From the NCBI RefSeq assembly GCF_038051925.1, contig NZ_CP150634.1:806001-870000 (forward strand): 64,000 nt of DNA, in the 5' to 3' direction. Below the pieces are notes generated by a model, which worked only from the letters and a program-made list of their open reading frames with translations, was not told the origin of the DNA and ran no database searches. Shown in pieces: positions 1 to 64,000 of this stretch. The position numbers and the translations under genes were made by a program. The stretch's first letter is position 1; each line of letters begins with the position of its first letter. This stretch comes from Methylotuvimicrobium sp. KM2 (GTDB lineage Bacteria > Pseudomonadota > Gammaproteobacteria > Methylococcales > Methylomonadaceae).

Positions 1-222
1 AGTCGAAACGAAAACGACCGTTTTGCCATCTGCGCTGTAGGTCAGTTCAAATTCCGAAGCCGAGGAGTTGATCGGCTCGCCGATGCTTTGCGCTAACGGG
101 TGCGGCTTTGCGTTTTCGCCGGCAGGGATGTCCATGCCAGGCATCGCATAAGACACGTTCTGCGTCAAAAGAAGCGTCAGCGCTGCCAAATAGGACTTGG
201 AGATAAAAGATTTTGTTTTCAT
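1..222 (-). CDS. Secreted PD40/TolB-like beta-propeller protein, N-terminal part
   Basis: Only the first 74 codons lie in the window; the gene runs off the left edge. The product starts MKTKSF, has a hydrophobic signal peptide (about residues 10-26, ending SYA) and continues with ASEFELTYSADGKTVVFVST, the pattern of a PD40/WD40-like propeller repeat as in TolB-type proteins. Export to the periplasm is inferred. It starts about 35 bp after the methyltransferase that ends at 257 on the same strand, so the two probably form an operon. An in-frame ATG at 231 is an alternative start; neither has a clear ribosome binding site. Confidence 0.6.
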   Translation of the reverse strand, partial: MKTKSFISKSYLAALTLLLTQNVSYAMPGMDIPAGENAKPHPLAQSIGEPINSSASEFELTYSADGKTVVFVST

Positions 223-256
223 AGTGTGCATAATGTTATTCGGGTTGAGATCAAGG

Positions 257-1060
257 TTATCGGGCATCAGGCTTTTCCGTCTCGAACAGAATCGCTTGCA
301 TCGGATAGCACATCGGGCTTGAGCCAAACTCTTTTTTGAAGGCCTCGGCCAATTCCGTCACGATATCCTCTGGATCGACGCCGCCCTTATCTCTGATTTC
401 GAAGATCACCGGTGTGTACACCAAGGCACGCGCGAACGCCGTCACATCGAGAATATTGTATTCATGGCGTTGCACGGAAATGACCACAGGGTCGAAGCCG
501 ATCTGAATCAACTGTTCTTTGAGAGGGTCGATTTGGTGGCAGGACACCGGATCGAATAAAAACTGCGGGGTTTCCGAGGGAAAGTATCGTTTAAGAACTT
601 CGAAGCTTAAACTGGCGAACGGGTTGTAGCGTTCGGAGTCCCAAACGCGGAATAAATAACGACCGCCCGGTTTCAAGGTGCGGTAAACCTCCCGAAACCC
701 TTTGTTCCGGTCGAAAAACATGATGCCGAATTGACAGACGACGGCATCGAAGGCTTCGTCATCGAACGGCAGTGTGGTGGCGTCGGCGTTTCGGAAGGTG
801 ACTTGTTCACCCGAATGAAACTTTTGCCGAGCTACATCCATCATCGAATCGCTGATGTCGACTGCGGTCAAGCGAGCTTCTGTCGCCAATAAGTTGCGCA
901 AGTGGCGCGTCACGATGCCGGTGCCGGCGGCGATTTCCAGTACGTCCATCGGTGCTTGTTCGGCGACGCGTCTTGCGGTATCGGCGCCGTAATGCTCGAA
1001 TAGGACCGGTCCAAGGTCGCGATCATACGGAATGACAACTTCATCAACATAGCCGGACAT
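257..1060 (-). CDS. Class I SAM-dependent methyltransferase
   Basis: The 267-residue product has the class I methyltransferase fold. The SAM-binding glycine motif is LEIAAGTG, followed by the acidic motif LTAVDIS and by VVCQFGIMFFDRNKGFREVYRTL and LKPGGRYLFRVW, the post-II and III motifs of the UbiE/Methyltransf_11 group. The start at 1060 is chosen because AGGAGA stands 7 nt upstream; an upstream in-frame start at 1111 has no such site. The substrate is unknown. The next gene downstream encodes a secreted propeller protein, which does not clarify the role. Confidence is high for the family and nil for the substrate. Confidence 0.8.
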   Translation of the reverse strand: MSGYVDEVVIPYDRDLGPVLFEHYGADTARRVAEQAPMDVLEIAAGTGIVTRHLRNLLATEARLTAVDISDSMMDVARQKFHSGEQVTFRNADATTLPFDDEAFDAVVCQFGIMFFDRNKGFREVYRTLKPGGRYLFRVWDSERYNPFASLSFEVLKRYFPSETPQFLFDPVSCHQIDPLKEQLIQIGFDPVVISVQRHEYNILDVTAFARALVYTPVIFEIRDKGGVDPEDIVTELAEAFKKEFGSSPMCYPMQAILFETEKPDAR

Positions 1061-1585
1061 CGTCTTTCTCCTCTGCATGGGTTTGATTGCCAATACGCCA
1101 AAAGCCAACAAAGGATTGAATTGCGCGCGGCAAGAATTGGTATCATTCGGATACCGTTGAATAAAGATAGATATTGTAAGGGAATCTTCTAATTATTAAA
1201 ACGCATAGCTAATACCCGCAAAAAGGGATTCTGATGTATCCCCACAAAACGCTCGTTCCCATGCTCTGTGCTCATCGTTATACACAAATATCGGTAAACT
1301 TGCTAAACAGAGGTCATCGTATAACTGGAAACGGTGCTGTTTGATAAATCTGCGGATATTGGATATCAGTGGCTCCGAGATCGCGATCTAGGGATTCCTC
1401 GTTCCCACCGCTCCAGCGTGGGAATGCATACCGATCTTGCCTAGGCTGACAAGGTATGGGTTCCCACGGAGGACCGTGGAAACCAGAAATAAGTCAAAAA
1501 TTACCCTTTTGCAATCTTAACCAATTAGACCTCGATACTTTTTATTTGCATTTAATACCCTCGGATCTCCCTCACCTAACGCTAG
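1061..1585. other. Gene-free gap with REP-like palindrome
   Basis: No credible gene. Around 1395-1500 lies a copy of the dispersed palindrome CGCTCCAGCGTGGGAATGCA with a GGTATGGGTTCCCACGGAGG tail. Related copies are at 22590, 32390, 35370-35600 and 46420. Short frames here have no codon structure or ribosome binding site. Confidence 0.5.
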
Positions 1586-1703
1586 GAGCCTGTCCGAGAA
1601 CTCGACAATTGAAATTTATAGCACAATATATAGTGCAATGTTTTATAAAAAATAACTATATATAGTGTGTATTTATTTGGATCTTGTATTCTCGGACAGG
1701 CTC
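1586..1703. mobile_element. 118-bp MITE with 15-bp perfect inverted ends
   Basis: The ends GAGCCTGTCCGAGAA (1586-1600) and TTCTCGGACAGGCTC (1689-1703) are perfect inverted repeats around an AT-rich, non-coding centre. CTAG flanks the element on both sides (1582-1585 and 1704-1707). Removing the element and one CTAG gives CACCTAACGCTAGGTGA, nearly identical to the uninterrupted CACCTAGCGATAGGTGA near 32310, so the insertion can be read against an empty site. A 4-bp CTAG duplication fits the YTAR target of the IS5 family. No transposase is present in the window. Confidence 0.8.
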
Positions 1704-1710
1704 CTAGGTG

Positions 1711-1858
1711 ATCCGCGTAGGGTGCGCTGTGCGTACCATGGCAACCCCTCGATGTTCATTTCATGTGCCAACCGAACCGCTAGGGCACGGCTTTGGTGCG
1801 CGCAGCGTACCCTACAATTTATGTATAACGATGAGCGCAGAGCGTAGGAACGATGAAA
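1711..1858. repeat. Dispersed palindromic repeat, copy 1 (partner at 4753)
   Basis: GTAGGGTGCGCTGTGCGTACC and GGTGCGCGCAGCGTACCCTAC form the arms, with CATGTGCCAACCGAACCGC between them and CAATTTATGTA after. The same order of motifs recurs at 4753-4880. A single arm also occurs near 7655-7675. Confidence 0.7.
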
Positions 1859-1950
1859 AAAATCAATATATCTATCAATTTTCAGCCATAGCAAATTGTT
1901 TTATTTGGCTATTTCGTGGGGATACCTCAGGGTCAGGTTGAATTAATAAT

Positions 1951-2871
1951 TCAACCTGACCCCTTTTTTTGTTCCGATCTCTCTTGATTGGAAGGTGTAA
2001 AATTCTGAAATAGGGTTTTCAATAGCGGATTGGGAAAGTGTCGTTCAGGGGTGATCGCATAAAAGCGTTCCTTGACTTCCATGATCTGCACGCATTCGAC
2101 TAAATGACCGCTCAGCAATTCGTCACGCACCACCACGGGCGGCACCAGTGTTAATGTTCCGGACTCACGCGCCAATAGCCTTAGCATAGCCATGTCGTCC
2201 ACTTCCGCAATGATTTTGGGGCGAACGCCGGCCTGGTTGAGCAAAAAATCGAAAGCAGTGCGAATTTCGCTTTCCATGCTGGGCACGAATAATCCAGCAT
2301 GGTGTAAATCTTCCGGAAAATGAAAGTTAGCCGGGGCCGTCCGCGCTTGACAGACTAGGCTGGCTGGCTGTTCATCGAGCAAATGACATTGCCAGTTTCG
2401 ATCCAGGGCGTCGGGAGCCGGACGATTGGACAAGAGCAAGTCTAGGGTATGTTCCTGCATTTGCTGCATCAAGGCGTTAAGGCTGCCGGAGTGCAGCACC
2501 AGCTCAATATTTTCCAAAGCCAGCAATGGTTTAATCAAGTCCGACTGAAAGTTGCGCGATAGGGTGGAAACTGCGCCGACACGTAATAAAAGCCGGCTTC
2601 CAGCTTCGCGGCGCTGCATGACACTCAATAGCTCATCACCGGCGCGGAAAATTGCTTGCGCATAATCTAAGGCAATGTGGCCGGCTTCGGTCAAGATCAA
2701 CTGCCGGCCTTCGCGTTCAAATAATTTTTGCCCTAAGCTTTCTTCGAGCTTGCGCAACTGGATACTCAGTGCGGATTGTGAGATGTGCAGTTTTTCTGCT
2801 GCACGGGTCAAGTTGTTTTCATTGGCGATGACCCAAAAATAACGAAGGTGGTGATAGTTCAAGATGGCCAT
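1951..2871 (-). CDS. LysR-family regulator (NhaR-like)
   Basis: The 306-residue protein has the LysR layout. An N-terminal winged helix-turn-helix (about residues 5-65; LTRAAEKLHISQSALSIQLRKLE) is followed by a two-lobed periplasmic-binding-like effector domain. The opening MAILNYHHLRYFWVIANENNLTRAA is typical of the NhaR branch. It diverges from the SulP transporter at 3031 across about 160 AT-rich bases, the classic arrangement for a LysR protein controlling its neighbour. The inducer cannot be read from sequence. The last codons run into an AT-rich palindromic tail and the C-terminus is low complexity. Confidence 0.85.
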   Translation of the reverse strand: MAILNYHHLRYFWVIANENNLTRAAEKLHISQSALSIQLRKLEESLGQKLFEREGRQLILTEAGHIALDYAQAIFRAGDELLSVMQRREAGSRLLLRVGAVSTLSRNFQSDLIKPLLALENIELVLHSGSLNALMQQMQEHTLDLLLSNRPAPDALDRNWQCHLLDEQPASLVCQARTAPANFHFPEDLHHAGLFVPSMESEIRTAFDFLLNQAGVRPKIIAEVDDMAMLRLLARESGTLTLVPPVVVRDELLSGHLVECVQIMEVKERFYAITPERHFPNPLLKTLFQNFTPSNQERSEQKKGSG

Positions 2872-3030
2872 GATTGTTCAATTGCGCAGCATAGGAGAGA
2901 AAGGGACAGTATTATCGGTATCGATATATAAAATATAACAAAAATACAGAAATAATATATTAGATTAAAGTGGTCTGAAAAGATAATCTATTGGGCAGTT
3001 ATCGTAACCCTATCATTGCCCATAACATTC

Positions 3031-4629
3031 ATGACTCAAACACTTTTCTATAACGATCTTCGTTCCGGCTTTTTTGTCTCTCTGATCGCCTTGCCGCTAT
3101 GTTTAGGTATCGCGATGGCCTCGGGTTTTCCTCCGATGAGCGGCCTGATTACCGCGATCATCGGTGGGCTCTTGGTGTCTCGTGTGAGTGGGACACAGCT
3201 TACGATCAACGGGCCGGCGGCCGGTTTAATCGTTGTGGTGTTGGATTCCGTGCAGACTTTGGGCGGAGGCAATGCTGCCGCCGGCGTTACCTATACGTTG
3301 GCGGCCATCATGATATCCGGCTTGATCCAAATTGCCCTGGGCGCATTGCGCGCGGGTAAACTCAGTGCCTTTTTTCCTTCCTCGGTAGTACACGGGATGC
3401 TGGCTGCCATCGGCATTATTATTCTGGTTAAACAAAGTTATGTTTTGCTTGGGGTTCCGGCGGAGGCAGGCTCCATTGTGCAACAAGCGATGGCTTTGCC
3501 GAGGGCAGTGATCAATATGAATGTTCCTATCGCGATGATTGGCTTGATCGGCTTAGCCGTCATGATCTTTTGGCCTCGTCTCCCTTTTAAATTCAGTCGT
3601 ATGTTACCGGCGCCGCTTTGGGTTTTATTTTCCGGTTTGCTGTTGACGTATTACTTCAATTTAGATCATGTACACCGCTATCATTCTGTAGTGACGCAGT
3701 TTTTAAGTCAGGGCGAGTTTTTAATCGGTCCTTCTTTTTTGCTCAATCTTCCAAGCAATCCGATGGATGCGCTGTATTTGCCGGACTTTGCGATGATCGG
3801 CACGGCTAAATTTTGGTTCTGCGTTTTTAACATCACTCTTATCGGCAGTTTGGAAACCTTATTGAGCGCCGCGGCGGTGGACAAGTTAGACCCCAAACAT
3901 CGTTGTTCCGATTTGAACCGCGATTTGATGGCCATCGGCATGGGTAATACCCTCTGCGGCCTAGTCGGCGGGTTGCCGATGATTGCGGAAATTGTGCGCA
4001 GCTCGTCAAACATCAGTTATGGCGCGCAAAGCAGTTGGTCGAACTTTTTTCATGGCGTATTCCTGCTGCTATTTATCAGCTTAGGCGCCAATCTGATACA
4101 AGAGATTCCGCTGGCATCATTAGCGGCACTATTGGTTTATACGGGATTCAGACTCGCCTCGCCGATGGAGTTTGCCAAAACCTTGAGTATTGGTTTCGGC
4201 CATTTTCTGGTGTTTGTCGTGACCTTGATCAGTATTTTGCTGACGGATCTTTTGTTAGGGGTGTTGATCGGTATTGTCACTGAGCTGGCGCTGCATGGCT
4301 TGCGTGGCTTGAAGCCGGTCCAGATTTTTCAGGCCGCCTATCGTATTGATGAACAGGAACCCGGCAATTTTCATGTACAGGTCCACGGGGCGGCCGTGTT
4401 TTCAAACTTTCTGGCGTTAAAAAGCATGACCGGCACCTTGCCTAAAGGTAAGCAGGTGATTTTCGATTTAAGTGAAGCCAATTTGATCGATAGCACGGTA
4501 TTGGAATTCATCTATTATTTTCGCGCCGAGTATCAAAGATCGGGCGGTACCTGTGAAATAACCGGTTTGCACAAACACTATGCCGTCGCCAAGCATCCAC
4601 TGTCCGTTCGGCGCGCGCTGAGGGGTTAG
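3031..4629 (+). CDS. SulP-family anion transporter with STAS domain
   Basis: The 532-residue inner-membrane protein has the SulP architecture: about ten to twelve hydrophobic segments (residues 10-420) and a C-terminal STAS domain (about 430-530; QVIFDLSEANLIDSTVLEF). The start LRSGFFVSLIALPLCLGIAMASG matches the SulP first helix. SulP members carry sulfate, bicarbonate or other anions with sodium or protons; the sequence does not decide which. In a carbon-assimilating alkaliphile, bicarbonate is plausible but is inference. The ATG at 3031 is preferred over a TTG at 3016. The divergent LysR gene is the likely regulator. Confidence 0.85.
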   Translation: MTQTLFYNDLRSGFFVSLIALPLCLGIAMASGFPPMSGLITAIIGGLLVSRVSGTQLTINGPAAGLIVVVLDSVQTLGGGNAAAGVTYTLAAIMISGLIQIALGALRAGKLSAFFPSSVVHGMLAAIGIIILVKQSYVLLGVPAEAGSIVQQAMALPRAVINMNVPIAMIGLIGLAVMIFWPRLPFKFSRMLPAPLWVLFSGLLLTYYFNLDHVHRYHSVVTQFLSQGEFLIGPSFLLNLPSNPMDALYLPDFAMIGTAKFWFCVFNITLIGSLETLLSAAAVDKLDPKHRCSDLNRDLMAIGMGNTLCGLVGGLPMIAEIVRSSSNISYGAQSSWSNFFHGVFLLLFISLGANLIQEIPLASLAALLVYTGFRLASPMEFAKTLSIGFGHFLVFVVTLISILLTDLLLGVLIGIVTELALHGLRGLKPVQIFQAAYRIDEQEPGNFHVQVHGAAVFSNFLALKSMTGTLPKGKQVIFDLSEANLIDSTVLEFIYYFRAEYQRSGGTCEITGLHKHYAVAKHPLSVRRALRG

Positions 4630-4660
4630 TGAGAGACTGATTTAGTTCAATCATGGAGCA

Positions 4661-4750
4661 CGTAGCCCGTATGCAGCGGAGCGGAATACGGGTCTGGCGT
4701 GGCGCCGAACTTCCCGGATTGCGCTATGCTCCATCCGGGCTACGCTGCTA
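4661..4750. repeat. REP-like palindrome (CGTAGCCCGTATGC family)
   Basis: The arms CGTAGCCCGTATGCAGCGGA and TCCATCCGGGCTACGCTGC fold on themselves. A near-identical copy lies at 54577-54663 and a half copy at about 35730-35765. Confidence 0.75.
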
Positions 4751-4752
4751 GA

Positions 4753-4880
4753 CGAACCGCGTAGGGTACGCTGTGCGTCCCATGGTAACCCCGCGATATT
4801 CATGTGCCAACCGAACCGCCAGGGCTCGGCTTTGGTACGCGCAGCGTACCCTACAATTTATGTAAAACGATGAGAGCTGG
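4753..4880. repeat. Dispersed palindromic repeat, copy 2 (partner at 1711)
   Basis: The motifs are the same and in the same order as at 1711-1858: GTAGGGTACGCTGTGCGT, CATGTGCCAACCGAACCGC, GTACGCGCAGCGTACCCTAC. The arms differ by compensating G/A changes. Confidence 0.7.
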
Positions 4881-4932
4881 AGCTTGGGTAACAGCACATC
4901 CATTATATTATGCTACTTCACGTCATTATGAA

Positions 4933-5715
4933 TTATTCAGCCTTGTAGGCATCCTTGCTTTGCCCATGCTTAAAAACGGCTTTCAGATATATTCCGCCGC
5001 GCAATGCCGGTATTTTTAGCCTTTCACCGATAATATTCAAACCGGACAACAGCCAATAAATGGGCGAAGGCATGTCGCCTTTTGGGATGAAAGTCCAATA
5101 GCCTATCGTTTCCGGCGCCAGTCCCGCATCGTTTAGTAACCCGCACAGCTCTTGTCTAGTCATGAAGCGGTCGCTGCTCAAGTGCCGGGTGTCCCAGCGA
5201 AATTTGCGGGCGATCGCCGTGTACCAGCAATAAGCGCCGTTCGGGGTTAGGCAAATGAATTCGCCGCCGGGTTTCAAGACACGCGCGATTTGTCGAAGCA
5301 CTCGCGGCTTGTCCGGCATGTGTTCGAATGCGCCGACGCAAAGTACGGTATCGATTCGCCCGGATTCGATAGTCTTTAATTGTTCGGCGGGGTCGATCGC
5401 AAATCGGATGGTTTCACGATTCGAATGCTGTTCGCGTAATGTTTCGGCTTCCGAAATCATATTCGGTGAAAGATCTGTGCCGATAGCCTGTTCATAAAGG
5501 CCGGCTAATTCGAATAAATGCATGCCGGTGCCGCAGCCGATTTCGAGCAATGTGCCGCGTCGTTTGCCGAGCAATGGCCGGATGATTGAAAGGCGGTAAG
5601 CTAAAAGGCGGTCGGGGCGACCGTGCGTTTCTCTGTAACTGCCGGCGATGCGGTCGAAAAACGCGCGAATATCGGCGGAACCTTCGACTTGTCGGGTTTT
5701 AAGCTTATTCATCAT
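4933..5715 (-). CDS. SAM-dependent methyltransferase, likely lipid-linked
   Basis: The 260-residue product has motif I LLEIGCGTGMHLFELAG, then IGTDLSPNMI, DTVLCVGAFEHM and VLKPGGEFICLTPNG, the class I Methyltransf_11/UbiE-like pattern. Its start codon overlaps the end of the CDP-alcohol phosphatidyltransferase gene by about 11 bp, so the two are co-transcribed and probably translationally coupled. This suggests it methylates a product of that enzyme, such as a phospholipid headgroup or polar lipid precursor. That is inference from context; no substrate motif is visible. A second ATG at 5712 could be the start. Confidence 0.75.
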   Translation of the reverse strand: MMNKLKTRQVEGSADIRAFFDRIAGSYRETHGRPDRLLAYRLSIIRPLLGKRRGTLLEIGCGTGMHLFELAGLYEQAIGTDLSPNMISEAETLREQHSNRETIRFAIDPAEQLKTIESGRIDTVLCVGAFEHMPDKPRVLRQIARVLKPGGEFICLTPNGAYCWYTAIARKFRWDTRHLSSDRFMTRQELCGLLNDAGLAPETIGYWTFIPKGDMPSPIYWLLSGLNIIGERLKIPALRGGIYLKAVFKHGQSKDAYKAE

Positions 5716-6397
5716 TGCGGGCGGAGCGGTAAATCAAGCGGATCGAGGCGATAAACGAATAGCAGAGTAGCAGCGTGATGGCGAGCGCCAAAGGCTGATA
5801 GATCGCTGGATAGTCGGTAAAGCAGGCGATTAAAACCAACATCGTGACGACGAAAACGACTTTGCCTGTGGTCGTTTGTTGTTCTTTGTAAGCTGGCGGC
5901 TTCGCGAGCATTAAAAAGCACACGAATACGTAGCGCATCAATCCCGGTATGAGTATCCACAACCCCAGTCGCTGATCGAGTACGATCAGCCAGCACAGCA
6001 TCAACATGAAAAAAGCGTCGGTTTCCTTATCGAAATATTCGCCGAATTCCGATACGCAATTAAATTTACGCGCTAACCAACCGTCAACGCCGTCAAGGCA
6101 TAGAACCAGTAATGCCAGGAGAATTATCAAGTCCGGCTGGTGGGCGAAAGTTACCAAGCTAAAGATCAGCAGCAAGCGAAACAAGGTCACGGCATTGGCG
6201 GGGCCGAATTGACCTATTGATGTCCAATTGCCTGGGCCGCGAACAATGAACCAGGCAAACGACAACGCCGCAGAGCCTAGCAGTAGTTCGATAGGCCATG
6301 AGAACAGAAGCATTGCAGTGCTGGCCGCTAACAAGACCGCCGAATGCAGGTTGCTCCAACGAATCAATTTAGTTTGTATCAAGGGTTCCGTTATCAT
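5705..6397 (-). CDS. CDP-alcohol phosphatidyltransferase family membrane enzyme
   Basis: The 230-residue multi-pass membrane protein carries the full family signature at about residues 102-128: DGVDGWLAR, then G(x3)D(x3)D in FGEYFDKETD. These aspartates bind the metal and the CDP-alcohol in PgsA, PssA and Cls-type enzymes. The acceptor alcohol is not determined; length and divergence argue against orthodox PgsA. It is the first gene of a two-gene leftward operon with a methyltransferase. Its start lies only 27 bp from the start of the divergent glycosyltransferase, so the two promoters must overlap the opposing reading frames. Confidence 0.8.
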   Translation of the reverse strand: MITEPLIQTKLIRWSNLHSAVLLAASTAMLLFSWPIELLLGSAALSFAWFIVRGPGNWTSIGQFGPANAVTLFRLLLIFSLVTFAHQPDLIILLALLVLCLDGVDGWLARKFNCVSEFGEYFDKETDAFFMLMLCWLIVLDQRLGLWILIPGLMRYVFVCFLMLAKPPAYKEQQTTTGKVVFVVTMLVLIACFTDYPAIYQPLALAITLLLCYSFIASIRLIYRSARNDE

Positions 6398-6424
6398 GGT
6401 GCCGAATTCATTCGGAGTGTTGCG

Positions 6425-7453
6425 ATGAAGATAGCATTGTTACATCCGCCTCTTAGCGAAATTTCGGGAGGCAATCTCTATAACCGGAATATACTACATC
6501 AAGCACGCCTGTGCCGTTTTCCGTTGCATTCGGTCACTGTCTCGGCTATCGATCGCGAACGACTGGCCGAATGGCAGAAAAATTACGAGTTGTTGATTTG
6601 GGATAGTCTATTTTGGCGAGAGTTGGCAGGCATGGCTGAAACGCTAAAAGGCAGTCCCAGTTGTCTTTTATGTCATTATTTGCCGTCTCTGAACCCGTTG
6701 GCGGCGGCGCGCGGTCGGGCCGTTTGGCACGAGATTGAGTGCCGAGCGATCGAGTCGATGCGTTTTGTCATTGCGACCGGGCAAGCGGTTTTCGACGAGA
6801 TTCAAGAACGGTTTCCAAGCAAATCGGTCGGCTTGTGCGAGCCGGGAATAGACGAAGCATTCAAACCGGAATTACTGCCTATAAAAGCTAATGATTCAAT
6901 TGTTCGCATGCTAAGCGTCGCTAATTTATTGCCGGAAAAAGGCTATCTCGATATTCTTGAGGCACTGGCCGTTTTGACTGAATATCCGTGGCAATGGCAT
7001 TTCTGCGGCAGCGATAGGGTTAATGCGGAATTTACGCAACGTATTTGGCGTACTGCCGGTGAATTGAATCTACTCGATCGCATTCGTTACGAAGGTGTTC
7101 TGACTTCGGAGCAGGTCGCGGAATTGATGTACGGTTCGGATATTTTTGTCTCCGCTAGCCATTTCGAATCCTATGGCATCGCGCTGGCCGAGGCGGCGGC
7201 GATGCGTCTGCCGATCGTTTGTTCCGAGACCGGAGCAGCCGGGCAAATTGTTCAACATGGAGTCAACGGTTTTTTGTTTGTCGCCGGCGATGTTGATGCG
7301 CTGCGTGTTCATTTAGCAAGGTTGATTAGCGAGTCGGCGTTACGGCACAGATTTCGGGAGCAACAATGTTTTGAAGGTCGGTCGTGGGGGCAATGCTTCA
7401 CGATTTTTGAACGTTTATGTAGGGAAGCGTTTTGCTTGTCGAGTCTAAGTTAG
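6425..7453 (+). CDS. GT4-type glycosyltransferase
   Basis: The 342-residue protein has the GT-B fold of family 4. A short N-terminal domain (MKIALLHPPLSEISGG) is followed by the C-terminal nucleotide-sugar domain with MLSVANLLPEKGYLDILEAL and the signature FVSASHFESYGIALAEAAAMRLPIV, where the E(x7)E pair binds the donor. The start at 6425 follows GGAGT and begins with the usual first strand. It is transcribed away from the CDP-alcohol phosphatidyltransferase and towards a flippase-like gene, which suggests glycosylation of a lipid. Donor and acceptor are unknown. Confidence 0.8.
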   Translation: MKIALLHPPLSEISGGNLYNRNILHQARLCRFPLHSVTVSAIDRERLAEWQKNYELLIWDSLFWRELAGMAETLKGSPSCLLCHYLPSLNPLAAARGRAVWHEIECRAIESMRFVIATGQAVFDEIQERFPSKSVGLCEPGIDEAFKPELLPIKANDSIVRMLSVANLLPEKGYLDILEALAVLTEYPWQWHFCGSDRVNAEFTQRIWRTAGELNLLDRIRYEGVLTSEQVAELMYGSDIFVSASHFESYGIALAEAAAMRLPIVCSETGAAGQIVQHGVNGFLFVAGDVDALRVHLARLISESALRHRFREQQCFEGRSWGQCFTIFERLCREAFCLSSLS

Positions 7454-7462
7454 TCAGTTACT

Positions 7463-7675
7463 CCCTTTCCCGGCAATCAAGAAAGATTGAACGAGCGAGT
7501 CGTGGTTGATTGAGAATGTGCGGAGGTTGTGTCGGTCTCAAGAAGCTAGAGCTTCCGGGATGTCTTTCCCAAGCTGGAGCTTGGGAAAGAGCGTGAAAAT
7601 AAGGTATGGGATGTGTATATCGAGGACCGCCGTAAAGAATTGGGTGCGCTGCTCTGGTACGCATAGCGTACCCTA
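7463..7675. repeat. Intergenic repeat with AAGCTCCAGCTTGGG palindromes
   Basis: This holds GATTGAGAATGTGCGGAGGT followed by CCCAAGCTGGAGCTTGGG. Further copies of the module are at about 9165-9310 and 59500-59705. The rest of 7454-7858 shows no gene. Confidence 0.65.
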
Positions 7676-7858
7676 CTGTCTTCAAGTTTCGAGATTGTTG
7701 TAAACGCTTCAACTATTAACGCGAACAGAGTCAAATTTTAAGGATGTAATGCATTTTCGGGTTGATGAGCGTATCTTCAAGATAGTTAGATAGGCTGGGC
7801 TAAACAGCTTACAGTCCATTGATCGCTGAAGATAAACGCTGTTCCTTCAATATAGTGG

Positions 7859-8755
7859 GTGGATATGATGCATAAATCAAAACAGTGGCTAACGGTAATT
7901 TTTCGATGGTTTATCGCTATCGGCTTGTTGGTGATTATCCTGAATAAAACCGATAACGATTTGCTCTGGCAGACTTTGCGTGGTTTTAATCCGGCGTTTG
8001 GGTTGCTCTTGGTGGTTTGTCATGTTGCCGTGCTGATGTTGATGGCTTACCGATGGCGGCTCATTGCTCAACAATTGAGTGTTGAGGCTGATTATGCGGA
8101 TTATTTGAAAGCAATATGGATTGGCGCGTTAAGCGGCCAAATCGGGCCGCCGTTGATTTTTTCCGAAGTGGCTCGGTTCAAAGTGCTTCAAGATTATGGG
8201 GACAATCAATCGTTGATCGGTAGCCAAGTGCTTGACCGTTTGTCGGGATTGGTTGCTTTAGTGTTTATATTGCTACTGACCTTGCCGTTGAATTGGCCAT
8301 TATTTGCCGAAATGATTCCGGCTGCGACGTTGCTGCAAAGTCTGGCGATCTTAGCGATTTCCGGTGTTGTTCTGTATAGGGTCGTGTTATCTACGAAAAC
8401 TCGAACCCTGATGGATCGTAATAAAATCAGTGAAGTCATGAGTCTCGGACAGTCGCATTATGAGTTATCGTCGTTGATTCAATTGTTGTTGATGCTTGGC
8501 TTTTTATTGGCGGCTTACGGTTTGGGCGCCCCGAAGCTGCCGTTTACACTGTTTACATTATTACCGCTGATTTTCGCCGGGTTGACATTGTTGCCTATTT
8601 CTATCTCGGATTGGGGGACGAGAGAAATGTTTGCCGTATATGTTTTATCGTTTGCCGGTTTACCGGCAGAGGAGAGTGCGGCGATATCGATCATCTACGG
8701 CTTCAGCTACTCGTTGACGACACTCTTTGGCTTGTTTTTTTTGTTGAAAAAGTAA
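7859..8755 (+). CDS. Flippase-like integral membrane protein (LPG synthase TM domain / UPF0104)
   Basis: The 298-residue, very hydrophobic protein has about eight membrane segments and the family pattern GALSGQIGPPLIFSEVARFKVLQD near residue 85 and LLPISISDWGTREMFAVYVL near residue 255. These match the flippase half of lysylphosphatidylglycerol synthases and stand-alone AglD-like proteins, which move lipids across the membrane. No synthase domain follows. It begins with GTG at 7859; in-frame ATGs at 7865 and 7868 are equally possible. Its place downstream of the glycosyltransferase supports a job in handling a glycolipid or modified phospholipid, which is inference. Confidence 0.75.
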   Translation: MDMMHKSKQWLTVIFRWFIAIGLLVIILNKTDNDLLWQTLRGFNPAFGLLLVVCHVAVLMLMAYRWRLIAQQLSVEADYADYLKAIWIGALSGQIGPPLIFSEVARFKVLQDYGDNQSLIGSQVLDRLSGLVALVFILLLTLPLNWPLFAEMIPAATLLQSLAILAISGVVLYRVVLSTKTRTLMDRNKISEVMSLGQSHYELSSLIQLLLMLGFLLAAYGLGAPKLPFTLFTLLPLIFAGLTLLPISISDWGTREMFAVYVLSFAGLPAEESAAISIIYGFSYSLTTLFGLFFLLKK

Positions 8756-9082
8756 CGTTCATGAAGGCCTAGTCATCGCCCCGGCAAATGAAAGTTCTCT
8801 GGTGATGGAGGGTGCGGTCACTCGCCCGACAGGACGCCGTGAATACGTCCATGTAGGCTCGACGGCGGCTGTCCCTGCCGCCGACGCCTGCCGGTCGAGC
8901 AACCGCACCCTCTCCGGAACCGGAATTACCAGAGCGGAGATTTCGCTCCTTCCCAAGCTCGGCTTGGGAAGGCAGTCTCGGAAGCTCTGCTTCCCGTGAC
9001 GGCAAGCGGAGCTTGCGAAATCGTTTCCCAAGCAGAGCTTAGGAAACAGCGAAGGTTCGTTTTGGCGAACTTTCACAGTAAA
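8756..9082. repeat. Composite repeat: junction element A1 inside TGAAAGT/ACTTTCA ends
   Basis: The outer ends are ATCGCCCCGGCAAATGAAAGT and GAACTTTCACAGTAA. Inside, from about 8808 to 8912, an outer stem (GGGTGCGGT / ACCGCACCC and CTCGCCCGACAGG / CCTGCCGGTCGAG) encloses hairpin GGACG-CGTCC and hairpin CGGCGGC-GCCGCCG. The region 8941-9060 holds AAGCTC-type palindromes. A near-identical composite lies at 39725-39966. Confidence 0.8.
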
Positions 9083-9164
9083 GAACATCAATAAGTAAGT
9101 TTATTGATGTTAAGTTTATTGATGTTCGGGGGCAGCTAGGCTAAATATACCTTTATGCTGTTAC

Positions 9165-9310
9165 CCAAGCTCCAGCTTGGGTAACCTGTTCAGGAAGCTC
9201 TAGCTTCCCGGCAATCAAAAAAGATTGAACAAGCGAGTTGGGGGTGATTGAGAATGTGCGGAGGTTATGTCGGTCTCTGCTCTGGAAGTTGGAGCTTCCG
9301 GGTTGCAACT
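9165..9310. repeat. Intergenic repeat with CCCAAGCTCCAGCTTGGG palindrome
   Basis: Palindromes CCCAAGCTCCAGCTTGGG and GGAAGCTCTAGCTTCC, then GATTGAGAATGTGCGGAGGT. The unit recurs at 59500-59705 and, in part, at 7463-7592. Confidence 0.65.
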
Positions 9311-9328
9311 GAGCTGAATCATTAGAGC

Positions 9329-9871
9329 TTAAACCGGAAAATCAAACGCTTCTTTAGTAACAGGGATGTCTTGCGCGTCCATCATCTGAGCAACACGCTG
9401 CAGTGATGCAATAATCATCAGCTGTTCCCATTCCTGTAATTTGCTGAATTCCCGTGTAAAGCGATCCTGCAAGGGGATAGGAGCATTTATTAGCATTTCC
9501 GTGGCAGCTTCAGTCATATAGACATGGACTTTTCGCTTATCAGTCTGGGAGCGCTGCCGGAACACTAGTTGACGTTTTTCCAGGCGATCCAGAATTGTTG
9601 TCACAGTCGCTTGGCTGAGACTCATGTCCTGAGCTAGCTCGCCAATGGTCAGTTGACCTTTGGCGCGTAGTGTCTGTAATAAAAGAATCTGAGGTGCGGT
9701 CAGGCTAGTGGTCTTTGCCAGATATTTTGAGTGCAGGTCGGTGGCGCGAATCACTCTGCGTAATGCGACCAGCACTTCTTCAATTTGATTCAGCAAATGT
9801 TCCTTTTCAACCGGATTTAAGTCGAGCGTATCCAGCGAATGAGGAGCGTGCGGTTGTGGGTTTTGCATCAT
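9329..9871 (-). CDS. ectR: EctR, MarR-family regulator of ectoine genes
   Basis: The 180-residue protein has a MarR winged helix (about residues 60-130): LTAPQILLLQTLRAKGQLTIGELAQDMSLSQATVTTILDRLEKR with the wing RQRSQTDKRKV. It is divergent from ectABC-ask, as in halotolerant methylotrophs, where EctR1 represses the ectoine operon and is itself controlled by salinity. The intergenic region contains the EctR operator at 10048-10065. The signal it senses is not visible. GGTGAT precedes the start at 9871; a second ATG follows immediately. Confidence 0.92.
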   Translation of the reverse strand: MMQNPQPHAPHSLDTLDLNPVEKEHLLNQIEEVLVALRRVIRATDLHSKYLAKTTSLTAPQILLLQTLRAKGQLTIGELAQDMSLSQATVTTILDRLEKRQLVFRQRSQTDKRKVHVYMTEAATEMLINAPIPLQDRFTREFSKLQEWEQLMIIASLQRVAQMMDAQDIPVTKEAFDFPV

Positions 9872-9921
9872 TAATCACCGATCATTGAAATAGAGTCAGT
9901 CGCGTTACAAAGCCATTATTG

Positions 9922-9990
9922 TATACCCATCGAAGATCAAAATTCGGCGCCTCCGCGGGTGCTACCGAAATTTGAAGTACGAAAGGCATA
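9922..9990. mobile_element. 69-bp MITE-like element (family B, unoccupied form) upstream of ectR
   Basis: TATACCCATCGAAGATCAAAATTCGG and CCGAAATTTGAAGTACGAAAGGCATA are imperfect inverted ends around GCGCCTCCGCGGGTGCTA. Larger copies with other elements inserted in the middle lie at 20575, 22910, 37968 and 50919. This is the simplest copy in the window and sits in the promoter region shared by ectR and ectA. Confidence 0.75.
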
Positions 9991-10047
9991 ATTTGATATG
10001 ACATCTAATTAAAATTAAGCAAAAGTACGCGGCCTGGACATTTAAAT

Positions 10048-10065
10048 TATTTAGTGTACTATATA
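10048..10065. promoter_or_regulatory. EctR operator at the ectA promoter
   Basis: TATTTAGTGTACTATATA is a pseudopalindrome of two 8-bp halves separated by GT. It is identical to the EctR1 binding site reported for M. alcaliphilum 20Z, as I recall it, where it overlaps the -10 region of the ectABC-ask promoter. TATATT directly at its right edge could be that -10. The site lies 122 bp upstream of the ectA start. Confidence 0.85.
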
Positions 10066-10125
10066 TTATGTTTTCCAGTGAAGCCAGAATATTTGTGCTG
10101 ATGGCTAATAAAATCATGATTTAAG

Positions 10126-10150
10126 CTCGGCTTATCCAATTAAAGCCGAG
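10126..10150 (+). promoter_or_regulatory. Hairpin in the ectA leader
   Basis: CTCGGCTT (10126-10133) pairs with AAGCCGAG (10143-10150) across a 9-nt loop, about 37 nt before the ectA start. There is no T-run, so it is not a simple terminator. A role in stability or translation is only a possibility. Confidence 0.45.
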
Positions 10151-10187
10151 TTAATTGCACAGAAATCTAAATAATAGAGTTGTTTAT

Positions 10188-10706
10188 ATGTTGTCTGATA
10201 AAACTCCCTCGCCCATCATTACACTTAGCCAGCCTACTGCCGAAGTTGGGGCGCAGGTGCATCGGCTGATTAGCGAGTGTCCGCCCCTGGATCCCAATTC
10301 GATGTACTGCAATTTGCTGCAGAGCAGCCATTTTTCTGAAACGGCGGTGGCGGCCAAAATTGGCGATGAGTTGGTTGGTTTTGTCTCGGGTTATCGTATT
10401 CCGCAACGTCCGGATACATTGTTTGTCTGGCAGGTGGCTGTCGGCGAAAAAGCCCGAGGTCAAGGGCTTGCCACGCGGATGCTCTTAGCCATTCTGGCGC
10501 GGCCGGCCAATCAGGATATCAACCGAATCGAAACGACCATCACCCCGAACAATAAGGCCTCATGGGCCCTGTTTGAGGGGTTGGCAAAAAAATTGGATAC
10601 CCAAATTGGCAGTGCTGTGATGTTTGACAAGACACGCCATTTTGCAGATCAACATGAAACCGAAATGCTGGTGAAGGTCGGGCCGTTCAAAGCGGTTCAG
10701 GCTTAA
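10188..10706 (+). CDS. ectA: L-2,4-diaminobutyrate N-gamma-acetyltransferase
   Basis: EctA acetylates diaminobutyrate from acetyl-CoA, the second pathway-specific step in ectoine synthesis. The 172-residue protein is a GNAT enzyme: SPIITLSQPTAEVGAQVHRLI at the N-terminus, DPNSMYCNLLQSSHFSETAV typical of EctA, and the acetyl-CoA loop VGEKARGQGLATRML near residue 90. The ATG at 10188 is preferred over the TTG at 10155 because it gives the usual N-terminus; no strong ribosome site precedes either. It heads the ectABC-ask operon and is followed by ectB after 41 bp. Confidence 0.95.
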   Translation: MLSDKTPSPIITLSQPTAEVGAQVHRLISECPPLDPNSMYCNLLQSSHFSETAVAAKIGDELVGFVSGYRIPQRPDTLFVWQVAVGEKARGQGLATRMLLAILARPANQDINRIETTITPNNKASWALFEGLAKKLDTQIGSAVMFDKTRHFADQHETEMLVKVGPFKAVQA

Positions 10707-10747
10707 TCGCTACACTATTATCCCATCTTGCTCAGGAGAGAATTAGA

Positions 10748-12079
10748 ATGAAAATCTTTGAAGAAATTGAATCGGAAGTTCGTTCGTATGCCCGCGCTTT
10801 TCCACGGGTGTTTGATCGCGCCCAAGGCGCAAAAATCTATGACCATGAAGGTAATGAATACCTGGACTTTCTCGCCGGTGCAGGTTCCTTGAATTACGGT
10901 CACAATCACCCGGTATTCAAGGAAAAGCTGCTTGAGTATATCCAGAATGATGGCATCACGCAGGGCTTGGACTTGCATACCCGTGCCAAAGGAGAGTTTT
11001 TGGAAAGTTTTAATGAGCACATCCTCAAGCCGCGGAATTTGGACTACATAGTGATGTTTACCGGTCCCACCGGCACCAACGCGGTTGAAGCGGCACTGAA
11101 GATTGCCCGTAAAAAAACCGGTCGTGAAAATATTATTTCGTTTACCAATGGCTGGCATGGCCAGACGCTGGGGTCGCTGTCGGTTACCGGCAATTCCACT
11201 CACCGTGGCGGCGCCGGCATTGCTTTGCATGGCTCAACCCGTATTCCCTATGACGGCTATCTGGGTGATGATTTCGATACCACCAATTTGCTCGACAAAA
11301 TGCTGTCGGATTCCAGCAGTGGCGTCGATAAACCGGCTGCCGTCATCGTTGAAACGGTCCAGGGCGAAGGCGGTATCAACGCCGCGTCAATGACGTGGTT
11401 AAAAAGCCTGTCGGAAATCTGCAAACGCCATGATGTGTTGCTGATTATTGATGATATCCAGGCCGGTTGCGGTCGCACCGGCACTTTCTTTAGCTTTGAA
11501 GAAGCCGGAATTTATCCTGATATTGTGACCTTGTCGAAATCGCTCAGCGGGTATGGTTTGCCGTTAGCCATCGTTCTGATGAAACCCGAAATCGATCAAT
11601 GGTCACCAGGCGAGCACAATGGCACCTTCCGAGGTAACAATCATGCCTTTGTCACCGCCAAGGCGGCGATTGATCACTTCTGGAAAGACGACGGCTTTGC
11701 CAAAGAGGTCCAGCGCAAAGGCCGGTACATTGCCGATCGTGTAGATGTTATTGTCGCCAAGTATGGCGAGGGTAACTTCAACTCGCATGGGCGAGGTATG
11801 TTCCGAGGCATTAACTGTGTCAGCGGTGATTTGGCCGGTCAGATTACCCGCAGATGTTTTCAGAAAGGTTTGATTATTGAAACCAGTGGCGCAGACGATC
11901 ATGTCGTGAAGTTCCTGTGTCCGCTGATTATTACAGATGAGGAGCTGGAAAAAGGCATCGACATTCTTGAGCAAGCCATTAAAGAGGTCTGTGATAAAGC
12001 AGACACAATCCCAGAAGGAAAGGACTTTTTTGAAGGCGACTACTCTGTCAGTGAAGAAGTCAGCAAAGCCGGGTACTGA
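10748..12079 (+). CDS. ectB: Diaminobutyrate-2-oxoglutarate transaminase
   Basis: EctB converts aspartate-semialdehyde to L-2,4-diaminobutyrate with glutamate as amino donor. The 443-residue product is a class III PLP aminotransferase: [19 protein letters not shown], the strand [22 protein letters not shown] whose aspartate holds the pyridine nitrogen, and [19 protein letters not shown] containing the PLP lysine. Length is normal for EctB. CAGGAGAG precedes the ATG. It is the second gene of the ectoine operon and the 5' neighbour of ectC by 50 bp. Confidence 0.96.
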
Positions 12080-12129
12080 AGCCTGCTGACCCAATCAGCC
12101 TATTCGAGAATCTACTGAAGAGAACCAAA

Positions 12130-12534
12130 ATGATCGTAAGACAGTTACAAGACGCACAGCAGACTAGCAGACGCATCGTTTCACCTGACGGCAACTGGGA
12201 AAGCACCCGCATGTTGTTGAAGGATGACGGTATGGGCTATTCCTTTCATATCACCACCATTTTCGCCGGCGCCGATTTTCGCATGCATTACCAGAATCAC
12301 CTTGAGTCGGTGTATTGCATCAGTGGTGAAGGCGAAGTTGAAACGCTGGACGATGGCAAAAAGTATCCTATTACACCGGGCACGCTCTATAACCTGAATC
12401 AACATGATCGGCATATTCTGCGCGCCTTCAAGGAGTTACAGCTGGCTTGCGTCTTTAACCCGCCTCTGAACGGTAAGGAAGTGCACAACGCAGAAGGTGC
12501 CTATGAACTGGAAGCCGAAACAGTCAGTGACTGA
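12130..12534 (+). CDS. ectC: Ectoine synthase
   Basis: EctC closes N-gamma-acetyldiaminobutyrate into ectoine. The 134-residue protein is a small cupin: [29 protein letters not shown] at the start, then [22 protein letters not shown] with the metal-site glutamate and tyrosine, and [17 protein letters not shown] with the histidine. These residues all belong to the family's iron site. Length is normal. GAAGAG lies upstream of the ATG, and the stop is 58 bp from the aspartokinase start. Confidence 0.96.
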
Positions 12535-12592
12535 TTTTCACTCATGGCAGGGCGGTGAAGCCCTCGGCATCCACGAAGTAAGAGAGGACGTT

Positions 12593-14035
12593 ATGACTTT
12601 TCACACCGTTGAAAAAATCGGCGGCACATCCATGAGCGATTATGTTGCCGTGCGCGACAATATCATTCTCAAACCGGTTCATCGCGAGGATCTTTATCAG
12701 CGTATTTTTGTGGTCTCCGCCTATGGAGGTATCACCGATATGTTGCTGGAGCACAAAAAAAACGGTCATGCCGGAATTTATGGTCAGTTTGCCAACAGTC
12801 TAAACGATGCCGGTTGGCAAGCTTCGTTGGTAACACTTAAGCAAGAAATGTTTGCAATCAATGCCAACATTTTTGACACTGCTGAAGCCATCAAAAAAGC
12901 CGACGCGTTCATTGGCGAACGGCTTGATGACACGGAACGCTGTCTGGCCGATTTGCAGCGTCTTTGCCAGCATGGTCATTTTTCACTGGATGCGCATCTT
13001 TCTACAGTCCGGGAAATGCTGGCCAGCATCGGCGAGGCGCACAGTGCGTGGAACACTGTCCAGTTACTGCAACAAGACGGCATTAACGCTGTCTTTGTGG
13101 ATCTAACCGGTTGGCGGACCGATAAGCACATGACGCTCGACGAACGCATTAAAAAAGCCTTTGCCGAGATCGATCTGAGCCGGCAGCTACCAATCGCCAC
13201 GGGCTATGCGCACAGTATTGACGGCCTGATGTCAACGTTTGACCGGGGCTACAGTGAAATGACTTTCAGCCGGATTGCGGTGTTGACCGAGGCGGATGAA
13301 GCCATTATTCATAAGGAGTTTCATCTGAGCAGTGCCGATCCGCGTCTGGTGGGTGAAGACAAGGCCGTGCCGATTGGCCGCACCAATTACGATGTGGCCG
13401 ACCAACTTGCGAATCTGGGTATGGAGGCGATTCATCCCAAGGCGGCAAAAGGCTTGCGTCAGAACGAGATAGCGCTACGCGTCAGAAACACCTTTGAACC
13501 GGATCATGCCGGGACGCTGATCACCGGCGATTATGTCAGCAGCAAGCCTTGCGTAGAGATTATCGCCGGATGTAAAGGTGTTTATGCGTTCGAAGTATTC
13601 GATCAAAACATGGCGGGCGAGATTCACAATTACGACCGGGAAATCCTGGCGCTGATCCGCCGCTTCAGAGCGCATATTGTTTCCAAAGACATTAATGCCA
13701 ATACCATTACCCATTACTTATCTGCGAGTCTGAAAAAAATCCGGCGCATCCGCGATGCCCTGCAAGAGATCTATCCGGATGCCGAAATCAATCAGCAAAA
13801 AGTTTCGATTGTTTCCGCCATCGGCAGCGACATGAAAATCCCGGGTATTCTGGCTAAAACTGTCTCGGCACTGGCAGAGAAACAGATCAGCGTGTTGGCG
13901 ATGCACCAGTCTATGCGTCAAGTCGATATGCAGTTTGTAATAGATGAAGATGCCTACACTGACGCGATCAAAAGTTTGCATAGTCATCTGGTGGAGGTTC
14001 ATGATCACGGCATTGCAATATGCCTCGCGTCATGA
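12593..14035 (+). CDS. ask: Aspartokinase dedicated to ectoine synthesis
   Basis: The enzyme phosphorylates aspartate, feeding aspartate-semialdehyde to EctB. The 480-residue protein starts with TVEKIGGTSM, the aspartokinase ATP-site motif, has TFDRGYSEMTFSRIAVLTEADEAIIHKEF in the catalytic domain, and ends with two ACT domains (KVSIVSAIGSDMKIPGILAKTV). It belongs to the class of aspartokinases found only with ectABC, thought to be less sensitive to feedback by lysine and threonine. The start at 12593 is chosen for AGAGAGG upstream and the normal N-terminus; an upstream frame beginning at 12497 would overlap ectC. It closes the operon. Confidence 0.94.
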   Translation: MTFHTVEKIGGTSMSDYVAVRDNIILKPVHREDLYQRIFVVSAYGGITDMLLEHKKNGHAGIYGQFANSLNDAGWQASLVTLKQEMFAINANIFDTAEAIKKADAFIGERLDDTERCLADLQRLCQHGHFSLDAHLSTVREMLASIGEAHSAWNTVQLLQQDGINAVFVDLTGWRTDKHMTLDERIKKAFAEIDLSRQLPIATGYAHSIDGLMSTFDRGYSEMTFSRIAVLTEADEAIIHKEFHLSSADPRLVGEDKAVPIGRTNYDVADQLANLGMEAIHPKAAKGLRQNEIALRVRNTFEPDHAGTLITGDYVSSKPCVEIIAGCKGVYAFEVFDQNMAGEIHNYDREILALIRRFRAHIVSKDINANTITHYLSASLKKIRRIRDALQEIYPDAEINQQKVSIVSAIGSDMKIPGILAKTVSALAEKQISVLAMHQSMRQVDMQFVIDEDAYTDAIKSLHSHLVEVHDHGIAICLAS

Positions 14036-14061
14036 TTGTACTGATGCCTCTTTTCAATAAA

Positions 14062-14216
14062 CTTAACCCAGCCTTAACATTGCGCGTCAATAGGTTATTG
14101 AATAATATGCAATAATTAATTTTATGGCACTACAAAGTTAAATTTGGCATGATTTTTAATTATTATATTTCAATAGCATAGGCGGTAGGCGCTACACTTG
14201 TTAAAGCTGGGTTAAG
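14062..14216. mobile_element. 155-bp element with 17-bp inverted ends between ask and ectD
   Basis: The left end CTTAACCCAGCCTTAAC (14062-14078) and right end GTTAAAGCTGGGTTAAG (14200-14216) are inverted repeats with one mismatch. The centre is AT-rich and has no reading frame. It may be a MITE or a structured element. I found no second copy in the window. Confidence 0.55.
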
Positions 14217-14310
14217 ATGTACGGGTAAGCCCTGCGTAAGTTGGGAATGACCGATGACCAGGGGCTATCTGTTGTCGTGAAGTCTTTAATCAATATGGGT
14301 TAAATGTTCA

Positions 14311-15270
14311 ATGATTACCGAGAAAGCCGAACAGTCCGAACAAAGCGAAGATGTTTATCAGTCTCGCAACGGTGATAAACCGAAAATAATTCAACGCGTA
14401 GATCCAGTGGTTTATGCGCAAGCAGCTAATCCAAGTCTCATTGCCGAGGACTTGCAAGCCCGATATGAACGACAGGGTTTTCTTGTTCTTGATAATGTTT
14501 TTAATAAGCGGGAAGTCGATTCTTTCAGGCAAGAACTCAATCGTTTAAATGACGATAAAGAGATAAAAGCCTCGGCGGAAGCGATAACTGAATTATCCAG
14601 CGACGAAATCCGTTCACTCTTTAAAATTCATGAAATCAGTCCGGTGTTTAAAAGTTTAGCTGCCGATAATCGCTTAGCGGGATTGGCCCAGCATCTATTA
14701 AATGACCGGGTTTACATTCATCAGTCGCGCTTAAACTATAAGCCGGGTTTTCGAGGCAAGGAATTTTACTGGCATTCGGACTTTGAAACTTGGCATGTAG
14801 AAGACGGCATGCCCAGAATGCGTGCGCTCAGCATGTCCATTATTCTGACTGAAAACGACCAGCGTAACGGGGCTTTAATGTTGATTCCCGGATCGCATAA
14901 AAAATTTGTCGTTTGCGAAGAAGAAACGCCGGAGAATCATTATTCGGTCTCGTTGAAAAAGCAGGAGTACGGGATACCCAGCGATGAATGTTTGGCTAGT
15001 TTGGTTGCCGATGGCGGCATTGTATCGGCTATCGGAAAACCCGGCAGTGTCTTAATTTTCGACAGTAATATGATGCATGGTTCGAACAGTAATATCACCC
15101 CGTGGCCTCGCTCCAATGTCTTTTTCGTCTATAACGCGATCAGTAATCGAGTGACATGGCCGTTTTGCGGTTTATCGCCTCGTCCCGAATATCTTTGCAG
15201 TCGCAAGGCTATACGTGCTATCGAACCGCGGCCTTTTAACGTTGCTGTCGGTCAATCGATTTATGCTTAG
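14311..15270 (+). CDS. ectD: Ectoine 5-hydroxylase
   Basis: EctD converts ectoine to 5-hydroxyectoine with Fe(II), oxygen and 2-oxoglutarate. The 319-residue protein contains the diagnostic EctD stretch FYWHSDFETWHVEDGMP and MRALSMSIILTEND near residues 150-180, holding the first iron histidine and aspartate, and FDSNMMHGSNSNITPWPRSN near residue 250, holding the second histidine and the 2-oxoglutarate arginine. It is separated from ask by 275 bp containing a palindromic element, so it probably has its own promoter. It overlaps the next gene by 8 bp. Length is slightly above the usual 300 because of an acidic N-terminal extension. Confidence 0.95.
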   Translation: MITEKAEQSEQSEDVYQSRNGDKPKIIQRVDPVVYAQAANPSLIAEDLQARYERQGFLVLDNVFNKREVDSFRQELNRLNDDKEIKASAEAITELSSDEIRSLFKIHEISPVFKSLAADNRLAGLAQHLLNDRVYIHQSRLNYKPGFRGKEFYWHSDFETWHVEDGMPRMRALSMSIILTENDQRNGALMLIPGSHKKFVVCEEETPENHYSVSLKKQEYGIPSDECLASLVADGGIVSAIGKPGSVLIFDSNMMHGSNSNITPWPRSNVFFVYNAISNRVTWPFCGLSPRPEYLCSRKAIRAIEPRPFNVAVGQSIYA

Positions 15271-16147
15271 AATTTTAATAATGTTGATCGTGCTGACGCC
15301 TTGTTCCGTGTTAGGCGAGAACATCAACGATGAAGCAGAGGTTCAAGATCGCTTAGATGCGATTGAGTCTTTGGATAAGCCCTTATATAGTCCTTTCATC
15401 GAGCGCTATATGCTGGATGAACTCAAGCAGTTGCGTATGGACATGGCGGCGCAGAGGAATGAGCTGATTCAGCAAATTGTGGATAGAGAGCTCAGTTCGG
15501 TCGATAGAGGCGTCACTTACGCCACTAATACCGTTACTTATTTTTTCTACTTGATTGCCGGCGCCAGTACTATTTTGGTGCTGCTGGGTTGGACCTCGCT
15601 CAGAGATATCAAAGAGCGTGTGCAGTCCATGGCGGATAAGAAAGTCTCGAAACTTGTCCATGAATATGAAGAGCGCTTGGCAATTGTCGAGCAACAACTC
15701 AACAAAGAAGCGCAATTGATAGAGAAAATCGGCGAGGATATCGAGCGGACGCAAGATGTGCAATCGTTGTGGCTCAGGGCAGGCCAAGCAAGCAGTTTGG
15801 CCAATAAAATCGCCATCTACGATCAAATTTTAAAATTGCGTCCCGAGGATTGCGAAGCATTGACTTATAAGGCCGATGCGGTACTCGATATGGGTGAGCC
15901 GCAGTGGGCTGTCAATCTATGTCAGCAAGCGTTGAAAATCGATCCTGAAAACGGCCATGCTTTTTACCAATTGGCTTGTGCGTATACCGCATTGAATCAA
16001 TATGAAGAGGCCGTTAACTGTTTATCCGAGGCGCTGCAACGCACTGAGGATTATCGCGATAAGTTTGCCGATGACCCTGCGTTGCAGGCCTTAAAAGACT
16101 TTGAGCCGTTTATCGAGCTGTTGCCCAGTGAAGATAATACTCATTAA
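15263..16147 (+). CDS. Membrane-anchored coiled-coil/TPR protein coupled to ectD
   Basis: The 294-residue product has an N-terminal hydrophobic segment (MLRILIMLIVLTPCSVLGEN), a second membrane segment near residues 92-112 (FFYLIAGASTILVLLGW), a charged coiled coil (about 115-165) and at least two TPR repeats (about 175-260; AFYQLACAYTALNQYEEAVNCLSEAL). The TPR part should face the cytoplasm if the first segment is a cleaved signal; this is inference. Its ATG lies inside the last codons of ectD, so it is translationally coupled. TPR domains bind proteins, but no partner can be named. An adaptor for osmolyte enzymes or for the symporter downstream is possible. Confidence 0.75.
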   Translation: MLRILIMLIVLTPCSVLGENINDEAEVQDRLDAIESLDKPLYSPFIERYMLDELKQLRMDMAAQRNELIQQIVDRELSSVDRGVTYATNTVTYFFYLIAGASTILVLLGWTSLRDIKERVQSMADKKVSKLVHEYEERLAIVEQQLNKEAQLIEKIGEDIERTQDVQSLWLRAGQASSLANKIAIYDQILKLRPEDCEALTYKADAVLDMGEPQWAVNLCQQALKIDPENGHAFYQLACAYTALNQYEEAVNCLSEALQRTEDYRDKFADDPALQALKDFEPFIELLPSEDNTH

Positions 16148-16470
16148 CTTCTGTCTTCTGTTGATAAACACAAGTCTGATGGTGTTCGTAACAGGCCATA
16201 GCTATTACTCTACGGGACTAATCCATTCACCCTAATAAGAGCAGTTGAGTGCCTCAAACTGCCGTTTGTCTTGAGTTCTTCATTATTCGATTTGGCCCAG
16301 CAAGAACGATCTACAACAAATACCGGCAGCTCTTTTAGGTACATGCTGAAAAAGCGTTCAAATTTGGTGACGATGCGAGGTATGTCTGTTCAGCAGCACT
16401 CTCCTGCACCTTTTCCGAATACCCTACACATCCTGAAAATTAGAGATTTTCGACCAGATTAGGAGTATTA
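16148..16470. other. Gap before the symporter gene
   Basis: No credible gene. GAGCAGTTGAGTGCCTCAAACT at about 16219-16240 is a fragment of a dispersed repeat also seen near 20832 and, inverted, near 54250. TAGGAGTATTA immediately before 16471 is the ribosome site of the symporter. Confidence 0.5.
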
Positions 16471-17895
16471 ATGGTTCTCTCGTTTAGTTTTTTTTTACTG
16501 CTGTTTACGCTGATTGGCTTGGCATCTTATTGGCAAAGCCGTGGTACCAAGCAGGATTATTACTTGGCCAGCGGCAATGTCAAACCTTGGCTGGTTGGTT
16601 TATCGGCGGTGGCTACGAATAACAGTGGCTATATGTTCATCGGCGTTATCGGTTATACCTATGTCACCGGACTCGCCGCCATTTGGTTGATGATAGGATG
16701 GATTGCCGGAGATTTTTTAGCATCGCTATTGGTGCATAAACGACTTAAGGCGGCGGCAACAATCACCGGTGAAGTCAGTTACGCCGGCGTGCTTAGCGTC
16801 TGGAGCACGGGAGGAGGGCAGCCGGCGCTGCAACGGGTTATCGGCGTGATTTCGTTGGTTTTTCTATTGGCTTACGCCAGCGCGCAACTGGTCGCCGGTA
16901 GTAAGGCACTGCATGTGCTTTTCGGATGGCCGTCATGGGCAGGGGCGGTTATGGGTGGCATATTAGTTACCTTGTATTGTTTCGCGGGCGGTATCCGAGC
17001 TTCTATCTGGACGGATGCCGCGCAATCGATAGTGATGATCGTTGCAATGAGTGTGTTATTGATGACGGCCACTCAGGCGTTGGGTGGGGTCGAATCGACC
17101 CTAATGCAAATGCAAGCGATTGACGGTTTTTTAGACTGGTTCCCCAAGTCTTTGGCCTTGCCGGGTATTGCCGGCGGTTTATTATTCGCAATCAGTTGGC
17201 TTTTTGCCGGATTGTCGGTTATCGGCCAGCCCCATATCATGGTGCGTTTCATGACGCTTGACGATACCGCCAGTATGAACAAAGCACGTTTGTGGTATTA
17301 CCTTTGGTATATTGCGTTTTACTTGGCGGCCACCGGCGTAGGGCTACTTTCCCGCATTTATCTGGTCGATACGGAGGCTTTCGATGCCGAGTTGGCGTTG
17401 CCGACGATGGCTATGGAGTTGTTGTCTCCGGCCCTGGTCGGCTTGATTTTAGCGGGCTTATTCGCAGCCACGATGTCCACTGCCGATTCGGTGGTGTTAA
17501 GCTGTTCGGCGGCGTTGACTCACGACATCTTGCCGCATCAAATCGAAAACCAGTATTTGATCAAAGGGGTAACCATTGTCGTGACATTCTTGGCTTTACT
17601 CGGTGCCTTGGCAAATAATCATAGTGTGTTCAGCTTGGTAATCATGGCATGGTCCGGATTGGCAAGCGCCTTTGCGCCTTTGCTGTTGGTGTTATGTGTG
17701 GGAATGCGGCCCACTCAATTCGCAAGTCTTGCTGCTGTCGCGAGCGGCTTGGCGGTCGCCATATTATGGCGTTATCTGGATTTGCACGAGAAGGCTTACG
17801 AAGGATTGGCCGGGATAGTTACGGGATTGATCATTCTTTGTTTAGCCGAGTTATTCCGGCATTTATGGAATAAACATAAGGTGAACGTTTCTTAG
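16471..17895 (+). CDS. Sodium:solute symporter (SSS, proline-permease-like)
   Basis: The 474-residue inner-membrane protein has about 13 hydrophobic segments and SSS landmarks: YLASGNVKPWLVGLSAVATNNSGYMFIG near residue 30, YCFAGGIRASIWTDAAQSIVM near residue 170, and the sodium-site helix GLFAATMSTADSVVLSCSAALTHD near residue 335. The closest characterised group is PutP-type proline transporters. Just after ectD, it may take up proline, ectoines or another osmolyte using sodium; the substrate is inference. AGGAG precedes the ATG. Confidence 0.85.
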   Translation: MVLSFSFFLLLFTLIGLASYWQSRGTKQDYYLASGNVKPWLVGLSAVATNNSGYMFIGVIGYTYVTGLAAIWLMIGWIAGDFLASLLVHKRLKAAATITGEVSYAGVLSVWSTGGGQPALQRVIGVISLVFLLAYASAQLVAGSKALHVLFGWPSWAGAVMGGILVTLYCFAGGIRASIWTDAAQSIVMIVAMSVLLMTATQALGGVESTLMQMQAIDGFLDWFPKSLALPGIAGGLLFAISWLFAGLSVIGQPHIMVRFMTLDDTASMNKARLWYYLWYIAFYLAATGVGLLSRIYLVDTEAFDAELALPTMAMELLSPALVGLILAGLFAATMSTADSVVLSCSAALTHDILPHQIENQYLIKGVTIVVTFLALLGALANNHSVFSLVIMAWSGLASAFAPLLLVLCVGMRPTQFASLAAVASGLAVAILWRYLDLHEKAYEGLAGIVTGLIILCLAELFRHLWNKHKVNVS

Positions 17896-17940
17896 TGCAA
17901 ATATCTTCATGTACCTTGCATTAAAAATAGGGAAGTTATT

Positions 17941-18114
17941 TACTCCCTTTATACTCAAAAAATGGTTAACTTTATGAAGGTATGGGGTGTGGCTAGCGAG
18001 GATGTCGGCAGCAGGGAGCTGCCGCCAAGCCCCCATGGATGGGTTTACGGCGTTCCTCGATAGACACATCCCATACCTTTTATTCTTAGACGGTTTTTTA
18101 ATCAAAAGGGAGTA
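17941..18114. mobile_element. 174-bp junction element C1 (TACTCCCTTT...AAAGGGAGTA)
   Basis: Ends TACTCCCTTT and AAAGGGAGTA. The outer stem (AAGGTATGGGGTGTGGCTAG / CTAGACACATCCCATACCTT type pairing) encloses a GGCAGC/GCTGCC hairpin and a TCCATG-containing arm. Related copies: 25710-25951 (with a nested insertion), 53258-53433 (itself nested) and a half copy at 19567-19655. Confidence 0.8.
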
Positions 18115-18218
18115 TGACTAAATCCTAATGCACAATCTTGACGCATAAACAAATCGTTAGTTTCAGAGGATATTTTTATACGTAATTGATATTGAATAAA
18201 AATAGGCGTTTTCGCGAT

Positions 18219-18301
18219 ATGGTATGTCTTGTGCTTAAAAAATTTGTTTAATGGGCCGGTAACGGCCTGATGCAAGAACAAATTTCAGGAAGACATACCA
18301 T
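18219..18301 (+). promoter_or_regulatory. Folded leader that masks the start of the HPPD-like gene
   Basis: ATGGTATGTCTT (18219-18230) is perfectly complementary to AAGACATACCAT (18290-18301), which covers the AGGA ribosome site's edge and the AT of the start codon. Inside, AAATTTGTT (18240-18248) pairs with AACAAATTT (18277-18285). At the tip GGCCG-GTAA-CGGCC (18254-18267) forms a stem with a GNRA-type loop. Three stacked stems in 83 nt suggest a cis-regulatory RNA controlling translation. Confidence 0.6.
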
Positions 18302-19547
18302 GAAATCACTTTCTTTCCCACGCCACGGTGACAAAGAGAATTCCGATTTTTTCGAACATTATCTACGCGAGCTTTTGACCGAACGGGATCGTGTCGGTTT
18401 GACCGACATGATAGGGCAGATCGACGCGCTAATGATCACTGTGGATCCTGGTCACTCTATTCGCTATGTCGGCGAACTTTGCTTAATGACGCCTTATCAT
18501 TATCTCGTGACGCTGGAAAGCGAATCCCATTGGACGCATATTTTGCGTATCGATATGAATTCGCCCGACCTGCTGATTAGAGAGGTGAAAGACCCATCGA
18601 CTATGGGTATTTTTCGAAGCTTGAATGAAGTCTATCCAATTGGCGCAAGTAAGCCGAACAGTCGTTATATGGGTGAAATTCTACGAGTGGAAAACATGAG
18701 CGAGGTGACGCGTTTGCAACAAGAGCGTGAATTTCGTTTTTTTTCGCAAGATGAGAACCGTCGATTGGAGCTGCCGGGTAATTTGGCGATCAGTAAGCCT
18801 TCACCCTATAGCCATAATATTGTCGCTTATATGGAGCGACCGGAAAACCAGATCAGGGTGTATTCATTAGGGCTTTCCCGGATTCGAGACGATGTACAAA
18901 CGGCTTATCGGCAAGCCAAAGAGCTGCAGGAAGAGCTAGGAATCGACAAGTTATTGAATCCCATCGATCACTTGGCAACGCGTATTTATAGCCAGAATCG
19001 CGAAACCGCGATTCTGGAATGGCTATCGCTGTCGAGTTATTTTTATTGGGGTTCATACGATATTAAAGATCAAAATTCCTCAACCAATGTGACTAAAAGC
19101 GTGCATTTTGCGGATGAGATCCATAGCCCCGCAAAAGTGTTTACGGCTAACAACACGCCATATTTTGTCAATCATTTGGAAAAGTTACCGTCGCCGACCG
19201 AAACCTTCGTCCGTAATTACGGGCCTCGCCTGCATCATTTAGCGATCGGCGTTAATGACGGCGAATATAAAGGCATGGAAAATATCGACTACGTGGTGAG
19301 TGAGATTTCTCGTCAGGGAAAAAAGTTTTTGTTGGACGTTATCGGTTCGAGAGAAGAAGGTATTAAGCAGATATTTTCAAGTGCTTCGGAGCATTCGTCG
19401 TTAATCATTGAATATGTGCAGCGATTTGGCGATTTCGACGGTTTTTTCACGAAACAAAATGTCGCGGAATTGACGCACGCGGCCGGTGTTGAAGAAGAAT
19501 TACTTAATATTCAATCATCCGCGTCTGTAAAGCTTAGGGTTTCGTGA
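18300..19547 (+). CDS. Divergent HPPD-like VOC-fold dioxygenase
   Basis: The 415-residue protein is not a textbook enzyme, but its C-terminal two thirds follow the 4-hydroxyphenylpyruvate dioxygenase pattern. IDHLATRIY (H224) with ILEWLSLSSYFYWGSYDIKD resembles the first metal motif. LHHLAIGVND (H313) resembles QHIALNT. LIIEYVQRFGDFDGFF (E371) resembles the FLEIIQR...GFG glutamate motif. A two-His-one-Glu iron site is therefore plausible. The N-terminal 200 residues are less clear. The substrate is unknown; a 2-oxo acid is the default guess. The ATG at 18300 follows AGGA; an in-frame ATG at 18270 is possible. A folded leader covers the start. Confidence 0.6.
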   Translation: MKSLSFPRHGDKENSDFFEHYLRELLTERDRVGLTDMIGQIDALMITVDPGHSIRYVGELCLMTPYHYLVTLESESHWTHILRIDMNSPDLLIREVKDPSTMGIFRSLNEVYPIGASKPNSRYMGEILRVENMSEVTRLQQEREFRFFSQDENRRLELPGNLAISKPSPYSHNIVAYMERPENQIRVYSLGLSRIRDDVQTAYRQAKELQEELGIDKLLNPIDHLATRIYSQNRETAILEWLSLSSYFYWGSYDIKDQNSSTNVTKSVHFADEIHSPAKVFTANNTPYFVNHLEKLPSPTETFVRNYGPRLHHLAIGVNDGEYKGMENIDYVVSEISRQGKKFLLDVIGSREEGIKQIFSSASEHSSLIIEYVQRFGDFDGFFTKQNVAELTHAAGVEEELLNIQSSASVKLRVS

Positions 19548-19566
19548 AAAATAACTTCCTGGAGTT

Positions 19567-19655
19567 ATGTGCTTTGCCGAGGGTTCGACATCTTCGCTAG
19601 TCACACCCCATGCCTTCATAAAGTTAGCCGTTTTTTGAGTACAACGGGAGTAAAA
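19567..19655. repeat. Degenerate half copy of element C
   Basis: GACATCTTCGCTAGTCACACCCCATGCC and TTTTTTGAGTACAACGGGAGTA match the right half of the C element at 25870-25951. The left half is absent. Confidence 0.65.
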
Positions 19656-19891
19656 GCGCTAAATCCGTGCACGGGCGGGTCTTGCCGGTATGATGAAATC
19701 GTGTGGTTGTTCAAGGTGCGTATAACGACGGGGCGCGCGAACTTCGGTTGAGACTGAAGAAAATGGTATTTTGAGGGGTTCTCGATAACTGGCTTTGTTG
19801 CGATAATGGGCACTTATCAGCTCTCGCTTGAGTCGTGCAATAGAGTCAGGGCTGTCTTTCATGTTTGTATAACAAAGACGTTGAGATTTCC

Positions 19892-20554
19892 ATGGATTCA
19901 GTATTTGTAATTAAAGATGTATTAACCGCTGAGCAGGTGGCTTCGATATGCAACAGCCTTGAGCAAGTTGAATTTGATGATGGTAAAGTTACCGCAGCCG
20001 GTATGGCTAAGTCGGTTAAAAATAATCAACAAGTAATGGTGGATAAAGTCCCGGATTTGATGCCGTTGTTGTCTCAAGCGATTATGGCTAATCCATTATT
20101 CAATGCGTTGACCATGCCGCGTGCGGTTGTCAATGTCATGTTAAGTCGCTATCAGGTTGGTATGGAATATGGGACTCATACCGACGCGGCCATCATGCCG
20201 GGAGGTAATCGAGCCGATATTTCGTTTACTTTGTTTTTATCCAGTCCAGAAGCTTATGATGGCGGTGATTTAGTGCTAGAAACCGCTTTGGGAGAGCAGC
20301 GTATACGGCTAAATGCCGGCTCGTTGATTCTTTATCCGACGGGCGAGCTGCATCGTGTTAGCCCGGTTACACGAGGAGAGCGTATTGTCATTGTCGGTTG
20401 GATTCAGTCGCGTATTCGAGATTCCCGTAAACGACAGATTCTATTGGACCTTGAAAATGTTCGTAAGCAATATCTCGAAAAAGTCGGACACGACCGCACA
20501 GCTGAGTTAATGTTAAAAACTAGTATGAATCTACGCAGGATGTGGGATGAGTAG
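19892..20554 (+). CDS. PKHX-type Fe(II)/2-oxoglutarate dioxygenase (PiuC/YbiX family)
   Basis: The 220-residue protein matches the prolyl-4-hydroxylase-like PiuC/YbiX family. VFVIKDVLTAEQVASICNSL is at the start; the iron residues are in YGTHTDAAI (HxD, near residue 97), and LHRVSPVTRGERIVIVGWIQS supplies the second histidine and the 2-oxoglutarate arginine. Relatives are often iron-responsive and sit next to TonB receptors, but none lies here. The start at 19892 gives the normal family N-terminus. The substrate is unknown. Two non-haem iron oxygenases (this and the HPPD-like protein) are neighbours. Confidence 0.85.
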   Translation: MDSVFVIKDVLTAEQVASICNSLEQVEFDDGKVTAAGMAKSVKNNQQVMVDKVPDLMPLLSQAIMANPLFNALTMPRAVVNVMLSRYQVGMEYGTHTDAAIMPGGNRADISFTLFLSSPEAYDGGDLVLETALGEQRIRLNAGSLILYPTGELHRVSPVTRGERIVIVGWIQSRIRDSRKRQILLDLENVRKQYLEKVGHDRTAELMLKTSMNLRRMWDE

Positions 20555-20574
20555 GGTATTCATGAGTTTTGTGC

Positions 20575-20816
20575 CCATCGTAGATCAAAAATCGGCACCG
20601 GGAGGCGTTCGAAGGATGCCGTAAACCCAGTACCCTAAATCCAGCATCTAAACTCCATAGGTATTTGGCAATGATACAAAATTCATGGCTCGTTTAGGTG
20701 CTGGGTGAATACGTTCATGTAGGCTCCTTGCCTGCTTCATGCTGTCAAAGCCTTTGCCGACACCCCTGACGCTTCCATACATTAATGCCGAAATTTGATG
20801 TGCGATAGGCATATAA
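20575..20816. mobile_element. Family B element B3 with nested junction core and element D
   Basis: CCCATCGTAGATCAAAAATCGGCACCG at the left and TGCCGAAATTTGATGTGCGATAGGCATATA at the right are the B ends. The centre holds a degraded junction core and, at about 20624-20708, a D element (TTTGGCAATGATACAAAATT centre, GGTGCTGGGTGAA end). Repeat fragments continue to about 20900. Confidence 0.7.
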
Positions 20817-21011
20817 TAGGGAGTAAAAAAAGCAGTTGAGAGCCTCAAACTCCCGTTTTCCCTGAATCTTTCGACCGCGCTCAAGAGAGTCTTGTCGAAG
20901 GTATCCATATATGGGGATAGGTATAGTTGATTTTAGTTTGGCAGCTTTCTTTCAATTTCATTCAAAAGCGCTAGAATTAACGCATTTTTCACAAAAGTAT
21001 CATTATTCGTC

Positions 21012-22508
21012 ATGACTCTGCCTTTTGAATTAAATCGTTCGTCCGTAAAACAGTGGTTCAGTCAATTGAACTCGCCTGATGCGGTGGCGGTCGGCAGCGA
21101 GGTTTTAAAGGCGTTGAATCTTTTGGTCAAGCAAATCGAGAAACTCGATAGCGAGGAGTTGGCTCAAGTCATCGATTTGTTCGATCCGGTGGTGGTTAAA
21201 ATTGTTGAATTTTTAGAGCGGTTTATTAAACAAAAACCGGACCTCTATAAGTTGGCCCGGATGTCTTCTCAGTTGATGGTGTATCTGGCCCAGTTGCATA
21301 ATCATTTAGCGCAAACCGATGCGGCCAATAAGGCCTTGCATGCTAACTATGCGTTGCAAATGCTTGGCTGGAGCAGTTTTCATCGTGCTTTGAGCTATGA
21401 ACGATTACCCGGTTCGTTTTGGCATGATATGGGGATCGCCTATCAGCATGCTCAAGAGGCGGGACTGGATACGCTGATCACGTCGGCCTTGCCGGCATTT
21501 CAACCGTTGAATACCTGTGCCAAGGCTTTGCGACGAAATTTACTGTTTGTTATTTGTAATCCGTATCGTTTCAACCGTGATGAGATTCAAGGCTTATTTG
21601 CTTTTTGTGAGCAAAAGCAAGCTTTATTGACGCTATTTGAGCATCAGGCGGGTTTTTATTGGGACTATCAACACGGTAAGCCCCCCGAACCTTTGGTGTT
21701 AAAGCCGGAAGGCTTAAAAGTGCTGACTTTCCATGCCGAAGCGTTGACTAAAGCCGTGCTGAATACGCAGGTGAGTTTACCGGTTACCTATAGCTCTGTT
21801 TTGTTTAATACATTGTCTAATTTTCAGCAAATAGTTCGAAGTACGGAACGCGTTTTACCCAAGTATTATGCTTTCGTTTCGGGTTATGAACAGGTTGCTA
21901 TCTTTTTGAATAAGCATATTCGCGGTGGCCTGGTTTCGTTAATCAATACGCCGAAGCCTGAAAAAATATTGGAGTATTTCGAATTGGCGGCCGACCCCGA
22001 GCCTGAAGAACAAGTATTTCATCGGGTCAGCAATGATGAAATTTGGGGTAGACAAAAAAAGCAGGAAAAAGTCGAACTACAATACGGTGCTATTAAAACG
22101 TTTAAAACCGGCTTACCCGGGATTTATCTTGCGGAATATTTGAAATTGCCTGTAGAAGGCAATAACTTACTGATTCTTTATGGGCAAAGCTTGCGGCCTT
22201 TGTTGGCGGTTGCAAGACCTATTGTGTCGGCTAAAAAATCGCTATATCAGAGTGCTTTGTTGGAACTGGTTTCCGAAAGTCCATTTGCGGTTACCACCGC
22301 CGATTCATCGCCGACCGAGACTTTTATCATGGAGAGTTACGAGGGGCATTATCAATGCTATCTTCCCGGACATAAGAAGTTTAATTTGGGCGCCGAGATT
22401 GCGCTGAAGGAGGGGCGTTTGGTGCTGTTGCGATTGTTGGAAGAAACGGCGCAGTATATGCGCTATCAGGTCAGGTTTGACGCTAAGGGTGTCGAGATGG
22501 GTAGTTGA
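21012..22508 (+). CDS. Conserved-looking protein of unknown function, 498 residues
   Basis: I do not recognise this protein. It is soluble, with no signal peptide and no membrane segment. The first 230 residues are predicted largely helical with Leu-rich, repeat-like helices (LAQVIDLFDPVVVKIVEFLERF). The last 250 residues look alpha/beta (FKTGLPGIYLAEYLKLPVEG, LLILYGQSLRPLLAVARPIV, YQCYLPGHKKFNLGAEIALKEG), a pattern reminiscent of a small beta-barrel, though no known motif is clear. Base composition and codon use match the neighbours and the frame is clean, so it is a real gene. It appears monocistronic, flanked by repeats on both sides. Confidence 0.6.
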   Translation: MTLPFELNRSSVKQWFSQLNSPDAVAVGSEVLKALNLLVKQIEKLDSEELAQVIDLFDPVVVKIVEFLERFIKQKPDLYKLARMSSQLMVYLAQLHNHLAQTDAANKALHANYALQMLGWSSFHRALSYERLPGSFWHDMGIAYQHAQEAGLDTLITSALPAFQPLNTCAKALRRNLLFVICNPYRFNRDEIQGLFAFCEQKQALLTLFEHQAGFYWDYQHGKPPEPLVLKPEGLKVLTFHAEALTKAVLNTQVSLPVTYSSVLFNTLSNFQQIVRSTERVLPKYYAFVSGYEQVAIFLNKHIRGGLVSLINTPKPEKILEYFELAADPEPEEQVFHRVSNDEIWGRQKKQEKVELQYGAIKTFKTGLPGIYLAEYLKLPVEGNNLLILYGQSLRPLLAVARPIVSAKKSLYQSALLELVSESPFAVTTADSSPTETFIMESYEGHYQCYLPGHKKFNLGAEIALKEGRLVLLRLLEETAQYMRYQVRFDAKGVEMGS

Positions 22509-22589
22509 TTCTTTGAGTCTAGAGAAAGTATTTTGCCATGAAGGTCATGAGGTTAATTCAATAGCAGCGTAATTCGGGTTACGCTTCTC

Positions 22590-22833
22590 GTTCCTACCGC
22601 TCCAGCGTGGGAATGCATACCGATGCCAGGGTATGGGTTCATCAGCGCCAACTTAAGCATCTAAGTGATTGATTAAGCAGTAGGATGGGTAGGAGCGAAG
22701 CGGAAACCCATCATGGGTGCCCGCAAACGGTAAAAAACGTTACGGAAGGGTTTATAAACCCCGTCCTGCGATAGAAACTGCGTCCGGTTGAAAAACGATG
22801 GGTTTCGGCTTCCGCCTCTACCCATCCTACGCA
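22590..22833. repeat. REP-like palindromes, including a GATGGGTAGG / CCTACCCATC pair
   Basis: 22590-22625 is a CGCTCCAGCGTGGGAATGCA copy. 22681-22833 has long inverted arms: TAGGATGGGTAGGAGCGAAG and CTTCCGCCTCTACCCATCCTA, with GTTTATAAACCCCGTCCTGCG in the middle. Confidence 0.65.
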
Positions 22834-22909
22834 AAATCGGCCATGCAGGAAGGTCTGTGCAGAGCAGTAGCCTGGGTAGCAGCGAAACGGAAATCCATCA
22901 TTTTGTGGT

Positions 22910-23069
22910 TATACCTTTCGCACTTCAAATTTCGGCATTATCGCAGGAGGCCTTGGGGTGCTCGGTAAAGGCTTTGCCAGCATGGAGCTGGCATAGAGCC
23001 TACATGGACGTATTTACGGCGTCCTTTGGCGGGCACCCCAAGGCCGAATTTTCATCTACGATGGGTATA
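22910..23069. mobile_element. Family B element B2 carrying a junction core (inverted)
   Basis: TATACCTTTCGCACTTCAAATTTCGGC and the end AATTTTCATCTACGATGGGTATA are B ends in reverse. Between them TTGGGGTGCTCG / CGGGCACCCCAA forms the outer stem, GCCAGC-GCTGGC the second hairpin, and GGACGTATTTACGGCGTCC the first. No D element is nested here, so this copy shows the uninterrupted loop. Confidence 0.8.
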
Positions 23070-23241
23070 CACTCTTATTTTTCAACTATGAATCAATGTA
23101 TTGCGCCTTAAGTTGGTGCTTATGGGGTATGGGTTCCCAGAAATCGTTCGACCTGAGCCCTGCGGCTTAACCTTAAACAGTCCCGTCTTAAATTAATAGC
23201 CGAAATACTGAAACATATTCATGTGCTTCGTGGTTAATTGT

Positions 23242-25614
23242 CTAAAACAGCGTTTCAATCGGATGTCTTTCGCTGAAATGAGCTTCTCCGGGGTCCGTGA
23301 GTTCAAAATTCGTGCGCGAATGCATGTGTGCTTGCTGCGTAGTGTCGAAAAACTCCCAAATGCCTCCCGGTATTGCTGCCGACACCATCATGCCGCTTTC
23401 GGCGTCGACATACATTTTTGCAACGCCTTCCGGTGGCGTTAAAGGGATTTCCGGCTTGTCGCGTAAAGCGGTCTGCATGAATTCCATCCACATCGGCAAG
23501 GCCGCGGCGCCCCCGGTTTCTTTGTAGCCCAGGCTGTTGAAATTGTCGAATCCTACCCATGCCGTAGCGGATACGGTGGTGCTATAGCCGTTGAACCATG
23601 CGTCGCGGTGATCGTTGGTCGTGCCGGTTTTTCCGGCAAGGTCGGTGCGTCCGAGTCGTTTTGCTTTGACTGCGGTCCCTCTTTGCACGACGTCGCGCAG
23701 CAGAGAGTTCATTAAAAAATTAATTTGCGGCGTGATGATGCGTGGTGCTTGATTAATGAATGCCGGTGATTCGCTGGTGCAGTCCAGGCAGGCGACTTGA
23801 GGGTTGGCCTGGTACAGTAATTTGCCGTCGCCGGATTCAATCCGGTCGATCAAATAGGGTTCGATCAAAAAACCGCCGTTCGCGAAGACCGCATAAGCGC
23901 GCGCCATTTGCAGTGGAGTGGCTTGGCCGCTGCCTAGCGCAAGCGTATAGCTATTGGGAAGCTGATTTTTTTCAAACCCGAAGCGCATGGCGGTCTCAAT
24001 GACAGGTTTGATACCTAAATTCAGCAGCAAGCGAACCGAAATCAGGTTTTTGGATTGTCGAAGCGCGACTCTTAGGCTAGTCGGGCCGGAAAATCTTCGA
24101 TTGTAATTTTCAGGGCGCCATTCATGGCCGGGTCTTGAGCCCTCCAGTACGATCGGTGCATCGTTGATTAGCGATGCGGCTGTGTAACCGTTTTCCAGGG
24201 CTGTTGTATAGATAATCGGTTTAAATCCCGATCCCGGTTGACGGTTCGACTGTGTTACTCGATTGAATTTGTTGTGGTTGAAGTCGTAACCGCCGGCTAG
24301 TGCCAATATGGCTCCGTCGATCGTGTCGATGGCGACAAAGGCGCCTTCGGCTTCCGGTATTTGTGCTAAAGCCCAGGTTTTATCGTTGAGTTGTCTAACA
24401 AAAATGGCGTCGCCGGTTTTGAATAGATCGTGGATCGATTGCGGTGTGTTGCCGCGTGCGTTTCGCGAGATAAACTTGCGCGCCCATTTCATATTGCTCC
24501 AGGGTACTTCAACGATTTTTCCGCCGCGTAATTGGACGATAGCTTTGTCGTTATCGATTCGTTTGATCGATGCTGGATAGCTGTCGCCGATGATTGGCAG
24601 TTTATTGATGTCGGTTTTTTGAGCGGGGGCATTGGACAATTTGAATCGGTAGCCGTGGCGTTCGTCATAGCTATGCAAGGCGTTTCTCAAAGCCCGGGTG
24701 GCCGCGTTTTGCAGGGGGCGGGTAATTGTCGTGTAGACCTTCATTCCCGACCCGTATGCTTGCGGTCCGTAAAGCTCAAGGACTTTTTGCCGCGCCATTT
24801 CGGCGATAAAAGGCGCAGATAGTTCGATGCCGCGATGAATCACTCTGGCCGTATTGGCTTCGGCAAGAGCGGTTTGATAAGTTTGTTGGTCGATATAGCC
24901 GATTTTATGCATTCGGTATAATACATAGTCGCGTCTTTCCATTGCCCGAGCAGGGTTGACGATAGGGTTGTAGGCCGAAGGCGCTTTAGGTAGGCCGGCT
25001 ATCATTGCGGATTCCGCCAGCGTGAGCTCGTTTAAGGATTTGCCGTAGTAGGTTTGGGCGGCGGCTGCAACGCCGTAGGAACGTTGACCTAGATAGATTT
25101 TATTCAAATAAAGTTCGAGAATTGTATCTTTTGAAAAAGTCTCTTCTATCTTGAGCGATAGAAGAATTTCTTTTAATTTACGGGTGTAGGTTTTTTCGCG
25201 GCTCAGTAAAAAATTTCGTGTGACTTGCATCGTGATCGTGCTGCCGCCTTGTTCCTTTTTACCTGTGGCGGCGAGCTTCAACGCTGCACGAAATAAGCCT
25301 ACGAAATCGACGCCGTGGTGTTCGTAAAAGTGTTTGTCCTCAGCCGCTAGGAATGCATGAATCAGCTCTTTGGGAGCTTGGTCGATTGTAATGGGGCTGC
25401 GTTTTTTTTCTCCGAATTCAGCGATGAGGAGTTTATCCTTGCTATAAATTTGCAGTGGAATTTGATAATGAACATCCTTTAATTGGTTAATATCAGGTAG
25501 TTCTTCTGAGAGGCGCTCTAATAATAGATAACCGTAGATCGCCGCTGATATTAGGCCGATTAGGAAAAGCACACTTAACCATTTAAAAAAGGTGATCAGT
25601 AATTTAATTATCAC
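23242..25614 (-). CDS. mrcA: Penicillin-binding protein 1A
   Basis: PBP1A polymerises and cross-links peptidoglycan. The 790-residue protein has one N-terminal membrane anchor, the GT51 transglycosylase domain (about 55-230; AAEDKHFYEHHGVDF and GGSTITMQVTRNFLLSREKT), an OB-like insert (about 320-410) and a transpeptidase domain with PGSGFKPII (SxxK), RQSKNLISVR (SxN) and LAGKTGTTNDHRDAWF (KTG). Length is normal. It diverges from the pilMNOPQ operon, the usual gammaproteobacterial arrangement (ponA-pilM). The C-terminus ends a short distance beyond the transpeptidase domain. Confidence 0.95.
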   Translation of the reverse strand: MIIKLLITFFKWLSVLFLIGLISAAIYGYLLLERLSEELPDINQLKDVHYQIPLQIYSKDKLLIAEFGEKKRSPITIDQAPKELIHAFLAAEDKHFYEHHGVDFVGLFRAALKLAATGKKEQGGSTITMQVTRNFLLSREKTYTRKLKEILLSLKIEETFSKDTILELYLNKIYLGQRSYGVAAAAQTYYGKSLNELTLAESAMIAGLPKAPSAYNPIVNPARAMERRDYVLYRMHKIGYIDQQTYQTALAEANTARVIHRGIELSAPFIAEMARQKVLELYGPQAYGSGMKVYTTITRPLQNAATRALRNALHSYDERHGYRFKLSNAPAQKTDINKLPIIGDSYPASIKRIDNDKAIVQLRGGKIVEVPWSNMKWARKFISRNARGNTPQSIHDLFKTGDAIFVRQLNDKTWALAQIPEAEGAFVAIDTIDGAILALAGGYDFNHNKFNRVTQSNRQPGSGFKPIIYTTALENGYTAASLINDAPIVLEGSRPGHEWRPENYNRRFSGPTSLRVALRQSKNLISVRLLLNLGIKPVIETAMRFGFEKNQLPNSYTLALGSGQATPLQMARAYAVFANGGFLIEPYLIDRIESGDGKLLYQANPQVACLDCTSESPAFINQAPRIITPQINFLMNSLLRDVVQRGTAVKAKRLGRTDLAGKTGTTNDHRDAWFNGYSTTVSATAWVGFDNFNSLGYKETGGAAALPMWMEFMQTALRDKPEIPLTPPEGVAKMYVDAESGMMVSAAIPGGIWEFFDTTQQAHMHSRTNFELTDPGEAHFSERHPIETLF

Positions 25615-25709
25615 GAAGTATTCCGGTTTGTACCACTAAAGTAATTGTGCCGATGTTATTGCCGAGCTAACAAGTTGGTGACATGGTTTTTTCCCTTTTC
25701 AGAGGGACT

Positions 25710-25951
25710 TACTCCCTTTTGATCGAAAAACCGTCTAAGAATAAAAGGCATGTGGTGTGTCTATCGAGGACCGCCGTTCACCCAGCACCTAAATTATCCC
25801 AGATAGTTAAGCATAGCCAATGGGCTATGGAATTTAGGTGCTGGGTAAACCCATCCATGGGGCTTGGCGGCAGCTCCCTGCTGCCGACATCCTCGCTAGC
25901 CACACCCCATACCTTCATAAAGTTAGCTAATTTTTGAGTATAAAGGGAGTA
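25710..25951. mobile_element. Element C2 interrupted by element D
   Basis: The C element is in reverse relative to 17941-18114 (TACTCCCTTTTGATC ... TTTTTGAGTATAAAGGGAGTA). At 25777-25848 a D element (TTCACCCAGCACCTAAATT ... AATTTAGGTGCTGGGTAA) interrupts the sequence that reads CCGTAAACCCATCCATGG in the empty copy. Confidence 0.85.
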
Positions 25952-26483
25952 ATACTACCTTGGTTATGATTATATCGTCAGGTTCGATTGATTCTTAACG
26001 GATTGAATAAAAAGAAATCTGACGCTGACTGTTGCTAAAAATATACTTGATTTGACTTTTGAGCAACACAAACTTTAATGAATGCTCTAAAATCATGCTA
26101 TTTCGTTGTTGCCGCAAAATAGTTGCCGCTTTGTTGAGTTCGTGCTCCTGTGCGAAATAAGTTTGCCTAAATCTTTGATTTTCGATGCTGATAATTCGTT
26201 GTCGCCGGCTATGAGATAATGTGACTGGGTTTGAAAAAGCGATCGAAATCAAAGCGGAATGAATATTTTTTTATGTAATTTAAAAACATTACTATACTGA
26301 TGTCTGTGCAGTTTAGTCGGACGTATTGATGTTAGTGCCTGCGTGATTGTTACTCTAACCTGACACAAGGATGTGCTCCCGTTTTAATGACTTATGTGCT
26401 TCTTAACGATGCATCATCGATAACTAGATAGGCAACAGTGTATTCGATGCAACAACAATTCAATGTTTTACAAGGGTTCCACG
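25952..26483. other. Gap upstream of pilM
   Basis: No credible gene. An 85-codon frame on the minus strand (25995-26252) has no ribosome site or family resemblance. TATACT at 26293-26298 in an AT-rich context is a candidate -10 for the pil operon. Confidence 0.35.
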
Positions 26484-27545
26484 ATGAACTGGTTTAGTCG
26501 CAAAAATGTGCCTGTAGTCGGTATCGACATTAGCACGGCAGCCGTTAAATTATTGGAATTATCGAAAAACGGTCCTCGTTATCGAGTCGAAAGTTATGCC
26601 GTCGCGCCATTACCTCAGGATGCCGTTATCGATAAAAATTTCGCGAATGTCGATGTTATCTCTGACGCCATCAAACAAGCCATCAAACAATCCGGAACGA
26701 AAGTTAAGCATGCCTGCGTCGCGGTTGCGGGTTCGGCGGTTATGACCAAAATCATAACGATGCCTGCTAATTATTCGGACGAAGAAGTTTACGAACAAAT
26801 CATGGTCGAGGCAGATCAATATGTGCCTTATGCACTAGATGAGGTCAACCTGGACTTTGAAGTTCAGGGAAAAAACGCTAAAAACTCCGAAATGGTTGAT
26901 GTGCTCTTGGTCGCCTCCCGTCGTGAAAATGTCGAGGACCGCATCGAAGCCTTGGATAAGGCGGGTTTAAAAGCCAAAATCATCGATGTCGAAGCGTTTG
27001 CGATGGAAAACGCCTTTGCTCTTATCGCCGATCAATTACCCGGTTCTAGCGAAGGTCAGACTATTGCTATCTCGGATATCGGTTCGACGATGGCGACTTT
27101 GAACGTCATTGCGGACGGTAGAACCATTTATACGCGTGAACAAGGCTTCGGCGGAAGGCAGTTGACCGATGAAATTCAACGCCGCTACGGCTTGTCCTAC
27201 GAAGAAGCCGGTCTTGCCAAGCGGCATGGCGGTCTTCCCGATAATTATATCAATGACGTATTAGAGCCGTTTAAGAAGGCTATGGTTCAGCAAATCGCGC
27301 GATCACTCCAATTTTTTGTTTCATCGAGCGCCAATAGAACGATCGATTCGATTATTTTGGCGGGCGGCTGCTCATCGATACCCGGTGTCGACAAGTTGGT
27401 CGAGCAGAACTTGAGTATTCCCTGTTTTATTGCCAACCCGTTTATTAATATGGCTTTATCGAATCGAGTGAAACCGCAAAGTTTAAGTAGCGATGCGCCG
27501 GCGATGATGATCGCCTGCGGTCTTGCGCTAAGGAGTTTCGATTAA
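26484..27545 (+). CDS. pilM: Type IV pilus inner-membrane platform protein PilM
   Basis: PilM is an actin-like cytoplasmic protein that binds the N-terminus of PilN and links the pilus motor to the alignment complex. The 353-residue product starts MNWFSRKNVPVVGIDISTAAVKLLEL, has VAVAGSAVMTKIITMP, ISDIGSTMATLNVI (phosphate 2) and IILAGGCSSIPGV (adenosine loop). The start at 26484 gives the normal N-terminus and has AAGGG upstream. It overlaps pilN by one base in TAATG. It is first in pilMNOPQ. Confidence 0.96.
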   Translation: MNWFSRKNVPVVGIDISTAAVKLLELSKNGPRYRVESYAVAPLPQDAVIDKNFANVDVISDAIKQAIKQSGTKVKHACVAVAGSAVMTKIITMPANYSDEEVYEQIMVEADQYVPYALDEVNLDFEVQGKNAKNSEMVDVLLVASRRENVEDRIEALDKAGLKAKIIDVEAFAMENAFALIADQLPGSSEGQTIAISDIGSTMATLNVIADGRTIYTREQGFGGRQLTDEIQRRYGLSYEEAGLAKRHGGLPDNYINDVLEPFKKAMVQQIARSLQFFVSSSANRTIDSIILAGGCSSIPGVDKLVEQNLSIPCFIANPFINMALSNRVKPQSLSSDAPAMMIACGLALRSFD

Positions 27546-28108
27546 TGGCCCGAATTAACCTGCTCCCTTGGCGAGCCGAGCTTAAAAAACAACAGCAACA
27601 GCAGTTTTTGACTGTTGCACTGTTGTCTATTGCCTTAACCCTGGTGTTGATTTTTGCGGTTCACATGCATTACGACGACGTAATGTCGCATCAGGAAAGC
27701 CGGAACCAAATGCTCAGGAATGAGATCGCTGCGGTCGACAAGAAAATCGCCGAAATAAAAAACATTGAAGAAAAGAAAACCGAATTACTGACTAAGATCG
27801 ATGTGATTCAAAAGCTACAGGAAAGTAGACCCTTGATTGTGCGCCTTTTCGATGAAGTCGCCAGAAGGACGCCTGACGGCGTTTTTCTAACAAGCTTTGT
27901 TCAATCCGATACGGTATTGACGTTTAATGGGAAAACCGAATCGAATGCGCGGGTATCGGCGTTCATGCGGGCGATAGAGGCTTCCGAGTGGCTGAATAGC
28001 CCTAAGTTGAACATCATACAGTCACAACAAAAAACCAAGGTCGATCAGCTCAGCGATTTTATTCTTATCGCGAAACTTGGCGCGATTTCCGAAGATGAGA
28101 AAAACTGA
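27545..28108 (+). CDS. pilN: Type IV pilus assembly protein PilN
   Basis: The 187-residue bitopic membrane protein starts with the conserved INLLPWR motif that docks into PilM, followed by one membrane helix (about residues 20-42), a coiled coil (about 50-95) and a periplasmic ferredoxin-like domain (about 100-180). It dimerises with PilO. The ATG overlaps the pilM stop by one base, and its own stop overlaps the pilO ATG in TGATG. Length is normal. Confidence 0.95.
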   Translation: MARINLLPWRAELKKQQQQQFLTVALLSIALTLVLIFAVHMHYDDVMSHQESRNQMLRNEIAAVDKKIAEIKNIEEKKTELLTKIDVIQKLQESRPLIVRLFDEVARRTPDGVFLTSFVQSDTVLTFNGKTESNARVSAFMRAIEASEWLNSPKLNIIQSQQKTKVDQLSDFILIAKLGAISEDEKN

Positions 28109-28743
28109 TGAATCTGTCTGAAATTAATTGGGATTTTAATGAGGCCGGGACTTGGCCGACACCGGTTAAAGCCGTAGTCATTGCAATAGCGTGCGTACTC
28201 GTTGCTGTCGGCGGTTATTATTACGATACCGCCGATCAATTGGAAGCGTTGGAACGATTGGAACAGACTGAGCGCGATTTGAAGAGCAGCTTCGAGGCTA
28301 AACAAAAGAAAGCGATCAATCTACCGGACTACAAGGCGCAGTTAGAACAGATTGAGGATTCGCTAACTGAAATCATCAAACAAATGCCGACTCGCTCCGA
28401 AGTGGCGAATTTATTGGTGGATATTTCACAGACCGGCTTGGCGAGCGGTTTGGAATTCAGACTATTTAGGCCGATAGACCCAGTGCGCCGCGACTTTTAT
28501 TGGGAGCTCCCGATCAATATACAAGTTATTGGGCGTTATGAAGAATTGGCTTTATTTGTTAGCGGTTTGGCTTCATTGCCGAGGATCGTGACAGTGCATA
28601 ACGTTAAGATATCCCCGGTTTCGCAACAAGCTAAAGGCGAATCGTCCGATAAAATGGTCATGGACGCCACGATCAAGACCTATAACGAGGGGGAGCAAGG
28701 TCCCGCGCCGGCAAAGCCTCAGCAAAGAAGAGGTAGAAGATGA
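28108..28743 (+). CDS. pilO: Type IV pilus assembly protein PilO
   Basis: The 211-residue protein has a short cytoplasmic tail, one membrane helix (about 22-42, AVVIAIACVLVAVGGYYYD), a periplasmic coiled coil (about 45-90) and a globular domain (about 95-190; DISQTGLASGLEFRLFRP, the usual PilO motif). It forms the alignment complex with PilN and PilP. A basic, proline- and glutamine-rich tail ends the protein. It overlaps pilP by 4 bp (ATGA). Confidence 0.95.
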   Translation: MNLSEINWDFNEAGTWPTPVKAVVIAIACVLVAVGGYYYDTADQLEALERLEQTERDLKSSFEAKQKKAINLPDYKAQLEQIEDSLTEIIKQMPTRSEVANLLVDISQTGLASGLEFRLFRPIDPVRRDFYWELPINIQVIGRYEELALFVSGLASLPRIVTVHNVKISPVSQQAKGESSDKMVMDATIKTYNEGEQGPAPAKPQQRRGRR

Positions 28744-29336
28744 AGCCGAGTATTTTATCGCTAACCGATTCAGGGTCACGGCAAAGTCGGCTTGTCGATG
28801 GAATTTTGAAACATGGTGCATTTGCGGCCTTAAGTTTGTTGAGCCTATTCTTACTGAGTGCTTGCTCGAGCGACGATAAGTCCGATTTGATTCAATATAT
28901 CAATCAAGTCAAGGCGCGGCCGAAAACGCAAATAGAGCCGCTGCCTGAAATCAAAGTGATCGAACCGTTCATCTTTAAGCCGAGCGGTTTACGCGATCCG
29001 TTCCGGCCCATAGAAAAAGCTGCGGAAACCGAGCTTGTGGATGTCGGGACAGGGAGAGGGATTAGGCCCGACCCTACCCGACGAAAAGAGCAATTGGAAA
29101 CCTATTCTTTGGACAGCCTGAGAATGGCGGGAACCATCATTAAGGATGCGGTGCTATGGGGATTGATCAAGGCCGGAGACGGCACTATCCACCGGGTGCG
29201 AGAAGGTAATTACATGGGCAAGAATCACGGTAAGATTATTCGTATCAACGAGGATAAAATCGAATTGATGGAAATCGTTCCCGATAAGCCGGGAACATGG
29301 CGAGAACAGCAAACTTCATTGGCATTGTCCGAATGA
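28740..29336 (+). CDS. pilP: Type IV pilus lipoprotein PilP
   Basis: The 198-residue protein is a lipoprotein: the hydrophobic segment ends LLSACSS, a lipobox. A disordered linker with KVIEPFIFKPSGLRDPFRP (the PilP motif that contacts PilN/PilO) leads to a C-terminal beta domain (LRMAGTIIKDAVLWGLIKAGDGTIHRVREGNYMG) that binds PilQ. The N-terminal region before the hydrophobic segment is longer than usual (about 30 residues), so an internal start is possible. It overlaps pilO by 4 bp. Confidence 0.93.
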   Translation: MKPSILSLTDSGSRQSRLVDGILKHGAFAALSLLSLFLLSACSSDDKSDLIQYINQVKARPKTQIEPLPEIKVIEPFIFKPSGLRDPFRPIEKAAETELVDVGTGRGIRPDPTRRKEQLETYSLDSLRMAGTIIKDAVLWGLIKAGDGTIHRVREGNYMGKNHGKIIRINEDKIELMEIVPDKPGTWREQQTSLALSE

Positions 29337-29352
29337 TGTTGGGGATTAAACA

Positions 29353-31656
29353 ATGAGTATTCAAGGCAGCAATAACATGAGCAGAGTGACCGAGCCTCTT
29401 TGGAAAACAATCTTCGCGGGAATATTCCTGTGCGTTTTTCAGTTTGCCGTTCAAGCAAGTGAAGTACAAATTCAAAACCTGGATTTTACCCGATTATCGG
29501 GAGGCCGGTTGCAGTTGCAATTGGAAATGGACGGGCCTGCGCCGGCGCTTCGGGTTTTTCATACCGACAACCCCGCCAGAATTGCATTGGACTTTAGCGG
29601 TGTTAAAAGCGGTTTGTCCAAGAAAAAATTTCCGATTAATTTAGATGCCGCCGATAGCGTGTATGTCGCCGAATCCGGTGGTAGGCTGCGAGTCGTCATT
29701 AATTTGATTTCTTCGGTGCCTTATGAAACAAGCACAGAGGGTAATAAAGTATTCGTCACGTTAGCTGGGGCGGCGCAGGCTGAGGCACCGGTCGTTCGCC
29801 AGGAAACATCGATCGTGGCTACGGCTGCACAACAAGCGAGAAGCGATGTGATAGCGCAGTTTTTGCCCGAGCAAGGCATCAAAGGCTTGGATTTCAGACG
29901 CGGGCCGCGTGGCGAAGGGCGTATTCTGATTTCGTTGAGCGAGCCGAATACGATGGTCAATACCCGTGAGGTCGGCGGTAAGGTTGAGATTTATTTTGTC
30001 AATACCCGTCTACCGGAGCGGCTTTCGAAGCGTTACGACGTATCCGAGTTCGCGACGCCGGTCAGATCTTTCGATGCGGTCAGTAGCCGTCAAGAAACCA
30101 AAATTACCGTCGATTTACAGAGTCCGCTTTACGAATATTCTCAATTCCAATCGGAAGGCATGCTGACTGTCGAATTTCGCCCGTTGACGCAAGCGGAAAA
30201 AGACGTAATAGACAGTCAGAAAGACCGCTATACCGGCGATCGTTTGTCGCTAAACTTTCAAGACATCGAAATTCGCAGCGTGATTACCTTGCTGTCCGAG
30301 TTTACCGGACAGAACGTTGTCGCTGGCGACGAAGTAACCGGGCGGATAACCTTGAAACTCGACGACGTACCTTGGGACGAAGCGCTGGATTTTATTATGA
30401 TGACCAAAGGTTTGGAAAAATACCAAACCGGCAATGTCACATTGATCGCTCCGGTCGGCAAGATCAAGGAATATAAAAAGAAGCAGCGTGAAACCGAAGT
30501 TGTAGTAGCGCAAATGGAACCTCTACGGACAGAGTATATAGAAATAAATTACGCAAGAGCTGAAAGCTTTCGAAACTTATTAAATGGCCTCGATACAGGA
30601 CTATTTGGAACATGTGGAATTGGTCAACAAGGGACAAATGTTGGGGCTATGCAAAGTGGTGCAGGCCAAGCAAATGTACAAAGTGGGGCTGGAAATATAA
30701 ATTTAAGGGCTGCCGGTAGTCGAAAATCTGTATTATCTGATGAATTTCTCACATCAAAAGACGATGAGTTTGCTCTATTATCTCCCAGGGGCACTGCAGT
30801 TGTGGATAGCCGAACTAATACATTAATTGTTCGAGAAACTGCTAGTCGTATGGAAGAAATCAGAAAATTAATCGCCAAGCTGGATGTCCCAGTGCGCCAG
30901 GTGATGATCGAGTCCAGGATTGTGATTGCCAGTAATACGTTTGCACGCGATTTGGGCGTTAGATTTGGCGTGGCAAAAGCCGCACAGGTTGGCTCAGGAA
31001 AAACATTTGCCGTTGGTGGTCGAGGGACTGAAGGTGACATTAGCGGTGCCGCACAGGTAAGTGATTTGCTAGTAGATCTTAGTGCAACTAATCCTTATGG
31101 TGCATTAGCGATGACTTTGGCCAGAGGAGCAGATTATGTATTGAATCTCGAAATATCTGCTTTACAGGATGAGGGGCGAGCTGAGTTGCTGTCTAATCCT
31201 CGGGTCATGACTTCCGATCGTTGTCAAGCTAAAATCAGACAAGGTTTTGAAGTGCCATTTCAAGCGTTTAGTGCTAACCAGGGCGCTAATATTCAATTTA
31301 AACAAGCTGAATTGGAATTGGATGTCACTCCTCAGATTACACCTTCGGGAACGATTCAAATGGCGCTGTTGATAACCAAGAATGAGCCTGATTTTGCCCG
31401 AGCAATACAAGGAACTCCTCCGATCGTTACTCGGGAACTTGAAACCAATGTTCAAGTCATGGATGGGGAAACAGTAGTGCTAGGTGGGGTATTTGAAAGC
31501 GCCCAAACTAACTTAGACAATAAAATTCCATTTTTCTCAGATATACCAGGAATCGGCTTTTTGTTTAGGCGAAACGAGCAGAGCGATGAAAAAACAGAGT
31601 TGTTAATTTTCGTGACCCCAAAAATTGTTCACGAGAATTTGTCGGGGGCTAACTAA
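29353..31656 (+). CDS. pilQ: Type IV pilus secretin PilQ, with a compositionally distinct second half
   Basis: PilQ forms the outer-membrane pore for the pilus. The 767-residue protein has a signal peptide (ending VQA), two AMIN domains (about 30-300), a secretin N0/STN domain (ISLNFQDIEIRSVITLLSEFTGQNVV), an N1 domain and a secretin domain (LSNPRVMTSDRCQAKIRQG, VMDGETVVLGGVFE, DIPGIGFLFR, ELLIFVTPKIV). From about 30500 the DNA becomes AT-richer (about 40% GC by hand count at 30541-30840), and a Gly/Ser/Asn-rich insert lies at residues 415-465. Cysteines at 421 and 624 are unusual. A terminator follows. Confidence 0.94.
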   Translation: MSIQGSNNMSRVTEPLWKTIFAGIFLCVFQFAVQASEVQIQNLDFTRLSGGRLQLQLEMDGPAPALRVFHTDNPARIALDFSGVKSGLSKKKFPINLDAADSVYVAESGGRLRVVINLISSVPYETSTEGNKVFVTLAGAAQAEAPVVRQETSIVATAAQQARSDVIAQFLPEQGIKGLDFRRGPRGEGRILISLSEPNTMVNTREVGGKVEIYFVNTRLPERLSKRYDVSEFATPVRSFDAVSSRQETKITVDLQSPLYEYSQFQSEGMLTVEFRPLTQAEKDVIDSQKDRYTGDRLSLNFQDIEIRSVITLLSEFTGQNVVAGDEVTGRITLKLDDVPWDEALDFIMMTKGLEKYQTGNVTLIAPVGKIKEYKKKQRETEVVVAQMEPLRTEYIEINYARAESFRNLLNGLDTGLFGTCGIGQQGTNVGAMQSGAGQANVQSGAGNINLRAAGSRKSVLSDEFLTSKDDEFALLSPRGTAVVDSRTNTLIVRETASRMEEIRKLIAKLDVPVRQVMIESRIVIASNTFARDLGVRFGVAKAAQVGSGKTFAVGGRGTEGDISGAAQVSDLLVDLSATNPYGALAMTLARGADYVLNLEISALQDEGRAELLSNPRVMTSDRCQAKIRQGFEVPFQAFSANQGANIQFKQAELELDVTPQITPSGTIQMALLITKNEPDFARAIQGTPPIVTRELETNVQVMDGETVVLGGVFESAQTNLDNKIPFFSDIPGIGFLFRRNEQSDEKTELLIFVTPKIVHENLSGAN

Positions 31657-31677
31657 TTACCCGCTTCTACTTCGGCC

Positions 31678-31706
31678 AAAAAGGGGGCATAATGCCCCCT
31701 TTTTTA
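31678..31706 (+). terminator. Rho-independent terminator after pilQ
   Basis: AAAAAGGGGGCAT and ATGCCCCCTTTTTT form a near-perfect hairpin with a T-run, 22 bp after the pilQ stop and 28 bp before aroK. It should separate much of the pil transcription from aroK. Confidence 0.85.
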
Positions 31707-31733
31707 TGCGCGCGAAAAATTACTAGAAATCGC

Positions 31734-32252
31734 ATGGCTAAATCGGAGAATATTTATCTCATCGGTCTAATGGGGGCCGGCAAAACGACAATCGGCAGGC
31801 TGTTGGCTAAATCGTTAAAAATGCCGTTTTACGATAGCGACAAGATTATCGAAGACTTGACTGGCGTCGATATACCGACGATTTTCGAATTCGAGGGTGA
31901 GGCGGGATTCCGGGATCGTGAACAAAAAGCGTTAGCAGGTTTGACAAAATTGACTCATGTCGTGTTGGCGACCGGCGGCGGTGCGGTTATCCGCGAAGAA
32001 AATCGGGAATGTCTCAAGGAAAACGGTTTTGTGGTTTATTTGCAATGTTCGGTGGACAGGATTTTGGAAAGAACCAAGCGCGATACGCAGCGCCCGTTAT
32101 TGCAAACCGACAACCCTAGAGAGAAGTTGGAACAGTTGCTAATCGAGCGCGAGCCGTTATATTTGTCATGCGCGGACTATGTCGTCGATAGCGGCACATT
32201 ACAGAGTAAGGCCGCGGTTAAAAATATATTGCAGCGATATAGGGATTTATGA
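31734..32252 (+). CDS. aroK: Shikimate kinase
   Basis: AroK phosphorylates shikimate at the 3-hydroxyl. The 172-residue protein has the Walker A motif GLMGAGKTTIGR near residue 12, the substrate residues in FYDSDKIIED and EGEAGFRDREQ, the GGG of VLATGGGAVIRE, and the lid region RTKRDTQRPLLQ. The ATG at 31734 is preferred; an upstream frame from 31692 would start inside the terminator. aroB follows after a 324-bp gap, in the conserved pilQ-aroK-aroB-damX order. Confidence 0.95.
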   Translation: MAKSENIYLIGLMGAGKTTIGRLLAKSLKMPFYDSDKIIEDLTGVDIPTIFEFEGEAGFRDREQKALAGLTKLTHVVLATGGGAVIREENRECLKENGFVVYLQCSVDRILERTKRDTQRPLLQTDNPREKLEQLLIEREPLYLSCADYVVDSGTLQSKAAVKNILQRYRDL

Positions 32253-32388
32253 GGTTGAAGAGGAAAGGTGAAAGGGGTCCTTTGTGGGAGCGATCCCTAG
32301 ATCGTCCCTCACCTAGCGATAGGTGAGAGAAATCCGGTAAGCTTGGGTGACAATAAATGGTATCGAAGTCACATGGGTCAAGATTCCT

Positions 32389-32523
32389 CGTTCCCAACGC
32401 TCCAGCGTGGGAATGCATACCGAAGCTGAAGTGAAAGTGCTGTAGGGTGCGCATCGCGCACCTTTCCACGGTACCGAACCAAATGCAAGTTCCCCCGACC
32501 CAGGTGCGCGATGCGCACCCTAC
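32389..32523. repeat. REP-like palindromes in the aroK-aroB gap
   Basis: 32389-32425 is a CGCTCCAGCGTGGGAATGCA copy. 32442-32523 has arms GTAGGGTGCGCATCGCGCACC and GGTGCGCGATGCGCACCCTAC, repeated at 59989-60063. Near 32309-32327 CACCTAGCGATAGGTGA is the empty form of the site that carries a MITE at 1586. Confidence 0.75.
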
Positions 32524-32576
32524 GGATTGAAAAGCGCTTTAGCGACACAGAAAATTAGAGCTATAACAAAAAACAA

Positions 32577-33653
32577 ATGAAAACATTACAAGTCGATTTA
32601 GGGCAACGTAGTTATCCGATTTATATAGGCTCTCGTTTGCTGGAACAAGCCGATTTATTGACTCGGCATATTCGTTCAAAACAAGTTTTGGTCGTGACAA
32701 ACGAAACGGTGGCGCCTTTATATTTGCAACAGGTGCTCGATAACCTGTCGGATTTTGTCGTCGAAACCGTTATTTTGCCGGATGGCGAACACTATAAGAC
32801 GCTCGACTATGTGAACCGGATTTTCGATTCATTGTTAGCTCATAAATTCAGTCGAAACGCCAGTTTGATTGCCTTGGGTGGGGGCGTCATCGGAGATATG
32901 GGCGGTTTTGCCGCCGCTTGTTACCAACGCGGAATTCCATTTATACAAATCCCGACCACACTCTTGGCGCAAGTCGATTCGTCGGTCGGCGGCAAGACCG
33001 GCGTCAATCATCCGCTCGGCAAGAACATGATTGGCGCGTTTTATCAACCGCAATGTGTGATTGCCGATATGTCGGTCTTGTCGACATTGGACGACAGGCA
33101 ATTGTCTGCCGGTATCGCCGAAGTGATCAAATACGGCTTGATCCGCGATCCCGATTTTTTTACATGGCTCGAGGACAATCTCGAATCCTTGCTCGATAGG
33201 GATGCCGAAGCGCTCGCGTATGCGGTCGAGCGTTCGTGCCGCAATAAAGCCGAAGTCGTTGCCGCGGATGAAAAAGAAGCCGATGTTAGGGCCACCTTGA
33301 ATTTAGGTCATACCTTCGGTCATGCGATTGAAACCGGTATGGGCTACGGAAGCTATTTGCACGGCGAGGCGGTCGCGATCGGTACTTGCCAGGCGGCCGA
33401 TTTATCAAGACGCAAAGGCTGGCTGACCGATGCCGACGTCGAACGTATTATTAGATTGTTTAAGCGGGCTAGGTTACCGGTCGAGCCTCCGGCAGCGCTC
33501 GATGCCAACCGTTTTATCGAATTGATGTCAGTGGATAAAAAAAATGTCGACGGCAATATTCGTTTGATTTTGTTGAAGAGCATCGGCGAGGCAACCTTGC
33601 CGGTCGGTGTGGAAAAAGCATTATTGGTAGCGACGCTAAACGGATATGGTTGA
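32577..33653 (+). CDS. aroB: 3-dehydroquinate synthase
   Basis: AroB makes 3-dehydroquinate from DAHP using NAD and a divalent metal. The 358-residue protein shows the NAD motif [22 protein letters not shown] near residue 98, the substrate loop [21 protein letters not shown] near residue 125, and the metal ligands in [16 protein letters not shown] and [10 protein letters not shown]. Length is normal. It starts with [18 protein letters not shown], typical of the family. Confidence 0.96.
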
Positions 33654-33703
33654 AAAGGCTAAGGAATATGCACAAAATAACTTATATAAGTAGTAGGCTC
33701 TGG

Positions 33704-33808
33704 GGTGGTTCGGTGACTCGCTTGACAGGACGCCGTGAATACGTCCATGTAGGCTTGACGGCGGCAATCCCTGCCGCCGACACCTGTCAATCGAGCCACC
33801 GAACCACC
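33704..33808. repeat. Junction element A3 (three-stem palindrome) in the aroB-damX gap
   Basis: A 26-bp outer stem (33704-33729 with 33783-33808, 24 of 26 paired) begins GGTGGTTCGG and ends CCGAACCACC. It encloses hairpin GGACG-CGTCC (33728-33746) and hairpin CGGCGGC-GCCGCCG (33759-33779). The inner part is almost identical to the copies at about 8820 and 39790, while the outer stem differs and is still complementary. Confidence 0.85.
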
Positions 33809-33833
33809 TTCTAACCGTTGTCGAAGTTATTTC

Positions 33834-35312
33834 ATGCACGTTCCTAATCAAGCTGCGAATAGGCCGTATGGCTTGGCAAAACCGGCGATTAAATCGTTAA
33901 TTACTGCCGAGCGCGCTCAAAAGTTCGAGTTATTGATTCATCTGATAATCAATTTTAATCGTCCGTTGATCGTTAACGGCCCAACCGGTATCGGTAAGTC
34001 GACATTGTTGACGGTCTTGCGCGAGCAACGTCCGGTCGAAGGGCATTATTGTTTCATGGCCGGCGATCATCAGTTAAATTTTGCGGAGATTCAAGAACGG
34101 TTGCGCCGTTTCTTGGAGATCGAACAACCGGCTTGTAAAGGCTTTTCCCTGGATGATGCGATCGCATTGCTTGAGCAGAAAAAACTCAAGTTAATCTTAA
34201 TGATCGATAATGCCGGCGAATTGATACCTGGCTTGATTGATGCTTTATCGGAATATGCTTTGGCTAACCCGACATTAAGAGTTATTTTTTCGCTAACTCA
34301 AGACGAACTATATATCAAAAGTCGTTCTGACCGATCTGTCGAGGATTGTCATTTTATCGAGCTATTGCCGCTGTCGGAAAAACAATGCCGAGATTTTTTG
34401 CAAAATCTTTCCGGGAAGCCGGACGCGCCGATTTCGTTCAATGCGGTCAGCGATAACATGGTGGAGTATGTCTACCGCGAAACGCATGGCATTCCGGGTA
34501 AAATTATTGCTGAATTACCTCGCTTGTCCGATTTCGAGCGGTTGGGCGCGCCCGTCCGGTTTTCGATTGGGCTGTTCGCGCTTTTTGCGATCGCAGGTAT
34601 CGCCTTGGTCGGTTGGGAGGCCTTGGTTCCTGAATCCGATCATCATTTAACGGAGTCTTTGCCGAGGCCGCAGCAACAGGCCTTGTCGGTTCCGTTGCCG
34701 GTTGAAAAGTTTGCCGGTAAGCAGGCGGTAAATAACAGCATCGTTACCGATGTCGCCGAGCAACAGCCTAAGCCTAAGATGACAAACGTCGTTACGGCCC
34801 CGGTAGCGGCTCTACCAGACCGGAAAATCGAGACCACTGTGAAAAATAAGAAGATAAATGATCTCGAGGTGGTTTCTGACTCTGCCGAAAACGACAAGCT
34901 TGAGAATCCGATCGCCGATCCGAGTATAGTTAAAGCCGAACCTTTAGTGTCGGCAGTCGCAGATGAAAAGATTGAGACAAAGCCGCAGGAGACGATAGAT
35001 TCCAATCGCTCGGAAGATGATGACCGGTCTTGGTTATTTAAGCAATCCTCGGATCATTTTACTTTGCAATTAATGGTATTATCGAGCCGACAGTCGATTG
35101 TCAATGTGCTGAACAAATATCGGCACCTCAAGCAGGACTTGAAGTATCTTGAAACTCGCATCGGCGGTAAAGAGAAATTTATTTTGCTGTACGGCTCGTT
35201 TAGCAGTCATGCCGATGCCAAAAGGGCTGCCGGAAAATTGCCGGCGGAATTCAAAGGGGCTTGGGTTAGGCGTTTCGCGGTTTTACAAAACGATACCAAA
35301 AATGCAAACTAA
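33834..35312 (+). CDS. damX: DamX-like protein: AAA ATPase, membrane helix, SPOR domain
   Basis: DamX-type proteins bind septal peptidoglycan through SPOR. The 492-residue protein has an N-terminal AAA domain (about 20-235; Walker A NGPTGIGKSTLL, Walker B KLILMIDNAGEL), a single membrane helix (about 243-262), a low-complexity periplasmic linker rich in Pro, Glu and Val (about 270-395), and a C-terminal SPOR domain (about 405-485; DHFTLQLMVLSSRQSIVNV and FILLYGSFSSHADAKRAAGKLP). It follows aroB, as in Pseudomonas and enterics. The start at 33834 gives the expected N-terminal ATPase. Confidence 0.88.
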   Translation: MHVPNQAANRPYGLAKPAIKSLITAERAQKFELLIHLIINFNRPLIVNGPTGIGKSTLLTVLREQRPVEGHYCFMAGDHQLNFAEIQERLRRFLEIEQPACKGFSLDDAIALLEQKKLKLILMIDNAGELIPGLIDALSEYALANPTLRVIFSLTQDELYIKSRSDRSVEDCHFIELLPLSEKQCRDFLQNLSGKPDAPISFNAVSDNMVEYVYRETHGIPGKIIAELPRLSDFERLGAPVRFSIGLFALFAIAGIALVGWEALVPESDHHLTESLPRPQQQALSVPLPVEKFAGKQAVNNSIVTDVAEQQPKPKMTNVVTAPVAALPDRKIETTVKNKKINDLEVVSDSAENDKLENPIADPSIVKAEPLVSAVADEKIETKPQETIDSNRSEDDDRSWLFKQSSDHFTLQLMVLSSRQSIVNVLNKYRHLKQDLKYLETRIGGKEKFILLYGSFSSHADAKRAAGKLPAEFKGAWVRRFAVLQNDTKNAN

Positions 35313-35965
35313 GTAACGCGCATGAAATAACTTGATCAACGTGAGTATTCAGTCCCTCAGTCATTCTCGTTCCCATGCTCTGCGTGGGAATGCCTGAGTA
35401 CCGCTCCAGCGGTACGAGACGCTAGAGCGTCTCGGGCTGCATTCCCACGCTGGAGCGTGGGAACGATAGGGGGGAATAATTACTGATAAACAGCGACCCA
35501 TCTCGTTTCCGCGCCAGTGCGGGAATGCATGCCGGTCTTGCCTCGGTAGCCAAGGTACGGGCTCCCACGGAGGACCGAGGGAGCCAGAAAAATAAGTATT
35601 TTGCTGTTTCCCAAGCTCCTGCTTGGGAAACAAATATGTGAAGCTCTAGCTTCGCGATACCATTGAAAAAGAAGTGAAAGTGGCTCTTTCCGTTAAATGG
35701 CAGTAACGCAGGGTCATGTGAGCCTGTAGCGTAGCCCGGATGGAGCGTAGCGGAATACGGGCTACATGAGCGGATGTGGGTTGGCCGTTTTTAGCTTGAT
35801 GCGTATGGGTTTGCAACCCCGTCCAGCAGGAAATTGAATACTATAGGATCTCCAGCGTGTGAACGCATACGGTTATTTTTGGCGATATCCTTAGGTTTTG
35901 GATGGGATCAATAGTAAATTCAAGTCGATTCGCGCTTATTCCTTTAAACAAGAAAATTAAACATA
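35313..35965. other. Repeat-filled gap between damX and hemE
   Basis: No gene. 35362-35465 holds interlocking palindromes (TCTGCGTGGGAATGCC; ACCGCTCCAGCGGT; GACGCTAGAGCGTC; CACGCTGGAGCGTGG). 35500-35590 holds a GGGAATGCATGCCGGTCTTGC unit, 35613-35660 a CCAAGCTCCTGCTTGGGAAA unit and 35730-35765 a CGTAGCCCGGATGGAGCGTA half palindrome. Confidence 0.6.
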
Positions 35966-37033
35966 ATGACGATATTACAAAACGATACTTTCCTCAGAGC
36001 CATATTAAAACAACCGGTCGACAGGACGCCGATCTGGATGATGCGTCAGGCAGGGCGCTATTTGCCGGAGTATCGTAAAGTCCGCGAGCAAGCCGGCAGT
36101 TTCATGAATCTATGCACGAATCCGGAACTGGCTTGCGAAGTTACGCTGCAGCCGTTGGATCGATATGCTTTCGACGCGGCTATTTTGTTTTCCGATATTC
36201 TGACGATACCCGATGCGATGGGCTTGGGGCTAAGTTTTGCCGAAGGCGAAGGCCCTAGATTCAGTAATCCGATTCGCTCGGCTGCCGATGTCGATAAATT
36301 GCCGATACCCGACCCCGAGCAGGAACTGCGTTATGTGATCGATGCGGTTCGTTTGATTAGAACTTCGTTGCAAGGCCGCGTGCCGTTGATCGGTTTTTCC
36401 GGAAGTCCTTGGACCTTGGCGACTTACATGGTTGAGGGCGGCAGCAGTAAAAGTTTTCAGAAGATCAAGTCGATGATGTATGAGCAGCCCGGTGTTGTGC
36501 ATCGTATGCTGGAGAAACTGGCAAAATCGGTGGCCTTGTATTTAAACGCGCAAATCGCGGCCGGCGCTCAGGCGGTGATGCTGTTCGATACTTGGGGCGG
36601 GATGTTGACTTCCGAGGATTATCTGGAATTCTCGTTACACTATGCCAAATTGGTGCGCGAAGAATTGCAAACCGAAGCGGACGGACGCAAGGTTCCGACA
36701 ATTTTGTTTACGAAAGGCGGCGGGCTTTGGCTCGAAGCAATGGCCGATACCGGCTACGATGCCTTGGGTTTGGATTGGCAAACCGATATCGGGGTAGCCA
36801 GAGCGCGCGTCGGCGACAAGGTGGCTTTGCAGGGCAACATGGATCCCATAAGTCTATATGCCAATCCGGATGTCATTCGCGCGAAAGTCCAAAAAGTACT
36901 GGAGCGTTACGGTCGCGGTTCCGGACATGTCTTCAATCTCGGTCACGGTATTTTGCCGGATATTAATCCGGAGCATGTCAAAGCGATGGTCGACGCGGTG
37001 CATGAGTTCAGCCCGGCTTATCATGCTCTTTGA
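35966..37033 (+). CDS. hemE: Uroporphyrinogen decarboxylase
   Basis: HemE decarboxylates uroporphyrinogen III to coproporphyrinogen III in haem synthesis. The 355-residue protein shows both family signatures, [16 protein letters not shown] near residue 22 and [16 protein letters not shown] near residue 138, plus the catalytic aspartate region [16 protein letters not shown] and the C-terminal [18 protein letters not shown]. Length is normal. It stands alone between repeat-filled gaps. Confidence 0.97.
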
Positions 37034-37057
37034 GCCGAAGTTATAATCAAGTAACGA

Positions 37058-37308
37058 TCATGAAGAAGCTGTCATCGCCCCGGCAAATGAAAGTGCGAGG
37101 GATGGCTGGGTACCTAGCAGGACGGGGTTTGCAACCCCGTCCTAAACATTTCGACTTTGGCCGAAGTAAGCCGAAATGTTTAGGGCAAATCGAAACGTTG
37201 GGGACGGGTTAAATAACCCGTCCCGCAAAACCCCCTCTTCGGAACCGGCATTGTGTTGAATATCGAAAAACTAGATTAAGATTTCAAATCCGCGAACTTT
37301 CACAGTAA
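37058..37308. repeat. Composite repeat N3 with a nested GACGGGGTTTGCAACCCCGTC palindrome
   Basis: Ends ATCGCCCCGGCAAATGAAAGT and GCGAACTTTCACAGTAA. Inside (37119-37227) lie GACGGGGTTTGCAACCCCGTC, two AAATGTTTAGG-type arms and GACGGGTTAAATAACCCGTC. The same inner block occurs inverted at 59830-59936. Confidence 0.75.
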
Positions 37309-37436
37309 CGTTCATGAAAGCCCAGCAGTCGCCCCGGCAAATGAAAGTCAGCGGTATCTTGTCGTCTGCTCCTTCCCAAGCAGAGCTTGGGAAACAGCAA
37401 CAGTACCCGCTTCGGTTCGCGTACTTTCACAGTAAA
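37305..37436. repeat. Composite repeat N4, tandem to N3, directly upstream of tpx
   Basis: The same TCGCCCCGGCAAATGAAAGT and GTACTTTCACAGTAA ends as N3, which it touches: the N3 end CACAGTAA runs into GTAACGTTCATGAAAG of N4. The centre holds CCCAAGCAGAGCTTGGGAAAC. It ends 23 bp before the tpx start, so any tpx promoter lies in or before it. Confidence 0.7.
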
Positions 37437-37458
37437 TTTTAAAATCAGGACTTATAGA

Positions 37459-37965
37459 ATGGCTACGATTAAATTTCAAGGTACACCGGTCAGCACTTGC
37501 GGCGAGCTTCCGGCGGTCGGATCCAAGGCGCCGGACTTTACTCTGGTCAATGGAAAACTCGCGGAAGTGACCTTAGCTAGCTATTCGGGCAAGAAGAAAT
37601 GCCTGAATATCGTGCCCAGTTTGGATACGCCGACTTGTGCCGCGTCCGCAAGAAAATTCAATCAAAAAGCGGCGAGTTTGGAAAACGGTGTCGTGTTGGT
37701 CGTTTCGGCCGATTTGCCGTTTGCTCAAGCGCGTTTTTGTCAGGTGGAAGGCGCCAGGGACATTGTGCCGTTATCGACGTTTCGTTCGAGTTTTGCACGC
37801 GATTACGGCGTGGAGTTAGTCGACAGTGTGTTGGCCGGTTTGACAGCCAGAGCGATCGTGGTCATCGACGAGCAGGATCGGGTCGTTTATACCGAGCTTG
37901 TGCCGGAATTGGCCGACGAGCCCGATTATGAGTCGGCGCTAGCGTCGATGCATGAAATTGACTGA
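37459..37965 (+). CDS. tpx: Thiol peroxidase
   Basis: Tpx reduces hydroperoxides with thioredoxin. The 168-residue protein is an atypical 2-Cys peroxiredoxin: VGSKAPDFTLVNG, the active-site strand LNIVPSLDTPTCAASARKFN with the peroxidatic cysteine near residue 59, and DLPFAQARFCQVEG with the resolving cysteine near residue 93. Normal length. The start at 37459 follows CAGGA; a longer frame from 37387 lies inside a repeat. Usually a soluble cytoplasmic or periplasmic enzyme; no signal peptide is seen here. Confidence 0.95.
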   Translation: MATIKFQGTPVSTCGELPAVGSKAPDFTLVNGKLAEVTLASYSGKKKCLNIVPSLDTPTCAASARKFNQKAASLENGVVLVVSADLPFAQARFCQVEGARDIVPLSTFRSSFARDYGVELVDSVLAGLTARAIVVIDEQDRVVYTELVPELADEPDYESALASMHEID

Positions 37966-37967
37966 AA

Positions 37968-38137
37968 TATACCCATTAGATCAAAATTCGGCACCGGGGT
38001 GTCGTCAAAGGCCAGCACCTAAATTTCAAGTCCATTAGAGTTCGGTGGCTCAATTGTCAGGTGTCGGCGGAAGGAAATCCTTATGCCGGGTACTCCGGCG
38101 CCTTCCCTAGGCGCTGCCGAAATTTGAAGTGAACGAT
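37968..38137. mobile_element. Degenerate family B element B4
   Basis: TATACCCATTAGATCAAAATTCGGCACCGGGG at the left and GCGCTGCCGAAATTTGAAGTG at the right are B ends. The inside contains CAGCACCTAAATTTC (a D fragment) and remnants of a junction core (GGTGTCGGCGGAAGGAAATCC). Confidence 0.65.
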
Positions 38138-38193
38138 TCAGGGCGATTTGTGCGTGTTGTCCCCGAACCATTCACAAGATTTGTCGATTGTGG

Positions 38194-38967
38194 TTACTTT
38201 TTGTCTTTTTCCTCAGCCGGGGTCTCGATGATAGTACTCTCTTCTTGAGCTGGAGCCGTTTTTTCCGGCTCGGCGATCGGTTCTTTTGTTTCGGCTGCGG
38301 GCTGCTGCGAAGATGCTTCGACTTCCGGTTCGGATGTCTTTTCCTCGGGAGTTGGTTCCGGTTCTTCCGGAATTTTTAACGACTCGACAAAATCGATAAA
38401 CCAATGGTGCGATTTCATGTTATCGAGATCGGAATCGCCGAGAATGTCGTCGACCGACGGCAAACTGCCATGGTCGCGTGAATTTTCCAGTGCGCTCAAG
38501 CACCCTTCTTGATCGTTGCGTAACGCGTAAATGCAAGCCAGATTATAGGATGCCGAGCCCGATTGTATTCGGTTCGCCTCCTGAAACAACGTTAATGCAT
38601 TGTCGTACAGGGAGTCTTTCGGCGCAGCCCCTTTTAGACGCGCCAAGTCCATATAGACGACGCCGCCGTCGATTGCCGCGCCCAAGGAATCGGCATTGAC
38701 CATGCGGCAAAATGAAAATTTTTCGATAGCCTCCTGGTAAAGTTTGACAGCTTCGTCGCCGGTTTTCGTTTTGGCTTGATGCAACAATGCAAAGCCCCAG
38801 TTGTATAAGGTTTCGGTAAACAGTAGATCCTTATCGATCACTTCGCTAAACCCTTTATAAGCGCTGTCGAAATGATGATCCGCCTCAGCGCCTTCTCTTT
38901 TTCGGGCTTTATTGACATGACTGATAGCCGCTTTTAATTTGGATTTACGAAAAAAAGATCCGATCAT
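38194..38967 (-). CDS. TPR-repeat protein with acidic Pro/Glu-rich tail
   Basis: The 257-residue soluble protein has three or four TPR-like helical repeats (about residues 20-190; TLYNWGFALLHQAKTKTGDEAVKLYQEAIEKF, SASYNLACIYALRNDQEGCLSALENS). A Glu/Pro/Thr-rich tail (about 200-257) is likely disordered. No signal peptide is present. TPR domains mediate protein binding; no partner can be inferred. The gene is isolated, with repeats upstream and downstream. Confidence 0.75.
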   Translation of the reverse strand: MIGSFFRKSKLKAAISHVNKARKREGAEADHHFDSAYKGFSEVIDKDLLFTETLYNWGFALLHQAKTKTGDEAVKLYQEAIEKFSFCRMVNADSLGAAIDGGVVYMDLARLKGAAPKDSLYDNALTLFQEANRIQSGSASYNLACIYALRNDQEGCLSALENSRDHGSLPSVDDILGDSDLDNMKSHHWFIDFVESLKIPEEPEPTPEEKTSEPEVEASSQQPAAETKEPIAEPEKTAPAQEESTIIETPAEEKDKK

Positions 38968-39098
38968 ATAAAATATCCTCGCTATGTTTGTGCGTTCGCA
39001 ATCTAAAAACCGATAGGTTAAGCGGGCGACGCTTCGTTATAAATGATATAGAATAACAGCTTGATTTTTCGACTATATCATTAATTTATCGCGATTGG

Positions 39099-39324
39099 TA
39101 ATTATTCAGCATAAGTCATATATGAGAAGGTGTCAGGTATTGATTTATAAGGCTGTCTGCAACAAAACGTTGCAGTCAGAGCATATAGGGATGTGTTCAC
39201 CCAGCACCAAAATAAGCCATGATTTTGAATCATTGCCAAAGACCTATGGAATTTAGGTGCTTGGGTTCACGCGTCCTTACAAATCAATGCCTGACACCAA
39301 CCTACCGCATGCCCTGAATAGTTA
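39099..39324. mobile_element. Element E1 carrying element D
   Basis: Ends TAATTATTCAGCATAAG and GCCCTGAATAGTTA. The outer stem GGTGTCAGGTATTGATTTAT pairs with ATCAATGCCTGACACC. Hairpin CTGCAACAAAACGTTGCAG is inside. At 39196-39267 a D element (TTCACCCAGCACC ... TTTAGGTGCTTGGGTTCA) is nested in the other hairpin loop. Confidence 0.8.
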
Positions 39325-39368
39325 CCGCGATTGCGATTAATTCAATTCTATCTCGAATATTCGTTCTT

Positions 39369-39677
39369 ATGACTGCCATGTTAACAACATCCGAACACGA
39401 GCTTGCCAAAGCTAAACTTAATCTCGAGACCTCGCAAATCCCTTGGCGGGAGCTGCAGCGTTTTTTCGCATCGGGTTTGGCGATTCACGTCTCAGAAGGT
39501 TTGGACTTGGTCGAGGCGGCCTATCAAATAGCCTCAGACAATAAAGACCAGGTCGAGCAGTGGTTAAATTCACGACAAGTCGGACAGGTCTCCGATCAAC
39601 AAGCCTTAACGTGGTACCAAGCAAACACTGAAGTATGGGCCGTCGTCGTCAAGCCCTGGATATTGGTTCAAGAGTAA
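39369..39677 (+). CDS. DUF2288 family protein
   Basis: The 102-residue protein matches the DUF2288 pattern: AKAKLNLETSQIPWRELQRFFASGLAIHVSEGLDLVEAAYQIASDN and ALTWYQANTEVWAVVVKPWILVQE. The function is unknown. It is small, soluble and widespread in gammaproteobacteria and cyanobacteria. No partner gene is evident: repeats flank it on both sides. Confidence 0.75.
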   Translation: MTAMLTTSEHELAKAKLNLETSQIPWRELQRFFASGLAIHVSEGLDLVEAAYQIASDNKDQVEQWLNSRQVGQVSDQQALTWYQANTEVWAVVVKPWILVQE

Positions 39678-39724
39678 TTCGTAATGCGCCTCGCCTTGAT
39701 CGGGTCTCAGGTACAGTTTTATCC

Positions 39725-39966
39725 TAACGTTCATGAAGGCCTGGTCATCGCCCCGGCAAATGAAAGTTCTCTGGTGGGGAGGGTGCGGTCACTCGCCCGA
39801 CAGGACGCCGTGAATACGTCCATGTAGGCTCGACGGCGGCTGTCCCTGCCGCCGACGCCTGTCGATCGAGCAACCGCACCCTCTCCGGAACCGGCATTGC
39901 CAGAGCGGAGTTTTGCATATCGAAAAATTAGATAATGAATCAAAATTTACGATCTTTCACAGTAAA
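39725..39966. repeat. Composite repeat with junction element A2
   Basis: Almost the same as 8756-9082: ATCGCCCCGGCAAATGAAAGT, outer stem GGGTGCGGTCACTCG / CGAGCAACCGCACCC, the two inner hairpins, and the end TTTCACAGTAA. The hairpin-2 side arm reads CCTGTCGATCGAG here against CCTGCCGGTCGAG at 8887. Confidence 0.8.
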
Positions 39967-40133
39967 AAAAGCATTTCACCATGAAGATAATGAAGAATAA
40001 TAGTTTTAATTCAATAACTTGTCATTCGTTTGTGTGCTACTTTCGCTCACCCGAAAAGTTAGCTGGAATGTTTCGGTAATCTGTTGAAATACTTCGTTAA
40101 CTTCATGTGCTTCATGGTTAAACTGCCGAATTT
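39967..40133. repeat. Dispersed repeat L, copy 1
   Basis: GCATTTCACCATGAAGATAATGAAGAAT at the left and CTTCATGTGCTTCATGGTTAAACTGCCGAAT at the right. The same sequences in reverse occur at 54297-54470. Partial copies are near 22537-22560 and 23215-23240. Confidence 0.7.
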
Positions 40134-40162
40134 AGGTTTATCTTTGCCGTCTGTATTCTTCA

Positions 40163-41041
40163 TTAACCAACGGGTTTTGGGTGCTTATTCCTGCTTAACA
40201 AGACCGAGTTATAAAGATTCTGAAAAACCAGATAGCAAACCGGGCCTAAGACTGCAAGCGGGGAAACGTATTCCAGAGCGATCCAGGTCATGAACATCGT
40301 ATTCTTTTGGCCTAACGATTGGCTGCCTTCCACGGCATAATTTACGCCGCCTACATAATGGCCTATCAAAAAATTGAATCCGCATGCAAGCAGCGAAATA
40401 ATAGCAATTTTTCCGAGCGTCAGAGATGGAACGTGATGGCTGTACAAATAATCGGAAGCCTTTGCCGTGGCAAGGTAGATAACCAGTAGCCAAATCAAAA
40501 ACGGCAGCTTGTTAATCTTTGTGAGTTTATTCGCCAACTGAATGCGATATGCTCTAATGAGTTGAGCTAAAACCAACGGTATGCCGACGACCGTCATTGT
40601 CGCCAGCAACATGTTGCCGGTGTTAATGTTACGCTCTTCGGGATGAATAAAATCCAAGATAAACGGTAACGACAGTGCGGCTAATAAATTTGTCGTGACC
40701 ACGGCGGTAATGACATAAGTCACATTTTTGTTGAGCAATCTAATTACCATGGGCGCTGCCGTCGCGGTCGGCGTGGCGATCAACAAAAAAGCGATCGTTG
40801 CCAGTTCCTTGTCCAAGTTCTTTAATAGCCAATAGGCGGCAACACTCGTAGCGGCCATGACTAAGCACAGTTTTATCGCATGGCTATATACGGTCGTATC
40901 CTTTGGAATAGCCGCTTTCAGCAATGGAAAGAACAACATGATCATCAAAAGATACTTGATTAAAAATGAGAACTCATGCCCTCGGTTAAAGAAAAAACCG
41001 GCGGCAATCGCTCCAACTAGATAAAGTGAATTTTTATTCAT
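40163..41041 (-). CDS. BASS-family (bile acid:sodium symporter-like) transporter
   Basis: The 292-residue inner-membrane protein has eight to ten hydrophobic segments and the BASS pattern: LLIATPTATAAPMVIRLL with a proline-rich break near residue 95, and SQSLGQKNTMFMTWIALEYVSPLAVLGPVCYL near residue 250. Members carry organic anions such as 2-oxo acids or pantoate with sodium; the substrate is unknown here. It stands alone and is convergent with repeat L. No clear ribosome binding site precedes the start at 41041. Confidence 0.75.
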   Translation of the reverse strand: MNKNSLYLVGAIAAGFFFNRGHEFSFLIKYLLMIMLFFPLLKAAIPKDTTVYSHAIKLCLVMAATSVAAYWLLKNLDKELATIAFLLIATPTATAAPMVIRLLNKNVTYVITAVVTTNLLAALSLPFILDFIHPEERNINTGNMLLATMTVVGIPLVLAQLIRAYRIQLANKLTKINKLPFLIWLLVIYLATAKASDYLYSHHVPSLTLGKIAIISLLACGFNFLIGHYVGGVNYAVEGSQSLGQKNTMFMTWIALEYVSPLAVLGPVCYLVFQNLYNSVLLSRNKHPKPVG

Positions 41042-41176
41042 CGATTATGACATTTCAGACTGGGCCATTGCCGCTCGATAAACGGTAAATATCCTGCCGC
41101 TTTTATCCTCGACGCCGACTGAATCGAAGCGCGTATTTTACCAGAAGGGGCGCAATGAATTGAAAAAACGGCCCGC

Positions 41177-44100
41177 TCATGCAACAGATTGCAGGTCGAT
41201 GCCGTTGCGGCCGTTTTCCTTGACTTGATAGAGGGCGGCGTCGGCCGTCTTGATCAGCGACTTGGGTGGGCATTTATGAAATGGATTCGCGGTTGCGATA
41301 CCGATGCTGACCGTGACGAACCCGGTAGCCTCGGAGTTTAGATGCGGAATTTGCAACTCGGCTACCGCCTGCTGTATCAGTTTGCCGACTTGCAGCGCGC
41401 CCGGCGCGCCGGTACGGGGCATGACCACGGCAAATTCTTCGCCGCCGTAGCGCGCAGCTAGATCGGTCGGTCTGCGCAATGCGCCGGCAATCGCCTGAGC
41501 GACTTTAATTAAACATTCGTCTCCGGCCTGATGACCATAACGGTCGTTGAAAAGCTTGAAATGATCGATGTCGCATAAAATCAGCGCCAGCGGCGCATTA
41601 TCGCGTTCCAGACGCAGGCATTCCAGCGCCAGATAGTCGTCGAAACAGCGCCGGTTGGCGATTTGGGTCAGGCCGTCCACGGTCGCCAGGCGCTGCAATT
41701 CCTCGTTGGCTTTCTGTAAATCGGCTTCGGCAAGTCTGCGTTCGCGGTTTTCATTCAGCAGCCGGTTGTTGAGCGCTTCGATCGTGGCGTTGCGCGCTTC
41801 CAATTCGGTGTTTTTTTCTTTCAGCGCCGCTTTCTGCTTTTCGATATGCTCGGTGCGTTCGGCCACCTTGTCTTCGAGCAAGCGATAACCCTGAGCGTTA
41901 TCGATCGAAATCGCGATTTGACCGCTCAAATGCCGTAATAAAAAAACACGCTCTTCGGTAAAAACGGCATCCGCCGCATTGTTTTCCAGATAGAGTACGC
42001 CTTGCAGTTCGCCGCTCCGCAGCAATGGCGTGCATAGCAAAGAACGTAACTTGCGCTCGGCGATCACCTTGTCCCGCCCGTAGACCGGACTTTGGCCGGC
42101 GTTATCCAAGATGACCGTTTCCCGGCTGCGCGAGACGTAGTTGATCACCATCTGCGGCAAGTCGCTTGCGAATGCCTGCGGCAAGCGTTGCATCATTTCA
42201 ATAACTTCGGAATCGATTCGCGCCTCGGCCTGAACGAATAGGCCGCCGCTTTCCTGCAGTAACAACACACCGCGCTGCGCACCGGCATTTTCGATTACAA
42301 TGTTCATCAAGGTTTGCAGCAAATCCGGCAGGCGCCGTTCAGCCGCGATTGTTTCGGCGGCCTTGAGCAAAGTTTCGAGATCCCAACGATGACCGGCGCT
42401 ATGCGGCGACGGCCCGGCTCGGTTTGACAGGGTCAAACCATGGCGCTCGTTGAAGTGCTGCAAATAATCGGTCGCCCCCCAGCGCCGGTAGCAATAAGCC
42501 GCTTCTTCGAAATGAAACCGGGCCAGACGTTCCTGACCCTGTTCTCGATAAAGACGCCCGGCCAGTTCGTTCGCCAGACCTTCCAAATGTAATTGACCGT
42601 TGAGCTCGGCGTCGGAGGCCGCCTGTTGATAGGCCAATGCCGCCGGGGCCGGTTTCCGTTGCAGGCGGTAAATTTCAGCCTGCAGCAAAAAAAGGCGGCT
42701 CTGGAAATTTTGCGGACAGCGCCGTGCCCAGTGTCCGAAGTTTTTCTCGGTGCGCCGGATGATTCGAAAGCTACGGAGGCGTTCGATGCGGGACATCGCT
42801 GGATAACGCTTGGCGAGAATCAATGCCGTATAGAAATGATGTTCCGCGGCATGCAGCATGCCGGCCGAATCCTTAAGATAGGCCGATGATTCGCGGCTCG
42901 TGTCGATGGCGCGCTCGTCATCGCCCCACAGATACAAGCTCTGCATTTTGTTGACGTAATAATAATGCGCAAAATGCCGCGAACCGTAATCGGCCAACGC
43001 TTCGACGAAGGCCGTTTCGTCGAAATCGGCAGAACCGAACGATGTCGGCGCATCGGTATCGCCGCGCAAGTTTCGTATCGCTTGGCGTATGCCTTCAATG
43101 ACGCCCGAATGCTCGCGGCCGTCGATGCGTTTCAGTATCGCCAGAAGCCGTTCGCTTTCCTGCCAAATTACATCGAGCGGCACGCCTCGCATCAGTTGGC
43201 TTTGTATCAATCCGCAACAGGCGCAGCCGCTGTGAAACCAATCGCCGCTTTCCAGACCTGCGTCGAGTGCGGTGTGCCAATAGGTTTCGGTGTCGACGGC
43301 GGGGTGAGTCCATGAATTCGCGAAATAACCGTATACGAAATTGACTTCGGCCTTCTGCCGCTGATTGGCATATTTATCCAGCAAGCTCAACGACAGACGT
43401 CCATAATCGTAACCTGCTTGATGATTGCCTAACACGCCGCCCAGAAAAATCACGCCGAATACCATGTAGCCGATCACGGCCTCGGCATTGTTGCCGTGCT
43501 TCAGGCATCGACGGACCTGTTTCACCGAAATCGCGGCGCATAATTCCGGCCTTATTTGATAGGCGACCTTCAATGTAGCCGACAGCAGGCGTATCGCGAT
43601 GTCCATTCTCGCATCGCCGACTGCCGGCAAATCGAGCAAATCGTCGGTCGTGAACTTTCGTAAACGGAACTTCAAAGCCAGGAGTTCAGCCAGGAAATTC
43701 AGGCGATTGAAGCGCTTGGGCAGATCGATCCCGAACAATGCGGCGGCTTGTCTGCCGACTCGATAAGCGAGGTCGAATCGCGCCTGGTCGGCATAGAATT
43801 GAATCATCGATTCGAAAATGCGCGCTTTTTCGAGTTCGGAGCGAGACAGTGTGACGGCCTGTTCGAAAAGCCGTTCGGCCTGCTTGTGATGACCGCATAG
43901 ATGTTCGCATTCGGCGAGTTGCCAAAGCACCGACGCTAAACCGCCGAAACTCGGTAGTCGATCGGCAAGCAATTCCGAGGCATGGCGCAGATAGGGTAAG
44001 GCTTGTTCGAATGCGCCGCGATGCTTGGTCCACAGTCCCAATTTAAAATTATCGGCACCGAGCCGGCTTCTTTCGCCGGCGTCGTCGATCAACGGTAGAG

Positions 44101-46243
44101 TCGCATTGAGATGGTCGACCGCCTGAGACAGTAAAGACCTGTCATGCCCCATTCTGGCTTGATCGACCCAAAAACGGCCGATTTTCAATCGATTGCCGAG
44201 CAGTTCGTGTTCCGAGCATAACGAATGGACGGCTTGCTGCACTCGATCATGCGAAAAAAAATAGCGCGCCTTGTTTTTTTCTGCCATGCCGGATTGCTTG
44301 AGCAGCAAGCCCAACGTTTCGGCGGCGGCCAAATTTTTATACGGCAAGGTGTTTTCGCCGAACACGGTTACAATCGTGTCGGGGTCTACCGCACAGCCGA
44401 TGCAGGCGACGATTTTCAACAATTCACGCACCGGCTCGTCGAGTTTGCCGACCCGCTTCGTCATGAAGTCGACGACATTGTCGCTGATGGCGGCCGCGCA
44501 AAGCCTTTCGCGGTCGAAGCGCCATTGGCCGGTTCCGGCATCATACTGCAAGACGTTGTTTCGCTGAAGCTCGCGCAGATATTGTAGGAAAAAGAAGGGA
44601 TTGCCCTGCGTCTTGACATGGATCGAAGCGCATAACTCGTCCGCCGTCTTCTTTTCGAGCCTGATTGAATCTATCATCATCGCGGTTAGGGCCGGCATCG
44701 GCAAGGCATTCAACTCGATCGTTTCGACCCGGCCGCCTTCGTCGCGAAATTTGTTTTCAAGCGCAATCACTCCATCGCCCGGATTGACTTCATCGCCGCG
44801 GTACGCCGCTATCAACAACAGGTGCTCCAGGCCCGACAACATCGCCGCCAACCACTCGAACAACGCCGGATCGGCCCACTGCAGGTCATCGAGAAATACG
44901 CACAGAGGCCGGTTCGGCCGGCAAAAGATCTGTACGAAGCGTAACCACAGCCGCAATGAACGAACCTTGTTTTCGGCTGCCGGCAATTCGGCAAGCGCCG
45001 GTTGCGTCCCCAATAATAGCTCGAGTTCGGGAATCAATTCGATGACGGCTGCCGCTTCGTCTCCCAATTGCTCGAATAAGCGATGCCGCCAGATCGCCAA
45101 CGCTTCGTCTTTTTCGCCCAATATTTGCTTAAGTAAAAGACTAAATGCGTCATGAAACAAGCGCGCCGGCGGATTATTTTGAAATTGGTCGCATTTGGCG
45201 GAGATGAAATAGCAATCGGCCGGTAGGCTTTGTTGGTTGAATGACTCGATCAAGCGCGATTTACCGACGCCCGAGGGGCCCGTCACCAGGCAGAGAACGG
45301 CCTTGTCATGCCGTGCCTGAGTCAAGGCGGCTTCCAATTGCCCCAACTCGGCTTCGCGTCCATAGAGTTGCCGCGGGTTCCGAAAAACGGAAGGCATGGT
45401 TCTTTCCATGCTCTGGCCTTTGCACAACGCTTGTCGGCAGAGCGAAAGATCCGACAACAACTCGTCCGCTCTTTGATAACGCTCTTCAGGGTCTTTAGCG
45501 AGCATTCCGATGACGATACGCGCCAGGTCATCAGGCAAGTCAGGACAAAATTCCCTAGGATCGGGGACCTCATGGGCGATATGGCGGTGAATCGCGCCGA
45601 TCGAGTCCGGCGACATAAACGGTTTGCGGCCGGTAAACAATTCAAATACGATCGTTCCGAGCCCATAGATGTCGGCTCTAAAGTCGATGCCGCGATTCAT
45701 CCGACCGCTTTGTTCGGGGGCCAAATAATCGATCTCACGCTCGCTCGGATAGGGCGCCTCCGGTTCAGCACGGGTTTGTAAGGCGCATGCGGCTCGACCG
45801 AAGCCGAGCAATTTCAACTGCATTTGTTTCGGGTCGACCAAAATATTGGTGGGGTTTAAATTGCCGTGAACGACTCCGTGCCGATGTATTGCGGCGATCG
45901 ACTCAATGAGTTCGAAAATCAAGCCAAATGCTTCCTGAACCGGTAATGCCAGGCCGGCCGCATATTCCCGTAATGTGCACCCATTAAAGTATTCGCGCAC
46001 CAAAATCAAGCGCCGGCCGTGATTCAACAAGTCCAGACCCTCGATAACGGCCGGCATCGCCACGCGCTTCAGCATGTCGAATTCACTGCGAAAGCATGCC
46101 AGCATCGTGTCGCTCGGATGACTCTCCTCCAGATATTTAAGCGTCACTTCCTTGCGATCTTGCACGCGCACGGCGCGATACAGCCGATACCAGCCTCTAT
46201 CGGATAGACATTCTTTTATTAGATACTCGTCTATTTGCAACAA
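41177..46243 (-). CDS. Pseudokinase-AAA ATPase-GAF-diguanylate cyclase
   Basis: A 1688-residue cytoplasmic signalling protein. Domains in order: protein-kinase fold (about 1-270), PknK/AAA ATPase (about 290-560; Walker A VTGPSGVGKSRL), a long helical TPR-like region (about 600-1270), a GAF domain (about 1280-1460), a coiled coil (about 1465-1520) and GGDEF (about 1525-1688). The GGDEF domain has DIDHFKLFNDRYGHQAGDE, the RPTD inhibitory site and intact GGEEF, so it should make c-di-GMP. The kinase domain keeps the lysine (VTLKYL) but has HGNLNPTN for HRDxxxxN and GFG for DFG, so it is predicted inactive. Homologues usually end in a histidine kinase or HTH. Confidence 0.85.
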   Translation of the reverse strand: MLQIDEYLIKECLSDRGWYRLYRAVRVQDRKEVTLKYLEESHPSDTMLACFRSEFDMLKRVAMPAVIEGLDLLNHGRRLILVREYFNGCTLREYAAGLALPVQEAFGLIFELIESIAAIHRHGVVHGNLNPTNILVDPKQMQLKLLGFGRAACALQTRAEPEAPYPSEREIDYLAPEQSGRMNRGIDFRADIYGLGTIVFELFTGRKPFMSPDSIGAIHRHIAHEVPDPREFCPDLPDDLARIVIGMLAKDPEERYQRADELLSDLSLCRQALCKGQSMERTMPSVFRNPRQLYGREAELGQLEAALTQARHDKAVLCLVTGPSGVGKSRLIESFNQQSLPADCYFISAKCDQFQNNPPARLFHDAFSLLLKQILGEKDEALAIWRHRLFEQLGDEAAAVIELIPELELLLGTQPALAELPAAENKVRSLRLWLRFVQIFCRPNRPLCVFLDDLQWADPALFEWLAAMLSGLEHLLLIAAYRGDEVNPGDGVIALENKFRDEGGRVETIELNALPMPALTAMMIDSIRLEKKTADELCASIHVKTQGNPFFFLQYLRELQRNNVLQYDAGTGQWRFDRERLCAAAISDNVVDFMTKRVGKLDEPVRELLKIVACIGCAVDPDTIVTVFGENTLPYKNLAAAETLGLLLKQSGMAEKNKARYFFSHDRVQQAVHSLCSEHELLGNRLKIGRFWVDQARMGHDRSLLSQAVDHLNATLPLIDDAGERSRLGADNFKLGLWTKHRGAFEQALPYLRHASELLADRLPSFGGLASVLWQLAECEHLCGHHKQAERLFEQAVTLSRSELEKARIFESMIQFYADQARFDLAYRVGRQAAALFGIDLPKRFNRLNFLAELLALKFRLRKFTTDDLLDLPAVGDARMDIAIRLLSATLKVAYQIRPELCAAISVKQVRRCLKHGNNAEAVIGYMVFGVIFLGGVLGNHQAGYDYGRLSLSLLDKYANQRQKAEVNFVYGYFANSWTHPAVDTETYWHTALDAGLESGDWFHSGCACCGLIQSQLMRGVPLDVIWQESERLLAILKRIDGREHSGVIEGIRQAIRNLRGDTDAPTSFGSADFDETAFVEALADYGSRHFAHYYYVNKMQSLYLWGDDERAIDTSRESSAYLKDSAGMLHAAEHHFYTALILAKRYPAMSRIERLRSFRIIRRTEKNFGHWARRCPQNFQSRLFLLQAEIYRLQRKPAPAALAYQQAASDAELNGQLHLEGLANELAGRLYREQGQERLARFHFEEAAYCYRRWGATDYLQHFNERHGLTLSNRAGPSPHSAGHRWDLETLLKAAETIAAERRLPDLLQTLMNIVIENAGAQRGVLLLQESGGLFVQAEARIDSEVIEMMQRLPQAFASDLPQMVINYVSRSRETVILDNAGQSPVYGRDKVIAERKLRSLLCTPLLRSGELQGVLYLENNAADAVFTEERVFLLRHLSGQIAISIDNAQGYRLLEDKVAERTEHIEKQKAALKEKNTELEARNATIEALNNRLLNENRERRLAEADLQKANEELQRLATVDGLTQIANRRCFDDYLALECLRLERDNAPLALILCDIDHFKLFNDRYGHQAGDECLIKVAQAIAGALRRPTDLAARYGGEEFAVVMPRTGAPGALQVGKLIQQAVAELQIPHLNSEATGFVTVSIGIATANPFHKCPPKSLIKTADAALYQVKENGRNGIDLQSVA

Positions 46244-46588
46244 AGTTTTACACCGAAACTTGAAATAGAAGAACAGATTAGCAGAATCCGGTTGGTGATA
46301 AGAAGACTTTCGAGTCGTAAGGAATATAATTTGCTTGATTCATCCCAAAAATAAAATCGTCTGATTGCATGGCTTTAAGTTAAAGTAAAAAGCAGGTCCC
46401 AAGTAATTATTCACACCCCCCTATCGTTCCCACGCTCCGGCGTGGGAATGAAGACCGAGACGCTCTGGCGTCTTGTGTCACTGCAGAGGTACTCAGGCGT
46501 TCCAACGCAGAGCGTGAGAACGTTAATTGCCGGGGGGGGGTAAATAGTTACGATCCAAAAGATTGTGTTCGTTACACGGAAAAAATTC
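46244..46588. other. Gap with REP-like palindromes
   Basis: 46420-46530 holds GTTCCCACGCTCCGGCGTGGG, GACGCTCTGGCGTC and GTTCCAACGCAGAGCGTGAG units, the same set as at 35362-35465. No gene is seen. It is the shared upstream region of two divergent genes. Confidence 0.6.
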
Positions 46589-49500
46589 ATGAAGAACAAA
46601 TTGCAAATTGAAAAATTGGATGCCTATTTCGACGAAGTGCGAGATATCATTTTAAATAGACAAGACTGGATCAGCGGCTTACTGCCGGCTAGTACCGCAA
46701 ACAACGTTCACGGTAATTACAACGACGCCTGGGTTCGCGATAACGTTTATAGCATCCTTGCTCCTTGGGGTTTGGCTTTAGCTTATCGAAAATCCGGCGA
46801 ACCGAACGGTAAGGCATATTTGCTTGAACAAAGCGTGGTTAAGTTAATGCGCGGGCTGTTAGTAGCAATGATGCGCCAAGCGCATAAAGTCGAAATGTTT
46901 AAACAAACGCAAGATCCGCTCGATGCGCTGCATGCCAAGTACGATCTAAAAACCGGCGAAGTGGTGGTCGGCGACAGCGAATGGGGGCATTTGCAGTTGG
47001 ATGCCACGTCGTTATTTTTGTTGATGCTGGCGCAAATGACTGCATCGGGACTGCGCATCGTATTTACGATCGACGAAGTCAATTTCGTGCAGAATTTGGT
47101 GCACTACATCAGCCGGGCTTACCGGACTCCCGATTATGGTATTTGGGAACGCGGCAACAAAATTAATCGGGGCATCGCCGAGTTGAACGCTAGCTCGATC
47201 GGCATGGCCAAGGCCGCGCTTGAGGCGATGTCCGGCTTCAATTTGTTTGGGCCCATGGGCGGGCAAAACTCGGTCATTCATGTGATTAGCGATGATATCG
47301 CCCGCACCCGTAACGCGCTGGAATCTCTGTTGCCCAGGGAGTCCTTATCCAAGGAAGTCGATTCGGCGGTATTGAGCATTACCGGATTTCCGGCTTTCGC
47401 TGTCGATAATCAGGAATTGAAAAGCCGCACCGAGGCCTTGATCCGTGAAAAACTCGAGGGCCGTTACGGCTGCAAGCGTTTTTTGCTGGACGGTCACCAA
47501 ACCGAATTGGAAGACCCGAGTCGGCTGCATTACGAACCGTATGAATTAAAGCAATTTATGGACATCGAATGCGAGTGGCCGTTGTTTTTTTGTTATCTGC
47601 TGCTGAATAATTTGTACGCGGGCAATAATAACGAGGCGGCGCAATACAGGGTTAAGCTGGAAGCGCTCCTAGTTGAACAAAACGGGCGGCAATTATTGCC
47701 CGAACTGTATATCGTACCAAAGGAGGCGATAGAGACCGAAAAAGCTAATCCACATAGTCAAGATAGGATTCCGAACGAAAATATTCCATTGGTTTGGGCG
47801 CAAGGTTTGTTCATTCTAGGAAACCTGATAGAAGACGGGTTATTAGCGATCGACGACATCGATCCGCTCGGACGGCATAAAATCCGCGAGAAAACCTGCG
47901 ATTGCACCTTGCAGGTTGCGGTGATTGCCGAGGATGATACGATTCAAGCCGATTTGAAAGCATGGGGGGTCGACACCCAAACGTTGGCTGAAATTTCGCC
48001 TATCCAAATTCGCGACGCGAGCGAATTGGCTGCGGCCTATACGAATATCGGGCGCAATGATAATCATGGTTTAACCGGAAGGCCGCTTCGGCAATTAAGA
48101 ACTTTGGCGACCTCCAGAATTTATTTGATGGCCAACGAACGTTTGGTGTTTTTACCCCAATTGTTGAATCAAAAAGGCTTTTATCTAGCGATGGACAACC
48201 GTTTGCTGATTCAGCGCTTACGCTCGGAGTTGTCTTACATTCATAAGAATTGGGACGGTGCAACAGGTGATCCGTTATTCGTATTGGTTGTTAAATATAA
48301 TATGCTCAGCGATGACGATCGTGATGTGTTGATCGAATTTATTCAAGAGCTGCAAAGCGGGCAAATCAACAGCACGCCTATTAAATTTGGCGAGCTATCG
48401 AAATTGGCCGAAAGCTCAAGTTATGAAAAAATTGATTATTTGCATGATTTCAAGTTTTCCGAGGCATCTTGGGACAAGCCTCAGCGGCCTTGTTTTCTGG
48501 TCTTGCCGATCGATACCGAACCGCCGGAACCGCTGAATATTTTTGTTACGATCACCTGGGAAATCAGTGACGATCAAGCGTTGATCGAACAATTGACCGC
48601 AAGCGCCAATCTCTATGCGCAACTGGAAGCGCTTGTGTTACTGGCTGGGCGACATGGTTTGGATTATGATACCGGGCTTAAGGATGCCGACGGCAATCCA
48701 TGTCGGATTCGCGGCTTGCTCGAGGAGGTTTATATTCGTGCGGGCGATCTTGCGGTTTGGGATATCATTCGTCGTAGCGCGGGCTTGCTCGGTAAATACG
48801 ATATCGATCTCGAACAGGCGGCTACCGAAATTTTGGTGCATCAGCATCAATTGACGGTGGGTCGAGCTTACAGCGGTAAGGCGACTTTGAAGCGCCCGGT
48901 CGACTCGTCGGAGATTTTGGAGATTATCCGCACTTACAATGATACTCACGACGCTAGTGAGCATATCATCATTCAGGAGCTGATACTGTATCTCGGCATG
49001 CTGATCAAGTACCACCCGGAACTATTTGCCGATATGCATACGATTCGTGTCGGGCATATTTTGCAATTGATTTTGGTACGCCAAAAGAAGGACTCGAACT
49101 GTACCTTGGATCAGGCTTATAACGAAGTCTTGACCTTGCCGCCCTATCAGTTGATGCAAAAAGTCCGAGAGACCTTCGAGGATTTCACCAATACGCAATA
49201 TCAATTCGAGCGAGTCGAAACGTTAAATTATGTCGGTCAATGCCAGGAATTGACTTGCGCGCGCTTTTCGCCAAAGATGGATCCTGAAAATTTCGGCGAA
49301 GCCGAAGACTGGTATAACTGGCGCGAACGCCAGGGCAGCTTGGGCCGGGAAAGCGAAAGTTTTTTTACGGGCGTTTGGGATATTTTGCATCACTGTCAAG
49401 GCTTGATGATCGGTGATAAACTCAGTAGCAAGAGACGATTGGATAGCGAAACCACGTTAGCGCAAATGACGTCGGGCGAACAAAGCTTCAAATTGCATGT

Positions 49501-49825
49501 CAATCATTTGCTGAATAAGATTCAGGCGCCCGTCTATCGGCAGTTGACCGTCGAAGCCTTAAACGCAATAGCTTTCGTGTTTCGCGACAATCCGTCGATT
49601 AGAATCGAAGATACCTTGGTGACCGATATCATCATCGGTCACGCGGTCAGGCTTTGTTGGCTTAAGCTCCACCCGGAAGCTCAGGATAATTACAAAGAGT
49701 TCGTTTCGCTCGCTTGGCAGGCGTTTTATCAGCTGCCTCCGCATCAAGTCGCCAACGGCATGCTCGATGCGTTGATTTATCTACTTGAAAATAATAATCA
49801 AACAAAACAAGGAGATTCACAATGA
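46589..49825 (+). CDS. Phosphorylase-kinase alpha/beta-like (GH15-fold) protein
   Basis: The 1078-residue soluble protein resembles the alpha/beta regulatory subunits of eukaryotic phosphorylase kinase and GH15 glucoamylase-fold proteins. The start has GNYNDAWVRDNVYSILAPWGLALAYRK, and further on come GEVVVGDSEWGHLQLDATSLFLLMLAQM and NIPLVWAQGLFILGNLIEDGLL, all landmarks of that group. No protein kinase catalytic domain is present. It overlaps glk by 4 bp (ATGA), so it is translationally coupled to glucokinase. A role in glycogen or glucan breakdown, catalytic or regulatory, is likely but unproven. ATG 46589 is preferred over GTG 46565. Confidence 0.78.
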   Translation: MKNKLQIEKLDAYFDEVRDIILNRQDWISGLLPASTANNVHGNYNDAWVRDNVYSILAPWGLALAYRKSGEPNGKAYLLEQSVVKLMRGLLVAMMRQAHKVEMFKQTQDPLDALHAKYDLKTGEVVVGDSEWGHLQLDATSLFLLMLAQMTASGLRIVFTIDEVNFVQNLVHYISRAYRTPDYGIWERGNKINRGIAELNASSIGMAKAALEAMSGFNLFGPMGGQNSVIHVISDDIARTRNALESLLPRESLSKEVDSAVLSITGFPAFAVDNQELKSRTEALIREKLEGRYGCKRFLLDGHQTELEDPSRLHYEPYELKQFMDIECEWPLFFCYLLLNNLYAGNNNEAAQYRVKLEALLVEQNGRQLLPELYIVPKEAIETEKANPHSQDRIPNENIPLVWAQGLFILGNLIEDGLLAIDDIDPLGRHKIREKTCDCTLQVAVIAEDDTIQADLKAWGVDTQTLAEISPIQIRDASELAAAYTNIGRNDNHGLTGRPLRQLRTLATSRIYLMANERLVFLPQLLNQKGFYLAMDNRLLIQRLRSELSYIHKNWDGATGDPLFVLVVKYNMLSDDDRDVLIEFIQELQSGQINSTPIKFGELSKLAESSSYEKIDYLHDFKFSEASWDKPQRPCFLVLPIDTEPPEPLNIFVTITWEISDDQALIEQLTASANLYAQLEALVLLAGRHGLDYDTGLKDADGNPCRIRGLLEEVYIRAGDLAVWDIIRRSAGLLGKYDIDLEQAATEILVHQHQLTVGRAYSGKATLKRPVDSSEILEIIRTYNDTHDASEHIIIQELILYLGMLIKYHPELFADMHTIRVGHILQLILVRQKKDSNCTLDQAYNEVLTLPPYQLMQKVRETFEDFTNTQYQFERVETLNYVGQCQELTCARFSPKMDPENFGEAEDWYNWRERQGSLGRESESFFTGVWDILHHCQGLMIGDKLSSKRRLDSETTLAQMTSGEQSFKLHVNHLLNKIQAPVYRQLTVEALNAIAFVFRDNPSIRIEDTLVTDIIIGHAVRLCWLKLHPEAQDNYKEFVSLAWQAFYQLPPHQVANGMLDALIYLLENNNQTKQGDSQ

Positions 49826-50805
49826 TTCTGGCAGGCGATATCGGAGGGACCAAAACGACCTTGGCATTATTGAGCAAGAATGAACACGGTTTGATTTCGT
49901 TGCAACAAGAACAAACCTTCAGCAGCGTTGAATTTCCAGAGTTCGATGAGGTATTAGATAAATTCTTACCGGCGGGCGTCAAGGTCGATTCGGCCTGTTT
50001 CGGCGTCGCAGGGCCGGTTATCGAGCAGCGCTGTGAGCCGACCAATCTGCCTTGGCAACTCGATGCGGAAGCGCTGAAAAAAACTTTACGCACCGATCGA
50101 GTCCGCTTATTAAACGATTTGGAAGCCATGGCGCTCGGCATGTTGTGTTTGGAACCAAAAGACTGGGTGGAGTTAAATCCTAACGCCAAATTACAAGTCG
50201 GAAATATGGCTGTGATCGCAGCGGGAACCGGTCTCGGCGAAGCCATATTGTATTGGGACGGTGCGCGCCATCATCCAATAGCGACCGAAGGCGGTCATTG
50301 CGACTTTGCGGCGCAAACCGTTCAGCAGGATCAGCTATCGAACTTTCTGAGAAAAAAATATAACGGGCATGTGAGTTTCGAACGGCTCGTTTCAGGCATG
50401 GGGTTCGGCAATATTTATGACTTTTTGGCAGAAAACCGTTTCGCTCCTCCTTGTCCCGCGGTTCCTGACTGTGCTTATCCGAGTGTCTACGGCTGCGATC
50501 GTAATGCGATTATTTCAAGATTGGGTATCAACGGCGAAGATCCCTTATGTACCGAAACTATCCGGATTTTTGTGGAGCTTTACGGTGCCGAAGCCGGTAA
50601 TTTGGCCTTAAAGTCATTCGCTACCGGCGGTGTATTTATCGGGGGAGGCATTGGTCCTAAAATTCGGTCGGCATTGGAGTCTGGCAAGTTTATCGAAGCA
50701 TTTAAAGCCAAGGGCCGTTTCAGCGGTTTTCTAGATACCGTGTCGGTAAAATTATCGCTGAATCCTCGTACGCCGCTGATGGGGGCGATCAGTTACTTCG
50801 ACTGA
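49822..50805 (+). CDS. glk: Glucokinase
   Basis: Glk phosphorylates glucose to glucose-6-phosphate. The 327-residue protein has LAGDIGGTKTTLALL (phosphate 1), CFGVAGPVIEQRCEPTNLPW (sugar binding), LLNDLEAMALG (catalytic aspartate), AAGTGLGEAILY and ATEGGHCDFA (glucose contacts), as in the bacterial Glk/hexokinase group. Length is normal. It starts within the stop codon of the upstream phosphorylase-kinase-like gene, after GGAGATTCACA. The pair suggests recycling of glucose freed from glycogen. Confidence 0.94.
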   Translation: MILAGDIGGTKTTLALLSKNEHGLISLQQEQTFSSVEFPEFDEVLDKFLPAGVKVDSACFGVAGPVIEQRCEPTNLPWQLDAEALKKTLRTDRVRLLNDLEAMALGMLCLEPKDWVELNPNAKLQVGNMAVIAAGTGLGEAILYWDGARHHPIATEGGHCDFAAQTVQQDQLSNFLRKKYNGHVSFERLVSGMGFGNIYDFLAENRFAPPCPAVPDCAYPSVYGCDRNAIISRLGINGEDPLCTETIRIFVELYGAEAGNLALKSFATGGVFIGGGIGPKIRSALESGKFIEAFKAKGRFSGFLDTVSVKLSLNPRTPLMGAISYFD

Positions 50806-50918
50806 ACGATTTCCGGGAAATATGGGCAAGACAACGGATCGCTAAATGGACGACGCGAATTGATGGTTGTTGCTCGCAAGGGTTCGTGAATCGCCGATTC
50901 CGCGTCGTCCGTGGTTTA

Positions 50919-51147
50919 TATACCCATCGCAAGTCAAAATTCGGCGCCTGGGTGTCTGCTAAAGGACGCCGTGAACCCCGCACCTAAATTCTATAGGTCT
51001 TTGGCAATGATTCAAAATCATGGCTTATTTAGGTGCTGGGTGAATACGTCCATGTAGGCTCTATGCCAGCTCCATGCTGGCAAAGCCTTTATCAGACACC
51101 CAGGCGCCTCCCCAGGCACTGCCGAAATTTGAAGTGCGAAAGGTATA
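50919..51147. mobile_element. Three-level nest: element B around a junction core around element D
   Basis: B ends are TATACCCATCGCAAGTC and TTTGAAGTGCGAAAGGTATA. The junction core (50949-51102) is flanked on both sides by GGCGCC (50943-50948 and 51103-51108). In the core, TGGGTGTCTG/CAGACACCCA starts the outer stem, and GCCAGC/GCTGGC is hairpin 2. Element D (50973-51044) sits in the loop of hairpin 1. 50848-50910 before it has a separate GGACGACGCG/CGCGTCGTCC palindrome. Confidence 0.85.
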
Positions 51148-51164
51148 TTGTCAAAAGCGCTGAT

Positions 51165-51647
51165 TTATTTACGAAACTCCGAATACACGTAATCGGTTTT
51201 TTTCTGAGGGGCGTGGCAGCCGAAACAGGATTTACCTCCATCGCTAACCAGTCTTTTGGTTTTGCTGTCGCCGGCAAAGCCTTCGAAGCCCCAGCCGCCG
51301 GTATCGGCAAACTTCTTGGCATCCTTGAGCATCACACCGATCAGTTTTCTATCGCCTTCCTGTATCGTTTTATCTTTTTCGACATAGTTGAGCAGGTCGA
51401 AAACCAATACCGCTCCATCCTTGTATTTACCGGTTTTCAAGCCGTCTTCGGCTAATTTGTTGGCATAGATATGATGAATCCCCTGAAAAGGGTCTTCTAA
51501 TGCGTGTCCCGGTTGAATCAACATGCTCTTGGCGTGAAGCCAATTACGGTAGCCTTCGGGGAACGGGACTGCTTGTTCCGTTGCGAAACTGGCGGCGGCG
51601 AAAGAGCAAAGTACACCGGATAATACAATCGATAGACGTTTTTTCAT
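51165..51647 (-). CDS. Cytochrome P460-family c-type haem protein
   Basis: The 160-residue protein has a cleavable signal peptide (MKKRLSIVLSGVLCSFAAASFA), the P460 fold pattern FPEGYRNWLHAKSMLI, GIHHIYANKLA, DGAVLVFDLL, and a C-terminal haem motif CFGCH. Members act in the periplasm; some oxidise hydroxylamine, others (cytochrome c'-beta) bind nitric oxide. Methanotrophs make hydroxylamine and NO from ammonia by methane monooxygenase, so a detoxifying role is reasonable. Which of the two it is cannot be read from sequence. AGGAGG precedes the start. Confidence 0.85.
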   Translation of the reverse strand: MKKRLSIVLSGVLCSFAAASFATEQAVPFPEGYRNWLHAKSMLIQPGHALEDPFQGIHHIYANKLAEDGLKTGKYKDGAVLVFDLLNYVEKDKTIQEGDRKLIGVMLKDAKKFADTGGWGFEGFAGDSKTKRLVSDGGKSCFGCHAPQKKTDYVYSEFRK

Positions 51648-52161
51648 GTGTTGACCTCCTATAAATTAGACAGGATCTTAGGATATGGCTGTAAATAACC
51701 TTCCGATTCTCCATCAGTCTTATGCACAAACGTCACGGTCATTAAATTAAGTCGTCATGTTGGCTAAAGATAGCCGACATTCAGGTTTTCCAAGTTCCCA
51801 ACGCCCCAGACTGGTTTTGCTTTGGTAGCCAAGGCAGCGGGCCCTCGAAGGGGCCTACGAACCGTAAGAGCCGGTCATCCATGCCGGAATGACAGTTTTC
51901 CGTTAACATAAGGGCGGTGACGCAGAGACATAAGAGCCATTGGGGAAGGTGTTTTTGCCATGTCCTCAATGATTTCAGTTCGAAACCATTAGGTTCTTTT
52001 TAAGCTCATTTGAGGGTTTTGTCAAATGGTATTGAATCGCTATCATATCGGGCTGATTTTTGGAATGAAAGCTTTAGTTTGAGATTTATACTATTATTTA
52101 ACGCGTAAAACAGCTAACGCAGATAATTAGCCGTTAATAAATTGAGTAGGTAGGGAAGGGT
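51648..52161. other. Gap between cytochrome P460 and comFB-like genes
   Basis: No credible gene. About 51781-51900 has a fragment with CAAGTTCCCAACGCCCCAGA and GGTCATCCATGCCGGAATGACAG, resembling worn repeat sequence. The final 100 bp are AT-rich and may hold the comFB-like promoter. Confidence 0.35.
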
Positions 52162-52434
52162 ATGCCAAACATTAATAATTATTATGAAAGATTGGTCGTT
52201 GACCAGCTTTGGAGTATGGCTCAAAAGAGCAAGGAGTCGTTGACTCAGGATTTTATTGATGATGTTGCCTGTCTTGCATTGAATCGCTTGCCTGCCTGTT
52301 ATGTGCGGAGCATGGTCGATAAAAGCTCTTATATTACCGATCAAATATATCAAGAAATGGAAAATGAGGTCACCGAAGCAATCAAACAGGCCATTGAACA
52401 GGTCCGGTTGAATCCCCGTGGTCAGCGTAATTAG
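52162..52434 (+). CDS. ComFB-like protein
   Basis: The 90-residue protein matches the late competence protein ComFB family: YYERLVVDQLWSMAQK, FIDDVACLALNRLPACYVRSMVDKS, then a helical C-terminus. The core ALNRLPAxYV is diagnostic. Its function in proteobacteria is uncertain; cyanobacterial members are reported to bind cyclic nucleotides. The diguanylate cyclase at 41177 makes a c-di-GMP link an interesting possibility, but that is inference. GGGAAGGG lies directly upstream. Confidence 0.75.
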   Translation: MPNINNYYERLVVDQLWSMAQKSKESLTQDFIDDVACLALNRLPACYVRSMVDKSSYITDQIYQEMENEVTEAIKQAIEQVRLNPRGQRN

Positions 52435-52689
52435 CCTCATATTGTTCAAATGTCAATGGGAGGATCGTCAGCCCTTTTTCTGTCTTTTTACGCTACAATT
52501 TATGTATACCTATCGCACTTCAAATTTCGGCAATAAGGTATGGAGGCGTCGGGGTGTTTGGCAAAGGGTATATAACGATGAGTGCAAAGTGTGGCAACGA
52601 GAATCGCCGGGGATTGAAAGTTACAAACTGGAAAGGGATGTCTTCGTCGACACGTCCGTGTGTCGGATAATTAGCCGTTGGCTATGTTA
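52435..52689. other. Short gap with a worn B-element end
   Basis: CTATCGCACTTCAAATTTCGGCAATAAGG (about 52510-52538) is a family B end, followed by GGGTGTTTGGCAAAGGGTATA. No gene is seen. Confidence 0.5.
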
Positions 52690-52899
52690 TTAGATAACGG
52701 TAACTTCTTCGGCTTGTGGGCCTTTTTGACCTTGAGTCACGATAAACTGAACTTTTTGGCCTTCAGTCAGGGACTTGAAACCGGAACCCGCAATGTTGCG
52801 GAAATGAACGAAAACGTCAGGACCTTGGCCTTGCTCGATGAAGCCGAAGCCTTTGTCTGCGTTGAACCATTTAACTGTGCCTGTTGTAGTAGTAGACAT
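52690..52899 (-). CDS. CspA-family cold-shock protein
   Basis: The 69-residue protein is one cold-shock domain that binds single-stranded RNA and DNA. RNP1 is KGFGFI and RNP2 is VFVHF. The ATG at 52899 is used because TTTTGAGT with TAAGG upstream gives a normal site and protein. Upstream (about 52900-53050) is a gene-free, AT-rich stretch that could be the long leader usual for csp genes. Whether it is cold- or salt-induced is unknown. Confidence 0.93.
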
Positions 52900-53189
52900 A
52901 CTCAAAACCTTAAAAATAAAAATTAAATCAATTTAGTCCAAAATCGGACCGTCTAGCTAAGAAATAGTGAAATCTCTTAATGGCAGAACGTAACGAGGAT
53001 CTACAGAAACAGAGCACTACAGAAAAAACGCCGTAACTAAAACATCAAAGACATATCGAATTTCAAGCTAAGATTATTCTATGCCTTATTTCCTCAAAGT
53101 CAACTGACAAAACAGCTACCGTCTAGAATCAATCGCCCTATCAGAGTTGGTGTTTTTTAATAGTCACTGAATTAACAAGAAAATTTCGT

Positions 53190-53590
53190 AACTATTCAGC
53201 GCATGTGGTTGGTTTGGCGTCGGGTATTGATTTCTAAGGACGCGTGAACCCAGCACCTACTCCTTTTATACTCAAAAATTAGCTAACTTTGTGAAGGTAT
53301 GGGGTGTGGCTAGCGAGGATGTCGGCAGCAGGGATTGCTGCCGTCAAGCCCCCATGGATAGGTTCACGGCGGTCCTCGATAGACACATCCCATACCTTTT
53401 ATTCTTAGTCGGTTGTTCAATCAAAAGGGAGTAAATAACCCAAAATTGTTTATCATAGCAAATAGATTATGGTATTTAGGTGCTGGGTGAATACGTCCCT
53501 GTAAGCTCTGACTGCAACGTCCTGTTGCAGACAGCCTTATAAATCAATGCCCGACACCTTCTTATATATGACTTATGCTGAATAATTAAA
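53190..53590. mobile_element. Three-level nest: element E around D around C
   Basis: E ends TAACTATTCAGCGCATG and GACTTATGCTGAATAATTA. The D element (about 53244-53492) is split after GCACC by a complete C element (53258-53433), with TA on each side of C. The D remainder AAATAACCCAAAATTG to GGTGCTGGGTGAA follows, then the E hairpin CTGCAACGTCCTGTTGCAG. The whole block ends 53 bp before the dciA-like gene. Confidence 0.85.
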
Positions 53591-53642
53591 AAATTTCTTT
53601 ATAATCGTGTGGACCTTACTGTAGATTAAAATTTTCAAGCAT

Positions 53643-54122
53643 ATGCCGAACCCCACCGCTTTTAGAAAATTGCTTGCGCATCCCAACCGTTCGCTCGCTA
53701 CTTTATATAGTCAAGTTGAACAACAAAAAAAACTATTGAAAATCGTTAGGGAGGCCTTGCCCGATCATTTGAAAGAGCGAGCCGTGCATTGCGTAATCGA
53801 TCGAAATAAGCTGATGGTGTATGCCGATTCGGCTAATTGGGCTTCACAACTACGTTTTTATCGCAATGCCATCCTGGGAGCTATCGATAAAATACCTAAT
53901 CACCGGGTAGACATTTTACAATTTAAAATCACCGAAGCGCTTCACCTCCAAGTTGAGCAACGGGAGCGCCATGTAAATGTCCCGGGGGCAGCTAGTATTG
54001 CCGAAATTCGGCATAACGCCGAAGCTCGCGAAGACGACTCTTTAGCTTGTGCATTGTTAAAGCTAAGTTCGACATTAGAACGCTTGTCAAAGGCGAGTCC
54101 GAAAAACGAGCCATCGAAATAA
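53643..54122 (+). CDS. DciA-like (DUF721) protein
   Basis: The 159-residue protein matches DUF721/DciA, the ancestral loader of the replicative helicase DnaB in many bacteria lacking DnaC. The core is LKIVREALPDHLKERAVHCVIDRNKLMVYADSANWASQLRFYRNAIL, the KH-like N-terminal domain; the C-terminus is helical and likely disordered. No dnaC is in the window. A loading role is family knowledge, not shown here. Confidence 0.8.
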   Translation: MPNPTAFRKLLAHPNRSLATLYSQVEQQKKLLKIVREALPDHLKERAVHCVIDRNKLMVYADSANWASQLRFYRNAILGAIDKIPNHRVDILQFKITEALHLQVEQRERHVNVPGAASIAEIRHNAEAREDDSLACALLKLSSTLERLSKASPKNEPSK

Positions 54123-55083
54123 TATCTATCCTAAAAAGAGCAGTGCATGAAGGGGCTACAACACTTTTACCGGCTTGGTGAAGCCTTCAAGCTACCCTTC
54201 ACCCTTCGACGGGGCTCTCCTGAGCGCGGCCGAAGGGCCTAGGGCGAGCCGTAGTTTGAGACTCTCAACTGTTCTTTTTAGGTTTATCCTGAATTCGGCA
54301 GTTTAACCATGAAGCACATGAAGTTCATGAAGGATTCCAAGAACTTACCAAATCCTTCTCGCTAACCTTTTTGGTGAGCGAAAGTTCTATACAAACGCGT
54401 AATAAGCTATTGAATTAACTTCCTATTCTTCATGATCTTCATGGTGAAATGCTTTTTCTAGGTTTATACCTTTCGCACTTCAAATCTTGGTAGTGCCCGA
54501 GGAGGTAGTACCCCAAACGCATCGAGCTAAAAACGGTCACACCATATCTGCTCTTTTCCAAATTGCTATTAAAGCACGTAGCCCGTATGCAGCGTAGCGG
54601 AATACGGGAATGGCGTGGCTCCGAACTTCCCGGATTGCGCTACGCTCCATCCGGGCTACGCTGTTTAGACTCGCCGAAAGCAGTCGGTAGCGATTTAGCA
54701 ACGGGGATATCTATGCTTAGGATTTGGTCGTAAATAACCCTCAACAAAGCCCATAGTTCCAGGTCGTTATTTATCAAGAAATCCTTAGCTTGATTCGTAT
54801 GGGCCGTACCCCCGGTGCCGAATTTTGATATCCGGTGGGTATATACTTCGATAACTTCAACTATTAACGTGAACATAGCCAAAATCGTGGCGTCGATTGC
54901 GCAACTTTTTTCATGCCCGTTCTTTATTGATTTCAGTTATAATCGCTCATTTTTTATATCGTCGATCTTAGCAATCGGCGCTTTTGTTTAGACAAAGTGT
55001 AAGTGGCTTTAGAGTCAAGGCCTTAAATACGGACAAAACGATTAAGGAGACGAATCGTTTTTTAATTATTCCCTGGAGCAACC
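54123..55083. other. Repeat-filled gap between dciA-like gene and glyQ
   Basis: No gene. 54135-54290 has a TTCGACGGGGCTCTCCTGAGCG unit with GAGCAGT/ACTGTTC arms. 54297-54470 is repeat L copy 2 (inverse of 39967-40133). 54469-54520 is a B end. 54577-54663 is the CGTAGCCCGTATGCAGCGTA palindrome. 54815-54843 is another B end (GTGCCGAATTTTGATATCCG). The last 200 bp hold the glyQ leader. Confidence 0.65.
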
Positions 55084-56004
55084 GTGTCAAGCACAAATAA
55101 CGACTTATTAACTTTTCAAGGGCTAATTCTAGCCTTGCAGGAATATTGGGCCCGCCAGGGCTGCGTATTATTGCAGCCGCTTGACCAAGAAGTCGGAGCG
55201 GGTACTTTTCATCCGGCGACCTTTCTTCGCTCGATCGGCCCGGAACCTTGGAATACCGCTTATGTTCAACCTTCGCGCAGACCTACCGACGGTCGTTTCG
55301 GGGAAAATCCGAATCGCTTGCAGCATTATTATCAGTTTCAAGTCATCTTGAAACCGTCGCCGGATAATTTTCAGGAACTGTATCTGGGTTCATTGCGTTA
55401 TTTGGGCTTGGATTTGCTTGAGCATGACATCCGCTTCGTGGAGGACAACTGGGAATCGCCGACACTCGGCGCCTGGGGCTTGGGCTGGGAAGTCTGGCTG
55501 AACGGCATGGAGGTCACGCAATTTACCTATTTCCAACAAGTCGGCGGTCTCGAATGCAAACCGGTCACCGGTGAAATCACTTACGGCTTGGAGCGCATCG
55601 CCATGTATTTGCAAGGCGTCGAAAGCGTTTACGATTTGGTTTGGACCAAAGGGCCTTTCGGAACGGTCACTTACGGCGACGTCTTTCATCAAAATGAAGT
55701 TGAAATGTCCGCCTATAACTTCGAACATGCCAATGTCGAATTCTTATTCAATTGTTTCGATACTTACGAACAGGAGTGCGAAAAATTGTTGGCGCAAGAT
55801 TTGCCGTTACCGGCCTATGAAATGGTACTCAAAGCTTCTCACACCTTTAATTTGCTTGACGCCCGCCGCGCAATTTCGGTTACCGAGCGGCAGCGCTATA
55901 TCCTGCGCGTCAGAAACCTGGCTAAATCGGTCGCCGAATGTTATTACCAACGCCGCGAGTCGCTGGGCTTTCCGATGTTGGCCGCAAAGGAGGAGCAAGC
56001 ATGA
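55084..56004 (+). CDS. glyQ: Glycyl-tRNA synthetase alpha subunit
   Basis: GlyQ is the catalytic subunit of the tetrameric bacterial glycyl-tRNA synthetase. The 306-residue protein starts with [25 protein letters not shown] and has the class II motifs 2 and 3 ([38 protein letters not shown]). It starts with GTG at 55084. It overlaps glyS by 4 bp (ATGA). Length is normal. Confidence 0.97.
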
Positions 56005-58070
56005 GCGACGCCAAGCATTTATTGTTTGAACTGGGTTCCGAAGAATTACCGCCGAAAACGCTGATAACGCTCAGCCGATCCTTGCTCAACAATGTCAGGC
56101 AAGGGCTGGATAATGCCGATTTAAGCTATTCCGGCATTAAAGGCTATGCCACTCCCAGACGTCTGGCGGTTTGGGTCGAAAACCTCGCGGTCGCGCAACC
56201 CGATAAAATCGTCGAAAAACGCGGGCCGGCAGTGCAGGCTGCATTCGCCGCCGACGGTTCGCCAAGCAAAGCCGCTCAGGGCTTTGCCGCCAGTTGCGGC
56301 ACAACGGTTGAGGGCCTGGAACGCTTGACTACGGACAAAGGCGAATGGTTGGTTTATCGTCAACAGGTCGAAGGTCAGACCACAGAAAAGTTGATTCCCG
56401 AAATATTGCGTGCCAGCATTCATGCTTTGCCGATAGCCAAACGCATGCGCTGGGGCAACTATGCGACCGAATTCGTTCGGCCCGTGCACTGGGCGGTGCT
56501 GTTGTTCGGTGATCAGGTCATTGAGACCGATATTCTCGGCCTGACTACAGGTAAGCAAACTTTCGGCCATCGTTTTCATGCGCCTGTCGCTTTGACTGTC
56601 GAGAGCGCGGACCGCTACCGGGATATTTTGTTCGATTCCGGTAAAGTCATTGCCGACTTTGACGAGCGCAAGCAAAAAATCCGGCTTGCGGCGCAGCAGG
56701 CCGCGCAATCGGTCGGCGGTACCGCACATATCGAGGAAGACCTGCTCGAGGAAATCGCCGCGCTGAACGAATGGCCGGTCCCAGTCATCGGGCATTTCGA
56801 TCCGCGCTATTTGGAGTTGCCGGCCGAAGTGTTGATCACGACGATGCAGACCAATCAAAAATATTTTCCGGTCAAGCAGGCCGACGGTAGTTTGTCGGCG
56901 CATTTCATCACGTTCAGCAATATCGAAAGCACTCGTCCGGAATCGATACGCGAAGGCAACGAGCGCGTGATCACTCCGCGTTTGTCCGATGCCGAATTTT
57001 TCTGGAAACAGGACCGCAAGCTGCGTCTTGAAGACCGGGTCGACGCGCTGAAAAACATCGTTTTCCAAAAAACCTTGGGCACCTTGGCCGATAAAACGCA
57101 CCGGGTCAAACAACTGGCCGATTACATCGCTACGCAACTCGATGCCGATGCGAACCTGGCCAAACGCGCCGCCGTTCTTGCCAAAACCGACTTATTGACC
57201 GAAATGGTCGGAGAATTCCCAAACTTGCAAGGCGTCATGGGCCGCTATTACGCACTGGCCGACAATGAGCCGGCCGAAGTCGCCGAGGCGCTCGAAGAGC
57301 AATATTTTCCTAAGCAATCCGGAAGCGTCACGGCCGCTAGCAAGACCGGACAAATTTTGTCGTTGGCCGAAAAGATCGACACGCTGACCGGTATCTTCAG
57401 CGCCGGCTTGATTCCGACCGGCGATAAGGACCCCTATGCACTGCGCCGCGCCGCGCTCGGCGTACTTCGCACCGCGATCGAACGCGAACTTCCGTTAAAT
57501 TTGACAGCGTGCGTGGATTTTGCAATTGAACAAGTCGAGCACGACTTCGACCGGGCTAAAACGCATCGAATGGTGCTGGAATTTATCTACGACCGGCTTA
57601 AAGGGTATTGTTCGGACAAGGGTTTTAGCCCCGACGAATTCGACGCGGTGCTGGTCGTATTGCCGGAGCAACCGTTGGATTTCATGCGCCGCTTGGAAGC
57701 CGTCAAAACGTTCCGGCAACGCCCTGAAGCCGAGAGCCTGGCCGGCGCCAACAAAAGAATTCGCAATATTTTGAAAAAAACCGAGGCGCCTCAAGACTTC
57801 GATAGTCATGTACTCGCAGAACCGGCGGAAATCCAATTGTTGCAAGCCGCGCAGGCATCCGCCGAGGCGATCGGACCGCTATTGCAACAACAGGATTATT
57901 CAGCCGCGATGAATCGCCTGGCGCAACTGAAGGATACCGTGGATGCATTTTTCGACAACGTCATGGTCATGACCGACGATATCGAGCTGCGTAATAGCCG
58001 CCTCGGCTTGCTGAACATGCTGTCCGAGCAGTTTTTACAAATCGCCGATATTTCAAGGCTGCAATCGTAA
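56001..58070 (+). CDS. glyS: Glycyl-tRNA synthetase beta subunit
   Basis: GlyS binds tRNA-Gly and completes the enzyme with GlyQ. The 689-residue protein starts [15 protein letters not shown] and has [44 protein letters not shown] and [17 protein letters not shown] (HD-like region), and an anticodon-binding C-terminus. The start at 56001 is fixed by AGGAGG upstream and the ATGA overlap; an upstream frame would run into glyQ. A strong terminator follows. Confidence 0.97.
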
Positions 58071-58086
58071 ATCGGAGCGATTGCCA

Positions 58087-58128
58087 CTCGAGCCGGTTTG
58101 CTCATTATACCGGTTCGAGCGGTTTTTT
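58087..58128 (+). terminator. Rho-independent terminator after glyS
   Basis: CTCGAGCCGGT (58087-58097) pairs with ACCGGTTCGAG (58109-58119, one G-U pair), followed by CGGTTTTTT. It ends the glyQS operon. Confidence 0.85.
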
Positions 58129-58160
58129 AATTCTGCGTGATTTCTTGAACATTTTCATCC

Positions 58161-58949
58161 ATGACTCAGTCGACTTCAATCAATTATCAACCGTCCTTTC
58201 GCGTCTATCTCGGGTCCACCTTATTATTACTGGGTATCATCATATCGACGCTGTTGTTCGGACCGATCATCTTGGCCTGCGCGGTCCTGCCGTTTTCGGT
58301 CCGCTATAAAATCGCAGGCATTTGGATAAATTTGCTGCTATGGATGGTCGAAAAATCCTGCGGAATCCGTTATGAAGTGGAAGGTTTAGAGCATATTAAA
58401 GGCATTGATGCCGCGGTAGTGCTCAGCAAGCATCAATCGGCATGGGAAACCGTGGCGCTGAGAAAAATCTTGCCTCCGCAAACGGCGGTACTCAAGGAAT
58501 CCTTACTATGGCTGCCGGTTTGGGGGTGGGCATTGGCTACTCTCAAACCGATTGCGATCAATCGCAACAATCAACGCGAAGCGCTAAAGACATTGATCGA
58601 TAAAGGCACGGAATGCTTAAAGGAAGGATTATGGGTCGTGGTTTTTCCGGAAGGAACACGCGCCGCTCCCGGAGAAAGAAAGAAATTCAATGCCGGCGGT
58701 GCGATACTCGCGCAAAAATCAGGTTACCCGGTAATTCCTGTCGCTCATAATGCCGGGGAATGTTGGCCGCGTTACAGTTTTTTGAAATATCCGGGCGTCG
58801 TTCAGGTCAGAATAGGTCCGCCTATCGAGACCCAAAATCGAAAAGCCGGCGATATCAATGCCGAAGCGGAAGCATGGATCGAACAAGCCATGACAGATAT
58901 CACCCACTTGCCTCAATTTCCGGCAACTCATCATCAGGTAATCGAATGA
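58161..58949 (+). CDS. plsC: 1-acyl-glycerol-3-phosphate acyltransferase
   Basis: The enzyme adds the second acyl chain to lysophosphatidate at the inner membrane. The 262-residue protein has one or two N-terminal membrane segments, the catalytic motif LSKHQSAWET (HxxxxE, a variant frequent in proteobacterial paralogues), IAINRNNQREAL and VVFPEGTRAAPGE. Symbol given for family; it could be a paralogue with a different acceptor. It overlaps the next gene by 4 bp (ATGA). It follows the glyS terminator, so it has its own promoter. Confidence 0.85.
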   Translation: MTQSTSINYQPSFRVYLGSTLLLLGIIISTLLFGPIILACAVLPFSVRYKIAGIWINLLLWMVEKSCGIRYEVEGLEHIKGIDAAVVLSKHQSAWETVALRKILPPQTAVLKESLLWLPVWGWALATLKPIAINRNNQREALKTLIDKGTECLKEGLWVVVFPEGTRAAPGERKKFNAGGAILAQKSGYPVIPVAHNAGECWPRYSFLKYPGVVQVRIGPPIETQNRKAGDINAEAEAWIEQAMTDITHLPQFPATHHQVIE

Positions 58950-59353
58950 AAAAAATAGTAGTTATTGCATTGGGCGCGTTAGTACTCGTTGCGTGCAGCG
59001 AAAAAACGGAATATGAACAAGCTGTTCTCGAAGACATGCAAGGAGAGAAAGATGTGAAAGATTATAACTTGTCGCCGGAGACGATGGCGCGCTGTGTCGT
59101 GGATCTAAGCTCGCATAACATGCCCGGCGTTTTAGCGTTCGACCCGAAACGACGCTCGGCCTATCGCAGTTACACGAAAATGCTGACATTGAGCAAAGCG
59201 GAAAACCCGGAGGAGGTGCTCAATGAGCTCAGAGCTGAATTCGGCTCACCCAAGGAGCTTGCCGACGCGCATGCCAACTATACCGAGAGCATGATGAATT
59301 GTTTTGCGTCGTTGATCATGACCACCGAGGAAGAAGCGAAAGAGGCCGAATAA
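58946..59353 (+). CDS. Small lipoprotein of unknown function
   Basis: The 135-residue protein has a lipobox signal peptide (MKKIVVIALGALVLVACSEK) with the cysteine at residue 17. The mature part is acidic, with ETMARCVVDLSSH and AEFGSPKELADAHANYTESMMNCF carrying two more cysteines. No known domain is recognised. It starts inside the plsC stop codon, so it is made with the acyltransferase and may work in the envelope. The longer frame beginning at 58760 is out of phase with plsC and is rejected. Confidence 0.75.
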   Translation: MKKIVVIALGALVLVACSEKTEYEQAVLEDMQGEKDVKDYNLSPETMARCVVDLSSHNMPGVLAFDPKRRSAYRSYTKMLTLSKAENPEEVLNELRAEFGSPKELADAHANYTESMMNCFASLIMTTEEEAKEAE

Positions 59354-60175
59354 GCGGTCTAAGTATTCCGTTCAACCTATAAGCATTTTGTCCACGAAAC
59401 GCACGAAAATATTCAAATGGTTACCTGATTAGCAAGATGCTTCAGCTTACCGAAGCCAAGTGTCCGAGCAGAGGCTAGTCGTAGTCGCAAAAACTAAAAT
59501 ATGCTGTTACCCAAGCTCCAGCTTGGGTAACCTGTTCGGGAAGCTCTAGCTTCCCGACAATCAAGAAAGATTTAACGAGCGAGCGAATCGGGATTGATTG
59601 AGAATGTGCGGAGGTTGTGTCGGTCACAGGAAGCTCTTGCCCTGAGCGCAGCCGAAGGGGGAGCTTCCGGGGTGTCTTTCCCAAGCTGGAGCTTGGGAAA
59701 GAGCGTAAGTTGCTCTCCAATGAATGATTTAAGAGGTTTTTGTAACCGAATGGTTACTACAAAGGCTCTGTATGCGGTAAAAGTTGAAAACTCCCACCGC
59801 GACCGGAAACACTTAAAAATTTTCTGCGGGACGGGTTATTTAACCCGTCCCCAACGTTTCGGTTTGGCCTAAATATTTCGGCTGACTTCGGCCAAAGTCA
59901 AAACGTTTAGGACGGGGTTGCAAACCCCGTCCTGCTAGGGGGCATGGCGGAATGACGAGGTTCCCTATAACTTAATGGCAGCAAGATGTAGGGCGCGCAT
60001 CGCGCACCTGGGTCGGGCTTATGTCGGTTAGGCACCGTCGAAAGGTGCGCGATGCGCACCCTACGACGCTCAAACTATCTTGAAAATTATTTTTGACCAT
60101 ATCTTAAGTGAAAATAGGCTTTATCAAACGGCTGGCGACTAGTCATTCGACAATCAATCAAAGCATTCATACATA
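59354..60175. other. Repeat-filled gap between lipoprotein and lnt
   Basis: No gene. 59500-59705 is the CCCAAGCTCCAGCTTGGG / GATTGAGAATGTGCGGAGGT unit. 59830-59936 is the inverse of the block inside 37119-37227 (GACGGGTTATTTAACCCGTC ... GACGGGGTTGCAAACCCCGTC). 59989-60063 repeats the GCGCGCATCGCGCACC palindrome of 32442-32523. The remainder may contain the lnt promoter. Confidence 0.7.
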
Positions 60176-61750
60176 ATGAAAACAGCCGCATCGCTTCTCA
60201 AACATCCATGGCTGTTGCCTATTGCCTCAGGCGTCTTTATCGGAACGAGTTATATTCCTTTTCCTCCCTGGGCGTCGTTGTTCTGTTTCGTACCGCTTTG
60301 GCTGTTCTGGAGCCGTCAGAATAGTTTGAAAAACGTCTTGCTCGGCGGTTTTATGACGACCTTCATTTACACCCTGATCGGCTTCAATTGGGTGACCTAT
60401 ACGTTGCATGAATTTGCTCAGGTCAACTGGTTTGTAGCCGGTATCGGTATGCTCTTGTTCGCATTATTCGGTCATTTGTTCGTCCCGGCCGCCGGCTTAC
60501 TGTGGTATACCGGCGTAAAGTTATTCCGCTGGCCGCATTGGTTGTCATTCGCGCACATGGCCGTGTTGACTGCATTGTGCGAATTCGGCTTGCCGATGCT
60601 GTTCAAATGGAATTTTGGTTATACCTGGTACGGATTCGGCTTGCCGTTTTATCAATGGGCCGAGTTTGTCGGGTTCACCGGTTTGAGCATGATCACGATA
60701 TTACTGAACTGGCCATTGTTGGTAGCGTGGCAAAAACGCCGAGAGCGCAGCGGGTTGACGATTTTAGCTGGTGTTATCATCGTTTTTGCCGGTTTGAATA
60801 TGGCCGGTTTGGTATTGAAAAATCGTTTGCCGGAACCTGAAGCCTCTTTCAATACGCTTTTGGTGCAAGCCAATATCGGCAATACGGAAAAACATGCGGC
60901 CGCGCACGGCAAGGGCTTTCAGACTGAAATTCTAAAAAAATATCTGACCGTGACCGAAAACGGTTTGGAGTCGAATCCCGATGTTGCAGTCGACTTTGTG
61001 TTGTGGTCGGAAACCTCGTTTCCGTCTTTGCTTGGCGGACAATACAACGAGTCTTATTATGCCCGAGTACTTAGCGAATACTTGCGCGAACGTCAAATCG
61101 GAATGATAACCGGCGCCTATGCTAAGGACGAGCGTTCCGGTTTGATTACCAATTCGCTTTTTGCATTAGATAGGCAAGGAACCGTTATCGAACCGCATTA
61201 CAGCAAAACAATCTTATTGGCTTTGGGCGAATATATCCCCGGTGAAAAAAAATTCCCATGGCTGCGCGATTGGTTTCCGATGGTCGGTAATTTCGCCGAA
61301 GGGCCGGGACCGACCGTGTTATTGCAATTAAATGATTATAAAGTCGGGCCGCAGGTGTGTTATGAAAGTTTGTTTCCGGATTTTTCGAAAGGCCTATCCG
61401 ACATCGGCGCGCAATTTATTGTCAATGCGACCAACGACTCATGGTACGGAACCTGGCAGGAGCCTTATCAACATCTGTATATGACGTTGGCGCGAGCCGT
61501 CGAATTTCGAAGGCCTGTCGTCAGAGTAACCAACACCGGTATATCGACCGTAGCGTTGGCTTCCGGCAAAGTGCTGCATCGATCGCCGCTCAATCAAGAA
61601 TGGTCCGGTTTATATACCGTCCCTTACCAAAAAGAACCGGCGTCCACTTTTTATCAGCGTCATTTCGAATTGATGCCTAGCTTGTTGACGGCAATCTTTG
61701 TCGGGTTGTTAATTGTGGGATTTTTTTCAAGAAGGGAGCCGATTGAATAA
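60176..61750 (+). CDS. lnt: Apolipoprotein N-acyltransferase
   Basis: Lnt adds the third acyl chain to lipoproteins. The 524-residue protein has six or so membrane segments (about 1-215), a periplasmic nitrilase-like domain (about 225-490) and a final helix (about 500-518). The catalytic triad is visible: glutamate in LWSETSFPS, lysine in HYSKTILLALGEYIPGE, cysteine in QVCYESLFPDF. Length is normal. The usual upstream neighbour corC is absent. Confidence 0.94.
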   Translation: MKTAASLLKHPWLLPIASGVFIGTSYIPFPPWASLFCFVPLWLFWSRQNSLKNVLLGGFMTTFIYTLIGFNWVTYTLHEFAQVNWFVAGIGMLLFALFGHLFVPAAGLLWYTGVKLFRWPHWLSFAHMAVLTALCEFGLPMLFKWNFGYTWYGFGLPFYQWAEFVGFTGLSMITILLNWPLLVAWQKRRERSGLTILAGVIIVFAGLNMAGLVLKNRLPEPEASFNTLLVQANIGNTEKHAAAHGKGFQTEILKKYLTVTENGLESNPDVAVDFVLWSETSFPSLLGGQYNESYYARVLSEYLRERQIGMITGAYAKDERSGLITNSLFALDRQGTVIEPHYSKTILLALGEYIPGEKKFPWLRDWFPMVGNFAEGPGPTVLLQLNDYKVGPQVCYESLFPDFSKGLSDIGAQFIVNATNDSWYGTWQEPYQHLYMTLARAVEFRRPVVRVTNTGISTVALASGKVLHRSPLNQEWSGLYTVPYQKEPASTFYQRHFELMPSLLTAIFVGLLIVGFFSRREPIE

Positions 61751-61796
61751 CAAGCGATTTCGTTAAAAACGCCACGCCCGAAGGGAAACGCAGGGC

Positions 61797-61921
61797 AAAA
61801 AAAATGCGGCTGAAAAAGCCGCATACAAGAGGAAGGATATGTGAGCACAAACGCATCAGCGATTGAGTTGTGCATATCTTAGCCGGCTTCTCTTTATTCC
61901 GGAATGTGACCGATTGCCGCG
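61797..61921 (-). ncRNA. Candidate small RNA, sibling 1, upstream and antisense of clcA
   Basis: On the minus strand the region ends in a textbook terminator: ATGCGGCTTTTTCAGCCGCAT then eight T. Before it lie ATATCCTTCCTCTTGT (an anti-ribosome-site stretch) and GCACAA/TTGTGC. The putative -10 TGCGACAAT is at 61928-61936 (minus strand). The sibling at 63825-63930 shares the terminator stem start, the CCTTC(C)TCT stretch and TGCGACAAT at the same relative places. The start is approximate. Confidence 0.5.
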
Positions 61922-61970
61922 CGACAGATTGTCGCAGTTTCATAACCGAAAAAGGTGGAAAAATCTCGTC

Positions 61971-63281
61971 ATGCTCGAATTTAACAAAGTCTTTTTATCC
62001 GCTAATCCATGGAAGCATCGTCTGGTTTTTTGGTTAGGGGCTATCGTCATCGGCGTATCGATCGCATCGATGACATTGTTGAGCGAATGGGTCGTAACGA
62101 TTTTTCGCACGACTTCAGCCGATTATCGCTGGTTTAAATTCGTCGCCCCTCCATTCGGTATTGCCTTCACAGCCTGGTTGACCTTTCGATTTTTTCCAGG
62201 CAGCCAAGGAAGCGGGATTCCTCAGGTAAAAACGGCATTAGAAATTCCTTATACCTTAAGCGAACGCACCAAGTTGGTTTCTTTACGTATTGCCGTCGGT
62301 AAAACTTTCTTGCCGATTCTGGGTTTGTTATCGGGGGCTTCAGTCGGATTTGGCGGTCCGGCTACGCATGTTGGTGCATCGATCATGGCATCTTTAGGCA
62401 AAGTAGCTAATTTCCCTACACTTTACATGAGTAAAGGGTTGCTTTTGGCGGGGAGCGCGGCCGGATTTGCCGCGATGTTCAGTGCCCCTTTGGCCGGAAT
62501 TATGTTTGCTATTGAAGAAATGGGAAGAGCGCTGGAAGAACGGATTAGCACCTTGGTATTAACCGCGATTATTTTTTCCGGTATGACTGCTTATTCGATA
62601 CTGCACTACAGCATTTATTTTACCGATAATCCCTTAGATTTACCTTGGGGCGATGAATGGCTCGCTATTCCATTCTGCGGCATTGTCGGCGGTTTATTAG
62701 GCGGTCTATTCAGCCGGATCATTGTTTCCGGTCATCATTTTATGCGTCGATTACAACTACCTTACATTCCGTCTGCCTTTGTTTGCGGTTGTATCATTGC
62801 ATTGATCGGTTTTGTCTCGGAAGGCCAGACTTTCGGAACCGGATATCAAATGGCCAAAAACATAATGTACGGTAGTGCGCCAATGGACCCGCTATTACCC
62901 GTTTATAAAATGTTGGCCACTTGTGCAACGTTTTTCAGTGGCATTCCGGGTGGACTTTTTGTCCCCTCTATCGCTACCGGCGCCGGATTCGGCGCTAATT
63001 TGGCCAATTGGTTTCCGATCGCGCCGGCTTCGGTGATGATCATGTTGACTATCACGGCCTATTTCTCCGGAATGCTACAATCGCCACTGACTTCATTTAC
63101 GCTTATCTTGGAAATAACCCACAATCATGATATTTCCATTCCGATTATGGCCGCCGCATTTATCGCTTCAGGGGTATCTAAGTTGATGAATCCTCAGCCT
63201 CTCTATAGAGCGCTGTGCGATGCCTTTCAGCAATATCTGCCGGAACAGACCGATGAGGATGACGATGGCAGAACACAGTAA
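61971..63281 (+). CDS. ClC-family chloride channel/transporter without the gating glutamate
   Basis: The 436-residue inner-membrane protein has the ClC layout of about 16 helices. The ion-site motifs are GSGIPQVKTALE (serine loop), GASVGFGGPATHVGAS and GIPGGLFVPSIATGAGFG. In the second motif the external glutamate of ClC-ec1 (GREGP) is glycine (G128), so it should not be a normal H+/Cl- antiporter. No CBS domain follows. The ATG at 61971 is preferred; earlier in-frame codons cross the small RNA candidate. Chloride handling would fit a saline habitat. Confidence 0.85.
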   Translation: MLEFNKVFLSANPWKHRLVFWLGAIVIGVSIASMTLLSEWVVTIFRTTSADYRWFKFVAPPFGIAFTAWLTFRFFPGSQGSGIPQVKTALEIPYTLSERTKLVSLRIAVGKTFLPILGLLSGASVGFGGPATHVGASIMASLGKVANFPTLYMSKGLLLAGSAAGFAAMFSAPLAGIMFAIEEMGRALEERISTLVLTAIIFSGMTAYSILHYSIYFTDNPLDLPWGDEWLAIPFCGIVGGLLGGLFSRIIVSGHHFMRRLQLPYIPSAFVCGCIIALIGFVSEGQTFGTGYQMAKNIMYGSAPMDPLLPVYKMLATCATFFSGIPGGLFVPSIATGAGFGANLANWFPIAPASVMIMLTITAYFSGMLQSPLTSFTLILEITHNHDISIPIMAAAFIASGVSKLMNPQPLYRALCDAFQQYLPEQTDEDDDGRTQ

Positions 63282-63403
63282 ATAAATCACACAATCGTTG
63301 TTACTCAGTCACCGCAATTCTTCCTCGAAATCGAGATACTGTACCCAAGTTCAACGGCGGGTTGAACCCAATACACTAATTACAGTAACCAGAGGAAACT
63401 ATC

Positions 63404-63694
63404 ATGAAAAACGTAACATTTGCAGCAGTCGCTCTACTAGCCGTATTTAGCAGCAACGCAATGGCCGAAGGCTCTAAAATCGAAAAATCCACCTTGATCA
63501 ACGCATCGAAAAACACATTGACCAATACACAAGCCATCGGCCGCAACAGCGCCGCCAGCACCGGTTCGATCAATGTGGTTGGTTCGAAAGTCGAAAAATC
63601 CACTGTGATCAATGCCTCCAAAAATACGCTGACCAATACGCAAGCCATCGGTCGCGACTCGGTGGCTAACACCGGGTCGATCGACATCCGATAA
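63404..63694 (+). CDS. Small secreted protein with two 37-residue repeats
   Basis: The 96-residue protein has a signal peptide (MKNVTFAAVALLAVFSSNAMA) and then two near-identical 37-residue units (GSKIEKSTLINASKNTLTNT... and GSKVEKSTVINASKNTLTNT..., each ending in ...TGSI(N/D)). The Asn/Thr/Ser-rich repeats with QAIGRNSA and QAIGRDSV vaguely resemble strand-turn repeats of curli-like proteins. No known family is recognised. AGAGGAAAC precedes the start and a strong terminator follows. Confidence 0.7.
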   Translation: MKNVTFAAVALLAVFSSNAMAEGSKIEKSTLINASKNTLTNTQAIGRNSAASTGSINVVGSKVEKSTVINASKNTLTNTQAIGRDSVANTGSIDIR

Positions 63695-63770
63695 CCGTTT
63701 TGTTGGAATGCCGTGGAGAACAAGGGAAGGATTTAGCACAGGCATGTGCCGACCAAGGAATAAAAAAGAC

Positions 63771-63817
63771 TACGGCCTGATCGATTGAAAAAACAATCGA
63801 CCAGGCCGTACGTTTTT
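63771..63817 (+). terminator. Strong terminator after the repeat-protein gene
   Basis: TACGGCCTGATCGATTG pairs with CAATCGACCAGGCCGTA (one A-C mismatch) around AAAAAA, followed by CGTTTTT. It may act in both directions because A-rich sequence precedes it. Confidence 0.85.
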
Positions 63818-63824
63818 ACGGCGC

Positions 63825-63930
63825 AAAAAAAATGCGGTTGCTAAACCGCATTGAGAGAAGGATATATGCCTTAGTCGGAGAACAATTAAGTATTCATGAT
63901 TCTATCTCCGACTTCGTGTCGCGCAAGTGT
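63825..63930 (-). ncRNA. Candidate small RNA, sibling 2
   Basis: On the minus strand the region ends AATGCGGTTTAGCAACCGCATT then a run of T, a canonical terminator. Before it are GCATATATCCTTCTCTC and hairpin AGTCGGAG/CTCCGACT (63873-63913). The putative -10 TGCGACAAT is at 63936-63944 on the minus strand. Architecture matches sibling 1 at 61797-61921. There is no reading frame of note. Start approximate. Confidence 0.5.
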
Positions 63931-64000
63931 GACTAATTGTCGCATTTCAAATATCGTCAAACCGCCCAAAACTTTTCCATGAAATTAAAATCGAAATGGG

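Follow-up and report, generated by a model that had tools for sequence, protein, structure and literature searches.

A covarying two-hairpin module found across Gammaproteobacteria and carried by MITEs in Methylotuvimicrobium: a candidate decoy or landing site for CsrA/RsmA

Intergenic elements of Methylotuvimicrobium sp. KM2 share a folded module, a long outer stem (P1) around two hairpins (H1 and H2), which we examined in a window of 64,000 nucleotides (the whole stretch of DNA analysed, positions 806,001 to 870,000 of contig NZ_CP150634.1), in the rest of the genome and in other genomes. The folded shape is kept while the sequence drifts, and its covariation lies above the phylogenetic null. 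Besides the structure and the covariation, we observed directly a favoured strand, a match between the loops and a known type of protein-binding site, and mobility as a MITE for one family. Our preferred reading, to which we give about an even chance, is that the module, folded on the reverse complement of the strand that reads GTGAA, is a MITE-borne candidate decoy or landing site for CsrA/RsmA.

Structure and covariation

Read on the GTGAA strand, the core is CGCC-GTGAA-NNN-RTCCNT-NNN-GGCTYG, followed first by a second hairpin that has a TCC loop and after it by A-C-R, and P1 runs around all of it; the cross-species form of H1 is GCC-(GTGAA bulge)-NNN-(RTCCNT)-NNN-GGC. RNAalifold applied to 40 copies recovers P1, H2 and H1, with changes on both sides in 25 of 29 pairs. 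In this 40-copy alignment (A1) the structure has a covariation score of 0.791, compared with 0.207 for shuffles and 0.115-0.149 for the structure slid along the alignment. Between genera the bases of loops, bulge and junctions hardly vary, and the stems covary. A class-wide search that left the H1 stem free shows a fully complementary stem in 109 of 113 among the matches listed, in the forms TAC/GTA, CCC/GGG, TCC/GGA, ACC/GGT, GAC/GTC and TAT/ATA; in the collected copies the H1 stem is fully paired in 220 of 224 rows, which contain repeats, and in 212 of the 216 distinct ones. Binomial values on such element counts overstate significance, since elements share descent.

In an R-scape-style test on 105 sequences (G statistic with average-product correction, against a null in which parsimony changes are put at random on a FastTree tree), 23 of 28 pairs covary beyond the null at E<0.05, plus one non-pair. 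The covarying pairs comprise two of three in H1 (the third is invariant), none of three at the nearly invariant H1 base, five of six in H2 and 16 of 16 in P1, the last two figures being partly built in because the P1 and H2 registers were picked by complementarity. Cleaner tests are provided by H1 and by the Y-R pair at the base of H2 (columns 16-44). Three rows of the set come from Methylotuvimicrobium and five from methanotroph loci or loci with the same MITEs. An earlier note, made from the window alone, had proposed that compensating changes preserve the shape as sequence drifts; both the score and the tree-based test bear this out, and the lack of significant covariation that the note had named as the contrary outcome did not materialise.

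The same note had described hairpin 1 as a GGACG/CGTCC pairing. Single-sequence folding of 33704-33808 and of 22949-23045 does select this hairpin; across species it competes with the H1 given above, and it could form in 40 of 72 copies from the genus and in 19 of the 105 sequences of the cross-genus set.

Copies in the window and the unit that moves

The copy at 33704-33808 is the inside of a terminal inverted repeat (TIR) MITE that moved with a 4-bp target duplication. In all four same-genus genomes that cover the site (G010, G037, G060 and G078) the flanks are contiguous and the element is absent, and the extra DNA here amounts to 181 bp plus a duplicated CTAA (left 33659-33662, right 33844-33847, seen as a 4-bp overlap of the flanks in the four relatives). 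The mobile unit is therefore 33663-33843, a member of family A2, rather than the shorter extent of 33704-33808 that the earlier note had given. It is bounded by imperfect TIRs of about 21 bp (the terminal arms 33662-33683 and 33824-33845 are 82% complementary), and with its TIRs and target duplication, non-coding and under about 200 bp, it has the hallmarks of a MITE. Its folded module occupies 33716-33796 on the minus strand, the inferred folded strand (model R1, 84.4 bits, E 1.6e-19). Among 27 DDE_Tnp_1 and five Y1 loci there is no autonomous partner with ends matching those of 33663-33843, and DDE_3 likewise gave no match.

Forty copies from other records (two of methanotroph genera, about ten Gammaproteobacteria MAGs) were used to build a covariance model, which lists ten places in the window at E<5, of which six are intact (74-84 bits, E 1e-16 to 1e-19), three interrupted and one degenerate. 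Besides the copy above, the intact modules are two of family A on the minus strand (8820-8900, 81.7 bits; 39791-39871, 81.6 bits) and three on the plus strand within MITEs whose ends can be read in the sequence: 17989-18067 (81.6 bits) in a family C element at 17941-18114 (TACTCCCTTT...AAAGGGAGTA), 53306-53386 (77.6 bits) in a second C element at 53258-53433, itself within a family E copy, and 22958-23036 (74.1 bits) in a family B element at 22910-23069 (TATACC...GGTATA). The interrupted modules, all on the minus strand, have H1 split by a palindrome that we call N: 51022-51097 of family B (35.5 bits; N at about 50976-51044, with GTGAA on both sides), 25836-25893 in a C copy at about 25710-25951 (30.3 bits), and 53474-53544 in the E copy at about 53190-53590 (26.8 bits), where the C element is nested in N. 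A further E copy at 39099-39324 on the plus strand, with H1 split by a long insert that holds the N word, was found by eye and by core search; it is absent from the covariance-model list, and its core is recognised only when up to five mismatches are allowed. The degenerate place, 20696-20753 on the minus strand (15.1 bits, E 0.16), belongs to a B copy at about 20560-20816 and is missing from the earlier note's list. The copies that the note did list, said to follow one plan of an outer stem and two hairpins, are indeed there: inverted repeats have their arms at 8808-8912, 33704-33808, 39776-39886, 17977-18079, 22949-23045, 53294-53398, 50943-51108 and 39129-39298, and the six intact modules were recovered by the model made from copies of other records.

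The window also contains separate REP-like inverted repeats at 32442-32523, 59988-60064 and 4761-4854, all of which begin GTAGGG, and at 4661-4744 and 54570-54667. At 52645-53060 on the minus strand there is a full-length match to the Rfam cspA thermoregulator (44.1 bits, E 4.9e-8), below the gathering score of 78.

Abundance and distribution

The reach of the module is wider than the earlier note had stated. In the genome (5.0 Mb, one contig), 439 places match the 21-base core word with at most three mismatches and none matches the reversed word; in a 780-kb sample of it, the covariance model finds 52 places at E<0.01. Over a collection of genome contigs, a degenerate pattern matches at least 118 stretches. 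Matches are present in 29 of the 151 genomes of the GTDB family and in all six of the genus, the latter with 118-648 places each. Class-wide, with the H1 stem free, they occur in 21 of 369 genomes and 18 of 271 genera, and a control pattern in none (the scans of the contig collection and of the family fixed Y, M, K and R, allowing all combinations; the class-wide scan alone freed the stem). The counts of 439 against 0 in the genome and 21/369 against 0 in the class exclude chance, which the earlier note had named as a possible source of the common GGACG core. The distribution of the core across Gammaproteobacteria is patchy: among the matches listed, the named taxa are gammaproteobacterial (Stenotrophomonas, Xanthomonas, Marinobacter, Sodalis, Shewanella, Rheinheimera, Halopseudomonas and others), and two matches are assigned merely to Pseudomonadota or Proteobacteria. 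BLAST searches of plasmids (two queries), phages (one) and E. coli (one), run with 56-60 nt, the low-complexity filter on and no positive control, gave no match.

Sampled copies lie outside long open reading frames in 66 of 67 cases. Relative to gene strand, copies in the genome sample show no preference (39 versus 40 downstream, 26 versus 27 upstream), and a cis-acting mRNA element in fixed sense was rejected on this ground; a crude count had suggested a gene-sense bias (39 versus 17 near gene 3' ends) that the finer count did not uphold. Core orientation is 220/219 genome-wide and 39/20 in a sample of 40 stretches; it does not flip where the GC skew changes, and a replichore-oriented signal was rejected. 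Copies near stretch ends, and one locus that overlaps the window (L059), were left out before counting.

The folded strand and its loops

If just one of the strands is functional when folded, that strand should put up with wobble and purine mismatches. At 16 positions of P1 in 220 elements (18 of 238 elements with a poor P1 being left out), mismatches read on the GTGAA strand are more often A.C than G.T (208 versus 43), C.T than G.A (137 versus 34) and C.C than G.G (38 versus 5). The first asymmetry is found both in other genera (99 versus 32) and in Methylotuvimicrobium (109 versus 11), and mismatches in H2 agree on smaller numbers (16 versus 7; 22 versus 8). These one-sided mismatches point to folding on the strand complementary to GTGAA. 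All three window copies that were folded have a lower energy on the inferred strand than on the opposite one (-68.2 versus -61.7, -65.6 versus -55.4 and -58.8 versus -55.9 kcal/mol), with similar z-scores on both strands. The asymmetry fits RNA and single-stranded DNA hairpins equally.

On the inferred strand, the loops of both hairpins read ANGGAY and are closed by C-G. According to passages of PMC4005645, the high-affinity site for CsrA/RsmE consists of a hexaloop ANGGAX seated directly on a C-G-closed stem, with N and X free, and the pentaloops AGGGA and AAGGA bind well too; families B and C have H2 pentaloops ATGGA and AGGGA. The H1 form UAC-ANGGAY-GUA resembles the E. coli CsrA SELEX consensus RUACARGGAUGU, described in part of PMC7652899 as having mainly six-base loops on short stems. 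H2 played no part in searching, so counts of its loops are independent of the search pattern. In other genera, a loop GGA is present in 101 of 102 distinct H2 regions, and A.GGA in 88; in Methylotuvimicrobium the figure is 27 of 32 for each, and at methanotroph loci or loci with the same MITEs it is six of six for GGA and five of six for A.GGA (34 elements with P1 below 16/22, eight long regions, six without a hairpin and 50 repeats are left out). Control hairpins at the same loci contain GGA in 92 of 1581 cases per strand, and A.GGA in 16 and 29 of 1581. In its sequence, then, the module has what is expected of a CsrA/RsmA-binding RNA, namely a loop GGA and ANGGAX on a C-G-closed stem.

On the functional strand the proposed order would be P1, H2 (GGA loop), CRAGCC, H1 (GGA loop, UUCAC bulge) and P1'. 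As RNA, the module would present two putative high-affinity-type CsrA/RsmA sites about 20 nt apart, a spacing at which one CsrA dimer could occupy both; the element would then act as a decoy or landing site. In this genome the module travels as cargo in the interior of several TIR MITE families. CsrA/RsmA is the most likely ligand, and we infer from sequence transcription of this strand, CsrA binding and an effect of that binding.

Some observations sit less well with binding by CsrA. The GGA of H1 is paired in the competing GGACG/CGUCC hairpin, the minimum-energy structure of two of the three folded window copies, and in window copies this hairpin can, on the predicted folds, hide one putative CsrA site. 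The conserved UUCAC bulge has no explanation from CsrA. The absence of gene-strand bias also counts against this reading, and CsrA itself is near-universal in the family, being present in 134 of 151 genomes; as a discriminator it was ruled out, since its presence fails to discriminate.

Mobility and a possible role as single-stranded DNA

The core sits mid-element in six or more MITE families (A, A2, B, C, E, F and G), whose ends are of at least four dissimilar types: those of A2, G and perhaps F begin TAAGGA...AAATAAC-like, and those of B, C and E are each different. The outer stems do differ between copies, as the earlier note had remarked, though part of this variation lies between MITE families rather than in drift within one. 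A nested B copy reads, by eye against the target repeat, as a TA duplication, unlike the CTAA of the copy at 33663-33843, so more than one transposition system seems to be involved. One core copy (L065, near 2343108 of G000) has another outer stem (CCAGAAGACGCC...CACACTTCTTCC) and perhaps belongs to a further family.

TIR words are found at 8 of 27 DDE_Tnp_1 loci, yet none of those loci provides a partner transposase. One of the transposase loci (L248) is a 1432-bp IS between B ends, inserted in nested MITEs and identical in L249 and L251. Beside the copies at 145 loci no transposase recurs; a dedicated linked gene was also sought there and rejected, the yield being three protein clusters in 4-6 loci, with EAL/GGDEF, ABC transporter and aldolase/SDR proteins as their longest members. 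The genome has five Y1_Tnp genes, and a core copy (at most four mismatches) lies within 1.5 kb of none of them. The earlier note had suggested a transposase that reads structure, and this is unsupported as it was put: the unit is a TIR MITE with a 4-bp duplication, no transposase recurs in 145 loci, and the five Y1 genes have no copy within 1.5 kb.

A structure-read role at the DNA level is the main rival to the CsrA reading. The module would act as folded single-stranded DNA: the minus strand would extrude at replication, its stems, bulge and loops would be read by a recombinase or would help the element to persist or spread, and the GGA loops would contact a partner other than CsrA. We consider this possible, if clearly less probable than a CsrA site. 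The strand asymmetry suits DNA hairpins as well as RNA, and the lack of gene-strand bias agrees with it. At two loci (L098 and L120) adjacent copies have a common core and unrelated P1 stems, and at L120:28-176 both arms of a 48-bp P1 carry, in mirror form, a 17-bp tandem repeat, which suggests a fold-back or template-switch origin; together, these features suggest arm correction or exchange of cores at the DNA level. Among 23 multi-copy loci, oppositely oriented copies within 450 bp of one another occur in 16, and in 15 of the 16 the two converge. Other palindromes have been inserted into the loops of H1 and H2, both here and in Stenotrophomonas, and target duplications of the Yersinia element YPAL, 3-26 bp long, are found at dyad symmetry (cited in PMC2229807). 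P1 exchange, converging pairs and loop insertions thus keep a single-stranded DNA role in play. Against it, the copy at 33663-33843 transposed like any TIR element, duplicating 4 bp, the copies have no recurrent gene next to them, and a CsrA-like loop pattern is not what this explanation predicts.

Two such palindromes, N and D, are found in this genus. Palindrome N (CCCAGCACCTAAATT...AATTTAGGTGCTGGGTGAA) interrupts hairpin 1 on the 3' side of GTGAA and is flanked by that word left and right; it looks like a site-specific insertion or a constant 5-bp duplication; in the window it is found at 25782-25844, 50976-51044, 39099-39324 and 53190-53590, and also at 38012-38025. Module D, of the type GCCATGGATGGC-GTGAATG-CGATTTTGCAGGAGCAAAAATCG, is a two-hairpin palindrome with GGA in both loops that lies in or beside hairpin 2 (L037, L054, L056, L058 and others). 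In 67 sampled cores, N is inserted at GTGAA in 24, and D lies within about 110 nt of seven.

In copies from Stenotrophomonas-type genomes (L308 and L311), unrelated palindromes lie inside the loops of hairpins 1 and 2, like N and D here. At one Stenotrophomonas site (L285-L314) P1, H1 and H2 all vary by genome between constant flanks, as if exchanged by conversion. This site is represented by 30 loci from 81 genomes, 29 of them with both anchors; the element is present in 20 (12 by pattern, eight by eye), and nine lack it wholly or partly, several of these resembling deletions. We also considered P1 as a pre-existing target hairpin and rejected the idea, as a P1-only hairpin is seen in none of the nine element-lacking loci.

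Known relatives

The module is best filed with the TwoAYGGAY / YPAL / Ysr224 group, as a widespread MITE-borne variant. YPAL/RU-2 (168 bp, Yersinia) is likewise a mobile intergenic repeat, and RU-2, in the Y. pestis sequence printed in PMC2759123, holds the core and both TCC/GGA loops by eye; YPAL ends are unlike the ends here, and next to its reported target duplications of 3-26 bp the one insertion examined here duplicated 4 bp. TwoAYGGAY (RF01731, clan CL00106) has the same outer stem around two AYGGAY-loop hairpins on one strand, and full-length matches to it on the inferred strand cover L098 (41.0 bits), L120 and five G423 copies on cores. Its gathering score of 43 is reached in none of 14 genomes (best 41.8 bits), the window has no match to it at E<=1, and among the six hits scored in G084 and G239, neither of two loci inspected (L276 and L277) has a core by the strict pattern. 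Our description of the conserved UUCAC bulge, of the CRAGCC linker and of MITE carriage comes from the copies here, and likeness to TwoAYGGAY is judged by model match, not by its seed. Gardner and Eldai predicted CsrA binding by TwoAYGGAY (in a portion of PMC4333381). CsrA-sequestering sRNAs of the CsrB/RsmY/RsmZ type also have GGA motifs in hairpin loops, generally paired; those are dedicated sRNAs, whereas here a putative two-site module is present in hundreds of copies in mobile elements. In the passages of the literature that we examined, there is no statement joining YPAL, Ysr224 and TwoAYGGAY, nor one of CsrA sites carried by MITEs.

The Yersinia sRNA Ysr224 (RF02770) shares the core, with a Sodalis copy (L136) scoring 82.9 bits, above the threshold of 70, and window copies scoring 27-29 bits, below it. 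Its Rfam model is on the GTGAA strand, opposite to the one inferred here, which counts against the CsrA reading and raises the alternative of an sRNA from the GTGAA strand that would act through base pairing. Ysr224 is among the most often annotated sRNAs (an excerpt of PMC9029176), and several of its copies are transcribed in Y. ruckeri (an excerpt of PMC12112432), so that expression in Yersinia, as far as these excerpts go, speaks for this alternative. We nevertheless think it improbable: mismatches in P1 and H2 favour the other strand, and conservation lies in the loops rather than the stems.

Slightly more improbable still is that these are ordinary drifting MITE palindromes, with template-switch correction keeping the arms complementary and the module unselected. 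In favour, P1 is freely variable and near-perfect, L120 has its mirrored tandem repeat, and constraint on the core of each copy is unclear. In families B, G and A2 (28, five and six copies, chosen blind to the core, with 2 of 30 B copies dropped), singletons number 51 per 166 sites in the core, 85 per 221 in P1 plus spacers and 31 per 132 in the TIRs. Singletons are thus not clearly rarer in the core than in P1 plus spacers in these families, and conservation seems to act on spreading lineages; this tells against the CsrA reading as well. A diversity comparison in B copies (core 0.024, P1 about 0.2) was discarded, some copies having been chosen by exact core match. However, drift does not account for loop, bulge and junction bases that are near-invariant across genera while the stems covary, and arm correction leaves both the strand asymmetry and the GGA loops unexplained. 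Of the two suggestions in the earlier note, the 'selected RNA' fares better: one strand is favoured and the loops match CsrA/RsmE sites.

A GTAG-type REP/BIME mobilised by RAYT can be dismissed as very improbable: like the module, these are abundant intergenic palindromes, often in inverted pairs (part of PMC3733652), the TAC/GTA forms of H1 hold GTAG before hairpin 2 and five Y1_Tnp genes are present, but the module has three stems and TIR bounds, its GTAG tag is not conserved (TAC/GTA in 106 of 224 rows, the rest differing), and the Y1 genes without a nearby core rule this identity out.

Meaning for the biology of Gammaproteobacteria

YPAL/RU-2, Ysr224 and TwoAYGGAY, filed separately until now, can be united as a single folded module for which a strand is specified and a ligand can be tested. 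We tentatively suggest, as a broader proposal that we hold rather unlikely in its full form, a class-wide hitchhiker: a two-site CsrA/RsmA decoy would have been taken up repeatedly by MITEs of different transposition systems, hundreds of mobile CsrA sites would titrate or re-route a global regulator, and the module, through its hairpin loops, would also serve as a landing pad for other palindromes. If CsrA does bind, transposable elements would be disseminating, among Gammaproteobacteria, binding sites of a global regulator that acts after transcription, and this would bear on the high annotation frequency of Ysr224 and on the evolution of Csr/Rsm networks.
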